Positions 1-64,000 of a stretch of DNA of 64,000 nt are shown here, piece after piece. The translations under genes and the position numbers were made by a program. Under the pieces are notes generated by a model. It was not told where the DNA came from. It saw only the letters and a program-made list of their open reading frames with translations, and did no database searches. Within the stretch, counting starts at the first letter, position 1, and the number at the start of each line of letters is the position of its first letter. Source of the stretch: Darksidea phi (lineage: Eukaryota > Ascomycota > Dothideomycetes > Pleosporales > Lentitheciaceae); assembly GCA_030770425.1 (NCBI GenBank), contig JASJFT010000058.1:62001-126000 (forward strand), given 5' to 3'.

Positions 1-1448
1 CCAATCTGACGCCTGGAGACGGCTTGTGCCAAGCACAACTCAACCACAAACCCTTCGCTGCAACTCCATCGCCCTGACCGACTGTCGGCCAGCAGCGAAG
101 GCATTTCCTGGTTGCCTCCTGGATTGGTGGACATTAAAACGACGCAAGAGGGTCATGACGACGGTTTCCGCTCCAGGGCCGAGGTTGACACCGTCTGATA
201 CCTGCATGCTGCCCGCGTTGAGGAGTCGAAACGGTTCAAACCGAAGCACCTGGGGTGCCGAAGCTGATGGTCACGGCGAGAACTGCTCGAACACTGACTG
301 GGGCAGTATCGCGCTCTCAATTTGTCCGCAGTACCGTAGATTGAGCCTTCGGAACGATGAGGTTTGAGGGGAGACATTTTTCTGACTCAGCCTACGATAT
401 CGGGTCGTTGTTTCGGTAAAGAGCCTTCTCTTGTTCTCCTCTTCTCTTGTTCTCGTGGCAAGCCGATTGGCTTTGGCAGGCGGTACATGACTGACTTGGC
501 TATCACCATCCGTCAGCCAACGAGGTGCCGACCGCATGTCCTCATCTCGACAACAGGACACAAAAACCACTTCCCACCATAAATACCGACAGCAAATAAC
601 TGCTGCAAGAAGGGCCCCAACATCACGACATTCGTCGAGTTTATCCGTCTAATCTCAATTTAACCGGCATCGCCCATGACACCGTAGATGAATCCGAAGC
701 ATCTTCTTCATCCAAAATATCACCAGGAGAAATTCTTCACCCCGCTCCGCCGACCCTCAAGTACATATACTACCAGTGATGACAACTTATGCCACATTTA
801 AGCCTCTCATCTCCGGAGAGATGGAACGTGAACAGCGAGACCAGAACAGGTGCCTCCGCAGTAGACCTGTAGTGCATCAACACAATCAAGACAGGAACTT
901 GAAGGATGAGGGAAATATTTCAAAATCTGTCTTTGGTGTGTATTCAGAGAGCACTATAGGGACGGGACCAGAACGCCAGTGTTTCACGGATATGATCGCA
1001 TCATCTCATCCGACAGCGCCGGCTTTGATTCGAGAAATGCCGTCAGGATGGCTCCTTCTTTCAGAAGGTTTGCAAAGTTGTTCACCTGATGTATTTGCTA
1101 GCCGATATTGAAGAAGTGTTAGGGCTTGACAAGTAACATGAAGATACAACATGCGTCGCGATTGATAGGACAGGGTGACTGACAGCTCGAGATATTGGGT
1201 GTTAGCTCCCGCAGGATGGCCTTCACGAAAATTCCGACGCAGGGCTAAGGCTCGATCTGAACGACTCCACGCCCGTCGGACCACCGACGCCGAGCCATAA
1301 AAGGCGGTACCACACCAACCTCCCACGCACGACGGAATAGTCCTCATCAAGTATCTAGGTGAGGTGATCCGTGCAACGCCCTGTACGTAAACTCACGCAG
1401 GGAATGCTACCGACAGTTCCACTACATTTGGGAGAATGACGTACGCTT
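1..1448. other. gene-poor stretch, no supported gene
   Basis: Both strands hold only short, overlapping open frames of low coding character. I recognise no conserved domain, RNA gene or repeat. It may include the 3' flank of the SDR gene that ends at 1449. Confidence 0.5.
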
Positions 1449-2738
1449 CTACATTATCTTCGCCTTCCCACCAGTTGCGTCGACCACGCTTCCGCTAATC
1501 CACTAGAAACTGTTAGTGAGATCTCTACTCAAAGACATCTCACTTACCCTCGCCTTCTCGCTCACTAGCAGACCGACAACATCCGCAACATCTTGAACCT
1601 CCCCGATTCTATCCGCAACCGCTACCTCTGCAGCATCAGCAGCAGTGAGCTTGTCTCGAATCTCTGGCGGGATCTTGTCATATGCTTCTGTCTTCGTGAA
1701 GCCGACGCTCACCGAGTTGAAAGTGGTACCCTCCATACCGGGACGTGTGCCAAGCTCGTCAGCCCACTGTCTGTTATAGCGTCAACTGAGATAGACTAAT
1801 ACAGCCTGCAAATAAGGATCTGTCGGCCAGCGAGATCAGGTGAGCATACCTCATCAAGCACTCGAGAGCAGCTTTCGTGGCCGCATATACTGCTCTATTG
1901 ACATGTCAAAAAGAGTATACCGAGTCGCTCGATTAGCATACTTACCCACCAGAAGGCCTCCGCGTCCTAACGCACTCACTACTGATTGCAATCACCCGTC
2001 CATCTTTCCTAATCATACGGTTCACTACCAAGCTCTCCATCAACATGATCGGAAATCTGACGTTCCCCACCAACGCCTTATCCAGAAAGGCCTCCGTTAA
2101 ACCTCCTTCGCCCATTTTTGCCAAGCCCATGACGGCTGCATTGAAGACAATGATATCGACTTTACCCTCGAAGTGGTTTTGGAGAGATTCCAGGATAAGC
2201 GGAATGGAGGAACTAGGGTTGCTTATACTGGCGGAGATGCCAACTAGCTTTGGAGTCGATTGATGCCGTGTATCTTGAGGCCAAGCCGAGGAGTGGGTAG
2301 ATGATATGGTTTTTGCGAAGGATTCGAAAAGATGAGCGGATTCAAGGGAGGAGTAGGTTCCTATGATAGAGCAGCCTCGGCCTGCGAGGTCATGACAGAT
2401 GGCTCGACCGATGCCTTTGGTTGCGCCCCTGGAGAGCACGTCAGTATTTGTGAGGGTTGAGTAGCTCAATCGAAAACGTAAGGGTGCGCGAGAGTTCAGA
2501 AAGTAGGTCCCTATGCATGCTTGTACGCATTTGAGCGCGGAATCTCAAAGAGCGGAGCAACGTTCCATCCGTTACTATCGAAGGCGAACGATACATGACA
2601 AATCTCTCTTTTTGTAAGATTTGATAGTCCCTTAGAACAACTGGGCAAACGAATAGCAAGCACATAATGCATCATCTAAAAAGATATTACATACGTTACC
2701 AGGGCAATCTTGCCCTTCAAATCTTGCTCTCGAAGCAT
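1449..2738 (-). CDS. short-chain dehydrogenase/reductase (SDR), five exons
   Basis: An NAD(P)-dependent oxidoreductase of the classical SDR family; the substrate is unknown. Exons are 2695-2738, 1946-2428, 1850-1894, 1548-1770 and 1449-1502, giving 849 nt and 282 residues in one frame. Splicing exon 1 to exon 2 completes the cofactor motif TGATKGIG near residues 15-22. The NAG-like motif reads FNAAV, the catalytic serine lies in ISSE, and the active site YAATK is built by exon 3. The C-terminal exon gives a typical SDR ending (WISGSVVDATGG). All introns are GT-AG. The start is the ATG that gives MLREQDLKGKIALVTGATKG, the usual SDR N-terminus. It could act in secondary metabolism or as a 3-oxoacyl-ACP reductase-like enzyme; the sequence does not decide. 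Confidence 0.85.
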
Positions 2739-3585
2739 GCTTCTTTCCGATGTACCCGCCTTGAACGCGCCTTTGGGAAATGGGCACCTCTGCAATGTTC
2801 ATTCGCATACTAGACGTTAAACGGATTTTTATGCCTTTGATATGGGGTGTATACTTTTGCAAAGAATACGCATGCCTCGGCGTACGATGCTGATGATAGT
2901 CTACCCCTCTCTAGGCGAGACAGCCCCACATTGAGGGACTCAACAAGCACTCCTGCCCCACTACCCTCAGAACCCATTGAGGCCATCAGGCCCTCAAGCC
3001 TCACGGTCGCTCTCTTGTAACTTTGTAGTCGGGTTGTGTGTCGCTAGGTGGAAGAGCGTGGAGTACCTCGTCATGTGCTACGGACGGCGATGGGTGCCTG
3101 GGGCATCTCTAAATTCAGTGCTCTAAAGTTTGGATCTTGTGAGACGTTCCATGGGGTTGATTTTCTGTTGATAAAACTGCGTGGTGAGTTGCAGCACGAG
3201 GCGCGTTGCCGTGAGCGATTTCTGCGCAACCTCATCCGGCTGAGCAGCTCAACCAAGCCTTGGGATTGAAAGCGCGAACTGCTTCGGACATGCAAAAGCC
3301 ATCTCGAATGCGACTCTCGTGTAAAATGTCAGCGTTCGGATATTGTGGCACACTGTCCAATCTCGCTTCGAAAGCAGCCATTCATGTCGCAATTCCTCGT
3401 CCCACAACCATGCCCATGGCGTGGCTAGCCGACCAAATAAGAGTCATTGCCTTCTTTGCCCACCGCAGATATCCCGATCCATTCGTCTACTGCGTAGCGT
3501 CTTGCTTCGTCTTTTGATGCCGTTATTTACTATTTAACCGAGGAAAAGTATTTAAAACTGCTCAAAATCAATCGAGCCTGACGCT
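2739..3585. other. intergenic region between SDR and tRNA
   Basis: It contains only short antiparallel open frames. It should hold the SDR promoter and the 5' flank of the tRNA gene. No other element was recognised. Confidence 0.5.
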
Positions 3586-3593
3586 GTCTCAGT

Positions 3594-3603
3594 GGCGCAA
3601 TGG
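3594..3603 (+). promoter_or_regulatory. tRNA A box, abutting intron 1
   Basis: The sequence GGCGCAATGG, preceded by T at 3593, matches the internal Pol III A box (TRGYNNARNNGG). It ends exactly where the first GT-AG segment begins. This leaves the A box essentially intact while the rest of the D arm is displaced. Confidence 0.6.
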
Positions 3604-3748
3604 GTAAGTCTGATCAGCACAGCACGCTCTAAGTTCCTACTAACTCCGCCACAGTAGCGGTACGTTTCAACACCATCACATCTATGTGATACACATACTA
3701 ATTGGCCTCAAGCGTTGGACTTCTACAATCATGTGATCCAAAGGCTGT

Positions 3749-3759
3749 GGGTTCGAGCC
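3749..3759 (+). promoter_or_regulatory. tRNA B box
   Basis: The sequence GGGTTCGAGCC in the T arm matches the Pol III B box (GGTTCGANNCC). It lies about 145 bases after the A box instead of the usual 30-60 because of the introns. Confidence 0.75.
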
Positions 3760-3775
3760 CCACCTGAGATGCATC

Positions 3776-3780
3776 TTTTT
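3776..3780 (+). terminator. Pol III oligo-T terminator
   Basis: A T5 run begins six bases after the tRNA 3' end, the usual RNA polymerase III stop signal. Confidence 0.65.
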
Positions 3781-5455
3781 GGCATTGTGCATGCGTCGTG
3801 GTGTTCCCCTTGCGTATGCGGTGGGTCACATTTTTGGATGCATGTCAGCGCTAGGCACCGCCCTCTCCATTTTGGCAATGTCACACGGTGGCGCAGTACA
3901 AAACCAAACATGGGAAGCAGGTGGGGCAGTATATGAACTGTGATTATTGCCGTAGGATGCGATGGTGCATAGTAAAATTATGTGGCGCTGAATCGTTCCG
4001 GAGGGTGCGCTCTGTGCCCGTCGGTCGCAGTGCGAAGGTAGGGAACAGGGACAACCGAATTGGAAACTCTACCATGAGCTTCATAATTCTAAGGTCCCAG
4101 AGTCTAGAATTTAGGCAGCACGGTGGGTCAAGATGCGTTGGACCCACAGCATCGAAACTCTCCGCAAGAGTTCTTATCGACGTTGGCGCGCGCCTTGCCT
4201 TCGCCCAATGTATCAAACAAAGTATCGAACGGGGAGCACACCAACATGGAAAAGCTATGTACTAGCTGTTGCGCTTGCCGCTCCTCACCGAAGTTATTCG
4301 ACACCCCACTAGTAAGATGGGTATGGACAGGAAAATAGAAAGCTCACTGGAGGCCCAAGGCGTTGTATAAGCCCTCAACGCGTCGAATTTTTGGTTCGTC
4401 ATCGGACAAGGTGGCACCAATTTTGCGCGGCCTGCTATGAGCCCTATTTCGAAGTACGGTGTCGAGAACTCGCTCGAAGAGTCACTATAAAGCTTGGTTG
4501 CCAGCCAAAGTCATCCATGGATCGTGATTGGACTCTTGAGTCCTGTATGAAAACACAACCTCACTGTAGAAGCAATTAACGGGACTAGTAGCTATAACAT
4601 GAAGAAGGGTCAAGGTATGCTAGAACGAATAGTTTCGAACATCCTCGGAGTCGCCTGGCTTCTTGGGAGATGAGTGAGTTGGTGGTGTGACCCGCCGTTA
4701 ACACCAGTGCGATAATCGCCCGAGGCTACCATAATTGCATATTTACAACGAGGCCGCAAAGTGCTACAAGTATCGATGAAAGCTTAGTACATTCGTTCAG
4801 ACTCCTCTTCACACCTTGAACAGTTGAGCGGTCAGGGTGCACGCGACAGTGCCTTGCGTAGGTGTATCGCCCACCAAAAGCAACCGGCATCACCTGCACG
4901 GAGATGGTTTAGGAATGTGTTAGCTATTCATGCTTGCCTCTCTTTCAACGCAATATTAAAGGACTTCCTACGTACATACTCACGTCCTTACTCGTCTACA
5001 GAGACGACACTCCCAATCGTAAACAAGGGACCATCACGCGCAGATTTGTTCAAGCAAAAACCATACATAATGGCGAGCAAAGCACGATCGCAACATGCCG
5101 AACATTTTTCCATTCCTTTTCCACTGCACCCATGCAACCCTTCTACGGGCCATAAAGCGCGAGTAAGTGGGTAGAATACATGATACCGCCCGGAGAACAG
5201 GGCGCCGCGCAGAGACTATCCTTGTATGTTGAAACCCAAAGCCGTACCTGGGGAAGTATGACCAAAAGATATCGCGTATCCGAAGTAAAGGTGATCTAAC
5301 AGGTTTGCCAAGCCAGATATTAGAGGCGGACGTCGCCTTCGCAAAGTGAACAAAAGAATCCAAAGGATAAACAAAATGAAAACGCCGTGTTCGTACATGT
5401 ACCCTGGAAAGTCGTAATGCTAGACCAGCCTGCAGGTCTCGCACCGGAGTGATCG
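3781..5455. other. gene-free stretch
   Basis: About 1.7 kb with only short, overlapping frames on both strands. No domain, RNA or repeat was recognised. It includes the 3' flank of the minus-strand gene ending at 5456. Confidence 0.5.
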
Positions 5456-6880
5456 TTACAAGCGGTCTCTTTGTTGAGTCCGCTCCACACGATCAGCAAG
5501 AGGTCGTCTCAGTCCCACTGAAGCCCAGAACTCGTCTGAAGAGTCATCCCTGCGTGTCAAGCGCTCCAAAAGTGCCCGTGCATCGCGAAGCTCCTCAAGG
5601 GACCAGTCTTCGCCCAAGGGACTGTGCTCTTCAGCCGGGTTGTCCAACCGGTCGTTGCTGCGTCGCTGTGACCGGCGGCCAACATCCTGCGAAGTTACTT
5701 CGCCATAGAAGTTACGCACATATGCAGCCAATTCACGCGAGCGGTCGCGGACTCCGCGCGACAAGTGATGCGGATGTCGTACGGGTGGGTCATGGAAGGA
5801 AGACCTTATCGCGCTCCTTCGGCGAAGCGCGACCGACTCTGGGTGCATATCTTCGTCCTCTACTTCGGTGTCAGAAGCGCTGTCATCCTCGGACGTGTCG
5901 CAAATGCGAAGGAACTGGTCCAAGGTAAAGGACTGCCGCCGCGATGGGACAGTCAAGTGTGTGCGTGAAGACGATGCGGAGTTCGAGTTGGAGCTCCCAG
6001 CGCGCGAGCTGGGATGCGAATTCGAAAACGAGGCTGAAGCCGCAGCTGAAGCAAATGACGATTCGGCAGTCGGCGCGAGCGGATCGGGCGTAACGCTGCT
6101 GAGCATCGTCTCCCAATGATCATCAAGGACAGGGCTGATACTGCGGTCGCGGTCGCCCAGGCCATCTACAGTCGTCGCCGGACTCCAAGACTCGCGCAAA
6201 GAGCTCGAAGGCAATGGGCCGTCAGCAATGTTGCGGCGACCCATCCGGCGGAGCGGTGGGGAGCCAACGGCGTTGCTGTCGCTGTTGTCGTCGTCACCGT
6301 CTTCGTTGTGTTCCGTACTGTCAGCACCACGAGCGGCATTGGTGCCACGGGGATCAACGGTCTGGCTAGTTCGAAGAGGGGCCCATCCATCAGCGGGCAG
6401 GTATGGCGACCAACCGCGAAGCGCAGCGCGTTCTCGAGCGCTGTAGGGAGAGTCGTGCCTTGCACTTCGTGAAGCAGCTGCCGGCGCAAAGTTGGGCGTC
6501 AGGGCGGGCAGCGAACGTCCCTCTTCAAAGGCCAGGCCGCGCCCGGCATCCACCATGGCACGGTAGAAGTAGCGCGTGGAGATTTCCTCGTCTGTATCCG
6601 AGCCAGGAGTGTATCTCGCGGACTCGCCGCGTCGCGAGTAATTGCGCGGCTCCGGGACGGGCGGTGGAGGTAGACGCGGGCGCGAGGTCGAGGGGCGCGT
6701 TGTGGGCTCCACCGCCCGCCGTATCGTGTCTTCGACGGCACTGAACTGGGAGAGCAGCCTGGGGGATCTCGGCGATCTGGCGGGCCGCAGCCTTCTGATG
6801 GGGCTCCGGGCCGGGGCAGTTGGGTCGGCCTTGAGCGCGTCCTTGGCCTCGGGCGAGGGCGCACGCCAGACTGGAAGGCC
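5456..6880 (-). CDS. conserved fungal protein, disordered, unknown function
   Basis: One uninterrupted frame of about 475 residues with no intron. The likely start is MGLPVWRAPSPEAK at 6880; an upstream ATG at 6895 would add five residues. The protein is rich in Ser, Arg and Pro, with SPRSPR-like patches near residues 30-50 and an acidic stretch (EDGDDDNSDSN). A short better-ordered block reads LDDHWETMLSSVTPDPLAPT near residue 250, and another at the C-terminus reads WSLEELRDARALLERLTRRD. I associate the central block with uncharacterised ascomycete proteins, but I cannot assign a function. It is transcribed divergently from dihydrofolate synthase, whose ATG lies about 560 bases away. Confidence 0.75.
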   Translation of the reverse strand, partial: GLPVWRAPSPEAKDALKADPTAPARSPIRRLRPARSPRSPRLLSQFSAVEDTIRRAVEPTTRPSTSRPRLPPPPVPEPRNYSRRGESARYTPGSDTDEEISTRYFYRAMVDAGRGLAFEEGRSLPALTPNFAPAAASRSARHDSPYSARERAALRGWSPYLPADGWAPLRTSQTVDPRGTNAARGADSTEHNEDGDDDNSDSNAVGSPPLRRMGRRNIADGPLPSSSLRESWSPATTVDGLGDRDRSISPVLDDHWETMLSSVTPDPLAPTAESSFASAAASASFSNSHPSSRAGSSNSNSASSSRTHLTVPSRRQSFTLDQFLRICDTSEDDSASDTEVEDEDMHPESVALRRRSAIRSSFHDPPVRHPHHLSRGVRDRSRELAAYVRNFYGEVTSQDVGRRSQRRSNDRLDNPAEEHSPLGEDWSLEELRDARALLERLTRRDDSSDEFWASVGLRRPLADRVERTQQRDRL

Positions 6881-7439
6881 CATGTTGCAACGCAAAGGGG
6901 TGGAGAGGAGCGGGAGGGGAGAGTGGAGATGCGATGGAATGAGGGGAGATGGTGTTGAGGCGGCGATGCCGAGTGAGGGAGGTTTGGGGCGGGTGCGAAG
7001 CGAGACCCTGCACGAGCGCTAAACAGTGAGGCTGAGGCGTGGTCGGGGAGCGATGTGATGTGATGGTCTGGGGGGGATGCGGAACACAGGAACACAGCGC
7101 GCGCGGACGTCGGATGTCTTATCCTCAGCGCGACGGCGACGCAGGCAATGCCAGAGACAACAGTTCGCTGCAGTGCACTCCTGAAAGCCTTGCATCCAAA
7201 GGCCGCCAGGCCAAACAGTCCATCGCGGCAGCGGCAGCCTCGACTAAGCTGCTGGTGCCAAGCCTCAATTACCGCTTCGGGCAAAGGACCAGCTCGTGCA
7301 TCTCACTTTTCATCCACACAATCGCTTGACTCACCTCCCTCTGCCGGAACCAAGTGACTGTTCGTTTCATAACAACAAAACACCCCGCCTGCTGCCAGTC
7401 GCCATCGATGCTGTCCTGGCAACCTGCCACCCCACGGCC

Positions 7440-9606
7440 ATGATCCAGCCCGGCCTCGAGCGGATCGGCCGTCTCCTGAAGGGCATCCACTTCCCATGGA
7501 AGGCCATCCACGTAGCCGGCACTAACGGCAAGGGCTCCATCTGCAGTTACGCGTCTGCCCTGCTGACGCGCCGGCTCATTCGAAATGGCCGCTTCATGTC
7601 GCCCCATCTAGTAGACAGGTGCGCCTGATCACGTGTTTTGCCGCCATGCTTCGGTTCTGACCAGGATCAGATGGGACTGCATCACAATTAACGACAAGCC
7701 CGTCTCCGAACACGAATTCGTCAAAGTGGAGAACCACTTCAAGCAGCTTAACAAGCAAGAGGGCATCAACGCCTCCGAATTTGAGCTCCTCACCGCGACT
7801 GCATTTGAGCTCTTCAATAAGAACAAGGTTGATGTAGGCGTTGTCGAGGTTGGCATGGGCGGCAGGTTCGATGCCACCAACATCCTGAACAATCAACTCG
7901 TCTCGGTCATTTCGATGATTGCTCGCGAGCATCAGGACTTCCTGGGCAACACGCTCGAGGACATTGCACACCACAAGGCCGGTATTCTGCGGCCCAAGAC
8001 CCCTTTCATCGTAAACCCGATGAACGAATGGAACGTACACGATGTAATCGACCGGTATGCCGAGGAGATAGACGCTGGGCCTCGCATTTTTCCAGACACC
8101 GCAGCACTTAGACGGGAATTATTCTCTACCAAGGACTGGCACACATTTGCGGATGCAGCCCTCCCATTCCAGCGAGACAACGCAGTACTGGCATATCTTG
8201 CATTCATCAAGGTGCTCGAAAACCTCCACCACAGCACAAAAAACGCATCATCGCTCCTGCCTCATTTGAAGAACAAGCAGATCCCAGGGCGGCTGCAAAG
8301 CCATAACGTTGGGTCTGTGCTCGCTCGTCACGAAACCCTAAAAATACTCGTCGATGGCGCCCACAATGAGAATGCTGCAGAAGCTTTGAAGAGCTACGTT
8401 TATGACAAACTCCAAAGGAAATGGACAAAGGACCACAAGCGGCCACCTAAGGACGGATGGCCGGTCACTTGGGTGCTTGCCATGTCCGATGGCAAGGACG
8501 CCCGCAAATTTGTCAGCCGCCTGCTTCGTCCTGGTGATAACGTCATCACTACTACGTTCGGTCCTGTTGATGGCATGCCGTGGGTCAAGCCTATGGATCC
8601 GCGCGAGCTTTTGCGAATTGCATTGGAAGCCCACGAGAATATAACTGGTCTTTATATTCCCATTAAAGGTACATACCGCGCGCTGTGCGCTGCCAAATAC
8701 CTTTCAAACACAAATCCTATCGTGTTGACGGGCAGCTTGTATCTCGTTGGCGATTTTCTACGCGAGAAGCGGGCGTTCACTGGAGATGATCCGCCAGATA
8801 TTGAACACATCGATCAACAGGAACGAGACCGGGTGAACAGTTTTCTAAGCCTGAAATGCAAGGAACAGGATGTTACGGTCGGATACAGCCCATCAGCGAT
8901 TGGGACACCGACAGCAACCAAGCCGGAAAGTAGTGTAGAGGCTGAAAGGAGGAAGCTGCAAGAGGAGATCAACAAGCTGGATCGAGAGATGCACGTTCTG
9001 CAAGAGAAAGAGAACCAACTTACACGCGCGCGTTTGTTGGACGCTGATCACCTTCTGTCGAATGCAGAGCTGAATGGACCCGCAACTTCCATCCCCGGTT
9101 TCAAGATTGAACAGGGACAAAGGTCTTTCAAACAGAAGGTCTTCGACGACATCGAAGGTATCCGGAAACGACTCGAGGAATTCGCCGCCGTACCACCCGC
9201 CGCTCTTCCCCAGCTGGAACCCACCAACGGCAACAACTTACGTGAAATGGTCAGAAATGTGCCAATGCGCCCGACGGAAGAAAGCGTCTTAAAAGGAGAA
9301 GTCCGGCCCCGTATCCGCGCGCACTATACCGACTGCCGTGACGAAGAACCCAGGCAGAGAATGTACCGCGTACCGTCGTCGGAAACTGTGGCGCAGCCAA
9401 AGATTCGTCAGGTTCTTTCAGAGGACGTGGAGCAGCCTTTGGTGAGGAAAGTGCATCCTTTGAGGCTGAGGTTTCACGAGGCGGAAGCTGATGGCGAGAC
9501 GGAGGAACCTTTGCATGACGGGCAGTTTCACAAGGGTGAGAAGCATCAGCCTTCAAAGGTGTATTTGCGGAGGCATTACTCCAATGCTAGGCCTGGATGG
9601 GAGTGA
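7440..9606 (+). CDS. FOL3: dihydrofolate synthase / Mur ligase family, with long C-terminal extension
   Basis: ATP-dependent joining of glutamate to dihydropteroate (dihydrofolate synthase) or to folates, in folate synthesis. Exons are 7440-7618 and 7665-9606, 2121 nt and 706 residues. Exon 1 carries the P-loop AGTNGKGSICS near residue 25 and the SPHLVDR motif, which is completed across the intron as IRWDC. Exon 2 has VEVGMGGRFDATN, REHQDFLGN, HKAGILRP and LVDGAHNENAAEALK, the standard Mur ligase order. FOL3-type proteins end near the motif GSLYLVGDFL (about residue 420). Here about 275 further residues follow, first a coiled coil (EEINKLDREMHVLQEKENQL region, near 440-475) and then an Arg-rich tail. 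The frame is continuous, so this is a genuine extension or a fusion. Dihydrofolate synthase is preferred over polyglutamate synthase from the short N-terminus. Confidence 0.85.
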
Positions 9607-10297
9607 GAGACAGGGCAGGATATAATGCATAGCTACGGCGTTCTAGTTTAGAGAGTGATGTTGTCCATCCTAGGCAATCCGAGCAAAAATTTACATAGTA
9701 TTTACGCAATAAAATTTGTATGATAGTTGGATTAGATGGTCGTTTGAGAGGAAATGTATCATTACCTACCTGCCCGTCCTCAAGCCAATCCAACAAGACT
9801 ACGGAGTAATATCATGTAGCACTAATATCCCTCCGACATCGTCCCACTCACGGCCCACTACGGTTGCCGTTGCATGTACGCAAGCAATTTTTTACTCGAT
9901 CTCGCTACGCGATAACGACGGCCACTAAATGTCTAGCGCTTACCTCCAGAATTATGAGTGTGCGAAATTGTCATGTAGACCCCTTATCATGGAGCTTGTA
10001 GCCGATAACTAGACGCGGTTCCGGTTTTCGGCACTTTGCGGGAGATTTCGGAGGGACGGTTGCGAGCGGATTGAACAGGCGAGTTACGGGAATCACTAGA
10101 TGTAGACTAGAGAAGATTGTATGTCGTGATCCATTCCATCCGTTCATAAGATATGTAGTATATACAATACGGAAGCTGTAGTCCAATCCAGCATTTCCGT
10201 GGCGTGAAATGAAAGTGTGATATCCAATCCCATACGCCAACCCTGCCGCTATATTTACAAAGAGACAGCTCGACCTCCGGTTGCTACTGCGAGCTGT
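9607..10297. other. intergenic, convergent 3' ends
   Basis: AT-richer spacer between the ends of the dihydrofolate synthase and glutamate dehydrogenase genes, which converge here. It should contain both 3' UTRs. No other feature was seen. Confidence 0.55.
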
Positions 10298-11869
<1,572 letters not shown>

Positions 11870-12192
11870 GATGTATGTATGGACTGGGGGGTATCTTGAC
11901 GATAAGAAGTAACAAGAAGCTGTTGTGGGAGGTGTACCGAAGATGGCCAGTGTAGTTGAAGTGTGAGAGAGAATAGCAACGCGAAGAAGGAGCCACGAGC
12001 CGTATAAATACACATTCCGGAGCTCAATCGCAGTCGCATCACCCCGCCATGGCGCTGCTGGAGGTGAAAAAGAAAGGCGGTTTAACGTCACGGGCATGTG
12101 CGAGGAGCCGGAAGAGCTCTATCAGTGGTCAATCCCCACAGATGGCGCGACGTCGAGATTTCTGCTATGCAAACCATGGTGTAGGGGGTACT

Positions 12193-12198
12193 GATAAG
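12193..12198 (+). promoter_or_regulatory. GATA-factor motif (AreA-type) upstream of gdhA
   Basis: CTGATAAGG matches HGATAR, the site bound by nitrogen GATA activators such as AreA. Others lie at 11901-11906 (GATAAG) and, on the minus strand, near 12120. Single hexamers are common by chance, so the assignment rests on the nearby nitrogen gene. Confidence 0.4.
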
Positions 12199-12301
12199 GA
12201 CCCGGGGACCAATGGAGCGTCGCGGGGGCGAAAGCACGTGACGCGCCCGCGGGGACCGCGTTTGGAGAGGCGTGTAATAGTTGGCCGTCATACGCGTCGG
12301 C

Positions 12302-12311
12302 CCGGGACCGG
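12302..12311. promoter_or_regulatory. Leu3/LeuB-type site upstream of gdhA
   Basis: CCGGGACCGG is a perfect CCGGNNCCGG palindrome, the binding site of the Zn2Cys6 regulator Leu3 (LeuB in Aspergillus). LeuB with TamA is known to regulate gdhA in Aspergillus nidulans. The site lies about 430 bases upstream of the gdhA start codon. Confidence 0.6.
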
Positions 12312-12645
12312 CGCTGGATAGCTGTTACGTTGCTGTTTCTCGGCGACGGGGGGGCTGCCATCCACGGGGGTGCATGTGTGGGAGGAGAGGACGGAGTGGA
12401 AGTGGCGGAAGTGGGAAGCTTCCGCGGGCGGGGTCGGAGGTGGCTTTTTCTCTCCCTCTCACTGCAACGCAAAGCAATAACTACAGTCACATTTTTTGAT
12501 ACCAGTATGCAGCCCTGCCAAGCGCAATTGATCTGCCGCCCATGCCTGGCCGGCTGACTCTGCCACCAAAAAGTCTCCCACCGTCTGCTGCCGCCCAGCC
12601 CCCCACGCGCGACTTTGTTGTGTGGGCGTGTTCTTCGCCGGAGCA

Positions 12646-13993
12646 TCACGCCGTGTTGGTGGGGTCCCAGTCTCAACACCAGTCAGCAGTGGATGGAATC
12701 GAGCACCGACATCGCTCGTCTGCGCTCGAATGCGCGCGTGCGGTGGGGTGCAATAAGAAAGCGACACTCACCTGTGACAAGATACTCGTCCAATGCATCC
12801 ATGGTCTCCATGTCGCCGTCCTCTATAGAAAAGCCTCCAATCTCGGAGTTCTCCACGATCCTCGCCTTTCTCACGCTCTTCGGAAGAGGCACGAAGCCAT
12901 GTTGCAAGCTCCAGCGCACCAGCAGCTGCGCCGGCGTACATGTATACTTCTTCGAGAGAGAGCCAATGGTTGGATGCTCCATCCGCAACCCTCGCACGAG
13001 AGGCGCATAGGCTTCCACGACGATATCGTGCCCTTGGCAGTAGGAAGTGATATCCTTGCGCGTGTTGAAGGGATGGACTTCGACCTGGTTCACAGCCGGC
13101 AGCACTCGCGGGTTGGAGTCTAGAAGCTCTTGCAGCTGAACAGGGGTCGTCAGTAGAGGTAGGCTTAGAGTTTGTCCTGCGCTCAGCCCCTGCACCGGCG
13201 CGTAGGGTGCTGACAGCGAGACCACCCCATATTGAGGGCACGAGCAATGGCGAGACAGGGCAGCTTCTATCCAACGCAATAGGCAGTGCTACCCCTCTGG
13301 ATGGGGTTTCCCGCAAACGTAGATGCTGCAGGACTCAGGGCAAGCATACGAGACGGAGGACTGACATGTTTGACGCCGTAATTCGACACGCCGCCAGTCC
13401 GGATCTCGCCATCATCAATTGCATCCTCGACGGCTCTCCAGCTCTCAAGACGCGCGCGTTTGCCACCGTATGGTGAGTGCAGCAGGAACAGGTCAATGTA
13501 GCCCAGGCCGCATTCCTTGACGGACTTCTTGATTGCCTTGCGCGCTGCATCGTACGACGAGTTCGAGGCCAGCTTGGAGGTGAAGTGGATGTCGTCCCGT
13601 TTGAGCGAATGCGCATTGGCATGGCTGGAAAGGAAGTCGAGGATGGCTTGGCCGGATTCGCGTTCGTTATGATACATCTGGGCCGAATCGACACTGGCCG
13701 CGGCCACGGTCAATAGTGGTGCCAATGCCAAGAGGGGTGCTGACCTACGCTCGATAGCCGGCCTGCGCACGTGAGCATGCGGCGTCCGAAACGACCCGGC
13801 CATCAGGAACGGATCACACGTACCTCGAGAGCGCAGCGGACTGCCTGATACGTCTCCTTTCCAGACGTCAGGTAGACGCCGAGATGGATGGTGGGCATGG
13901 AGAGGCCATTCGCAAGCTGTAGCGGGTCAGCGGGGGCGTCTGCGCAACGTCGACATGACGGGCCTTGGTGCGCGAGGCCAGCGAGTAGGCCAT
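12646..13993 (-). CDS. aldo/keto reductase, with a 14-nt micro-exon
   Basis: NADPH-dependent carbonyl reductase of the AKR superfamily (TIM barrel), cytosolic, substrate unknown. Exons are 13955-13993 (tentative), 13824-13916, 13749-13762, 13366-13693, 12772-13135 and 12646-12671, 864 nt and 287 residues. The 14-nt exon completes the AKR signature GYRAVDSA (catalytic Asp) followed by the catalytic Tyr in QMYHNE. The catalytic Lys lies in FTSKL and the signature [15 protein letters not shown] follows. Later motifs are [18 protein letters not shown] and the cofactor loop [11 protein letters not shown]. The last exon gives the normal ending VTDWDPT. The first exon is the weak point: it needs a GTCGAC donor, and translation may instead start elsewhere upstream of [13 protein letters not shown]. 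Confidence 0.8.
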
Positions 13994-15023
13994 TGCAGCG
14001 TCGCGGTTGGCGTGGGTGAAGGGTGGGAGGGCGAGAGGGCGAGCGGGCGAGAGGGAGCCGCAGATGTTCGGCAGAGAGCTTTCCAGGCTGTCGGGCCACG
14101 GCGGCGCATCCCACAGCGCCGGTCGGTGGCGATTGTGCGCTCGTGTTGCACGCGCTCCCGGAGTCGTGACGCACATGGCGGTGCAGCGTGCAGCAAGCCA
14201 CCGTGGCGCGGTGGCGCGGCGGCGCTGTCACGGAGTATTGCTTGCCCCGATCGAGCAAGGGCTGGACATGGGATGACAAACGCAAGGCCCGCCGTGAACG
14301 GGGCGCGGGCATGGTCCAGAGCTCGGCGGCCCCGACCGCACGCCCCTGGCCAGCGCTGCTGCCAAAGGCTGGCCCCCGACCTGGCACTCTGGGGTAATTC
14401 GACATGCAGCCCTGCGCGTGCACGCAGCGACGACGACCAGCTGAAACGCGCTGTCGTGGGCAGCCTGGTGCGCAGAGACGGCTGCGTCTGCGTCCTCGAA
14501 ACACGCAGGCGAGCAGCAGTACACACGCCCTCCCGCAGGCCTCGCGACGTCGACCGACCGACAGCCGCACCCCAGCGCGCCATCTCCGTCTGCCGACCAG
14601 ATCGCCCGCTGCCATTGGCCCGCTGCCGTCCGCGCCCGTGGTAACGTAGCGACCACAGCAGGGGCAGCAAGCCGAGCACGCCTCGACTGGCTTCGAACGG
14701 ATGGTCTTCAGGGATCGTTCTGAAATAGAAGAGAGCCTCACTGCGGCTTCAATAAACCCCCCCGCCCTGGAGGCGTCCCGAAGCCACAGTCTCTCACCCC
14801 TCTGCACCACCCATGAGTATCACCACGGCCCGGTATAAAAGTTCCATAGCTCGCCCGCTATACCCTTCCGCGCAACGCCTGACAGCCGCCTCTCCCCTGC
14901 CTCCTCCATCTATATAGCATTGCACGCTCCCTGCCGCGGTTCTAGACCTTCCCCTCCCCTCCCCTCGCCAACCACCTGGCGCAGGAGCGATATTTCTCCG
15001 GCCCCGGCATCCCGTCCACACAG
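13994..15023. other. GC-rich intergenic region
   Basis: Very GC-rich DNA in which long frames are open on both strands at once, which is typical of base composition and not of coding. I saw no conserved motif in any of them. Its right part holds the promoter and leader of the gene at 15114. Confidence 0.55.
14834..14840 (+). promoter_or_regulatory. TATA box of the 15114 gene
   Basis: TATAAAA in an otherwise GC-rich region, followed by pyrimidine-rich leader sequence and a 5' UTR intron. It lies about 280 bases upstream of the ATG. Confidence 0.5.
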
Positions 15024-15101
15024 GTGAGTCGCGAGCACGCAGACCGGGGTCCGCGCCCGCTGGCCAACCACACGCGCTAATCCTCTTCGTTCCTGCACTA
15101 G
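15024..15101 (+). other. 5' UTR intron
   Basis: A 78-nt segment starting GTGAGT and ending CACTAG, with a GCTAAT branch-like site about 20 bases before the end. It ends 12 bases before the ATG at 15114, so it would be removed from the leader only. Confidence 0.6.
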
Positions 15102-15113
15102 TTTCTATATATA

Positions 15114-15851
15114 ATGTCGAACCTCCACGGCTTCACTACCCACTTCCCGGCTGGATATCCAGCATTCCACCCCAGAGGCGAACCTTTCACTGCCGGCGCG
15201 AGTGTCTCTTCTGGGGAGTCCGCGTCCGCACAAAACGCCGGAGCACCGCAGTTTGACATCTTCGAGTGGCATCCAGCATACCAGAGCTGCCAGCGGTACT
15301 TCCTCGATCACGCCCAGCACGACAATGGCGTCCAAGCCGTCGCCGCCCTCGTCAACATCTGCTTACCCTTTCAATGGGCTGTTGGCCCTCTCGCCAATTC
15401 GTCAGGCACTCTGCCCACCTCTGCGGCGCCTGCACCCTACAACCTGCCCTGGCCAAGATCTGGTCCCGCGAACAACGCTAGAGGCCAGCCGGGTCCTGCG
15501 TGGGTCTCTCTTGTACCCTTCATACGGCGGCTCGTCATCACGGGAATGGACAAGGAGGGCATCATGCACGGCTTCTTCGGCGATGACTGGCGGAAAGGAG
15601 TGGGGCCAGTGCATGAGTGCGAGCGGCGCAACTACCTGTTTGCGGCCAAGAGCGTTGGATGGGCCAATGTCAAGTCCCAGTACGACATGTCGCCGCACGA
15701 ATCGGTTCCCTTTCTGAAGCCGCTTCAGGACGTGCAGCTGGCCGAAATCGAGGGTGCAGAGAAGACGTGGAGTCAGTGGTTGGCCATGGAGGACTGGATG
15801 GTTGGCCCGCGAGCGCCTGATGCCGACAGTGCTGCACGCCGCGAGACCTGA
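15114..15851 (+). CDS. conserved ascomycete protein, unknown function
   Basis: Single-exon frame of 245 residues. The first 45 residues are low complexity. A well-ordered core runs from FDIFEWHPAYQSCQRYFLDH (residues about 48-67) through PFIRRLVITGMDKEGIMHGFFGDDW to GVGPVHECERRNYLFAAKS and a C-terminal WSQWLAMEDWMVG. No signal peptide or membrane segment is seen. I recognise the core as widespread in filamentous ascomycetes but know no assigned function. The start is supported by an upstream TATA box and a leader intron. Confidence 0.8.
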   Translation: MSNLHGFTTHFPAGYPAFHPRGEPFTAGASVSSGESASAQNAGAPQFDIFEWHPAYQSCQRYFLDHAQHDNGVQAVAALVNICLPFQWAVGPLANSSGTLPTSAAPAPYNLPWPRSGPANNARGQPGPAWVSLVPFIRRLVITGMDKEGIMHGFFGDDWRKGVGPVHECERRNYLFAAKSVGWANVKSQYDMSPHESVPFLKPLQDVQLAEIEGAEKTWSQWLAMEDWMVGPRAPDADSAARRET

Positions 15852-16426
15852 TCTTGGGCTGAAGGAGGAGTATGGCTTCGGCCGGTGGTGGTCAGTACCC
15901 ACCATGACCTGTTGCGGTTGTGGTTGCGGAGCATGGCATCATGGACTCGGTTGCATGGCGTTGGGGCTAGATTGGCATTGACGTGCTGTATTGATCAAAA
16001 GATCAGATTCGCGAGAACCCTTGTGCGTGCGCCGACGATGCAGGTGATGTGCTTGGGCGGAAGAGAGAGCAATGGTAAAGATCTGCGATCCGTACCACCT
16101 CACCAGCCACAGCTGCTGTTCGTGTGGCTAAAGTAGTGGCACGCCTTGAAAACGAACACGATTCTTACTCTTGAAGATCCTTTGCGACCTATCCTTGCGC
16201 CATAAAGCGCCAGATTTATAAGACGGCGAGCAGAATGATGAGCTCGTATCGGCTCGTACCGTGATCGTGGTGCGCTGCCAGCCTCATTGTGAACTGCGCC
16301 AAGCTAGAGACCCTTGTCGTGATCGGCGGCATCTCTAGTCCTTATTTCTACCCACCCACCACGCCTCAATAACCTCAGCCATCCAACCACGTCCCGGCGC
16401 CTTGAGCCGTCTTTCCCCCATGGATC
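15852..16426. other. intergenic region upstream of MED5
   Basis: Spacer containing the 3' flank of the 15114 gene and the MED5 promoter. No specific element was identified. Confidence 0.5.
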
Positions 16427-19400
16427 ATGGATTCTTTGGTCAAAGAGTGGGCCCTTTTCCTTGACAGATGCCTAGAGCACCGGATTCAGGCCGACACGTT
16501 CGATGCGGCTGCTGTGCAGCTGCACACCAAATCACCGCTCCCGGGACCAAAGCTCGCGGCATTGCTGCTTAAGCCGCGCTCTGCTGCTTGCAATAGTCTG
16601 GACCCGCGTGTTATCATCTATGCTGAGCGATTGCTGGCGCTAAAGAAGATTGACACGTCCGATGTGCTATCCGCAACATTCCAGCACTCCAAAGACCGTC
16701 CAGGAGCAGGGGGTGAGAATAATACGAAAGACCCTTCGCGATGGCAAAACCCGCCCGAGCTCGAGGAAATCATCTTTTACCGCCTGCAAAAGGCCTATTC
16801 TGGGCCCGAACGACCGGCGACCAACATTGAGGGTCATCGGACCCTGGTCATCGTCACCAGATGGATGTCAGCAATGGTCATCTCGCATACGAGTGACTCG
16901 ATGATGCAAGCGATCAATGGCACTGAGCGTCAGCCCCAGGACCAACAGCAGTCCATGAATATTCGTGAGGCGCTCGGCGTGCTAGTGTCGGGGCTGATCG
17001 ACAATGACAAGATCATTCAATTGCTGAACAGGAGCGAACTCAAGGGTAGGTGCCCTTCTCAGCCGAATACGAGCTCTGAGCATCTGAACCCCGCTCAGAC
17101 CCTAGTCTGCAAAGAAGACATGCTCACGCGAGTTGCAGATGTTCGCAAGGATTTCGCCAAAGCGCTGTCGACATTTATCCCATTTTTATCCCAGACTTCC
17201 ATTCAGCTTGCGAACCGACTGGAGATTTACCAGAAGGAGCACGGTCTCCACGAGTTGCCCGTCAATAGTACCAATGGAGAGCCCAATGAGAATGCCAGAC
17301 TTGAGGTCGCGGCTTTGCAGCTTGACGCGGTTGTAGATCTCCCTGTAATCAACACGAGAGCAGGGCTCTACATATTCTTGAACTCACTGGTAAGTAGGCC
17401 AAGCGTGCTTACCCTGTACATATCTGACCCAAGTAGCTTGTCGCACGTCCTCTCACTGACGACTTCACCATAAACACCTACCTACATGCACGTTATAAGG
17501 TATAATCACGCTAGCTCCTTGGAGACTTTTGACTAATGAGTGCAGATGGATGCCCAGGCCATGGCGACGGATCTTGTCACGGCAGCGTTCGATATTTTAG
17601 CAAATGCCATGTACCGGAATGAACCCAGCCAGACCTTGTTCAGTTTGAAATCTTTCCTGGTCAACAAGGTTCCTCTACTGTTGATGCAGCTCACTGCGCC
17701 GATATATGCAATGAATGCTGAATTGTGTGTCACGCAGGCGCTCAGTCATGTTGACCCGAACGCGTTTCCAGCCTTTTCTCAAGGCTTTGACGACATCATG
17801 GGAAATAGCAGTTCTCTCGCCGATGTGCGCCAGGACTTCCTTAATGCTTGTGCCTTGCACAATCTCATTCCTGCGAACACCATCGAGCGCTTGCTTGGGG
17901 AGACGCCTATGCAAGCTCCGCCGGAAACCAAGTATGTCAGACAGGAACTTGTTTCCCAATGCAAAGATAACTTCGAAAAAGTGAACATGTTCATCGATGA
18001 GCTGGAAAATCTCGATGGGAATGCTGGAGCAATTGTGGCTGCTGTTACAGAGGTATGATTAGCAATTGCAACGTTATGCATATACTTACTCGTCCCTAGT
18101 TCATTTCCCACCTCTGCGAAACGCAAATGACGATGCATCTCAGGACATTATGCAACCTACTTTCTAAGAAACCGCAAGCTCTTGATGTAATCCTACAATT
18201 TACCTCACCTGTTAGTGTACTACGACCACTCTGCCAATCCTTGGATGAATGGCGGTATGACGGAGACCAAGGTACCAGCCGCGTTCTTCGGGACTCTTAA
18301 GCCTGCTGACAACACCAGGCGAGTACCAATCTGTGTATGATGAATTTGGCGCGATACTAGTATTGATCATGGCTTTCGCCCACCGCTTCGACCTCACATA
18401 TATTGACATGGGGATCGGTCACGAATCTTTCGTTGCTCAGCTCCTTGAGCGCGGACACCGAAGTATACCACCGGATGAGCTCACGGAGGAGCAAGGGCAA
18501 CAGCTAGGAAGCTGGCTTCGCGGTCTCTATGACTCCGATAAAGAAAGCCTCAGCAACGAAGTATTCGCATCATGTCGTCCGCAAGATTTCTATCTATTAG
18601 CGCCCACTTTCTTCAGTCAGACTGTAGTGGCCTGCTCCGCGGAGGTTCTATCTTTGGATTCTGTGAAAGGTGGCTTGGAGTGTAAGTGACGCGTATCCAA
18701 TACGAGGTAATGCATGAGCTGATTACTTTCCAGATCTCTACGAGACCTCTTTGCTGCCGTCCCTTGTCGGTGGTCTGAAGTGGATGGCATCGCATGCCTT
18801 GACACAGACACATCAAGATCTAGATGTCTTGATGCAGATTTTCGCCAAGTTGATCAGATCTGCGCCCACGTCCGGAGATGCCCAGGCCATGCATGCCACC
18901 ATCATATCCATGGTTTCTGCGCGCCTCCAAAAGTGCTTGCTCACTCTAAAGCGGCGCCACCCAAACCGTACAGACATTGATCTGCTCATCCAAACCATCA
19001 AGGGCAACCTCCACTATGAGCGCTCAATGCACCCATCTATGGAGGAATACGAGAAGTGGACGAGTTCGCCCCATAACACATTGAACACGTCCCTACGCCA
19101 CACCGTGCAGCAGCTCTCCCAATGGGCTACAGCCTCCATGCACCTCAGCCCGCCCAATTACACACACCGTCAAGTGTACGCTTCCATGAAGCTCCTGGGC
19201 ACATCGAAAACGCTCCGAGCTATCGTTGATGAAGTCAGGGCCCAGAGCGATGCTGGTAACGGCCAGGCAGCCCTCGACATTGGGCTGGCTCTTATCTGTG
19301 CGCCCATGAATGAGAACAGCGCCGTCCCCATGGACTGGGTAGGCAGCTCTAGCCCCGCGCCAACGCCGCCCAGGACACGCCTGAACCTCCGCGAGATGCT

Positions 19401-19893
19401 CAAGTTCGAGTTCGACAATGCGGCTACTCTCGTCGCAAAAGATCCTCTTGCCGCTGAGACAATTGTCCGTCTACATCGTCGCGTCGAAGCTCATCTTGCG
19501 GTCATCGCGCAAGCCGGCCTGCCCACCGCCAACGTTGACCTGTCCAATGTTAACATGGTAGACGTTCAGTCGCAATCACTTCCCGCAGATCTCGATAAGG
19601 CGATGAATGACGCTGCTGCCGCTGCTGCAACTATTGCAGCTGCAGGTGGCGACACGACGGGTTTGGACACACAGGCACTGCAGCAAAGTCTTGACCAACA
19701 TTTAGATCTTACTGCTGCAGGTGGCGGATTGAATTTGGATGGCATAGGTGTCGGTGCAGCGGGAGCGGGCGATCTAAGCACGGATATGGGCAATCTACCT
19801 GACCTTGATTTGGATATGGGGGGCATGGGAGATATGAGTATGGGTTTAGGTGATGGTGAGGATGACTGGGACTTGGATTTTAGTGGCATGTAA
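16427..19893 (+). CDS. MED5: Mediator complex subunit 5 (Nut1)
   Basis: Tail-module subunit of Mediator, linking activators to RNA polymerase II in the nucleus. Exons are 16427-17045, 17139-17389, 17546-18052, 18100-18271, 18319-18681 and 18734-19893, 3072 nt and 1023 residues, the usual fungal Med5 size. The N-terminus MDSLVKEWALFLDRCLEHRI and the helical repeats throughout match Med5. The C-terminus is a typical acidic Gly/Met/Asp tail ending DDWDLDFSGM. The first intron is 93 nt and has no stop, so an unspliced read-through frame exists; splicing joins SELK to DVRKDFAKAL, the expected continuous sequence. All introns are GT-AG. Confidence 0.9.
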
Positions 19894-20577
19894 ATGCGCC
19901 AGTTGCTGTTGTATAGAAGTAGTTGAGGAAAGCACTACTTGCACTTATAACAGGTTTCAACGCCCGTCAATGGTCGAAACATCACCTCATCAGCCGTGAA
20001 CATCCCTCACGATCGACAGTACTATGTACAGCTCTACAGTTCTACAGTTTATTACCGTGTATAAGGTGTGAGTATAGCACCTCTACTGTATACAAACTCG
20101 TACTGTGTTTCGTAGAGACCTTACCAAACGAGACTCCACTGTGCAAATCCAAAGCAAATAACAGGTTTGAAACGCTTGCCACAGCAAAATGCAATCTCAT
20201 TAATAGACCTTAAAGACCGGAAGCTCATAACTCGAAGGAGTCCGAACTGCGTTGCGAGCGCGACACAGCAGCGTCTGCAGTGAAAAGATCATTGGTACCT
20301 ACACCTCTCTAGATCAGGTTTACTAACATTCGTAACCCAACCTTCAGTACTGCGATCTTTTTCTCTTCATGGCCCCTATATTCGGTGCATTCATCGGCGG
20401 CAAATCAAATACCGAGGTTGCGGTCACCTAAACTGAGTAATCGTACGCAGGCGGAGTGTTTTGCCGGCATCAGCAACTGCCCCACATCGACCACACTCTC
20501 CTCTTGTAGGTTCGTCACAACTACACACAACAACATACAACCTTCTAAAATTATCGCGCACGGCAAAAGACTATAGC
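19894..20577. other. intergenic region between MED5 and SDR2
   Basis: AT-richer spacer with short direct and inverted similarities around CTACAGT near 20030-20090. It should hold the MED5 3' UTR and the SDR promoter. Nothing else was supported. Confidence 0.5.
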
Positions 20578-21915
20578 ATGCCATACGATCTCAAAGGCCG
20601 CAATGTGCTCGTGACGGGCGGCTCCGCGTAAGTATTACCACAGTGCACCTCATCTCCTAATTCGCAGCGCCGACAACGTGGCCAAGGCGTTTATGGTCGT
20701 GTATCTGCACCGTGCAGTTGTTCGAGCAGTAATCTTAGATTTGGATTGATTTGGTTGGACTAGACGCTAATGAGTTGGTGTAATACCATTGTAGTGGCCT
20801 AGGCGCCCTTATCTCGACAAGTTTCGCCGAGCAGGGTTGCAATGTAGCGATTAACTACTTCAATCGACTTGAGCCTGCGCAAAGGGTCCAGCACGAGTGC
20901 GAGACGCACGGGGTCAAGGCTGTGCTTGTTAAAGCGGTGAGTCCCGCTCTGGATTGGCCTTCCTTCCTCGCTTGTTCTTTTTGACTACCACCGGTAGTAA
21001 GATGAAGTGGAATGTGTTAATAGGTTCATGTAGGATATGTGCAACACGGCTGAATGCAAGAGGAGCATCGAAGAAACGATTGAGAAGCTTGGTGGGATTG
21101 ATCTTGTGATTGCTAATGCCGTATGTGTCCATCTACCAACACATATGAATTTGTGGAAGGAAGCTGATGCATGGTTAGGGTTGGACGAAATTCACTAATT
21201 TTGGTGATTTGGATGCAATGGACGAATCCGAGTGGGACAGAGTACGCTATCCTCCCCCCATCCTGGACTCAACTCTTCGCTGTTCACCACATGCCTTTGC
21301 CCAAAAACTAATTACAGCAGTGCTGGGCCGCAAACGTCAAAGTCCCCCATGCGCTTCTTAAAGCCGCAAAACCTACTTTCCAGGAAAATCCTGAAGGTGG
21401 CGTAATGATCACCACCGGCTCGATAGCTGTACGTATTCCTTCCTCCATATAATCTCACTGTCATAGATTGTTAATCGTCAAAGGCCGTCTCACAAGGCGG
21501 TTCCTCAATGCCCTACGCTGTGACCAAAGCCGCACAGCTCCAACTCGTAAAATGTCTCGCCGTCACTCAAGGTCCTAAGATCCGTGTCAACACCGTCCTG
21601 CCTGGTTTGCTGTTGACAGAGTGGGTACGTATTATCCCCATCTCGTACCCTATCCATCTTTTTAGTCGCTCAACCTGCCTCCTACCTTCTATCGCTTTTT
21701 TTCAGCCGATGATGCACTTGGCTTCTGTCTAACATGTGATATAGGGCCTGAAGTACCCCGCAGAAACAATCGAGTCGGTCAAGGACAAGGCGGCGCTGAA
21801 GCACGAGACGTATCTGCAGGACTGCGCGGATGCGTTCATCATGTTAGCCAAGAACACGAGTATGACCGGGATGAGGATCCAGGTCGACGCTGGGCTGAAT
21901 GTTCAGGGTGGCTAG
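20578..21915 (+). CDS. short-chain dehydrogenase/reductase (SDR), seven exons
   Basis: A classical SDR oxidoreductase of unknown substrate. Exons are 20578-20627, 20795-20936, 21034-21120, 21179-21241, 21318-21428, 21484-21624 and 21745-21915, 765 nt and 254 residues. The exon 1-2 junction builds the cofactor motif TGGSAGLG. Exon 3 ends in the NAG-type motif IANAG. The catalytic Ser is in TTGSIA, and exon 6 holds YAVTK (catalytic Tyr and Lys). Substrate-side sequence is VNTVLPGLLLTEW and the C-terminus is the usual VDAGLNVQGG. Exon 5 has a NAGNAG acceptor (21315-21320), so one Gln may be included or skipped. Intron 1 is unusually long (167 nt). It is convergent with the malonyl transferase gene. 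Confidence 0.88.
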
Positions 21916-22130
21916 AGGCTTGTAGTCGTTGTGCTAGGTGCCACTGCTTGTGCGAGGAGGGTGGGATGATGAGAAGAATTCTTTCATGTCATGTTGGTCC
22001 AAAGTGTTGGAGGAGATATGACAAGTTCGATATCTCAGTCGAAGACAGCTAAGACTGTCGTACCCGCGAGGTATCCCCCCAACAGAGTTCGGCTGCGACT
22101 CTTAGTGTAAAAGGGTAAATATCAGTCCTC

Positions 22131-23423
22131 TCAATCTTCATGGACATGTTCAGTATCGTCAAGCGCCCTGATCACTTCTTCCATTTCCTTCGGAGTAGTG
22201 ATGCCCCAGACACCACCTCCCTTTACTGCTCCTTTCATTCCCACTTCTTTCCCTACGAGGTTCCTTCCAACCTTGCCAGGTCCAATACCTACATATCTCT
22301 TAACCTTCACCTCTTCATGCAAGTACTTGACTGACCGCCACCACTGCACCGTATCCACACAGCTCCTTGCTAGCAGATCCTTCAGCTGGTCTTTACTCTG
22401 GAATGGTCGGCCCGAAACGTTTGATATGCAAGGCACGATGCCGGGCCATGTCACAATATCGCCTCCACCCTCCTTCTCCTTATATAATATTTTCTTCATA
22501 GCCTCCTGTGCAGGCTTCATCAAAGGGGTGTGAAAGGGCGAATCGCTCTTCAGTCGCACATGCCTCGGATCGTGGCCACCAAATTGCCTCAAATTCGTCA
22601 ACAATGTAGTTATCCTCTCAATACTGCCACTCAGCACAATCTGATTCTTGCTGTTGATGTTCGCTATCGACACCTTTTGCACCGCGGGTATGTCGACAGC
22701 TGAATCTGTCTTCGAATGCGGAGAGGATAGTTCGAGGAACTCGCCAATGCCGTTGACCAGCGACTTCATATGGTTTTCCGATTCGCAAACCAGTGCTACC
22801 ATCCCAAACTCGCTGCCTTCTTGGTCAACAGCTTCTCTGCTGCATCGCGACATGACCTCTGCTCGCCTTCTCACCATCCTTAGCGCATCGCGGAATGTCA
22901 GGTAGCCGCCTGCTACCAGCGCTGCGAACTCGCCTAGCGAGTGTCCGAGTGTAATGTCCACCCTGTCTTCCATCTTGAAGCCAAATTCTTGCTCCATGAC
23001 GCGCAGGATGAGGATCGACGTGGCCATGATGGCAGGTTGTGAGTTTTCGGTGAGCGTGAGCTCCGCGTTTGTACCGGATTCTATGATCTTGGTAAGAGGG
23101 ATGTTCAAGGCCGCGTCGATTTCTTCAAGGATGGGTTTCGCGGTGCGGGGGAAGGCCTCGAGCCAGGGCGTTGCCATGCCTACTCTTTGAACGCCTTGAC
23201 CTACAATCCGTCAGCTATTGGTGTAATCGTAGACTAATTGAGCCATCCCGATTTGTAAAGGCATACCAGGAAAGAAAATCGCCGTCTTCGGCCTCTTCAC
23301 ACCCGTTTGCGTGCTACTCATCCATCGCCGCGCCCCTCCGCGCTGCCGCAGCCCACCGCACCGTGTGCATCGTCGCGGAAGAGTTGAGAGGAGTCTCTGA
23401 GCTGGGGTAAAGGAGCTGGACAT
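22131..23423 (-). CDS. MCT1: malonyl-CoA:ACP transacylase, mitochondrial
   Basis: Loads malonate from CoA onto acyl carrier protein for mitochondrial type II fatty acid synthesis, which feeds lipoate formation. Exons are 23267-23423 and 22131-23200, 1227 nt and 408 residues. The first 38 residues are rich in Arg/Ser with no acidic residue, a likely mitochondrial presequence. Splicing rebuilds FFPGQGVQRVGM, the family N-terminal motif. The nucleophile Ser is about residue 140 in GHSLGE, and the catalytic His about 276 in SPFHTPLM. The later GPGKVGRNL matches the acyltransferase fold. There is only one domain, so it is not part of a polyketide synthase. Confidence 0.9.
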
Positions 23424-23902
23424 GGCGTCTTTTGTTGCTATGTAAATTCGGCGGGCATTGTTTGCGGGACACAGCGGCGATGCGGATGCGTGGGGAAGGG
23501 CTAAGCTGGTGTTGCTTGGAGCTAACGCTAGGCCGAGGTGATGCTTTTCCGAGCGCAGCCACCCGGACGCTATGAGCGTCTTCCTTCGTCACCACGGCCC
23601 CTTCTGTGAGCTCTCGTAGTACTCATATCGAAATCCGTGGAACGAATTGGTTGATCCTGTGTTCGAGCCTTTTGAACTTTTGGGCTTTTGAGTATTGACT
23701 ATTTGCCTGCATTTCTACGCTCATCGCTTCCACCACCTGCATATAGAGGAGATGAAAGCTAGTGAATCAAGGAGCCGGGGGTCCATGTTCCACTACCGTT
23801 TCCTGATGACGTCCGTACGTCTCACTACAATCATCCTGCTGGCCTTTACCGCCGCCATTGTCTCCTCGTTCGATCAGCCATCAGCAAACCCGGCAACAAT
23901 GC
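23424..23902. other. intergenic region upstream of MCT1
   Basis: Holds the MCT1 promoter and the flank of the broken BTB gene. Short frames overlap on both strands; none looks coding. Confidence 0.5.
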
Positions 23903-24674
23903 TCATCTTTGATTTTGCTCTTCGTATTCCGGACCCTGCTTGCGTTCCGACTCCGAGGCGTGGAGATGGTAATCGCAAGAACGCAAGATACGCTCGTAAG
24001 CAAGGATATCTCGGAACTCGTTGTTCTTGAGCATGACCTGGACCAAGAATACGTGTGGAAGATGATTGCGAAGGCCCACCTCTTCTACGTCATCCGAAGC
24101 TGCCTTCCAATAGCCGTATTGCACATCTACCATGAGCGGCAGGATCGGACGACGCTCCGGCAGGCTGCGAAACGCGTATATGTCATGACGTGGTTACAGG
24201 CCTTCTAGTACTAACCTTGTTGCTTGCATAGACATTGTTGACAGCTTGCAGGAAAGGCGATGCCAAAAACCGATCGCCAAGCACGCACGCCTAGAGTTTA
24301 AGCAGTTCCGCTCGCTGTGCGGGTCGATTCTTGTCCACTTGGCCGCAACCTCTAACGTCCAACCAATCTTTAGAGTCGGGTTCCGAGAAGCGTTTGCGTA
24401 TAGGTCCAATGGAAGAAGAGGTTGAAAGCGGGTGGCTCGACCTCGTACAACCGGACGATGCGCTCGCTCACCTCCAACCACGACACTTGGCAAGCCTTCT
24501 TGTAGTACTCCAAGTAGTAGGCAAGCAGCGCCTTGTGTACTTCGTACTTCTTACGGTTTAGGCCAACTTCGATCACTATCGTTCCCTCCCCAGAAGTAAG
24601 TCTGCACGGGAGTATTAGGTCAAGAGAAACGCGAGCTCATGAATGACGTCAACTATTTCCTTCTAGTCTGCCAT
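23903..24674 (-). pseudogene. BTB/POZ domain protein, decayed
   Basis: Pieces of a small fungal BTB/POZ protein appear in order on the minus strand but not in one frame. The first part (to 24370) reads IVIEVGLNRKKYEVHKALL and continues to FFHWTYTQTL, then stops at TAA (24370-24372). The sequence continues one base out of frame with RAELLKL, then a TAG (24291-24293) where homologues usually have Trp, then LGDRFLASPFLQAVNNVYA. The last part reads YAFRSLPERRPILPLMVD and runs to about 23903. The putative first ATG (24674) is followed by a TAG at the fourth codon. At least two in-frame stops and one frameshift indicate a dead gene. BTB proteins of this size usually serve as protein-protein interaction modules. 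Confidence 0.65.
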
Positions 24675-25445
24675 TGTAGGATTACTAGAGGCAGAGTGTC
24701 AATCACGAATCCTTTGAGTCAGTAGTGGAGAAGATAATTAATGACTGATTGCCGGATGGTTGTAATGAAGGTAAGAGCGATAGGGTCATGGCGCGTCTCT
24801 CTTATCAACCACTTCCCCTAACATATCTTGTCCAATTCTCTTACTGCGACGTGCAACAACGTTTGTTAGCTCGTTGTGCACAGTGCCCTCACACGAGTTT
24901 GTCACGCTTTGCCTAGTAAAATCGACGACAGTATCGCTAAGTTTTTGTCCTAACTATACCTCTACAGTACGAATTGCTTCGCAACTTGCAAGATTACGCG
25001 ACCTCTACTAAGGTGGCCAAAGACAATGCGTGCTAGTACTCCTTTGGCCGAGCTTTACCAACTTTATATCTCCACATTTTGTCCCTCACCGCTGCAATCA
25101 GTTCTAACACTCGTCATACCACATCGGAAACCCCAAGACCTATCAAGAGCCCCTCCCTCTCGTTTTATTCTCTCAATCTGGTGGCAAGTTCTGCACATTC
25201 TTTAAGTGCGTACTGAGGAGATTCAAGGCAAGCGCCTAGATGTATCAGTCAACCATTGAGTCCTCCCCCACCTGCTTTAGCCATCGCAATACCATTTTAG
25301 CTTCGTCCCGGTGCTCCAGAATAGCATGAAGTGGACTAGTCTATAGTTCAATTAGGACATCGTAAAATTAAACCTAACGATATCGTAGTCTCATTTCCGT
25401 CTACGGACCGCGCACCACAGATTGCTGGTCCAAAGGACGAAGATT
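24675..25445. other. AT-rich gene-free stretch
   Basis: Few open frames and none of useful length. No transposon or RNA feature was recognised. Confidence 0.5.
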
Positions 25446-28316
25446 CTACCTAAAAATATTCGTCCACTCCCTCAACAGCTCATCCACTTCATCATCCTTG
25501 TCGTACGGAGATTCGATGCTGAAATAAGCTGATGAGTGATTGCTCGGCCGACTGTCTGCGATCACAGGAGTCGGAGGTGACGGAGGTGGAAGGCAATCTC
25601 CTACACCTGGCCTATCGAGTCTAGCAACTGCGGACGAGGGAATGCTTTTGACTACCGTGGACGTGTTTGGCTTAGTCGAAACAAATATCTCAGCGTCCAA
25701 CGAAGTGCTTTCATGATCCGCCTTCGAATTGACACGTCTTTTATCCTTCTTACTCTTCTTACTCTTGAGAATAGAAGCCTTGAAACTTTGCTGCTCTCGC
25801 AGTATCCGATTCCCACCGGGCTCAGTGTCAGAGGTTTGAGTATTTCCCATGTTGTACTCAAACTTGGGGTCTTGGCCTTGCTTTGTAACACGGGCAACAC
25901 GGGCAGGAAATCTGCTAGATGCAGTGGGAGAGCTAACACCATGCGCTCCGGCTTGTTTCGTGTCATGCGCTGCTCCCAAACTGTCGCCCAGGTCCTGGGT
26001 GCCGCTTCGTTCTCCCCGCTTTATATTCCACCTTCTTTCAACTTCGGAATTGCGTCTGCGCTCCTTTAAGGATATGGGGCGTAGTTGTTGCTCTTCCACA
26101 GTTGGTGATAATGGCTCGGAGACAGGGGAGTAGACGGGCGAAGTTGGGCTATAGTCATCGAAATCGGTTTTCCTCTCGTACACAAGCGTAGGGTTCCGGC
26201 CTTCATCAAACAGCTTTTCAATGATGCCTAAGGGTGCATCGTCCGGTCTGGGAACAAGCACACCGTTGTCGTAGTAAATAACAATAACATAGTCTCGAAG
26301 CTTAGCTGGGAGTTTATTTTCAGTGTGAGCTATCAAGAGCACGTCTGCAGTTTTGGTGCTCAAAGGGACACCTAATGTCTTGAAAGTTTCAAGGATTTTG
26401 CATCTGCCCTTGCCTAATGTGTTTAAGCCTAGGTTGTGTTTTGTTTCTTGGCTCGAAGCGCGCCGAGACCCTCGTGGATATGCTTCGTGTACGATCGGCG
26501 GTGGTATGGCATGCGCGTGGGAATAGTGAAAAGGCGAAAGCTCAGTAAAGGGGTCGCTCCTGCTTCTATCGGTCTCGGACTCGGGGCTCTTGACTATAAG
26601 GTGAGCTCGCCGACCTAAAATTGGGGGTACGCCGTCAGCAATGCCTATGTAGAGAGGTCCCAGTGCCTGTCGTCCTGAACCGAGTTACGTACTTTTGCTT
26701 TCGCTTCTGCTCTTACGCAAAACCTCTATACCCTCGACCCCAGGCGGAAGTGTAAGTGATGATCGCGCCGAGGAAGGAGGCAATTCTTCCGACGCTCGTG
26801 TCGGCCACATGTGCATAGTAATGAACCATCCAGGCTGAATGGCCGATTCCCATAATGAAGGGAGAACAACTTCACCGTTCTGGTTTATAAGATCGTACTT
26901 CCCTTCGAAGACGCACTTGGTCATACTTCCGGCATGCGCAAAGGCTTGCTTAATAAGACGTTCTATACCCTGTAAATCTTATCAGTACACCGCCACTCTT
27001 CCGCAAACAGTAATGGCGTACTTACCTCCCAAGTGTTGCAAATACGAAACGGAAAGCTGTAGTTTCTTCCCACTGCATCTTTGAAGGCTATAGGAAGCTG
27101 TCGCTCAGGGGTAGCAGATTTCACTTCTCGGAGCACTCTCTTTGCGACCTCGTCCTGTACCCTTCTTTCGGACTCTCCCTGGAGCTGCTCTAATTTAGAG
27201 ATGGCGGCGGCGGCTTCCCGCTCCTTCTCTTTGCGTCTTGCACGAAATGCCGCAGATGCGCCCGCGTTTCGTTTCCTTTTTTCACTGGAGGTGGCCTGTG
27301 AACCTTCTCGTTTGTCTTCGAAAGTTATAACTTGAGACTTGTTATCGAGAGCTTCAACGGCAGAATCGGTTGGCATGCTAACTAAGTCGCTGTGACCCAT
27401 CTTCGAACTATGTGGGTTCCCAAGAAAAACGCTGTCAAGATGGCCCCGTGCTCGGAAATATGATCCAATAACACTTTGGTGACGCTCGGAATGATCCTGG
27501 TCCTCTTCCTCCTTCGAGAGCGCCTTCTGTAAAGCTTCGATGTCATCCAAAAGACCTCGAATATGCTTCACGCATTCTTCGAGTGTTGTAGCGGTGATAT
27601 TGGGGCTGGTCGAAGACGGTGCCACGTGCGGGTTGGTCTTGATCATCGGCGTTTGAGTTTCCTTGTCCGATCCGTCATCATCAAGGGTGGTGCTGCCTTC
27701 GCTCATGCTGTAATTTCTCAGAGATTCTTCATATCTCTTCGCCGACTCTTTCTTGCTTTGTAACAATGCCTTGATCTGCTCACGCTGCTTTGCCTCCGCT
27801 TCGCGATCGAGCTTCTGCGCCGCAACTTGGTGTGCATGGGTCAAAACCTGCAGCAATAATTGAAGCGTGCTTTTCAACGTGTCAATGTGACGTCTCAAAA
27901 GCTCGATTTTGGACTCGCGGAAAGGGAGCATCAGCCGGCCAAGCGTATTTTTCTTACTCTTCTTGAGCGCCGCGTCTAGCTCCGTAAACACAGACGAGCA
28001 CTCCAGCACAGTCTTGTTGGCCGTTTTGAGAGCGTTTGCGGAGAGTAGATGCGAGGTCTCCTCCAGTTGGAAAAGAGTCCCTAACTCCTTGATGATGCAT
28101 GAGGTCAGGTCGACCTCTGTTGCGATGTCTCTGACTCGTCGATCAGCGGAAGCGACACCATCGGCACTGAGAGCGAAGGTACGATCAGCAAGTGCTTTAA
28201 GAATGGTATATGTTTATATGCCGTGGGGTTGCTTACTATTGGTAGAGGGTTTGGGAGAGCTTGAGGCCTGCGCCGGCCACCTGGATGACCGACGCGATGA
28301 GACCGATCTCAGCCAT
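25446..28316 (-). CDS. HeLo-like N-domain, bZIP-like and ubiquitin-like domain protein
   Basis: Exons are 28237-28316, 27026-28166, 26693-26969 and 25446-26614, 2667 nt and 888 residues. Residues 1-100 (MAEIGLIASVIQVAGAGLKL, then YADGVASADRRVRDIA) match the fungal N-terminal domain often found on STAND/NLR-like proteins. A coiled coil follows (about 120-185). Residues about 323-350 carry a bZIP basic signature (NAGASAAFRARRKEKE; N-x7-R spacing). Residues about 384-460 form the fungal ubiquitin-like domain (FKDAVGRNYSFPF to IQPGWFITMHMWP), joined across an intron. The last 430 residues are disordered, with SR-rich, Lys-rich and CTD-like YSPTSP parts. Its role is unknown; regulatory or immune-like signalling is inference. 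The acceptor of exon 2 was chosen because it restores the known QYADGVASADRR sequence. Confidence 0.82.
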
Positions 28317-29017
28317 GGTGATTTCTAGACAACCGGGTCATGAAAATACCTGTGTAACTAAACAAACATCAGACGACGCTGCTTAGACCTAGAGCGTTCC
28401 GTGCGGAGCTCTCCTATGCTAGCGAGAAGAAAGGGGGAGGGGGGTGGGGGGGAGGCGGTTGTGGCTGAAGCCTGAAGCACAGCCCTGTAGGTCGATACCC
28501 CTCGTGTTGGCCAATGCCATGTAAAGGAGATCCATATGCGCGAGGATTGCTTACCGCTTTCAAACGCCCTTGGCACACTGCAACATCGTCTGATGGATAT
28601 GCTTTTCTTCACACTGCACGATATTTAGATACCGCTAGGCGTGTCCGACGAAGCTCCATCTGTCACAATTCCCCCTGAAGATAATCAGGGTACGCGTTCC
28701 ATGATCGAAGCAGTTCTGTCGAACGCGCCTCTTCCAGTTACACCCGAAAGAGGCCTAGACTGACTTCGTGCCGCTCCAACCCCACCACCGACGTCAATTT
28801 CCAACCAACCCTGTATGTGATCAGCACAACAACATTGAGCGATTGGTTATTTAATTAAGCTACGACGAAGCCACAAGGCCACACGTGTGTGGCGCATGTC
28901 CAACAATTACATCATGGGGTAAGCAACCTTGTTTATGGTCGGGTTTTTGCTCCATCGTCTGTTAGAACCGAGTCCATTCTTCGCTGCCAATATTGTCTTG
29001 AATTCCGTTACGATACA
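28317..29017. other. divergent promoter region
   Basis: Spacer between the start codons of two divergent genes (28316 minus, 29018 plus). It has a G-rich run near 28430-28455. No coding feature was supported. Confidence 0.5.
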
Positions 29018-30670
29018 ATGAGTGAGCCATTGCAACAAGGCGGAAAGAAACTCGTGAAAAGACGACCCGTGCGATCTCCTAGTCTTGAACGAGGCCAATC
29101 TGGAAATCGATTCTCTCAGCAGGATACCCCCCCCGTACCACCACTTGACACCAACGTAGCGGGCCCTTCGTCCACTGCAATGCCGGCCGATAAGCCCACC
29201 ACTCCTGATACGGAAAAGCGATCGAAATGGCGACTCTCGAATCCTTTCCATTCCAAAGACAAGCAACAACGGAAAGACGCTGAGGCGCCTGGAGGTATGG
29301 GAGCAACAGCCCGGTCAGCAGCAGCTACAGACTCAGCATACTTTAGTAGCGAGAACGTGAATAGCTCTAGGTCGGACGTCAATACAAGCGCTCAGCCTAG
29401 CTTCGTCAGCTCAGAGAGACGCAACTCTCGCAGCGAGCAATTCCGTCCAGCAGCTACGAACTTACAGCCTCCATCTACAAATACGGCACCGACCACGAAC
29501 ATTACGCCGCCCACGCCACCTGTGCACTCCGCCTACGAGCCCCCTATTCAGCCACCACCGCCTGTTCCTAATCAACCGCTCGCGCATAGTCAAAATGCAG
29601 AGAATGTACAACGCGACTCGTATCACGACCAAAGCACAGGAAATGTTGTGACGACAACTACCACTACCACAACCACCACTACAACTACGACTGGTCCGGG
29701 TGGTTCTACAACAGTTGAACAGCCCACTGGTAGTAGTGCTAACCCCACTACTAAAGCGCAAGTTACGAACACATCAGGACCAAGCCCACCATCTCCAGCA
29801 CCTCCAGCTCAAGCTCAGCACTCTGCACCCCAAGTGCCATCTAAACCGAATCCATCCCCACCAATTCCGAGCCGCAACAATATGAGGAACAGGGTGGAGC
29901 TAGACTCGGTGTCTCCTGGCATTGAAGCGCCTAATCCTATGGTATCTCCCGTTAGCCCTAACAGTCCAACGCGGCACAACTTTTCATACCCTGCCCGAGC
30001 GCCCCCGCCAGGAGTACCTCGTCAAGTACCTGTGCAGCCATTGTCAGATCAGCAGCCTAGTACCGGTGAACATTTGCAACAACATCAGGCCCATCATAAT
30101 GTCGGATATGGTGAACCAAACAATCCTGTTGTGCTTGTACCTGGGCAGTCGCAACCGCAACCGCAGCTACAAAACCAACAGAAGCACCCGACACTTGCAA
30201 ACCTTAAGCTTGCCGCCGCAGGTATTCACGTAAGTATTATGCTTACCGGTAGGATCCTCGCTAACTTCTTGTTCTAGGGTGCCGGAGAAGCTTTGCGCGG
30301 AACCCTTAACAGTTCAGTGGACAAGCGTTTCGCCAACCCCAACTCCAGCGTGCACGCAAAGAACCAGGCTGCCATCGATAGCGGCCGATCCGAAATAGAG
30401 ACAGGCCACTTCGTCCATGGCCAACGGCCCTCTCCCAATGCGAACCCTCTAGATCCGAGCGCTCAGCATGCAGCCCCGCAGTATGGACCGCAATATGGCC
30501 AGCAACCGCTCGGAAAGACCGCGTACGGCGGCCCGCCGGTGCTTGGGTCACAGATCGAGGGACGGAGTGGAGGCAAACTGAATAGCTTCATGAAGAAGAT
30601 GAAAGAGGGGCCGATGGCTGCTGAGAGATCTGATGGGAGGAATGGGGGCCTGAAGGTAGTGAATGAGTAG
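29018..30670 (+). CDS. conserved proline/threonine-rich fungal protein, unknown function
   Basis: Exons are 29018-30229 and 30278-30670, 1605 nt and 534 residues. The first 400 residues are disordered, rich in Pro, Ser and Gln, with a run of about 14 threonines near residues 210-225. The conserved part spans the intron: TLANLKLAAAGIH joins GAGEALRGTLNSSVDKRF, which I recognise from uncharacterised ascomycete proteins. The C-terminus (KLNSFMKKMKEG) is basic. No signal peptide or membrane helix is seen. The start MSEPLQQGGKKLVKRR is the first ATG of the open frame that gives a plausible N-terminus. Confidence 0.8.
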
Positions 30671-31174
30671 TCATGCCATGAGGATACTGCAACATGTGCG
30701 GCATAGGTCGTGATTGTACAATTACGGGATTTTTCATTGGTGTGGGTTCATGGAGTACACGGCCATGATCTCAGGGTGTGGTAATCATGTATGGACATTG
30801 GGAAAGCCATGCCGGTAGGGGCTTTAACTTGAGTATCCTACATCTCACAATGCCAAAAGTAATGGAAGCAAAGCATAGAATATATCCTTGCTACTCCATC
30901 GCAATCGCAGGATAGCGCGGCTTATGATTTGCGACAATATATGTCGAATGCCTTTTGGATATATTTTACCAATTTTGAACCCTACCTTGGGTGGGGGGAC
31001 ATATGTAGGGTTAGATCAAATGAGGGTTTTTTTAACTAGTTAGTCAGCCAAATTGCATCATCTGCCTTTAAAATTGCGCGACCACGCTTTGTGCAAGCGT
31101 AAACACGGGCTAGTGTATAGCTGCATCTTCACTTCAAATCTTCCCATGTGCCCACTAACATTGTAGCACTCGCA
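30671..31174. other. intergenic region
   Basis: AT-rich spacer. A CTAACATTGTAG sequence at 31154-31165 looks like a branch site and acceptor just before the rhodanese ATG, so a leader intron is possible, but I could not fix its donor. Confidence 0.4.
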
Positions 31175-31597
31175 ATGGCCACGTCGCAATCCAAACAGCT
31201 CCTCATCGATGTCAGAACGCCTGCTGAATTCGCGACCGGCGCGCTAGCAAACGATCTCTACTCCGCCGTGAATATCGAGTATCAGAGGATCGATCAACTA
31301 CCAGAAGTATATTTGAGATTCGGTGTGCACGTGCGTAAGGACGATGATATCACGCTGTATTGTCGGTCTGGACGGAGGTCGAACATTGCGCTGCAGACGC
31401 TGCGGGGTATGGGATATACAAGCGTAAGAGATATCGGGGGGTTAGAAGAAGCGAGGACAGTCTTGAAGGAAGAGGAAATGCGTAGGGTGGTAGAGGAGAA
31501 AGCTGCAAAAATACCGGAAAGGGCGGTTGAAGGAAAGAGAGAAGCCAGGGTGAAGGCATTCGGCACGTTACTGGATGCGCTAAAGAGGTTGGATTGA
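31175..31597 (+). CDS. single-domain rhodanese-like protein
   Basis: Sulfurtransferase-like domain of 140 residues. It begins with the CH2A-like LLIDVRTPAEFATGAL, then has the active loop CRSGRRSN with the catalytic Cys in a CxxGxR form, and a C-terminal helix block (DIGGLEEA). The extra C-terminal 45 residues are charged and helical. Roles of such domains include thiosulfate sulfurtransfer and tRNA thiolation support; the substrate is not evident. The start is the ATG at 31175. A short in-frame stretch upstream lacks an ATG. Confidence 0.8.
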   Translation: MATSQSKQLLIDVRTPAEFATGALANDLYSAVNIEYQRIDQLPEVYLRFGVHVRKDDDITLYCRSGRRSNIALQTLRGMGYTSVRDIGGLEEARTVLKEEEMRRVVEEKAAKIPERAVEGKREARVKAFGTLLDALKRLD

Positions 31598-31828
31598 CCC
31601 CCCGCGTGCAGAGCAAATTAAAGTGTATATGGATGGAACGATGATTACTGGGTACGCTGTGTTAACGCAATAACATTCAATATCTACAGGTAAACACCTA
31701 TTTTCTGCTCCCTAAACGGTTGGCTAAAGCTATACTATAAAGCATTGACGCCGCGCTCTATGCTCTGCCTGCTACTCTTCCCTTCCCTATGCGCTCCTCT
31801 TCCTTGGTTCTATCACTCCAACATTGCC
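31598..31828. other. short spacer
   Basis: 3' flank of the rhodanese gene and of the minus-strand pseudogene. Nothing else was seen. Confidence 0.4.
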
Positions 31829-32558
31829 TTAAACAGGCGGGGCTCTGGTGGGAGCAGTACCGTTAGGTGGGAAGCCACCGCCACCGCCGCCAGAGTTCTC
31901 GTTCTCAACACCGCCCTCCGAGGCCCAATAGACAGCGAGGATGACATTGCCGCTGGTAGCTACACCGGAGTAAACGCCGATGTAGTTGCAATGCCATGAC
32001 TCGAGATAGATGTGCGGAACAGGCTCACAGCTGTCGACGTCGGTAATCCGGATGTTCGAGGTCAAGGGCACACCCCTCCTAGTTCCCAGCCATGTTCTAG
32101 CGCACGGGCTCGCCGCCGGAAACCCAGTACGGGCTCTGCGTCGCTTCGGGCGAGCCAATGCAGCTGTTGTTTCCATAGAAAGGATTGAGGGATCGGGGGT
32201 GGATTTGTGATTGATGTTGAGGACGGTGTCGAGGTCACGGGCGTGGAGGTATGCTTCTCTATTCAAACAGCTAGCGATCCCGTTCAAGATTAAAGGATAC
32301 AATGGGAAGTCTCGCTTTGGCTAATCATCCTATTCTGACGCATTTTCTCAACTATGGTTGGTGCTACGACGAGCGTGCATAGCGACATCGTTGCCCCTTA
32401 CTCTTACTTCCTCCGCACAGTGAGCGGGAAAACGCTATGCGTGTTGAGATACGCATTGCGCTACTCAGTCTCCCTCTCCATTTCAGCCTTACTTTGGCCC
32501 GGTGCGCAGCCACGAGCAGGGAAGCGCCGAGATGAGTGGAAACAATGGTGGACTTCAT
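31829..32558 (-). pseudogene. secreted intradiol ring-cleavage dioxygenase-like, decayed
   Basis: Fragments in order match the fungal extracellular intradiol dioxygenase-like family. A signal-peptide-like start at 32558 reads MKSTIVSTHLGASLLVAA. Next come RDLDTVLNINHKST and, in another frame, SCIGSPEATQSPYWVSGGEP. After this are TAG stops at 32097-32099 and 32079-32081. A different frame then continues with VPLTSNIRITDVDSCEPVPH and ESWHCNYIGVYSGV. The part that should carry the Fe-binding Tyr and His residues is missing: the frame jumps straight to a Gly-rich tail ending at 31829. Stops, frame changes and an internal deletion show it is not functional. Confidence 0.7.
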
Positions 32559-33866
32559 GTTGACTAGAGAGTAGTAACAAATGAGCAAGCAAGAGCGAGA
32601 AAAGATTGGAAGGAGATTGAAGAAGGAAGACTGCTGGGTGGTGGCCTTCTATTGGAGTCATGTCGACGGTTTTTATCTCTATCGTTCAGAGAGCCTTTGA
32701 TAGTGTGTAGGAGTAAAGTGTCACAGGCACCGTCACGTTTCCTAAAGGCCGTCAACGTACATGCAACTAAGCTACTTTGAATGGCTTTCTACCGCCTTGA
32801 CACTCTATCCCTTCTTATTAGCAACAGTGGAAATATCCAACGCATCTACACTGTCGCAGTGCAGACTTGAGAACCTTGTACAGCACCGTTTCGTTCCACA
32901 GCGCGCGTACATCAACACCCAACCTTCGTCAACGTCACCCATCTCCACGAACCGCACATTCGGCATTAGAAAGATTGCCAAGCAAAGCTTCAAATTATAG
33001 ACGTGGAGCTGTTCTAGCGAGATTTTTTTTTGATGAGGTTACGCGTCTATGTGATTAAGTTACCGGAGTATACCCGTTCAAGGCGTTGAGCTGCCGGGTC
33101 AAGGATGGTCCTTGGATGGCTACGCGCTTGTCAACCATAGTATTTCGATTGCCATTTGTCATGAGCAAAGTAAAGAACAATCTCCGTTGGGGGTTGTTAG
33201 GGTGCGTGACTGGACCTCGGGAGGCTGTGAAGGGCTTGCGTGGCTTAAGACGGGTATACGAGTATTAAGCTAGGGAAGAACGTGCTCGGGGTGCTTGGGT
33301 GGCGATGATAAAGTTGAGGATATTCCGGCGACGTGGGTGGTATTGGTAGCACAAGAGAGGGAGTCAGATCAATCGGTGCAATGCTTTTGGCCCATGTAGA
33401 ATAAGTTCTTAATTGTAAGATAGACTACTACGGTTAATGATATCATGGAGACGTGGAAAGGACGTGGTTAGGGGATGCACGTGTGCGTTCAAGGGAATGG
33501 CTGGAGTAGGAGGATCGGAGAGGATTGGTCAAAGGCACTCAGGGCACGCTGGGAAGTTGCTTGTACAACAATGCAGAATCTGATATTTTTTCATATGCCT
33601 TTAAATCGTAAGTAAATTTATTAATTGCAATGAAATGGACATTGTTCTTCAATTGGTCAACCCGCTTCTAATCTAGTGCGCACGACTTTTCCTACCTCTG
33701 TACCCAAACCACCGCTTCCCTGTGCTTACACATCTTCATAGCACTCTCACCTGTGACTGATTCTAGAAAGCTTAGATAAGTCATGGGCTGTGGGCGGCCT
33801 ATCATCACTGTCACAATCGACTCCTCTATCGGTCCCGTTGCACATATAATCCTCTCCGGAATGCAT
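32559..33866. other. gene-poor stretch
   Basis: AT-rich DNA with only short frames. A minus-strand frame at 33692-33934 overlaps the end of the next gene and was not recognised. No RNA or repeat was supported. Confidence 0.45.
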
Positions 33867-35387
33867 TCATCCTGTCTTCGGGCCAAAACTACGATCCTCA
33901 GTCCTGATGCGAGCAGCGGCCCTCTCTTTCTCATCCTTTCCGATTACTTCACCAAGATAATTCAACGACGCACCAATGACTAGAAGGCCCACCATAGCCC
34001 CCGTCCCATATCCCAAAACCTTCAGTCCCATCGACACATTGCTAATCATGCCAACTAGAAAAGACGCAAGAACGAGCATCCATTGGAGTACAATCCATGC
34101 TGAGACAGTACGTTGCTTAACCCGGAAAACCCCGTGAACGCTCCCCTTCTTGTTCGAGACACTTTTGAGAAATAAGACGAAGCCTACAGCAATGGTGCCG
34201 AAGAAGACGATTACGCCGCAGAAGTCGTATAGAAGGTAGTGCAAATCAGCCAAGCGTGTCTGCATGCTGAGTAACGACGATGCGAGGGATAGAGGGAGAA
34301 AAATGCTCGCAAGGAGGCTCAACAGCCATAGACTAGACGACTCACTAATATTGCGGTTCATGTCGAACAACTGTAGACGGCTCTGTAACCGGGCGCCCAG
34401 CGATGAACTTCTCCTATTCACGTCGCCGCATATACCGCGGAGTTCAACATCGAGGCGTCGTAGTTGTGTCATGGAGGGCCCGTGTTCGAGGATAAGCATG
34501 TTGAGCAGCGAGTCGGTCACTATGGCGACTTCCGAGATCTCGCGATTCAACTCATCATAAACATGAATCCATCTCGAAATTGCCTTCAGAAGCAAAAGAT
34601 TGATGCCGATCTCTTCTTGGTCGGCTATGCTGTCTAGAATCTGCTTGCAGCTGATCCAGGTCCTATCCAGACTTTGGGAGCAAATCAACAAGGTGGCGTG
34701 ACAGATGCGGAGGAGCACAAGCTCCTGCTGCGCTGTGGCATTCTGGACAGTGATGTGGTTTCCAATGTCCTCGTAGGATAATTCGTTGTCGAATACTCTC
34801 TGTACTAGCAGTTTTAAAAGGGCTCTTGCGGTTTTGTCTTTCTTCTGGCCTGGAGGAAGTTGCTTGGTGCCATCGAAGAAGCTTCTACAGCTAACAATTA
34901 CTGTTGAGCAATTAGACTTGCGACGGATCAGATCAATTTGGAAAGATAGCTCACATATAGCGTGATTATCCTGATCCCTTTCATATTGTAGGTTGGCTTT
35001 CCATCGGATTATCCTTTGATGCTGGCCTTGAAAGGGGTCGAATGAATTGATCGGAAGACTAAACCAAGTGATTCCAGATGAGCGGTTGCGGCATTGTGAT
35101 AGTGCTTCAGCAATTGAGCTGGAGGAATTGGTAAAACGTGGTTGTCGGAGGTCTCTTTTAAGTAATTGCTTAACATGTATCTTGAACGGTTCCAGGTGTT
35201 CCATCTGGTACTCGAAGTATATGCGACATAACCCCTGTTCTTGCTTTTGCATCGTTTCGAGGATAGGTTCTAATTCTAAAGGTGCAGTTAGAGCTGAGGC
35301 TGGTTCAAAAGTCGCAACCGTCTCTGCAGACGCGCTTTGCGTCATAGAGATATCGACAACATGTAGATAAGGTACTGGGTTCGGCAT
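33867..35387 (-). CDS. CorA-like multispanning membrane protein
   Basis: Single exon, 506 residues. Residues 1-340 are soluble and mostly helical, with a charged long-helix part (QLRRLDVELRGICGDVNRR). Four hydrophobic segments follow near the C-terminus, beginning with WLLSLLASIFLPLSLASSLL, the pattern of fungal CorA-like proteins. The canonical GMN motif of CorA/Mrs2 magnesium channels is not visible, so ion transport is uncertain. Such genes are often lineage-specific and lie near HET and ankyrin genes, as here, next to a decayed HET gene. The frame is uncorrupted, so the gene may still be active. Confidence 0.65.
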   Translation of the reverse strand: MPNPVPYLHVVDISMTQSASAETVATFEPASALTAPLELEPILETMQKQEQGLCRIYFEYQMEHLEPFKIHVKQLLKRDLRQPRFTNSSSSIAEALSQCRNRSSGITWFSLPINSFDPFQGQHQRIIRWKANLQYERDQDNHAICELSFQIDLIRRKSNCSTVIVSCRSFFDGTKQLPPGQKKDKTARALLKLLVQRVFDNELSYEDIGNHITVQNATAQQELVLLRICHATLLICSQSLDRTWISCKQILDSIADQEEIGINLLLLKAISRWIHVYDELNREISEVAIVTDSLLNMLILEHGPSMTQLRRLDVELRGICGDVNRRSSSLGARLQSRLQLFDMNRNISESSSLWLLSLLASIFLPLSLASSLLSMQTRLADLHYLLYDFCGVIVFFGTIAVGFVLFLKSVSNKKGSVHGVFRVKQRTVSAWIVLQWMLVLASFLVGMISNVSMGLKVLGYGTGAMVGLLVIGASLNYLGEVIGKDEKERAAARIRTEDRSFGPKTG

Positions 35388-36388
35388 CGTTCATACAAAC
35401 GGTTCAGATGTGAGTTAGACGGGTGTTTCTTTGATACTCAGTAGCATTGATTTTCATTGAGGTATTTGATTTCTGCCTAAGTAGCGGTGTACTGCATAAA
35501 GGTGTGCTTACGTAGATGATTTGTACTGCTACCACGCACAAGGCTGAGGGCGCCTATTGTGGCAGTGCTGCCGCGTCCATACTCGGAACATCTTCTAGAA
35601 ACTCGGTCCCCAAGAGAAGCATGGGCCCTATAGAGCAAATATTCATGTGTATTTTGGAAGCGAAGTATTCGTAAGCATTCCTATTGAGCGGAAACGTTAG
35701 TTGGCAACCCCACCACGGCATCAGGCTCTCTGCAGACCAGACGCTGAACGACAACCAAGAAGGGATACGTACATAGCTCGGCGATAGAAGTTGCGTCGCA
35801 ACCACAAGGTAGCGCGGCCCCTAGTCTAAAATAACTTTGTACCTAGAACCTTCAACCGGTCCCTTAGGAAAAACACGTTATCACCCGGTAGTTGTTGTCT
35901 AGATGCTTGCGACGAAAGTGTGAGCACACTTACAGGTAACGATTTATCAACAAGAGAGAGCGACCTGACTGCGAAGGAGATAAGGTAGCCCGCGTTGTCT
36001 ATCTCCATGGTAATGAACGCTATTCCAGGTGTCTAGTGTAGCCGAAACGAGACTAGCGCCGAAACTGCAAGCTGGGAAACTTAACCACTCGTCAAAGTCG
36101 TCCAACTCTACGATACCGGCCACCTTTTTGCTTAAAATGCTATGTACATGCCATTGAATCATTGCGCTATGGTTCTCACGGTTTGTACCTCTCAACCTGA
36201 CTGATCGAGTCTCTTGAGGCAATAATGAAGACTCCGCCACTAAGGCCAAGAATACGAGAAGCGTTTATCTGCAACCCCCAGCATCTGCCTTGAGTTGTCC
36301 ACCCAACCTCATCCAAAGGCCTTACAAGAGACGTCCATAATAGCAATGAATTCTTCCGAACTGCAAGCATATCCCGTTTCCATGCAAA
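35388..36388. other. gene-poor stretch
   Basis: Only short frames. The longest, on the minus strand at 35947-36249, was not recognised. No feature is supported. Confidence 0.45.
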
Positions 36389-38027
36389 ATGGCGTCCGCA
36401 ACTTACCAGTACAACCCGCTCACTTCGGAATCGTCATTTCGTGTTCTTCGCCTTTTGACGCCTCGGCCCGCTCTGTCTGATACCGTTGAGATAGGACTAT
36501 GCGAAGCCGACTTAGAGAGCGCCCCGGGGTTTGAAGCTGTTTCGTACGCCTGGGGACAAGAGGGGGCGGATGCGATCATCATATGCAACGGTCTACCACT
36601 TTATGTCACGCCAAACGTGGTGTTGATCCTTCGAGCTTTACTACATCGTGCGAGCTCATTACGAATTCTATGGATGGACTCGATCTGTATCAATCAATCC
36701 TCAATGGCTGAAAGAAACATGCAAGTACCAAGGATGCGCTCAATATACTCCCAAGCGATAAGAGTTTGGGTTTGGCTTGGGGAGGGACACTTTGACATTG
36801 AAGTCGCTTTTGAGTTCCTGTTGGAAGTTACTGGCATATTGGAACGGACTCTTATCATGTGGGGGGTTTTGGAGAAGTCGAACGAGCTGTTTCACGGTGA
36901 GCCAGAATGCCCCGACTATGGTTACGAAAGACTTACTATGGTAGCAAAAATAAGCAGGACTCGCGGACACCATGATCCTGTTGACACCAAATTCATCATT
37001 GACTTTCTCAATCTACCCTGGTTTCGTCGCACATGGACTGTCCAAGAGCTAGTGCTGACACGCGAAGCGATAGTACTCCTCGGCACAGCGCTATTGAAGT
37101 TGAGAATTCATCAGACGTCTTAGAGGAACTATGTCTACCATCTCGTGTTCCTATCCTACCCTCCTGGGTTCCAGACTGGGGCAACACTGATTACGTTAAT
37201 CGCTTTGATTTCCCCTTCGCCGCTACCGGGCGATCGGAGGCTATATGGGAATTTTGTGGCTCGGAATTGATTGTAGCGGGTACTTTGATCGATGAAATGG
37301 CGAACATTGCGCCTTCTTCATCCATCAGTACGCCAGGCTTCAGGCGCGGGTACAACGCTCGGCGGGATGATCTAGGTGATACCTTGAAACGACGTCTAGC
37401 TACCACAGAGCTCGTCCTTACCTTACAAGCCTGGAGCAGACTCAGTAAGCAGCTCAAAACTTACCCGACTGGTCGCTCTCCTGCGCATTCTCCAGATGTA
37501 GCGTTCCTCAGAACGCTAACACAAACAAGCCGCTTTGACAAGCCATTCTTCGACCCTCCGATGTTCGAGTTGAAGACTTTACCTCAATATTAATGGCAAA
37601 CAATCCGGGTAGTAGCGTCAACCTCACAACACTCCACCACAAGGTCCGGTCTAAGCATGAATACGTAAAGATCAAAGATGACTTTGCGAACATTTTTGGA
37701 TGTAGCACCTGTGTAGAGGACTGGTCTGATGAGATGAAGATTCGCCTTTTTCTCAAGGTATACTCGCTGACTGTAGCTTCTATCCAAACACGAGGCCTCT
37801 CTGAATACCTACCAGCGCGCGTTTTTTACGACTAGGGATGGCTATATGGGCATAGGACCGCGCTGGGCCAGGCCTGGCGATTGCGTCGCTCTGATTGCGG
37901 GGTTGAAATTGCCGTTGTGAGGAGGGATGGGTCGAAGTATCGGCTTATCGGGCCTGCGAAGATCCATGGGATTATGCAAGGTGAGCGGTGGGATGCGAGT
38001 CAGCTTGAGATGATGAAGCTTGTTTGA
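36389..38027 (+). pseudogene. heterokaryon incompatibility (HET) domain protein, decayed
   Basis: The N-terminal HET domain is well preserved from the ATG at 36389: FEAVSYAWGQEGADAI, LRILWMDSICINQSSMAERN, QVPRMRSIYSQAIRVWVWLG and FLNLPWFRRTWTVQELVL. The frame then stops at 37121-37123. A second frame (about 37113-37593) resumes with LPSRVPILPSWVPDW, so the usual middle part is missing. A stop at 37591-37593 and at least two further frame changes follow before the conserved C-terminal pieces DGYMGIGPRWARPGDC and RLIGPAKIHGIMQGE. HET proteins govern allorecognition cell death in filamentous ascomycetes. This copy cannot encode a whole protein, though a truncated HET domain of 244 residues remains open. 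Confidence 0.7.
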
Positions 38028-40196
38028 CTTCGCATATAGCTCGAACGAGCGAGTGGTCACGTAACTGGGGGGACCGCGTCGCAATGGGAGAAAGCGGCGC
38101 TTTTCTTACTAGATAGCAACTATTGACATCCCTCCGGATCAGCTCTGCCAACTTTGATCCATCACCCAACCCGTGTGGCTGAAACCGGGGTCCTCAAACA
38201 GGAAATCAATACTTCACGAAAGCCACAATCTCACTGATCTCCTCGCTCGTCACACTCTCGGCGCAAACGCAATCTTAGCAGTCCAATCATTCTAGTTCCT
38301 CGAGGATCGCCCCGCACGTCCACGACAGAACCCCAGGGCACCCCGCATTATTATCATACATGCGGTACGACTTCATCCATCGAAAGCATGCTGCGCACAC
38401 CGATCACGCTTACAATCGGCGTAACCTAAACCGGCTCGCCCTACGTCCGCTCACTGCAGATCGTGGCGTTAAGCCCTGCAGCGATCTCACACCGATGGGC
38501 TTCTGATCAAATTGATTACTTGTTGCATGTATGTTCCCACCCGCGGGTGCTCTGGACCGAGAAGTGAGGTGAGTGGAGAATATGTGGCGGAACAGCCGGG
38601 GTTTTTCCTGTTTCTACGTGCGTAGCTATTTTTATCCGAGGTAGAGCTTTTGTTTTCTGAGTGCTATTTTCGTGTAGTTAATGCCTCGACGTTAATTCAG
38701 CATATTGATCAGCGAGGACACTACGGTACAAGTGCCGCAATGCCTCAGACACCCTTCAACGCAACCGCTACGAAAATTGTGGTAGATCTCATGCATATCG
38801 CTCGTCTTGCCTTGGAGAAATACGCAAAATCCCGCCTCCCCATCGTATCCGCAGCATAGGCGTATCTGCACAGCGTCCCGCCCTACATCGGCCCTCAGGA
38901 CCGAACCTATCCCCCATTCACTCTCCCCCATCCGTCCTTACACACATCGGGGAAACCCAACATAGCCGCCCAGCCCGCATTTCCATCGCCATGCATGAAC
39001 ACCAGTTTGGCAACCTCTACGCACACCAACCCCCCTTCCCACCACCACCAGCACACTTCTCGCTAAAAGCAATATACCCAAATTACCCGGCCAAACTCTA
39101 TATCGGCTCGCCTTTGACACATCTCTGCGCCCGTTCCTCCTTTCGGTTGCTCGTGCATAGATTGGGTATACGAGTTTTGTTCGCCGAGGATTTGCATACA
39201 TGATGCTCGTTGTTTTGAACAGCCTGATTGCGGACGCAGACAAAGCAAGAACGCTGGGAAAAAGGGGACCGGGGCCGTATTCAGCCTGGAGATCTCACGG
39301 TGGAGTGGAGGTGAGGTGAGCGTGTGCGAGGAGGAAGGGTTGGCGCATGAATTCTTGATCTCGGTGGCGACGGTGCCCAACGTGGGAGACGGCACAGAGG
39401 TCATCGATAGCGGACGATATCGAGCCATTGCACATCACTACGCCACGCAAAGCAGGCAGTATACGTAAACCATTGAACACAGAATGGGATGAAACACATG
39501 TTCAATATGAACGAATATGTACCAGCGAAATTCCGCCTGTCTCCCTTGGTTGTGCTACCTAAAAACAAGGAACCGCACTCCACCTCAAAATGCTTCCATG
39601 TAAATCCATATCAAATCCTCACACCAGATAAAATCGCCAGCCAAATCTATCATGCGGATATCCTCGAAATGAAAGAAACAAAGAGACCCCATCATAATCT
39701 CATCTTCCATCAAAGGTATACAAATCATCTCATTCATCGCTCTTCTCGTAAGACATTCCCATTCCAGCCAAGTCCGATAGCCCACGGTACAAACATGAGC
39801 GTCGGTGAAGTAGAAGGAAATTCCCTATCCCTTATCATGTAGAATGTCAGAAGTAAATGGACAAGAAATAGTAAATGGTAGCAGACGAAGATTAAAGGGA
39901 ATTAGTACGCCCCCCTATATGAAGTTTTGGTGATCCCTTGCATGCTTCCCCAAATGTTCTTGCGTACGCCTCGAGAGATGCGAGATTCGATGAATATGCC
40001 GTCGTGCCCATCGCCAACGGCACGGTAATAGTAGAGAGTAGAGCGGCATTGGGCTTTTGTACAGTACGAGAATTGAGACCGGAATGACGGCGAACTGACT
40101 AAACAGAGGGTATATTTGCGCGCAGTGTGTATGCGAAACAGTGTGATGAGGTAATCGTACATATAAATCACGGTATGTTGCTAGGGATGGAGCTTA
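38028..40196. other. gene-poor stretch
   Basis: About 2.2 kb with short frames only. Some stretches on the minus strand (38200-38450) look like worn coding DNA but could not be assigned. The right end holds the 3' flank of the kinase gene. Confidence 0.45.
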
Positions 40197-43100
40197 TTAT
40201 GAATCGGGTGAGGCATCGCCGGAATCATCTGGGGGAGGGATCTTTTTGACGGTTCCGTTGCTTCCGCTGCGCACTGATCGCCGGCGGGCGCGGATTTCCT
40301 TGCGGATGTCGGACCGGGCAAGCTCGGCGTTGGATATGGACTCGCTCCTCGCAAACTCTGTGGGCTTCTTTCTCCCCATAACAAGGAAGTCTTCCTCGTC
40401 TGACTCTTCGTCATCCTCACTCTCAACAGCGTGGTCGCCATCGTAACCGGCAGGATCGTCGGTAGGAGCATCGAATTGGTTCACATGAATCGATTCAGCA
40501 GAAATTGCTGGCACCATTCCCGGGAACGAGTCGATTCGTGAACAATCATCTGGCACAGAGGAATTGGCGGAGGCTACCGAGGGGATGGAGGGGTTGGAGG
40601 TGGATTGCGACATGGAAGTGAACTGCTCCTCCGATGAACTAGACGTCAAAGTTCGCGGTTGGGTCGAGTGTATGATTGGATAGCTTATTGGGCTGGTTCC
40701 ATGCGAAGGTTGACGTTGTTGGTTCAGGAAGTCTTCTACCTTTTGGTGTCGGTAGAAGGTTTCGTCATCGGGACTCGGCGGACAGGCGGCCTGGCTGAGC
40801 GCAGAGGGAGGCCGCTGGATTGTGCCTGAGCGCGGCCGTTCACGGTTGAGGTTTTCTTCCCTCACCCTGCGCCGAACAAATTCGTCTTTAGCTCGGCTGA
40901 ATCTTTCATCCGACGTGTCGCGAGCGTACGGTGTGTGTGCAGCAGCCATATCTACGGCGGGGCCAGCCTCTAGCCCGTGGCTGTGAGCCGCCCAGCTCTT
41001 GTGCAGACGTGAAGAGACCGATGACACGGAGGATTGTCGTGAGGATGCCCTCTCCGTCGGGTCCGGATACTGAAAGTCGGCGAAGTTGGGTGAAGCGCCT
41101 CGGACCAGTGTAGGCGATAAGTCTTTCAAAAGATCTGGCTGGTCCACGTGTCCGGAGGCGACGGCCGTACTTAGAGCTAGACTCGGCACAGCATGCGGAT
41201 CATCGCTCGTCCCGACTAACCTGTCAATCGACTTTGCTCGAGTATGTTCGTTCAGAGGCTTCAGCATCTTCTCGTTGGACCTTGCGTTGTGCACAACACG
41301 TTTCGACATGCCTCCGAAGATGCCGCCTAGATTAGAGCCGCCCGGCGTATCGAGAGCCGTTGGTGTGCCCGGAAGCGCGGGGGGTACACCTGGGGAGACC
41401 GGACCACTCCTGTTGGAAAGATCCGACTGACGTACTGTGCGAATCGAAGCAGCAGAAGACAATGTTGAATACGCGCGGTCAGGCAGATGCGGCCTACTCG
41501 ACAGACCTAATGGGGCTGGGTGCTCGTGAATTTCGGTGCTGTGTGCTGGAGACGCGGTACGAGAAGTTGGACTCTCAAAGTATCGGAGTCGCTCACTCGC
41601 TGCTGGGCTTGCCGTCACACTGTGAGACAGCGGGTGGTCTGACTCGCGCGATTTGCTCAGTGCCTCGTAAATGTACATACCAGGTCCCAAGCTGGGGCGG
41701 CGGCCATCCTGACTAATTGTGCTGCTCGAAGAGTTGGCACTACCGCCGTGGGGTACTTCTTGGCCGCTAGCCGTGCTCTGTGCACGTTTTCTTGACCCCT
41801 GGCGGGTAAGACTTCTGGTTATCTCTCCAACTTTGCGAAATCCGAATTTGAACCGGTCCAAAAGCTGGCTAGTGAAGGGAACAACAGCCTGTTCGATATC
41901 GTCGTTGGAAATCTCAATCTTCCGTCCGTGAGACGACCTATCGGGATCGGTTTCTTCGACCCACGAGTTCAGATTGTCGATATCCCGCGTGAGCCAAGGG
42001 TGGCGCTTGATATCCCTGATGCTTATGCGATCCTGAGGGTTTTTAGCGAGCAAACTGAGAAGGAGATTTCGAAGGTCCTCGTCGACTTCCTCATATTCGA
42101 GATCATGCGCAGCCCGCTTGCTGCTCGTCATTGAATGCGACAGTCGGCCGTGCGAACTAGGCCTGGAACCCGAGGGCTCTGCAACAGGTTTCAGGCGGAA
42201 TTGGGAAATGTATGGCTCATCGTCGGTAATATGCCTCATGAGGAGCCACTGATTGTGGTCGTGAAACGGCACACGTCCGTAGATGAGGCAGAAAAGGGTC
42301 ACGCCAAGTGCCCAGAGATCGATCTCGGGGCCTATTTTGGGCTGATCAATGTCTAGCTCAGTATGACATAGCTCGGGTGCGTAAAAGGCAGGAGTGCCGA
42401 CAGTTTTGGCGAGCTCGATGGCTTCATCCACGGTCTGCGCGTCCGACTCGGACTGGTCTCCACTAGGGTCATCGGCACGCCGGCGTCGCCCGAGATAGGA
42501 TACTCCGAAATCGGAAATTTTGATGCGGTGGTTCTCAGTCACAAGAAGATTGGCCGGCTTGATGTCGCGGTGTATGACGTTTTGGTAGTGGAGATACTCC
42601 AGGCCCAGGACAGTGTCTCGGAACGTCTCCCGTGCCGCTTGTTGGGTCATCACAGGAACATAGCGGAAGTGTTCGGGCACGAGGTCCTCTGCATCTGCGA
42701 GAAACGAGGAGTTGCTGCCAGCCACGCTGTTTGGCCGGCCACGGATCGCTTCTGTGTCATAAGCACCATACATTGTTCCCTCTAAACCAGTTGTCAGGTA
42801 GGTGTCATCGGAGCGAGCGTTAGCCGTGGGTGTGCTCGACCGAAAAGCCGTCTCCATGTTGGCTTCCTGGCCACCGCCGTACTCGTGGTGCTCGGTATAG
42901 CGCGCTCGACTAGGGGGCCTATTCGGCCTCGGTACTGAGGCTCGAGAGCTGTGTGAATCCTCGGACAAGTCGTCCTCGGAATCAGCACCAAGCTCGAGGC
43001 TCCATGGTTCGTTTCCAGTGCGCCGCCGCTCTTTTGCCCAGCGGCGCTGTTGGCGTTCTAGCCTCTGATGGGCAAGTCTGATGATCTTTTCGTCTTCGAG

Positions 43101-44435
43101 TGCTGCACTCTCATTGTCGAAGATGCCCTCTGACTCTCGCTGATAGCGGCGATACTCGACCAGACAAACTTCTTTGGCGCCTTCGGTCCTCCAATGGACC
43201 TCGCCCAGCTTGACGTGCTCCAGGATGATGTACACCTTCTTCTTGGAAGGGTCGTCAATGACTTCGAGCAGTCCAACGATGTTCGGATGACGGGCTTTCT
43301 TCAGGATGGCGATCTCCCGCTTGATCTTATCTTCGTGACTCGTGTTCTTGCCCAATCTGCGGCGTTTCGAGAAGCGGTCGACGATCTTGATGGCCACATT
43401 CTGACCGCTGTTCAAGTCCCTTCCCAACTTGACCTTGCCGTGCACTCCGCGACCTAGCTCGCCGATGACCTCGTAATGATTGACGAGCTTTCGTCCCGAG
43501 ATGGGATCTACGTCAACATCGGCAACATGTGTCTCCTTGAAGTCTTGTCGATGAGTGTAGTGTAGCCAGGGCGTTGATATACTGTCGTCGGATGGTTGCG
43601 AGCGACGCAATGGAGGCGCAGATGGACTGAAGAGGCCAGGGCTGGTTGCAGGGGAGTTGCCGACGGTCCGTGAGCCGGTGTCCATGACGTCGCGTTGGTG
43701 GTCGCCAGGCAGGCCGAAGGTGGAGATGTGTGATACGGAAAAGCCCGAATGGTGCGTTGGGCGGGAGCTCTTCGCACGTAGAATGTGAGGGGCGTGCGAT
43801 GCCGGGTACTGCTGAGTCTGGAGGGCAGCATATGTCTGGTTAGGATACTGGGGTCCATCCCGCAGCGTCGGGGGTATCGATGCGTGGAAGTCCTCCAACG
43901 AGTTCGCGCGCACCGTAGCGATGCTAGCAGTCGACGTGCTAGAGAGGTCTCGTGGGTAGGACGGACGGTCGGTAGGGTCTGCCAAGGCGGGCGATGGGGT
44001 ATGCAGGGGACCGCTCGAACGGCCTCCACTGGTTGTTGGTGAGGGATCGGTCGAGGGGTTCGATCGAGGGATGGCAGAAGAGAGGATGCGTAGGGGCTGC
44101 GGGGAGAAGTAGCTGGGCTCGGCGTCGAGGCCGTGGAGGCGCTCGAGCAGTCGCTCGTTCACCGCATCGGAAACGGAGGGCGCCTCGGAGCGCGGCGTGG
44201 TGTCTTGTTCGTCCTCGCGCCGGGCTACCGGGCATACAGACCCCGCATCGTCGTGTGTGGCGGGCGCGGGACGGCGTGTGGTGTCGTGGGTGAGAGGTGC
44301 GGGGAGCTCGTCGAGTGTCATGTAGCACACGGCGGACGCTGGCGAGTTTGGCTGCGGCGGCTGTTCCACCGTGGGCTCCACGTCCTCGGCTGTCATGGCC
44401 ATCATGAGCTCCGCGTCCTGCAGATTGGCGTTCAT
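40197..44435 (-). CDS. SAK1: Snf1-activating (CaMKK-like) serine/threonine kinase
   Basis: Single exon, 1412 residues. It is the upstream kinase type (Sak1/Tos3/Elm1, Ssp1 in fission yeast) that phosphorylates the Snf1/AMPK activation loop in energy stress. The kinase domain spans about 321-815. It has the Gly loop GELGRGVHGKVKLG, the ATP lysine in VAIKIV (about 350), HRDIKPANLL (HRD about 622-624), DFG in ISDFGVSYLG (about 642) and GTPAFYAPEL. A hydrophilic insert of about 180 residues separates the hinge strand (VYIILEHVKLGEV) from helix D, as in fungal family members. Both flanks are long, Ser/Pro-rich and disordered. The start is the first ATG of the frame (MNANLQDAEL). It is divergent from GPI10. 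Confidence 0.9.
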   Translation of the reverse strand: MNANLQDAELMMAMTAEDVEPTVEQPPQPNSPASAVCYMTLDELPAPLTHDTTRRPAPATHDDAGSVCPVARREDEQDTTPRSEAPSVSDAVNERLLERLHGLDAEPSYFSPQPLRILSSAIPRSNPSTDPSPTTSGGRSSGPLHTPSPALADPTDRPSYPRDLSSTSTASIATVRANSLEDFHASIPPTLRDGPQYPNQTYAALQTQQYPASHAPHILRAKSSRPTHHSGFSVSHISTFGLPGDHQRDVMDTGSRTVGNSPATSPGLFSPSAPPLRRSQPSDDSISTPWLHYTHRQDFKETHVADVDVDPISGRKLVNHYEVIGELGRGVHGKVKLGRDLNSGQNVAIKIVDRFSKRRRLGKNTSHEDKIKREIAILKKARHPNIVGLLEVIDDPSKKKVYIILEHVKLGEVHWRTEGAKEVCLVEYRRYQRESEGIFDNESAALEDEKIIRLAHQRLERQQRRWAKERRRTGNEPWSLELGADSEDDLSEDSHSSRASVPRPNRPPSRARYTEHHEYGGGQEANMETAFRSSTPTANARSDDTYLTTGLEGTMYGAYDTEAIRGRPNSVAGSNSSFLADAEDLVPEHFRYVPVMTQQAARETFRDTVLGLEYLHYQNVIHRDIKPANLLVTENHRIKISDFGVSYLGRRRRADDPSGDQSESDAQTVDEAIELAKTVGTPAFYAPELCHTELDIDQPKIGPEIDLWALGVTLFCLIYGRVPFHDHNQWLLMRHITDDEPYISQFRLKPVAEPSGSRPSSHGRLSHSMTSSKRAAHDLEYEEVDEDLRNLLLSLLAKNPQDRISIRDIKRHPWLTRDIDNLNSWVEETDPDRSSHGRKIEISNDDIEQAVVPFTSQLLDRFKFGFRKVGEITRSLTRQGSRKRAQSTASGQEVPHGGSANSSSSTISQDGRRPSLGPGMYIYEALSKSRESDHPLSHSVTASPAASERLRYFESPTSRTASPAHSTEIHEHPAPLGLSSRPHLPDRAYSTLSSAASIRTVRQSDLSNRSGPVSPGVPPALPGTPTALDTPGGSNLGGIFGGMSKRVVHNARSNEKMLKPLNEHTRAKSIDRLVGTSDDPHAVPSLALSTAVASGHVDQPDLLKDLSPTLVRGASPNFADFQYPDPTERASSRQSSVSSVSSRLHKSWAAHSHGLEAGPAVDMAAAHTPYARDTSDERFSRAKDEFVRRRVREENLNRERPRSGTIQRPPSALSQAACPPSPDDETFYRHQKVEDFLNQQRQPSHGTSPISYPIIHSTQPRTLTSSSSEEQFTSMSQSTSNPSIPSVASANSSVPDDCSRIDSFPGMVPAISAESIHVNQFDAPTDDPAGYDGDHAVESEDDEESDEEDFLVMGRKKPTEFARSESISNAELARSDIRKEIRARRRSVRSGSNGTVKKIPPPDDSGDASPDS

Positions 44436-44608
44436 TCCAGCGTCGGGCGCCCGTTCGCACCGGCGTCGCCTCGCACCTTAGCCAGACAGTGCGACCATAT
44501 CAAAGGCAAGGCGGGGGATTCTTCGCTCAGTCGGTAGCAGTGCAGGGCGCGGGCGGCGGCTGTAGCATGCTGTCGGCGACAAGGGCGAGCAGGACACTGG
44601 TGACGGTC

Positions 44609-44661
44609 GAGGAGAGAGAGAGAGAGAGAGAGAGAGGGTGTGTGTGTGTGTGCGTGTGTGT
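44609..44661. repeat. compound (GA)n(GT)n microsatellite
   Basis: About 14 GA units are followed directly by about 12 GT units with one C interruption. It lies about 175 bases upstream of the SAK1 start codon, probably in its promoter or leader. Confidence 0.9.
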
Positions 44662-45624
44662 GGCGCGCTGGGCGTGGTATAGTAGGTAGGTGGAGGTTGA
44701 GACAAGGATCGAAGTGGACTAACGACGCTCAACCAAGTCGGCTCGCAGCCGTTCCTGGCAATGATAAGCGCGCACTTGGCGTCGAGCAGCCGGCGATATA
44801 TGACGACGGTTAGCGGGCCAGGCGTACGAGAGTAGGTCTGGGGGTGACGGGGCGGACGACAAGCACCGCGCCAGACAAAGCGAAGGGCGAGGGCTAGCGG
44901 GGACAGCGAGGCAGGGCAGGCACTTGTAGGCAAAAACTGGCGGTCCAAGGCCGCGGCGGGCAGCCTGGCGGACGCTGTTGAGGGCGCTTTTTCAGGACTT
45001 GGGGATCTGCTGTCCTCCGCCCAGCATCCGAGCATCAGAGAGCATCCGAGAATCAGGGCATCAGAGCATCAGCGGGCCCGTGCGCGTGCGTCCGTGCGGC
45101 GAACGCGGTCGGTGCGCTCCCCAGCTGCAGGTTTCACACGACGGCGCTAGCGTGCCGGGATGGGAAGGGGCCAATGCAGGGTGGGGCTCAACACGCGCCG
45201 CCCATTGGCCGCGCGCCCGACACCCTGTCCGCACTTTCCCACACGGCTCGCCGACGCTCCCAACAAGGTGCGTGTGGCGCGTCAAGATGGTGGTGGTGGT
45301 GTGGTGGTGTGGTGGGTGGTGAGCACAGTGAAGGGGAGGGTTGCGTCGGAGCTGACGGGTCAACGCCATCGCCATGGGCACTCGACGCATCGAGGCATGT
45401 TGCGGCTGCGGAAGACGGCCGCCCGCGCAGAATTATGGATCGCGGTGGATATTGTATGGCCAGCGAAGCCGGCGAGTGCCGCTGCGCCGGCGCCGTGTGC
45501 GATTAATATTCGGCAGCCGCGATAAGACAGCAGGAGCGACCAGCGCCCTCGACACCGTCCGCTTGTGTCTGCTGTCGGCTGTCGGCTGCGTGCACCCTGC
45601 CCTCCGCGTTGCATCGCTCCTGCT

Positions 45625-45657
45625 CGTCTCGCCTGCTCGCCTGCTCGCCTGCTCGCC
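45625..45657. repeat. tandem CTGCTCGC-type repeat
   Basis: Four near-identical 8-base units (CTGCTCGC) in tandem in the SAK1-GPI10 spacer. A second short array of GGCGACG units lies near 45757-45800. Confidence 0.6.
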
Positions 45658-46283
45658 TGCAGCAGCCGCAGCTTCCCCAGATCTGCGTCTCCTTTTGTGA
45701 TTGCTTCTTCGCTCCCGCCGCCGCACCGAGTTCGTCCACGCGGCCGCCCAGCGAATGGCGACGGGCGACGGGCGACGGGCCTGGCGACGGGCCTGGCGAA
45801 TGGCAAATGGCTGCTCCAGGCGGCCGCCGGCGACCGCGTCGACAAACTCCGCGGCCACGCACACCTGCTGCATCTCCACGACTCGAGCGGCGTCGCAGCG
45901 TCACGGCGGCATGGCGTCACGGCCGGCCGGCGTGCAAGTGCTGTGCAACGCACCAGCACTGTCGTCGACTGCCCCATCGAGCTAGCCCACGGCCTCGCCC
46001 ACGGCCTCGCACAGGCTTTCGTTGTCCCAGCGCCGTGCCGGGCCCGAGCGCGCCGTGGCGGCTGCGGCTGCGATCCAAATCGTCGTGGTGCAGCCGCCCC
46101 TGCTCTTGCGTGCATCGCTTCGTCGGCGCGCGAGAGCACACGCACGCGAGAGCTCCCGCACGCGTTCCAGACCGGCCCGGCGTCGCCATCGTCACCACGC
46201 TGTGCACCTGCAGTCATTCATTCCAACCCCTCCGCAGCCCTTCTCCCTGTACCGCCCGCTGCTGTCTCGTGCTGGACTGCCCA

Positions 46284-48468
46284 ATGCCCGCCCGCGACGC
46301 GACGAGGGCCACGATTCCCGCCCGCGCTGCTGCTCCTCCGCCATCGCCGTCCCGGTCCCCCAGCAGCCATCGCGACCCGGCGCTAGCCCTCTTTGCCCTG
46401 CTGCTGGCCTTCCGCATCGTGAATGCATTGACGCTGCGCACCTTCTTCCAGCCCGACGAGTTCTTCCAGTCCCTCGAGCCAGCATGGCAGCTCGCCTTTG
46501 GCCGCTCCGCCGGCGCCTGCATCACCTGGGTAAATCCTCTCTCCCCTCTGCATTCTGCACGCTGCACCCGGCACTCCGCTTCCCGCATCCCGCATCCCGC
46601 TCGTGTCTCACCGTGGGCCTAGGAGTGGACTTGGCAGTTGCGGTCGTCTCTGCATCCAGCACTCTTTGCAGCCGTCTACCAGCTCGCGGCAACATGGGCA
46701 GGCCGCTGTGGCCTGGCGCTGTCTGCTCGAGCCGACGTCCTCGTTGCCGCGCCCAAAATTGCCCAGGCCCTCTGTGCAGCGCTGCTGGACTGCTATACCT
46801 GGAAGCTTGCAGAAGCGGCACACGGCCGTGGCAGTCGCGCAGCATGGGCCGCGGTAGGTAGCCTGCCTTGCCATCCTCCGTCGTCAATTTCTGATATTTG
46901 CTTGTGCGTCCCCACAGCTCGCGCTGTCCGTCTCTAGTCCGTGGCAGTGGTTCTGCTCCACACGGACCCTCTCCAATTGCCTCGAGACGACCCTCACCGC
47001 GATCGCCGTCTACCATTGGCCTTGGCACTGGCCCGCGCAGTCGAGAGATGGCCTTTTGCGCGTCCAGCACAAGAGCCAGCGACCAGCGCCAGCACCGCAC
47101 GCCCCCGGCTCGGTTCACCAGTGAGTCTGCATGCCGAATCCTTTGTTCTCTCCATGTCGTCGGGCATTAGCGTACGGTCAGCTCATTCCGCCGCCTGCAG
47201 GCTACGTCTGGCACTGCTGTTAGCAGCCTGCGCCTGCATCCTGCGGCCAACCAACGCCCTCGTCTGGCTCTCCCTATCCGTCCCGACGTGCTGGCAAGCC
47301 TCGAGTCGCCAACGACGCCTCCTGGCCCGCGAGATTTTCTTTTGCGGGTAAGTGCCACGCATCAACCCGCAGTATCCCTACCCCCGCCGTAGCAATTTCT
47401 CCACGGCCCTTGGCTGACAATGCCAGATCTGCTGTCCTCGCTTGTTCTGTCCTGTCTGATAGACTCTATTACCGGGTCTGGACCTTTCCGCCGCTACAGT
47501 TTCTCTATTTCAACATCGCTCGGTCGCTAGCCGTTTTCTACGGCAGGAACCGCGCCGACTACTATTTGACCGAAGGACTACCGCTGCTGCTCACGACAGC
47601 ATTGCCCTTTGCCGCTATCGGGTTCTGGCGATCGCTTTGTGGACAGCCCTCGCGAGCCTCTCCGGCCTCCAGAAGTGGCGGGCCACGCATTCTCCCCCGA
47701 CTAGCATGGGCATCCCTCATAGTGACCCTATCTCTGAGTCTAATCTCTCACAAGGAGGTCCGCTTTCTCTATCCAGTCCTGCCCTTTCTCCACCTCCTCG
47801 CTGCTGAGCCCCTCTCCATTTTCATCCCTCCCCAATCACCAAAATCCCGCACCGCGGTCCTCGCGTTACTTCTCGCCGTGAATGTGCTGATTGCCGGGTA
47901 TGCGTCTCAGGTACATCAGCGCGGGGTGATCGACGTGCTGTCGTACCTCCGGCATAAACATGAAGCACACAACCGGCTATCTACTACTGGTGTCGGAAAT
48001 GAAAGGATCAGGGCTATTGCCAACACGACGGTCGCTTTCCTTATGCCCTGCCATAGTACTCCGTGGCGCTCGCATCTCGTCTACCCGGAGATCGACGCGT
48101 GGGCTTTGACCTGCGAGCCACCATTGCACATTCCGCTTTCGGAACGCTCGACGTACCTTGACGAAGCGGACCAATTCTACATTCGTCCCGGGCCTGTTGC
48201 TTGGTTGAAAGACAATATGGAGCATGTGCAGACTGTCACCGTGAGTGGGTCACGGTCTGGTAGTCATTGGGCGAGGCAGGATCCCAAGCATAAGCGACAA
48301 GGTAGAAGAGCTTGGCCACAGAACCTGGTCTTCTTCGGGCAGTTGGAGCCGGTTATGAAGGACGTCCTGGGAGGATCAATGTACAGAGAGTGTTGGCGCG
48401 GATTCAACTCGCATTTTCATCATGACCAGAGACGGACAGGAGATGTGATAGTCTGGTGTCGGGAGTGA
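46284..48468 (+). CDS. GPI10: GPI mannosyltransferase 3
   Basis: ER membrane enzyme (PIG-B family, GT22) that adds the third mannose to the GPI anchor precursor. Exons are 46284-46529, 46623-46853, 46918-47120, 47201-47347 and 47427-48468, 1869 nt and 622 residues. The first luminal loop has the conserved [17 protein letters not shown], and splicing gives [18 protein letters not shown]. Later motifs are [50 protein letters not shown] and [15 protein letters not shown] (the HKEXRF motif). Multiple hydrophobic segments fit a polytopic protein. Every intron is GT-AG and all phases agree. The start could be earlier in the open frame, but MPARDAT is the ATG nearest the first membrane segment. Confidence 0.9.
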
Positions 48469-49396
48469 GCGAAAGCGGTGAAAGCGTTGGTTCCGAGTAT
48501 CGGCCAGAGCTCACCACTCCCTCGGATCCGTAGTCTGATGGTTGGTGCTGACATCCGCCAAATTGTGGGTCTGGAAAGTTGTTGTTGCATCGCTTCATCT
48601 AAAGGAAGGTGCTACTTGGTTGTTCATTTGCACACACTTCACAAGTCATTTCCAACCCGCTTTGCCACTGCCGCAATTTCGCCCGTGTAACTAAGTTGTG
48701 TCCATAGCCAGTACCTAGGTACACTAGGGCGCAGGTGGTGGTCCTTCCCGTCTGTGGGCTTAGCAAGCGTAGTTGTTACCATGGTGCTTTTTTTTTCTTT
48801 CATTTCAAGTCTTCTCGTTTTTGCGTCACGACTCGAAGCATCTATTCGGATTCTCGGGGTAAAATACCGCGCAAGATCCGAGTCATGGATCCCCTGTTGC
48901 TAGCACCTACAGCCGAGCGGGTGCTCTACCTTGCCAACCGCTGGAAAATAGATGTTGTTTATCTAGCCAATTTCCGTCCAGTCTACGTACACGGGCCAGC
49001 TGCCTCGTCCATGTTGAGGGGAAGGCTTGTAGTATCGCGGTCGTATCTGTAGTCGTGCGCTGTCTCTTAGAGTCCTTGTTCGTAAGCATGTTTTAGCGGT
49101 TTAGTGGTCGCTCAAATTTGACACGAGTGGATGGATACTGTAACGGTGAACTGTGTGAGCATGCATCTGGCTTATATGGTGAGAGGACGCTAGGATGAGC
49201 TTCAAAGGCTGCTGGTGGCAGATCGCAACTACGTCTTTATCACTAGTGAAGGGATTGCGGGGAAATGCGTTCTACTTTATACAATTTGACGGCATTGCAT
49301 AGTGACAAACTCATCACACGCATGGCATTCTGTGTCTATGCAGGAAGGTCGACAAGAGCTGCTCACATCCGAGTGTACGCCCAAAGGCAAAGCAAC
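48469..49396. other. intergenic, convergent 3' ends
   Basis: 3' flanks of GPI10 and of the DUF3984 gene, which converge. A T9 tract at about 48787 is the only notable sequence. Confidence 0.5.
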
Positions 49397-50656
49397 TTAT
49401 AATATGACTTTCGAAGCAACGCTGAACAGCCATGCTGCGTCTGCCCACCCACCGCCTTCCTCGGGTGGTGCTCTCGACTCCGAGAGCTCCGCACCCTCGT
49501 CGGCCTTGATCTCGTTATCGTGGGCGTGAACGGCAGACGCAGCGACAATAGCTTCGCGTTCAAGCTTCCGCCTCTTCGCTTCAACTTCTCGCCGCAAAAC
49601 AAGCTCTTCTTTGGTCATGTTCTCAGGTCGCGAAATATCGTCATCTTCGTCTTCCGACTCCTCCTCCTCCTCACCATCTTCATCCACGTCGAAGAGTGTC
49701 CAGCCAATCAGTCTGTCCATCCAGCTACCAAGCCCAAAGCCACGCTCGCGGGCTAGACGAGCGACCTCTTCCTCATCCCCGTCGCTTTCGTCGCCGTCTT
49801 CGACAAAGTCAGGCTCTATAACCCTATCTTCGAACATGCTGTCGTCGAAATCTAGACTGTGACGCGTGTTTGGTGTCCTGAGACCAGTAGACATCATCAG
49901 GTCGACCCTGCTCCCTACGCGCGAGCCTCGCCGGCTGTTGCGGGCGCTCTGCACGCGACTTCCAACGCGGCTCTGCATGCGGCTCTGCGTTCGACTGCCT
50001 GTCCTAGACAGGCGGGCCGTAAGGGTATTGTATTCGGCCTCAGACAGGTGCTCGCCCGAGAGGAGTGCCATATGACGCGCATCGTCCTCGCCTTCGTCAT
50101 TCTGATTGACCAAGCTGGTAGAGCTCTCCCTCCGTATAAGCCAGCCTTGTCCCTTCGAGTCTCGCGTCTCGCCCGCAATTGCAAGTCCGGCGCGGTGAAA
50201 CCATTCATCTGTAGATTCGGTGGTATGGTGGCGAACGAATGACGCGCGGAGTGGTAGAGGCGCCGTACCCTTCTGCTTGTGATGTCTCTCATTTGACTGG
50301 TCCGCGAAGCTCACGCCCGGAAGCATCGTAGTCGTGCTCTTCGCCTTTGGTATGTCACCAGCGTCTTTCACGGGGACATCGGCATTGAGAAAGTAGCCGT
50401 CATAGGCGTAGCCCTTGTTGCTTCGCCTGCCATTGCGCGAGGTACTGCGACTCTGGCTGAGACTTAATATACCCGGCGTCGTAGGTGCACTCCTCTGAGC
50501 GATGTATGAGGTGCGCGGGGTGTGGATTCGGTCCTCGGTCGGTGAAGGCGGTGCGGAAGCATCGAGGGGATATTTGGAGCTGAGCGGGGCTAGCGAGAGG
50601 TTGTGCAGGTTGGGGTAGGAGCGACGCGAGCGCGACGAGGAGCGTGGAGCGTCCAT
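49397..50656 (-). CDS. DUF3984 family protein
   Basis: Single exon, 419 residues. The order of segments fits the fungal DUF3984 family: a Ser/Arg-rich N-terminus (SRSRRSYPNLHNLSLAPLSS), then GYFLNADVPV, FHRAGLAIAGETRDSKGQGW and LIRRESSTSLV. A repeat of SR-type units follows (GSRTQSRMQSRVGSRVQS, about residues 225-250). The conserved block GFGLGSWMDRLIGWTLFDVD and a strongly acidic stretch (EEEEESEDEDDD) come last, before a Lys/Arg-rich helix. The function is unknown. The start is the first ATG of the frame. Confidence 0.8.
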   Translation of the reverse strand: MDAPRSSSRSRRSYPNLHNLSLAPLSSKYPLDASAPPSPTEDRIHTPRTSYIAQRSAPTTPGILSLSQSRSTSRNGRRSNKGYAYDGYFLNADVPVKDAGDIPKAKSTTTMLPGVSFADQSNERHHKQKGTAPLPLRASFVRHHTTESTDEWFHRAGLAIAGETRDSKGQGWLIRRESSTSLVNQNDEGEDDARHMALLSGEHLSEAEYNTLTARLSRTGSRTQSRMQSRVGSRVQSARNSRRGSRVGSRVDLMMSTGLRTPNTRHSLDFDDSMFEDRVIEPDFVEDGDESDGDEEEVARLARERGFGLGSWMDRLIGWTLFDVDEDGEEEEESEDEDDDISRPENMTKEELVLRREVEAKRRKLEREAIVAASAVHAHDNEIKADEGAELSESRAPPEEGGGWADAAWLFSVASKVIL

Positions 50657-51994
50657 TGCCCGAGCATCTAGGGAGGGGGATGGGCTGTTGTTGAGGGGGC
50701 GCGGTATTATAAGGATGATGGGAAGACTGAACGTGCCCGAGGTCCGTAACTTTCAGATGCTTGTTGTGCACGGGACTCTGGAGACGGGAACACCAGCGCG
50801 GAAGAGGGATAGCGGAACGAGCATTCACATGTCACGCGCTATTCACACCACATTACGACCACCTCCGTCTGCAATATGTAGAGACTACTTTCCCGCTATT
50901 TCAGCGAGCCGTGTTGCAAAGCCGGGAACTTGGGAGTCACACCATCCGGGACTTGGCCGGACGGTGTTGAGAAATCGTCGCGCCAGCCACGGCAAACTCG
51001 AATCGCTACCACGCCAGGCCGACGGTAGTCTCGATAGTGCACCGCCCGTTGCAAGCTCGCTGGCAAACCCGCAGAGGCAGCAAAAGAAATATGGCGGTTG
51101 CGGGCAATTGCGGCTCTAAGTGATCTGCACATGCAACCCGCCAGCCTGCCTAGAGATGGACCAATGGCACGGCGGTGACGTATTGCGGGGAGTCTCGAGT
51201 GGCTTAAAATATTGAGACCCTGACTAAGCTTTGCATAACGGCGCCCCAGATTCAAGAAGCTTTGTGTGTCTCGCTCCGGGACTGCACCACCAACCGCCCA
51301 CGGCCACCCGACTCACGACACTGAGCTCAGGCCCCCGTAGCCCTGCCAGACATCCTCCGGTCCCTGTTTCCACCGCCGCCTTTCCACACACCGCACACCG
51401 CACACCACACACAATCCGCCCTCCCCTGAACGCTTTCCGCACTCACACGTTTCCACTCGCCTCACACTTTTCGACCATGAACCTCGCCATTTTCAAGGTC
51501 TCCAATACCTGCTCTACACGATGTGTCCTTTAGGCCAGCGGTAACGCGAAGTAAGCCTGCCCTTTCTCATTTCATTGCACGTCCCGCATCCAAATATTTC
51601 GCGAACCCAAGGCACGCCGCACTGCCTGTCCAATAGCCGACGTTCACGATGCGAAAATTGAGTTGTCCACGATTCACTGACGGTTCGTCCAGGCCCGGTT
51701 CCGCTTCTCGTGGAAACCTTTGCGTAGATAAAATCCTCCCGACGCCCACTGCTCCTTCCAAGCCTCCTTACAACCACCGACTCCCATCTCCCAGCCCTCC
51801 AACGCGGACTCCTGCACGACGGAACCAGCAGGCTTACTCGTTGCCACATCAACATTCCAATTCGAGCATCAACCCCTTTACAAGCACAATAATTAGGGAA
51901 AAGACAACATTGCAACAAGCCCACGGATTCAACATCGCACACGCAACGCAACGCAACGCAACGTCACGCCACGCCACGCCACACCTTCGTTAAA
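50657..51994. other. divergent intergenic region
   Basis: Spacer between the DUF3984 start and the Siw14-type phosphatase start. Short tandem units ACGCA and ACGCC (51941-51980) lie in the probable phosphatase leader. No coding sequence was supported. Confidence 0.5.
51941..51981 (+). repeat. ACGCA/ACGCC pentamer repeats in leader
   Basis: Four ACGCA-like units are followed by three ACGCC-like units directly before the ATG at 51995. Confidence 0.7.
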
Positions 51995-53131
51995 ATGTCT
52001 GTCACAGATGGCGTGCCCGAGGCTGCTGGGGATAATCAAACCGCCAGGTGTAGTATGTTCACAACCATCAAGGATTATTTCATCGCAGTTGGTCTCCCCG
52101 CCAGCAGCCTGCTCACACAGCATGCCGCCGAGCACCACCACGAAGACGTGCCGGATGAGGTAGCCAAGGAAGTCGAAGGTATGCCTTCTCTCTTACCTTT
52201 GCCTACAGTTGCTTCGACGATCAGTTCTGCCATCACTTCGAACAGCTTGGGTCGTACCCGGCCTGGCTACTCAGGAAAACTTTCACGCGCGGCCGCACGC
52301 GCTAGCACATAGGTTGCTGACCCGCTGCCAGCTCTCGCAAAGACACGTACTCCTTCTCCCATCACAGAGACGATCGGGCCGGGACGGCTGCGCTCCCTCT
52401 TTCCGCCAGCGAACTACGGGGCCGTGCTACCGGGCGCCGTTTATCGCAGCAGCTATCCGGAAGCGAAGAACTACGATTTTCTGCAGAGCCTGAAGCTGAA
52501 GACAATCATGTCTGAAGCCCCATTATGCTGAGTGATCAGCGCACTTTGCAGTCTAACCAATGCTGACCTCTCCCAGCACGCTCGTGCCCGAGGAAATCTC
52601 GCCCGCGTACCGAGATTTCATGAAGTCGGCCGGCATCCAGCACTTCCAGGTGCATATCAACGCGAACAAGGGCGGTGTGCGAGTTCAAAGCTGCGATATG
52701 AACCGCGCGCTGAACATCGTTCTTGACTGTTCGAATCATCCCCTTCTAATCCATTGCAACAAGGGCAAGGTATGCCATGACCAACCGCAATTCTCCTCGC
52801 AATTGCTAATCATTCTCTAGCATCGGACTGGATGCCTCACAGCCATACTGCGAAGGATTCAGGGTAAGTCCTCCGCCGCTAGTGAATAACTGAATTTGTC
52901 CCCTAACAAAGTTCAGGCCTCGATATCGAAACGATCCATGAGGAATACCACGCGTATTCGGATCCCAAAGCCCGCTTCTGGGATGAGGTTTTCTTTGAGA
53001 ACTTCGACCTGAACACGGTCATGTGGCTCGCTCGTCGCGAAGGCTGGCTCAAGCAAAATATGGAAGTCGCTCCACCTTCACCACCCCCCTCCCCGATCCC
53101 TTTGTTGGGAATCGCTAAATCGCGGGCTTGA
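51995..53131 (+). CDS. Siw14/Oca-type atypical dual-specificity phosphatase
   Basis: Family of plant and fungal phosphatases; yeast Siw14 hydrolyses inositol pyrophosphates. Exons are 51995-52178, 52332-52509, 52577-52769, 52821-52863 and 52917-53131, 813 nt and 270 residues. The motif LFPPANYGAVLPGAVYRSSYP starts the domain. The P-loop HCNKGKHRTG is formed across the intron between exons 3 and 4, with catalytic Cys about 181 and Arg about 187 (HC-x5-R). ETIHEEYHAYSDPKARFWD and the motif VMWLARREGWL follow. The first 60 residues are a poorly conserved extension. The exon 2 acceptor was chosen because it alone keeps the frame into the conserved domain. No signal peptide is seen. Confidence 0.88.
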
Positions 53132-54679
53132 AAGGGAAACACACCTTCCTTAGCCCATTTCTATGGCGCCCAAAGAATTTCTGAATACACACCAAGAAAC
53201 TAGGGCGGTCCTATGGTTTTTTGCATTAGCGATGGCGTCCCGGTGGGGAAATGGTTTGCATTACAACCAACACTGGATGGCTGGGCAGGCGTTATCATCA
53301 AAGAAAGACGATACAGATTTGTTCGGGCTTTCTGCTCGTTATTGCCTTTCGAGGTTTTTTCGCATGGTATTTCAATCGCCGAGTCATTGTTTTATGCGCA
53401 TGGTTCCATCGCCAAAGAGGATGGGCCAGATCGTATCTTTAACGAAACTGGTAGAGGTGTTTCCTCTGTACAGGATACTCTTTGAATCGTGGCCGGAAGC
53501 GCTCACCCACTTGTCCATTATCATTAGATCTTTCGCAAAATCGAAAGCCTCATGGCAACCATTCACCTTGCTTTTGCCAAGAACGCAGCCCACAGCTCGG
53601 CCGCTGCGCTCTCAAGGCACGAAATGCCCGGCAGAGAATAACGTTGTCGCCCAACATCCATATTTACCCCACCCACGTTTCGGCCCCTACCAACCCACTA
53701 TTCATGGCATCCGTACCTGCATCAGCATCCGCACATGTCTCACCTCTTTGCCGACTGTGCTTATTCCCGGAACACATGTGCATACATGTGTTTCATATGA
53801 CTTTTGGCCTTCCGCACTCGCCGCTTCAGCCTCTAGCCGCATGCAGCATACCCTTTTTGTGCATGCAAGCCTCAACTGCGTGCGGATGACTCCCGTTTCC
53901 CGTTTTTCCGCCGTGCAACGGGCGGCTTTGGTAGTGTGTTTCAGGGGCCCCCGGGTACGATACGGCGGAAGGCTGGGGGATGTGCTTTTGTTGGAGGGTG
54001 ACGTTTGTCGAGGCTGTGGTTGTTCGGGATGAGTAGCTGGACTTTGGAGAATTGAAGTGCTTGGTATAATTGTGTGAGGGACTATGGATGCATTCGGTGA
54101 TGCTTGCGACGACGCGTCAACACATTGGTTTATAAGGTTGATTGAATGTAGGGTGTGGGGAGGAGTACGTGGACAAGCGTCGATGCTTAAAGCGAGGAAT
54201 GCGGGCTTTGCGCTTTGCTTCGACCAATCAGAATGCTTGGGGTATCGCAATTATCACACTAGACTACTTTGAAGTGTGCTAGAGAGGGGTGTAAGAGCTT
54301 CGTTTACTTCGCTTTGGAGGACTTGTTCTTTCGCATTCGATTGTGATGCGCTGGCTTGGGAGGAGCGGTGAAGTGGTATATGATGAGATTGTTGGCACGA
54401 CGTGGACGCGTCATCTTTTTCTGTTGTCCATCTCGTGGTTTGGAGGCATATTGCACTTGGTAGGTTTTTCGCATTGGAATTGCACTTTCGGGATGCGGAG
54501 AACTCGAGGTGGGAGAGCGAGAGAGAGGGAGGATTGAGGGTGGTATAAATGGGAGCTTCTACTTGGACGGGAAGGAGGTTAACGGATCTATCCACGCTCT
54601 ATCGTCTTCCGTTTCTTCAGCAATTACGACATCTTCCCATCCCCTATTTCCAGCTCTTGTGGTTCCTTTCTTCGTAATC
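53132..54679. other. intergenic region upstream of the RTA1 gene
   Basis: About 1.5 kb. A 289-codon plus-strand frame (53163-54032) is open but shows no domain or natural residue pattern, and is opposed by open frames on the other strand. The right end holds the RTA1 promoter. Confidence 0.5.
54544..54550 (+). promoter_or_regulatory. TATA box of the RTA1-like gene
   Basis: TATAAAT about 130 bases upstream of the ATG at 54680, in a purine-rich context. Confidence 0.5.
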
Positions 54680-55705
54680 ATGGCCGATGACTCTTTTTCC
54701 ATCTGGCTGTACTCACCCAGTACCGCGCTCGCCATTGTGGTAGCCATTATTTTCCTTATTCCGACACTCATCCTCGCCTGGCAAACCTTGATCAAGTACC
54801 GCTCCTGGTTTTTCCTGTGTGCTCTCATCGGTTCGGCGCTCGAGGTTGGTGGGTACATCTGTCGCGCCGTGTCGACGAAACGGGTCACTGAGATCGTAAG
54901 TACTGCGATTCCGCTCCCTCCCTGGCATCTCTCTTCCATATCTTAACTAATCGTCTACTCTCATAGCCTCCCTATGCCATCTCCGCTAGCCTCATAGTGA
55001 TCGCGCCCGTCTTCATCGCCGCCGGTAATTACCTCCTTATCGGCCGGCTCATCCGCGCCGTCCTGCCCTCCGCTCACCACCGCATTTTTCTTATTCCCAT
55101 CCACCGTATAACACGCATCTTCGTCACCTTCGACATCGTCACCTTCCTCATTCAATGCTCGGGCACGAGCATCGCATCGTCGGAAAGTTGGGAAGGTAGC
55201 GGGGCTGAGGTGGGAACAAATGTGCTGATTGGAGGGTTGGCTCTGCAAGCTGCTACTCTGCTGTGGTTCCTGAGCATTGTGGTGCGATTTTGGTGGACTG
55301 CAAACAAGGGCGTGAAGGAGGATGCGCCGAATGGGTGGAGCAAGGTCTGGAAGGCAATCTGCATTTCGACAAGTTTGAGTTTGGTAATTTTGCCTCTATA
55401 CCTTTCTTGGGGCAGCATTCTTTACAAAGGCTAACTTTTGCAAGGTTCGATCGATTTACCGCGTTATCGAGTTCGCCCTAGGCATCGAGGGTTACCCATT
55501 TACACACGAGTGGATGTTCTACGTCTTCGAGGCGCTGCCTATGGTGCCAGCGATCGCCGTATTCTGCTTCATTCATCCGGCGAAGTATCTGGGTAATAAA
55601 GGCGGAGTGGCCGAGTGCAAGCCGGTGGAGAGCGATATTGAGTTGGGGAGCGGTGGCGTCGTTGAAACCCATCGTGTTCGTCCGCGTCGTGAGCGTCGGA
55701 AGTAG
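54680..55705 (+). CDS. RTA1-like seven-helix lipid exporter
   Basis: Family of fungal plasma-membrane proteins (Rta1, Rsb1) linked to lipid translocation and stress or drug resistance. Exons are 54680-54895, 54967-55383 and 55445-55705, 894 nt and 297 residues. Hydrophobic segments include TALAIVVAIIFLIPTLIL, the GSALEVGGYICR motif (family signature), SLIVIAPVFIAAGNYLLIGR, FVTFDIVTFLIQCSGTS (the second signature) and LALQAATLLWFLSIVVRFWW. The third exon supplies VRSIYRVIEFALGIEGYPFT and HEWMFYVFEALPMV, as expected. The C-terminus is charged and cytosolic. No gene partner is obvious nearby. Confidence 0.92.
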
Positions 55706-56259
55706 CTTAACCGCATAAGGTCATCGATTGCCGATTGCGCGTTGGGCGCGGCTAGGGAGACGAGCGCAACGTGGTTCATCTCCGTTACATGGTGTCTAGC
55801 AGAGCTGGGAATACTTTGTGTAAGCTTGTGGTTTTGGTCGTGGAAATGTGGGCCGACTGCAATGCTGGAGTCCTTGGGTGACCGTTTGGAAAGAATGAAG
55901 GTGCTAGTCGGAAGCTCTGGTTGCCTAACTTTGTGAGTACGGAGAAGAGCATTAAACCCTCCAGTCCAGTCCTTTCGAAACCTATCGTATTCTCTTTTAG
56001 AACCCATTTCTCTTCCCCTCTATCCTAATGATACAATATACAGTTGACTGCATGCAGCGAGCGTTTGATGCGAATAAAGCGAATGCACAGGCAAGTCATC
56101 AGACTGCCCTGGGTATCATTGAAATACTTTGCCCGTCGGCCCATAAAAATAGAAAACTCCATCTGACTCATCCATCATCATCATCATCATCATCATCAGG
56201 CACGCCAGCCCGTCTGTTACGTCCTCTTACGCTTCGCGGCTAGACGAACAAGCGTCCCC
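55706..56259. other. intergenic, convergent 3' ends
   Basis: 3' flanks of the RTA1-like and Zn2Cys6 genes. It contains an ATC trinucleotide repeat at 56170-56198. Confidence 0.5.
56170..56198. repeat. (ATC)n trinucleotide repeat
   Basis: About nine ATC units in tandem in the 3' region between two convergent genes. Confidence 0.85.
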
Positions 56260-57776
56260 CTAATCGTAGTAATCCAGCTGTTTCTGACCCATAAACCTCA
56301 TGAGTGGATACTTCGAAACCTGCCTCGGCCATTCCACATGGTGTCTCAGACAGTGTGGCACATTGTTGTAAATACCTTCCACCCAGCCCAGGGTGGCGGT
56401 TGGGGCATCGATACCTTGGAAGCCCACTCTTTCGAGAACGAGGATTGGCGTGAGGACCGCCTGTATAGCGATGAAATGCGCTAGCAGTATTTGAGCAACG
56501 CTGTTGTTTGGGTCGATGAAGGACTGGAACTCGTCGTGTGTCCACCTCGACGGGGCGTTATATAAGAGCACGAAAGTCGTGTAGGAATCGATAGGCCTAT
56601 CGTAAGCGTTGTCGACAGTTTTGACCAGAATATCCCAGAACGTCTTCTCCCATTCAGTCATATCGAGAAGCTCGAGGTCATGGAGCGACATTGCGGCCAA
56701 GTCTAGATCTTCCGGGTTCACACCGTTCCACGACGCCGTGCTAAGACGGCTTGTCATAGTCGCAAGATGACCATCTTCTCTAAAAGCCTAAGTATGTTAG
56801 CCTTGGGTTCTCCGGCCTTGATGACGCCGGGAAAGCATTCGGCTCCAACACGGGATTACTCACGTGGAAAGCAGATTCAGTGTGCGCCAACAACCCGTCC
56901 ATGGCGATCAGATTGCACCCTCGAACCATGGTTAGAAACTCAGCTAGCCCGTCTTCAAGATGGCTAGATTGAAATGCGAGTGCTAAGGCTGCCCCCATCC
57001 TCGCGTCGCGTTCGCATCCCGACTTGGATGGCACTGACAATGCTTCGTTCAGCGCTTGCACTGCGAGTATCCGATGCGATATTGCTTCTTCAGCAACGTT
57101 AGCATTCGACACGGCATCGAGATGTGACGCAGCCAGCGCCAGTATAGCATGGATGAGGTATTCGTACTGTTCAAGTCAGCGACGCGGAGTTCTCGGCCAG
57201 AGGAAGTTCAGCGCACTGGAAGTGGAAAGCCGCTACTCAACGAAATGCAACGTACATTATGGGCGAAGCTCGGTATCACCGTTATCCAAATCTTGTCGCC
57301 GCCGACTGGGAGGTGGGGATAGGCCGTGATCAAAAAGTGATGAAATAACCGCATGTCTGACTTGGTCTGTAATCGTCAGGTATTGCCGAAGCTGACGGGT
57401 GCCTTGGACCACTCACGAATGTGCCCGGCGTCGACCGCAAGTTGACCAAGGCCTGGGGACTGGGAGAAGTGGGCGACCGCTGGGTGGTCTGGATGATGTT
57501 GGCGGGATACTCGCAGCGCAGCCCCGCCTTGATGCAGTGGTTGCATTGCGGATGTCTCTCGTTGCACTTTATTCTACGGCGCTTGCAGTTGTAGCAACCG
57601 CGCCTCGACTTTGTGTGGCCCTTCCGGGGGATGGGTTTGCGAGGCTGCTGTGGCGGATGGGCGCTCTCGCACCGACTATCCGGGAGCGTGTCTGGGGAGT
57701 TGCTCGAGCCGTCTGAATTGGAGTCCATGGAACGGCGGCTAGGCGGCGAAGACAACGACATGGGGAGAATCAGCAT
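56260..57776 (-). CDS. Zn2Cys6 transcription factor (Upc2-like type)
   Basis: Nuclear DNA-binding regulator; target genes unknown. Exons are 57417-57776, 57256-57366, 56864-57166 and 56260-56787, 1302 nt and 433 residues. The binuclear zinc cluster is intact at residues 61-88 (CYNCKRRRIKCNERHPQC, then NHCIKAGLRC; spacing C2C6C6C2C6C), preceded by a basic stretch and followed by a linker. The C-terminal domain starts MRLFHHFLITAYPHLP and runs through YLIHAILALAASHLDAV, the arrangement of sterol-uptake-type fungal regulators. The start codon is uncertain: ATG 57776 is used, while 57761 gives a shorter form. A TATATA sequence lies near 57809-57816 on this strand. Confidence 0.88.
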
Positions 57777-58594
57777 TTGCAAGGCCACAGAGCAGCCTTC
57801 TCTGTGGCGATATATACGCCCTCTCGTAACCGATATGCAGTGGCTCGTGAGCGCCAATTTGGGGGCTTAGACCGGCGACGTGGAGAGGCCCATGGGTCTC
57901 CATCAGGGGAGACGAGAGGGCATGCCAGCTGAGTCACGGTCCTGCTCGTATTCCGACGAATGGGCGCCCGCTGCGCTCCAGAGGTGCGGCCGCGCGATGC
58001 TTCGAGCAACCTTGGCTCGGCTCGTCCCTGTGCAGAAGAAGGTCACCGGAAGGCAGCCGACGTCGACGTCTGCGTCAACTTGCAGCCCAACGCCTCGCCC
58101 GCGGCACAGGCTGATCCGCGCCGCCTCGTCCCGTCTGCTGCTCGCCCGTCTGTCCTGGCCGAAGCAGCGAGAGAAGGCGGTTTCAGCAGACGCCGTCCGC
58201 GATGCGGCGACCGACGAGCCCCGGCCTATTTTTGCTTCACGAGCCGACAAGCATCGCCAAGCATGGGAGATGGACGATCATGTCCTCCTGGCCGGCGGCC
58301 GCGCTGGGCTCCATGGAGTCATCTGGTTTGGCTCACGACGGCAGCGGGAATTAATAGCACTCGGAGCTGAAAGGCAGGGCTGCACCACCGTTCCAACAGC
58401 CCGCTTCCGCCATGTAACGCTGGCAACCGCTGCTCCCCGAAGCCGTCTACCCGGGCAGTGAATGGCTGCACGTTGGTGCGTCTCCCCGACTTGCCGGGCC
58501 TCGCGACCCCTCTCCCGCACGTGCTTCCGATGTTGCTGCTATATCTGGCTTCGATACGAGCCCTTGCTCGATTGACCTCACCCGCGCATCCAGC
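57777..58594. other. GC-rich intergenic region
   Basis: Divergent spacer between the Zn2Cys6 gene and the 58595 gene. Open frames on both strands (for example 57880-58461 plus) lack recognisable domains and are attributed to GC content. Confidence 0.5.
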
Positions 58595-59194
58595 ATGCCC
58601 GTCGTCGAGGCGAGCCTGCTGCGATTGAAAGGGGTAGCCCCCGACGACCCTGCATTGCTCAAGAACCTATCATCCGTCCGCCGTCGTCTGCAGACACAGT
58701 CGGCGTTCTACAGCTGCATCCAAGACCCTACGTTGATCTTTATTTTGGGCCTCTGGCCGAGTCTGCAGGCACACGATGCCTTTCTGGCCTCCTCCCGCGC
58801 GGCCGAGATCCTAGCGCCCCAGGGGAACATGCTGGAGTTCAGATGGGCCGTCCACATGGAGCTGGACGCCATGGCTTCGCTGCCGTTGGAGGCGCCCGTC
58901 ATGGTCCTAACGAGGCGGCAGCTGAGGGACGAGGACGTTGACGCGTACTACGATGCGTTTGCGGCAGAGAAACAAGCCATTTGCGATAGCAGCAAGCACA
59001 AAGTCGTCCATGGCCGGCGGCTGGATGCTGCGCCAGGAACCAACGAAGCCCTACTGTTCACGGGCTGGGAGACCGCGCAAGCGCATGCTGCTTTGCTCCC
59101 CAGGCAGCATGACCACCACCATGCCGCCACCAGCGGCTTATACGAGACGGTCGAAACCTACCACGCCCGTAACATGGAGAGATCGCCGACGTAA
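58595..59194 (+). CDS. ABM-like dimeric alpha/beta-barrel protein
   Basis: Single exon, 199 residues. The N-terminal 100 residues have the antibiotic-biosynthesis monooxygenase (ABM) pattern: MPVVEASLLRLK, then a helix, then DPTLIFILGLWPSLQAHDAF and a strand FRWAVHMELD. The second half looks like a weaker repeat (VMVLTRRQL...ALLFTGWETAQAHAAL), suggesting two barrel halves in one chain. ABM proteins act in cofactor-free oxidation or as unknown stress proteins, so the function here is not fixed. It lies between the Zn2Cys6 gene and a GH92 gene. Confidence 0.7.
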   Translation: MPVVEASLLRLKGVAPDDPALLKNLSSVRRRLQTQSAFYSCIQDPTLIFILGLWPSLQAHDAFLASSRAAEILAPQGNMLEFRWAVHMELDAMASLPLEAPVMVLTRRQLRDEDVDAYYDAFAAEKQAICDSSKHKVVHGRRLDAAPGTNEALLFTGWETAQAHAALLPRQHDHHHAATSGLYETVETYHARNMERSPT

Positions 59195-59901
59195 CGTTAT
59201 GTTCCCTGGACGACCACAACCCCCCCGACTCTTTACAGAAGGAGACGTCGTTGCGGCCGTCGCCTAGACCACCTCGGCGTCGCTACAAATATAGCGACGG
59301 CAGCACTGCGCGTGGTCACATGCGTGGGCGACGTGCATGGCGCCTGCAGCCATCCCGATAAGATGGAAGCCATCTTATCTCAAATGGATGGTCTCTGTTT
59401 AGGCGAATGGGGCAATAGAGCCGATTTCTCGGGACTATAAATTGCTGCAGCACTTCACCGGTTTCCAGGGCGAATCATCTTTCCCTGTCATGGGTGCATG
59501 CGTTGGGGAGCCCACCATAGGTACAGCAGCAAGGAAAACGGGTTGCGGGGTCAGCCGAATGCGCTGCTGACCAAACCGTCTGACATTCATCTCAGCCCTC
59601 GAACGTTATCAAGAGTGACTCTCAGTAGAACCCCCGACGGCTCATACCGATGTTCTCCCGAATGCTGGTCCAAGTGGTTGAGGGCTCAAACGGCGGGTAA
59701 GCATCGAGGGGCAGGAGCTACAGGGACCGGTACTTCAACCCCGCAATATAAACGCTCAATCGGGCAGGAGCCAACCAAAACAGCGTGACGGCGCCAAATT
59801 GAGCTCCCCCTCGTGCGATCAGGTACCGCCTCATAAGAAACAATGTCGGTCGTTCCGATTTCTCCGTCTTCCGGCTCCAACTCTTCTGCGGAGTGCCCGA
59901 C
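59195..59901. other. intergenic region upstream of GH92
   Basis: Promoter region of the mannosidase gene. It contains TATAAA at 59436-59441 and 59748-59753. No coding sequence was supported. Confidence 0.5.
59748..59753 (+). promoter_or_regulatory. TATA box of the GH92 gene
   Basis: TATAAA about 150 bases upstream of the ATG at 59902, a suitable spacing for a fungal core promoter. Confidence 0.4.
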
Positions 59902-62518
59902 ATGCTGCTATCCTTGACCTACTTGATCCTGCTTACCCACCATACTCCGCCTGCATTTGCCGTCAGATATGCGAAGCGTGTCAATACTTCAGATGTGCTC
60001 GGCTGGGTTAGGCCGTTGATTGGGAGCCAGAAAGGCGGAAATGTGTTCGCGGGTGCAACCTTGCCCTACGGCTTGGCGAAGGGTAAGGAGCATTTGTTGC
60101 CGTGGGTTCCAGGCCGGAGGCATTCCCCAGGCCATGTCCACCGGCCGGCCCCGCTAGCCCTAATGGGTGGGAAGCCAGACGAAGGCCTGGGCAGACCTGC
60201 TACTCCCATTGACCGTTTCTTCAGAACTCTGTGCAGTTGCTGACCTTGCTTCCAGCCGTGGCCGACGTAGACGGCGAAAACACAGGCGGCTTCTCCACCG
60301 ATGGATCGAGCATAACCGGCTTCTCGGCCCTCCACGATTCTGGCACAGGTGGCAACCCCTCGCTTGGAAACTTCCCCATCTTCCCTCAGATATGCCCAGG
60401 CGATGACATCAATACTTGCAAGTTCCCTATTGGGGCTCGAGCGACGCATTACAAGAACGACTCCATCGTGGCAAAACCTGGGTACTTCGGGGTAACACTG
60501 GCGAACGGCATCAAGTCAGACATGACAGTATCTGAGCATGCTGCTCTATATCGGTTCGACTTTTCGGAGAGTGCGACGGGTAATGGGAGTTCGGATCCGC
60601 TGATCTTGCTCGACCTTACGGATCTTTGGGCGAGTCGGCAAAATGCTTCGATCAGTGTAGAAGCCGAAGAAGGAAGTGAAAGTGGGAGGATAAAGGGCAA
60701 CGGCACCTTTCTTCCGAGCTTTGGAGCCGGTTCGTACGTGGCATACTTCTGCTTAGATCTCGCAGGTGCTACGGTCAAAGATTCTGGCGTGTGGGTGAAC
60801 GACCGGGCTGGTACCGAGCCGAAGAATCTCTACGTTACGCGGGGCTTCAATCTGTTCTACCTGCAAGCTGGTGGCTTTGTCCGCTTCAAAGGTCCACTGG
60901 GTGGCCCGATCTCTGCACGAATGGGTATCAGCTTCATCAGTACAGATCAGGCATGTGGGAATGCGGAGAAGGAGATACCTGGGCCGGATTTCGATTTCGA
61001 TGGGTTGGTGGAGTCGGCAGAAGATGCGTGGCGCGAGAAGCTTGCTCCTATATCTATCAAAGCTGGCGGCGTCGATGATAGCATGCTTGTCAGCTTCTGG
61101 AGTGCCGTTTATCGAACCATGCTGTCGCCTCAGGACTATTCCGGGGAGCACCCGGACTGGACGAGCGACGAGCCATACTTCGACTCATTCTACTGCATCT
61201 GGGATATGTGGAGAGTGCAGCTGCCTTTCCTCACAATCTTGGACCCCCATCAACAGTCCAGAATCGTGCGCAGTCTGCTCGATACATACAAACATCGTGG
61301 CTGGCTACCGGATTGCATGATGAGCACCTGCAAAGGCTGGACGCAAGGAGGCTCGGATGCGGACAATGTCCTTGTCGATGCGTACGTCAAGAACCTCACC
61401 GGGATTAACTGGGAGCTCGCCTACGAAGCTATCGTGAATGACGCCGAGAATGAGCCCTTGGAGTGGAGTATCGAGGGTAGAGGCGGACTGGCCTCATGGA
61501 AGCGGTTGGGCTACATTCCTTATCTCGACTTCGACCCTAACGGCTTTGGCACGAACTCACGGAGTATTTCCAGGACCCTAGAGTACGCGTACAACGACTT
61601 TAGTCTTTCCACCCTTGCCAAAGGTCTCGGGAAAGACACTTACACGAAATATCTTGCCCGTGCATCTAACTGGCAGAATCTCTTCAGACCCGATCAAACA
61701 TCCTTTATCAACGGCACCGATACCGGCTTTACAGGTTTCTTCCAGCCAAAGTATCTAAACGGTACCTGGGGTTACCAAGATCCTATCGCATGTAGCCCGC
61801 TCGCAAGTTTCTGTTCCCTCACATCGAATCCTTCAGAGACGTTTGAAAGCAGTGCTTGGGAGTACATGTTCTTTGTCCCTCACGATATTCGCAAGATCGT
61901 TGAGTTATTGGGTGGTGAAGAAACATTTTTGAAGAGGCTAGACTTCTTCCACACAAGTGGGCTTGCGGATATCGGGAATGAGCCAGTCTTCCTGACCGTG
62001 TATATGCCACATTACGCAGGGCGACCGGGCTTGAGCGCCAAGAGAGCTCATGACTGTGAGCGCGTTTCGTCTCACCACGCTACAATTCACGCTAATTTTA
62101 ACAAACAGATATCCCCTCCCGCTTCAACTCCTCCCTTGCTGGCCTCCCTGGGAATGACGACTCGGGAGCTATGGCCTCCTTCACCCTCTTCTCCACCATC
62201 GGTCTCTTCCCTAACCCCGGCCAAAACGTCTACTTCATTATTCCTCCATTCTTCGAATCCGTCAGCATTAGGTCGTCGCTCACTAATAAAACAGCCACCA
62301 TCCGTAACGTGAATTTTGACAAGGAATATAGGAATATTTACATACAGAAAGCGACATTAAACGGGAAAGAATACACAAAGAACTGGATTGGGCATGAGTT
62401 CTTCACTCAAGGCTGGACGTTGGAATTGGAACTAGGGGATAGGGAGAGTGGGTGGGGGACGAGGGAGGAGGATAGGCCGCCTAGCGTGTCGACGGGGAGT
62501 GTGGAATATGTGATGTAA
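59902..62518 (+). CDS. secreted GH92 alpha-1,2-mannosidase
   Basis: Calcium-dependent exo-mannosidase that trims alpha-mannose from glycoproteins or cell-wall mannan, probably outside the cell. Exons are 59902-60082, 60256-62055 and 62109-62518, 2391 nt and 796 residues, the usual GH92 length. A signal peptide is clear (MLLSLTYLILLTHHTPPAFA). Family motifs are VRPLIGSQKGGNVFAGATLP, GYFGVTLANGIKSDMTVSEH, DSFYCIWDMWRVQLPF, GWLPDCMMSTCKGWTQGGSD and, built across the last intron, SLAGLPGNDDSGAM. Several N-x-S/T sites fit secretion. The start is the ATG at 59902; an upstream in-frame GTG is not needed. Confidence 0.92.
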
Positions 62519-64000
62519 CAGCACATTTCTCCCCGCCATCAACCGGATCCTATATTCCATCCGTGTTCCTCCAATCTTCTCACAACCATGCAGTGCATCT
62601 ATTGTATAGCCATCCCATGATCTTGGCATACTGTCACACCAGATATGTTACCCAATTGAACGCTCTCGGCATCAAAATCGACGTGCAAATCATCACCTCG
62701 CCCTCGTCCTCGTCTGGATACACTAAAAAGACCCACGCGATACCCAGATGGTCGAACTCATCCAGCCGCTTCCGATCTTCAAGAAATGACTTCATAAACG
62801 CGTCCTCGACCATGGTCCAGGTATGGAATCTGCCTGTGCACTTCTTCATATTCAGTGCTGTTAAACTCAGTGCCTGACTACACGCTCCAATCTACATGCC
62901 CAAAGTCCTCTTCAATGCCTCCATCTTTGAGCCTTGAGCGTACTGTGCGTTCAAAAAGTCCGTGGAGTGATTCCATCTTTCATAGGGGCGTACTCGGTGC
63001 AGTAGACAATGAAGCCGTACTTTCCTTTGTTTGCAAGGTTCCGGATCTGGTGCCGGTGCTAGTAATGGATCGTATGCGGCCGCGAGAGCGATTGTTGTTG
63101 GGTCTGAAGGCTTCAGGGGTTGGGATGCTAGACCGCACCGCTCATTTTGGGGTAGGTGCTAAGAGTGGTTTGGGAGCGCACAGTGTTGGTGTCTGGGGTG
63201 GAGAGTCGATTAGGACCTAAATTAGACAAGCACGCGAAATGCGATCTTGTAAACGCTTTCAGAATATATGTGAAACGAACCAGTATGTAGATCGAAGCTG
63301 GCACGGATAGTTAGTGCTTCCACGTGAGGGTGGCTTGAAACGCTAATCTTGACTTTTGCAGGCTTTGCGCGAACGGAACTCGCTGTTCCACGATGCATTG
63401 CACCCGTATAGATGCCCGAGTGGGCCTTTCAGCCCTCTACACGACAGGAGAAGGCTCACTTAGCATCGCGCTGGAGTCTATTAGCCTTCACAGAGTCTCT
63501 GGTCGATCGGCAGTTGTGGGTTATCAGAACACACTCACGGCAGAGCAGGCCCTTTATGATGCGCAGGTCGCTGAGGGGAGGAGAGAGAGAGATCGTTGAG
63601 TTGGACCAGGTTGAGTTGGATGGCTTGTTGAAAGGGGTCGAGGAGGATGTGACACAGGTGAAGAAGTATGATAAGGATGCGAAAGCGATCAGGGTGCCTA
63701 AGGCTGAGTAAGGGGGTAGGTAGAGGCTAGGGTTAAGTATTGCTCCGTCTCTCTATTCTTTCGCTTTCTCTCGTAGTATTGCGGTATCCTCCATTATTTT
63801 GGTCTTCTATTCGTAACCCCTTTCTCTTCCTTTGTAATGAGCAATCTGTTTCCCGTGTCTATTCGCCCGCCTTCGACCCTCATGTCAGCATACTGTACGA
63901 GCCTTCTGGTATCATTGCATGTATATTTCAGCATATCGACTAATATTGCGCCGCATCTAGCGGGGTTTTTTTTTTCTCGCAGAAGCACCCTCATAGCCCA
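62519..64000. other. gene-poor window end with eroded coding traces
   Basis: Short frames only. On the minus strand from about 63070 to 62634, pieces such as KYGFIVYCTEY and WTMVEDAFMKSFLEDRKRLD resemble a lineage-specific fungal protein family, but in different frames, so any gene is broken. A plus-strand frame ending at 63711 (EEDVTQVKKYDKDAKAI) was not recognised. Confidence 0.35.

Follow-up and report, generated by a model that had tools for sequence, protein, structure and literature searches.

Many nuclear tRNA genes of this genome very probably contain short U2-type introns, which would be transcribed by Pol III together with their host genes and removed by the spliceosome. We found 14 nuclear tRNA genes with 16 inserts of the mRNA type at 13 tRNA positions, which is to be read as at least 14 genes and not as a full census. 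One of them, a tRNA-Arg(UCU) gene with two such inserts in the D arm, lies in the window, i.e. the whole 64,000-nt stretch of DNA that was analysed (positions 62001-126000 of contig C432, from an assembly of 51,351,393 bases in 477 contigs). It is likely that the isoacceptors Arg(UCU), Arg(ACG), Val(CAC), Lys(UUU), Leu(UAG), Glu(UUC) and perhaps Leu(CAA) exist only as spliceosome-dependent genes, often with the tRNA endonuclease acting on the same precursor. Decoding would in that case require the spliceosomal processing of Pol III transcripts, which would constitute a second, unrecorded route of nuclear tRNA splicing.

The tRNA-Arg(UCU) locus had been noticed in a preliminary description, which placed two GT-AG segments with TACTAAC and TACTAAT branch motifs in the D arm. 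Both segments have exactly the sequence claimed. As also proposed there, their removal restores a complete cloverleaf with the D stem GCGC/GCGC, and ARAGORN identifies the spliced sequence as tRNA-Arg(tct) with a score of 112.7. From the unspliced locus ARAGORN returned no gene, and a scan of the whole window with bacterial settings gave none at this place either. The spliced RNA, with its complete cloverleaf and the anticodon UCU, is predicted to be a functional tRNA. Two details of the preliminary description had to be amended. It located the gene correctly but ended it at 3770, one base before the discriminator base, and it overlooked that the anticodon loop contains an ordinary intron of 10 nt. 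The best reading of this locus, supported by its sequence, is a nuclear tRNA-Arg(UCU) gene that carries two putative mRNA-type introns. The features of the locus and the interrupted genes found elsewhere in the genome are listed in the table.

Table. Features of the tRNA-Arg(UCU) locus, mRNA intron used for comparison (both in window coordinates) and further interrupted tRNA genes of the genome (L, locus; C, contig).
Feature	Position or locus	Strand	Remarks and basis
Nuclear tRNA-Arg(UCU) gene with a total of three introns	3586..3771	+	sequence, ARAGORN
TATA-like element TATTTAAA, upstream of tRNA-Arg(UCU)	3549..3556	+	no exact TATAWA match
Exon 1, tRNA positions 1-19	3586..3603	+	acceptor 5' strand, start of D arm; numbering by hand
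A box TGGCGCAATGG	3593..3603	+	whole despite intron 1; by reading
Putative mRNA-type intron 1, 51 nt	3604..3654	+	GTAAGT...CACAG, between positions 19 and 20
Branch motif TACTAAC of intron 1	3638..3644	+	likely branch A 3643, 11 nt before intron end
Exon 2, 5 nt, TAGCG	3655..3659	+	positions 20-24
Putative mRNA-type intron 2, 53 nt	3660..3712	+	GTACGT...TCAAG, between positions 24 and 25
Branch motif TACTAAT of intron 2	3696..3702	+	likely branch A 3701, 11 nt before intron end
Exon 3	3713..3771	+	holds anticodon TCT (3722-3724) and ordinary intron
Ordinary 10-nt anticodon-loop intron CAATCATGTG	3726..3735	+	tRNA endonuclease type, not GT-AG, position 37/38; ARAGORN
B box GGTTCGAGCCC	3750..3760	+	whole, after intron 2; B-box search
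Discriminator base, unpaired	3771	+	by reading
TTTTT, Pol III terminator-like run	3776..3780	+	3' of gene
mRNA intron of NADP-glutamate dehydrogenase (GDH), 52 nt	11335..11386	-	GTAAGT, CTAAC (A 9 nt from end), TAG; spliced protein alignment
Arg(ACG)	L084, L085 (both C9), L090 (C124)		one insert each
Val(CAC)	L086		one insert, position 20/21
Ala(AGC)	L087		one insert, position 52/53
Leu(CAA)	L088, C85:54318 region	-	two inserts, 34/35 and 49/50; anticodon-loop intron of about 28 nt
Ile(AAU)	L092		one insert, position 25/26
Leu(UAG)	L093		one insert, position 9/10
Glu(CUC)	L096, L102		one insert each, position 52/53
Lys(UUU)	L101		one insert, position 28/29
Glu(UUC)	L103		one insert, position 51/52
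Leu(AAG)	L118, C34:4417-4501 region	-	GC-AG insert, D loop, position 15/16; from branch-motif search

The 16 inserts measure 47-57 nt with a median of 51 nt. All of them end in AG, and 15 begin with GT while the remaining one begins with GC (GCAAGT). Position 5 is G in every insert and the last exon base is G in 13 of the 16. A YTRAY motif whose branch A lies 9-12 nt from the intron end is present throughout; 15 inserts match the stricter CTRAY, the exception being the Lys(UUU) insert with TTTAAC. Judged by their ends, 5' splice site, branch motif and size, the inserts can be classed as putative U2-type spliceosomal introns. The preliminary description had likened the two Arg(UCU) inserts in size to the mRNA introns of the window, and the GDH intron bears this out with nearly the same length and the same signals. 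It is the one mRNA intron of the window proven by protein alignment, the others being intron-like segments. A 270-aa piece of the GDH shares 95% identity with its closest named match, from Lentithecium fluviatile (Massarineae), and 96% with a metagenome protein. As L. fluviatile is a pleosporalean ascomycete, we assign the fungus to Pleosporales. An attempt to list further mRNA introns of the window de novo from open-frame rules gave too much noise and was dropped.

Random insertions or misread boundaries might resemble introns by chance, particularly since up to four registers are available at some junctions and a favourable one could be picked. Each insert has one to four registers that yield the identical spliced RNA, and every time a GT-AG or GC-AG register is among them. 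However, the combination of GT-AG ends with a CTRAY motif whose A precedes the segment end by 9-12 nt occurred in only 17 of 400,000 random window segments of 45-60 nt, whereas 14 of the 15 tRNA inserts recorded by then obeyed the same rule. Among the GT..AG segments of 45-60 nt in the window, 93 of 7,315 (1.3%) contain the branch motif. The boundaries are moreover fixed independently by intron-free paralogs: Glu(CUC) L094 aligns with L096 and L102, Ile(AAU) L011 with L092, Ala(AGC) L042 with L087, and a Leu paralog (L045) with the Leu(UAG) gene. The comparison of Leu(AAG) L049, which has no insert, with L118 gives the boundary of the GC-AG insert. For practical purposes, a chance resemblance is thereby refuted.

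When every possible excision at 17 loci was scored with ARAGORN, the result was too permissive to define boundaries, as often hundreds of matches per locus were returned and GT-AG was not always ranked first. The boundaries were therefore taken from the paralog alignments and register counts. Applied to the genes as they stand, ARAGORN recognised six of the 14 unspliced and two of these with the assigned anticodon (Ala(AGC) and Lys(UUU)), by taking the insert for an anticodon-loop intron. After splicing, 13 of the 14 were recognised, ten of them with the assigned anticodon. The other three, two Arg(ACG) genes and Ala(AGC), were given a different anticodon, which also happens for some uninterrupted genes. 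The Arg(ACG) gene L090 has a mismatched acceptor stem and was not recognised even when spliced. By reading, Leu(CAA) has one U-U mismatch in the anticodon stem.

The introns are mutually unrelated except for those of two Arg(ACG) copies and are therefore not recently copied from a single element. At an E value of 0.001 the Arg(UCU) locus matched only itself in the assembly, and no introner-like copies of its introns were found. No Rfam family, including those for group I or II ribozyme cores, exceeded its gathering score in the window, and inserts of 51 and 53 nt are too short for a self-splicing intron of either group. The two related introns, which are 96% identical, belong to L084 and L085. 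These genes lie about 14.6 kb apart on opposite strands of C9 with similar flanks, and they appear to have arisen by a duplication in which the intron was copied as well.

An intron-blind search of the genome for a B box with a T run behind it returned 84 rows, compared with 41 for the reversed-pattern control; a single locus may yield several rows. This search accounts for 13 of the 14 interrupted genes (15 inserts), namely the gene of the window and 12 further ones that were fetched and read. Because its starting pattern was GGTTCGANNCC, it would miss introns located within the B box. At position 52/53 the last G of the intron serves as the initial G of the B box, and GGTTCGA is thereby whole in the DNA. 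A branch-motif search and a further pattern search were noisy, as was the B-box search (30 against 27 and 114 against 177 rows for the reversed-pattern controls). From these two, 11 candidate places among the matches listed were fetched, and only the one on C34 (L118) proved to be a tRNA gene by reading. A search with the B-box variant GGTTCAA (25 rows, control 20), inspected by eye, revealed no new interrupted gene. It contained one known nuclear tRNA, a Thr(UGU) by reading, on C129. In the same searches 36 uninterrupted nuclear tRNA genes were seen, an incomplete count composed of 30 of 50 covariance-model matches and six from the B-box search; the covariance model scored only 63 of 1,735 candidates. 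Set aside from the 50 were 18 matches in contigs that appear to be of mitochondrial type (C304, C417, C382) and two that ARAGORN did not recognise (C51, C119).

Several places were not counted because they are fragments or contain no tRNA by reading (L089, L095, L097, L104, L109-L117). L089 (C103:35481 region) is the 3' fragment of a tRNA-Ile lacking the 5' half. In addition, two copies of a tRNA-like gene with an encoded CCA end, one of them decayed, were seen at L100 (C425:82656 region) and L091 (C158:13011 region). Their anticodon is GGA by reading; ARAGORN reports L100 as Arg cct and does not recognise L091. We take these genes to be bacterial- or plastid-like in look, and they are outside the nuclear tRNA count.

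The inserts are scattered over the cloverleaf. In Arg(ACG) they occupy position 30/31 in two copies and 45/46, in the variable loop, in L090, and the first mRNA-type intron of Leu(CAA) splits the anticodon (C/AA). By hand numbering, none of the 16 is located at the canonical site 37/38. A separate anticodon-loop intron was found in ten of the 13 genes that ARAGORN recognised after splicing, and such precursors would be processed by two splicing systems. The same coincidence could be quoted for a different origin, in which the inserts would be non-canonical tRNA introns whose bulge-helix-bulge (BHB) motifs serve as cutting sites of the tRNA endonuclease. Their positions in the D, anticodon and T arms are indeed alike in kind to those in tRNA-Ile(UAU) of Cyanidioschyzon merolae (accessible part of PMC9602550). 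A BHB, however, requires neither GT-AG ends nor a branch site, whereas all 16 inserts have splice ends and keep their branch motif at a constant distance. The 4-bp central helix of a BHB was not found in any of the 16 even in the best register, and three of the four pairs in six, by a simplified test that had no positive control. At the annotated sites of 15 inserts, the mean pairing was 1.6 pairs compared with 1.7 in mismatched exon-intron controls. Hence, cutting at BHB motifs is very improbable, and the spliceosomal reading is preferred.

The preliminary description had called for a search for an intron-free tRNA-Arg(UCU) and for other tRNA genes interrupted by GT-AG inserts. No intron-free gene was found in the 51.35-Mb assembly, and 13 more interrupted genes have come to light in the same genome so far, one of them with a GC-AG insert. 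Both outcomes favour the reading proposed there. Besides Arg(UCU), intact copies of Arg(ACG), Val(CAC), Lys(UUU), Leu(UAG) and Glu(UUC) were not found either, where the status as sole copies is only as good as the assembly. These six isoacceptors bear on the question of whether the genes might be dead tRNA copies with intron-like DNA inside, which are never spliced while other genes supply the tRNAs. Short insertions in the D or T arm of eukaryotic tRNA genes are usually taken as marks of pseudogenes, as in the accessible part of a 2014 review of tRNA introns, where the word spliceosome does not occur (PMC4090602). Two of our Arg(ACG)-like loci, L090 (C124) and L099 (C423), have damaged 5' halves and look decayed, although the intron of L090 is still good. 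On the other hand, the cloverleafs are mostly otherwise intact, promoters and terminators are present, and dead inserts would not retain splice signals in 16 of 16 cases. AGA codons are in use as well, with 6 of 1,427 and 5 of 700 codons in two stop-to-stop open reading frames with Pfam domains, and 0 of 436 in GDH. It is thus unlikely, to a high degree, that the genes are dead, and we regard them as probably spliced and in use.

A T run of at least four begins no more than 13 nt past the gene end in all 13 genes checked. Nine of the 13, the gene of the window not among them, have an exact upstream TATAWA, compared with 1.35% of random window stretches. These features argue against a further explanation, namely that the tRNAs are embedded in longer Pol II transcripts, spliced like an mRNA or lncRNA, from which the tRNA is released later. 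Such an arrangement would account for the encounter of the spliceosome with these RNAs, but Pol III-like T runs directly after the genes, upstream TATAWA elements and introns that are all free of TTTT speak against it; we consider it very unlikely. By shuffling, TTTT would be expected in 3.4 of 15 introns (P 0.0125, 15 introns). The avoidance of T runs as a proof of Pol III transcription was dropped as weak, since the intron-like segments of the window mostly lack TTTT too.

We propose that short U2-type spliceosomal introns entered many nuclear tRNA genes at scattered sites of the cloverleaf. Pol III would transcribe these genes from the internal A and B boxes, which in the genes found so far are whole or nearly so in the DNA despite the introns. 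The spliceosome would recognise GTAAGT, the YTRAY branch site and AG, and would join the tRNA exons before or during end trimming. Where present, the intron at 37/38 would be removed separately by tRNA endonuclease and ligase. For tRNA-Arg(UCU), two spliceosomal steps around the 5-nt exon would rebuild the D arm, and translation would need this splicing. Counted against spliceosomal removal are the very short exons, with 5 nt in Arg(UCU) and 9 nt plus leader in Leu(UAG), and the fact that Pol III transcripts are uncapped. If confirmed, the spliceosome would act on Pol III RNAs that are uncapped and very short and whose exons measure 5-9 nt. The requirements of the spliceosome for a cap, for exon length and for Pol II could then be studied in a natural setting. 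Intron gains would then be datable, because paralogs with and without the intron share one genome. Furthermore, such genes can escape tRNA finders that allow for an intron in the anticodon loop alone, as eight of the 14 were not recognised by ARAGORN when unspliced. Consequently, more cases may be hidden in fungal genomes whose tRNA sets are incomplete.

The splicing of nuclear tRNAs is described as a process that does not depend on the spliceosome (accessible part of PMC13149111). The preliminary description knew of no spliceosomal intron in a nuclear tRNA gene, and our literature search, limited in reach, likewise gave no report of one. The canonical eukaryotic introns at 37/38 are present in the same genes, Arg(UCU) included, but differ from the inserts in having a single position, no GT-AG rule and a pathway of endonuclease and ligase. 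As far as the sources are accessible, the BHB introns of C. merolae, nucleomorphs and archaea resemble ours in that several tRNA introns occur in the D, anticodon and T arms (PMC4090602, PMC9602550). Those of C. merolae and archaea are cut at the BHB by the tRNA endonuclease (PMC4090602, PMC9602550) and need no splice or branch signals, in contrast to the inserts described here, in which the BHB central helix was not found.

Closer in kind are the spliceosomal introns of ascomycete nuclear rRNA, which are likewise short, of the mRNA type and outside mRNA. A 57-bp spliceosomal intron of lichen rDNA is removed from Pol I rRNA in yeast (accessible part of PMC8527467), and an 18S intron position class, Ple.18S1, extends across families of Pleosporales including Lentitheciaceae, but is not stated to be spliceosomal in the accessible part of that source (PMC11889510). 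An exact 18S motif gave no match in this genome. In contrast to the tRNA inserts, the rRNA introns reside in a long host RNA that is made by Pol I and is not a tRNA.

U6 snRNA is a Pol III RNA, and its gene in this genome (L125, C179:23388-23487) is uninterrupted, covering family positions 1-105 as one 100-nt piece. In other fungi, U6 snRNA and U3 snoRNA genes carry introns which share GT-AG ends, an RCTRAC branch site and a small structured host RNA with the inserts described here, and for U3, too, paralogs with and without the intron coexist (accessible part of PMC5832005). In that 2017 paper, as far as accessible, frequent interruption is said to be known, among small structured RNAs, for U3 and U6 alone, and tRNA is not included (PMC5832005). 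The present case differs from U6 and U3 in that the host is a tRNA and that many genes and many positions are interrupted.
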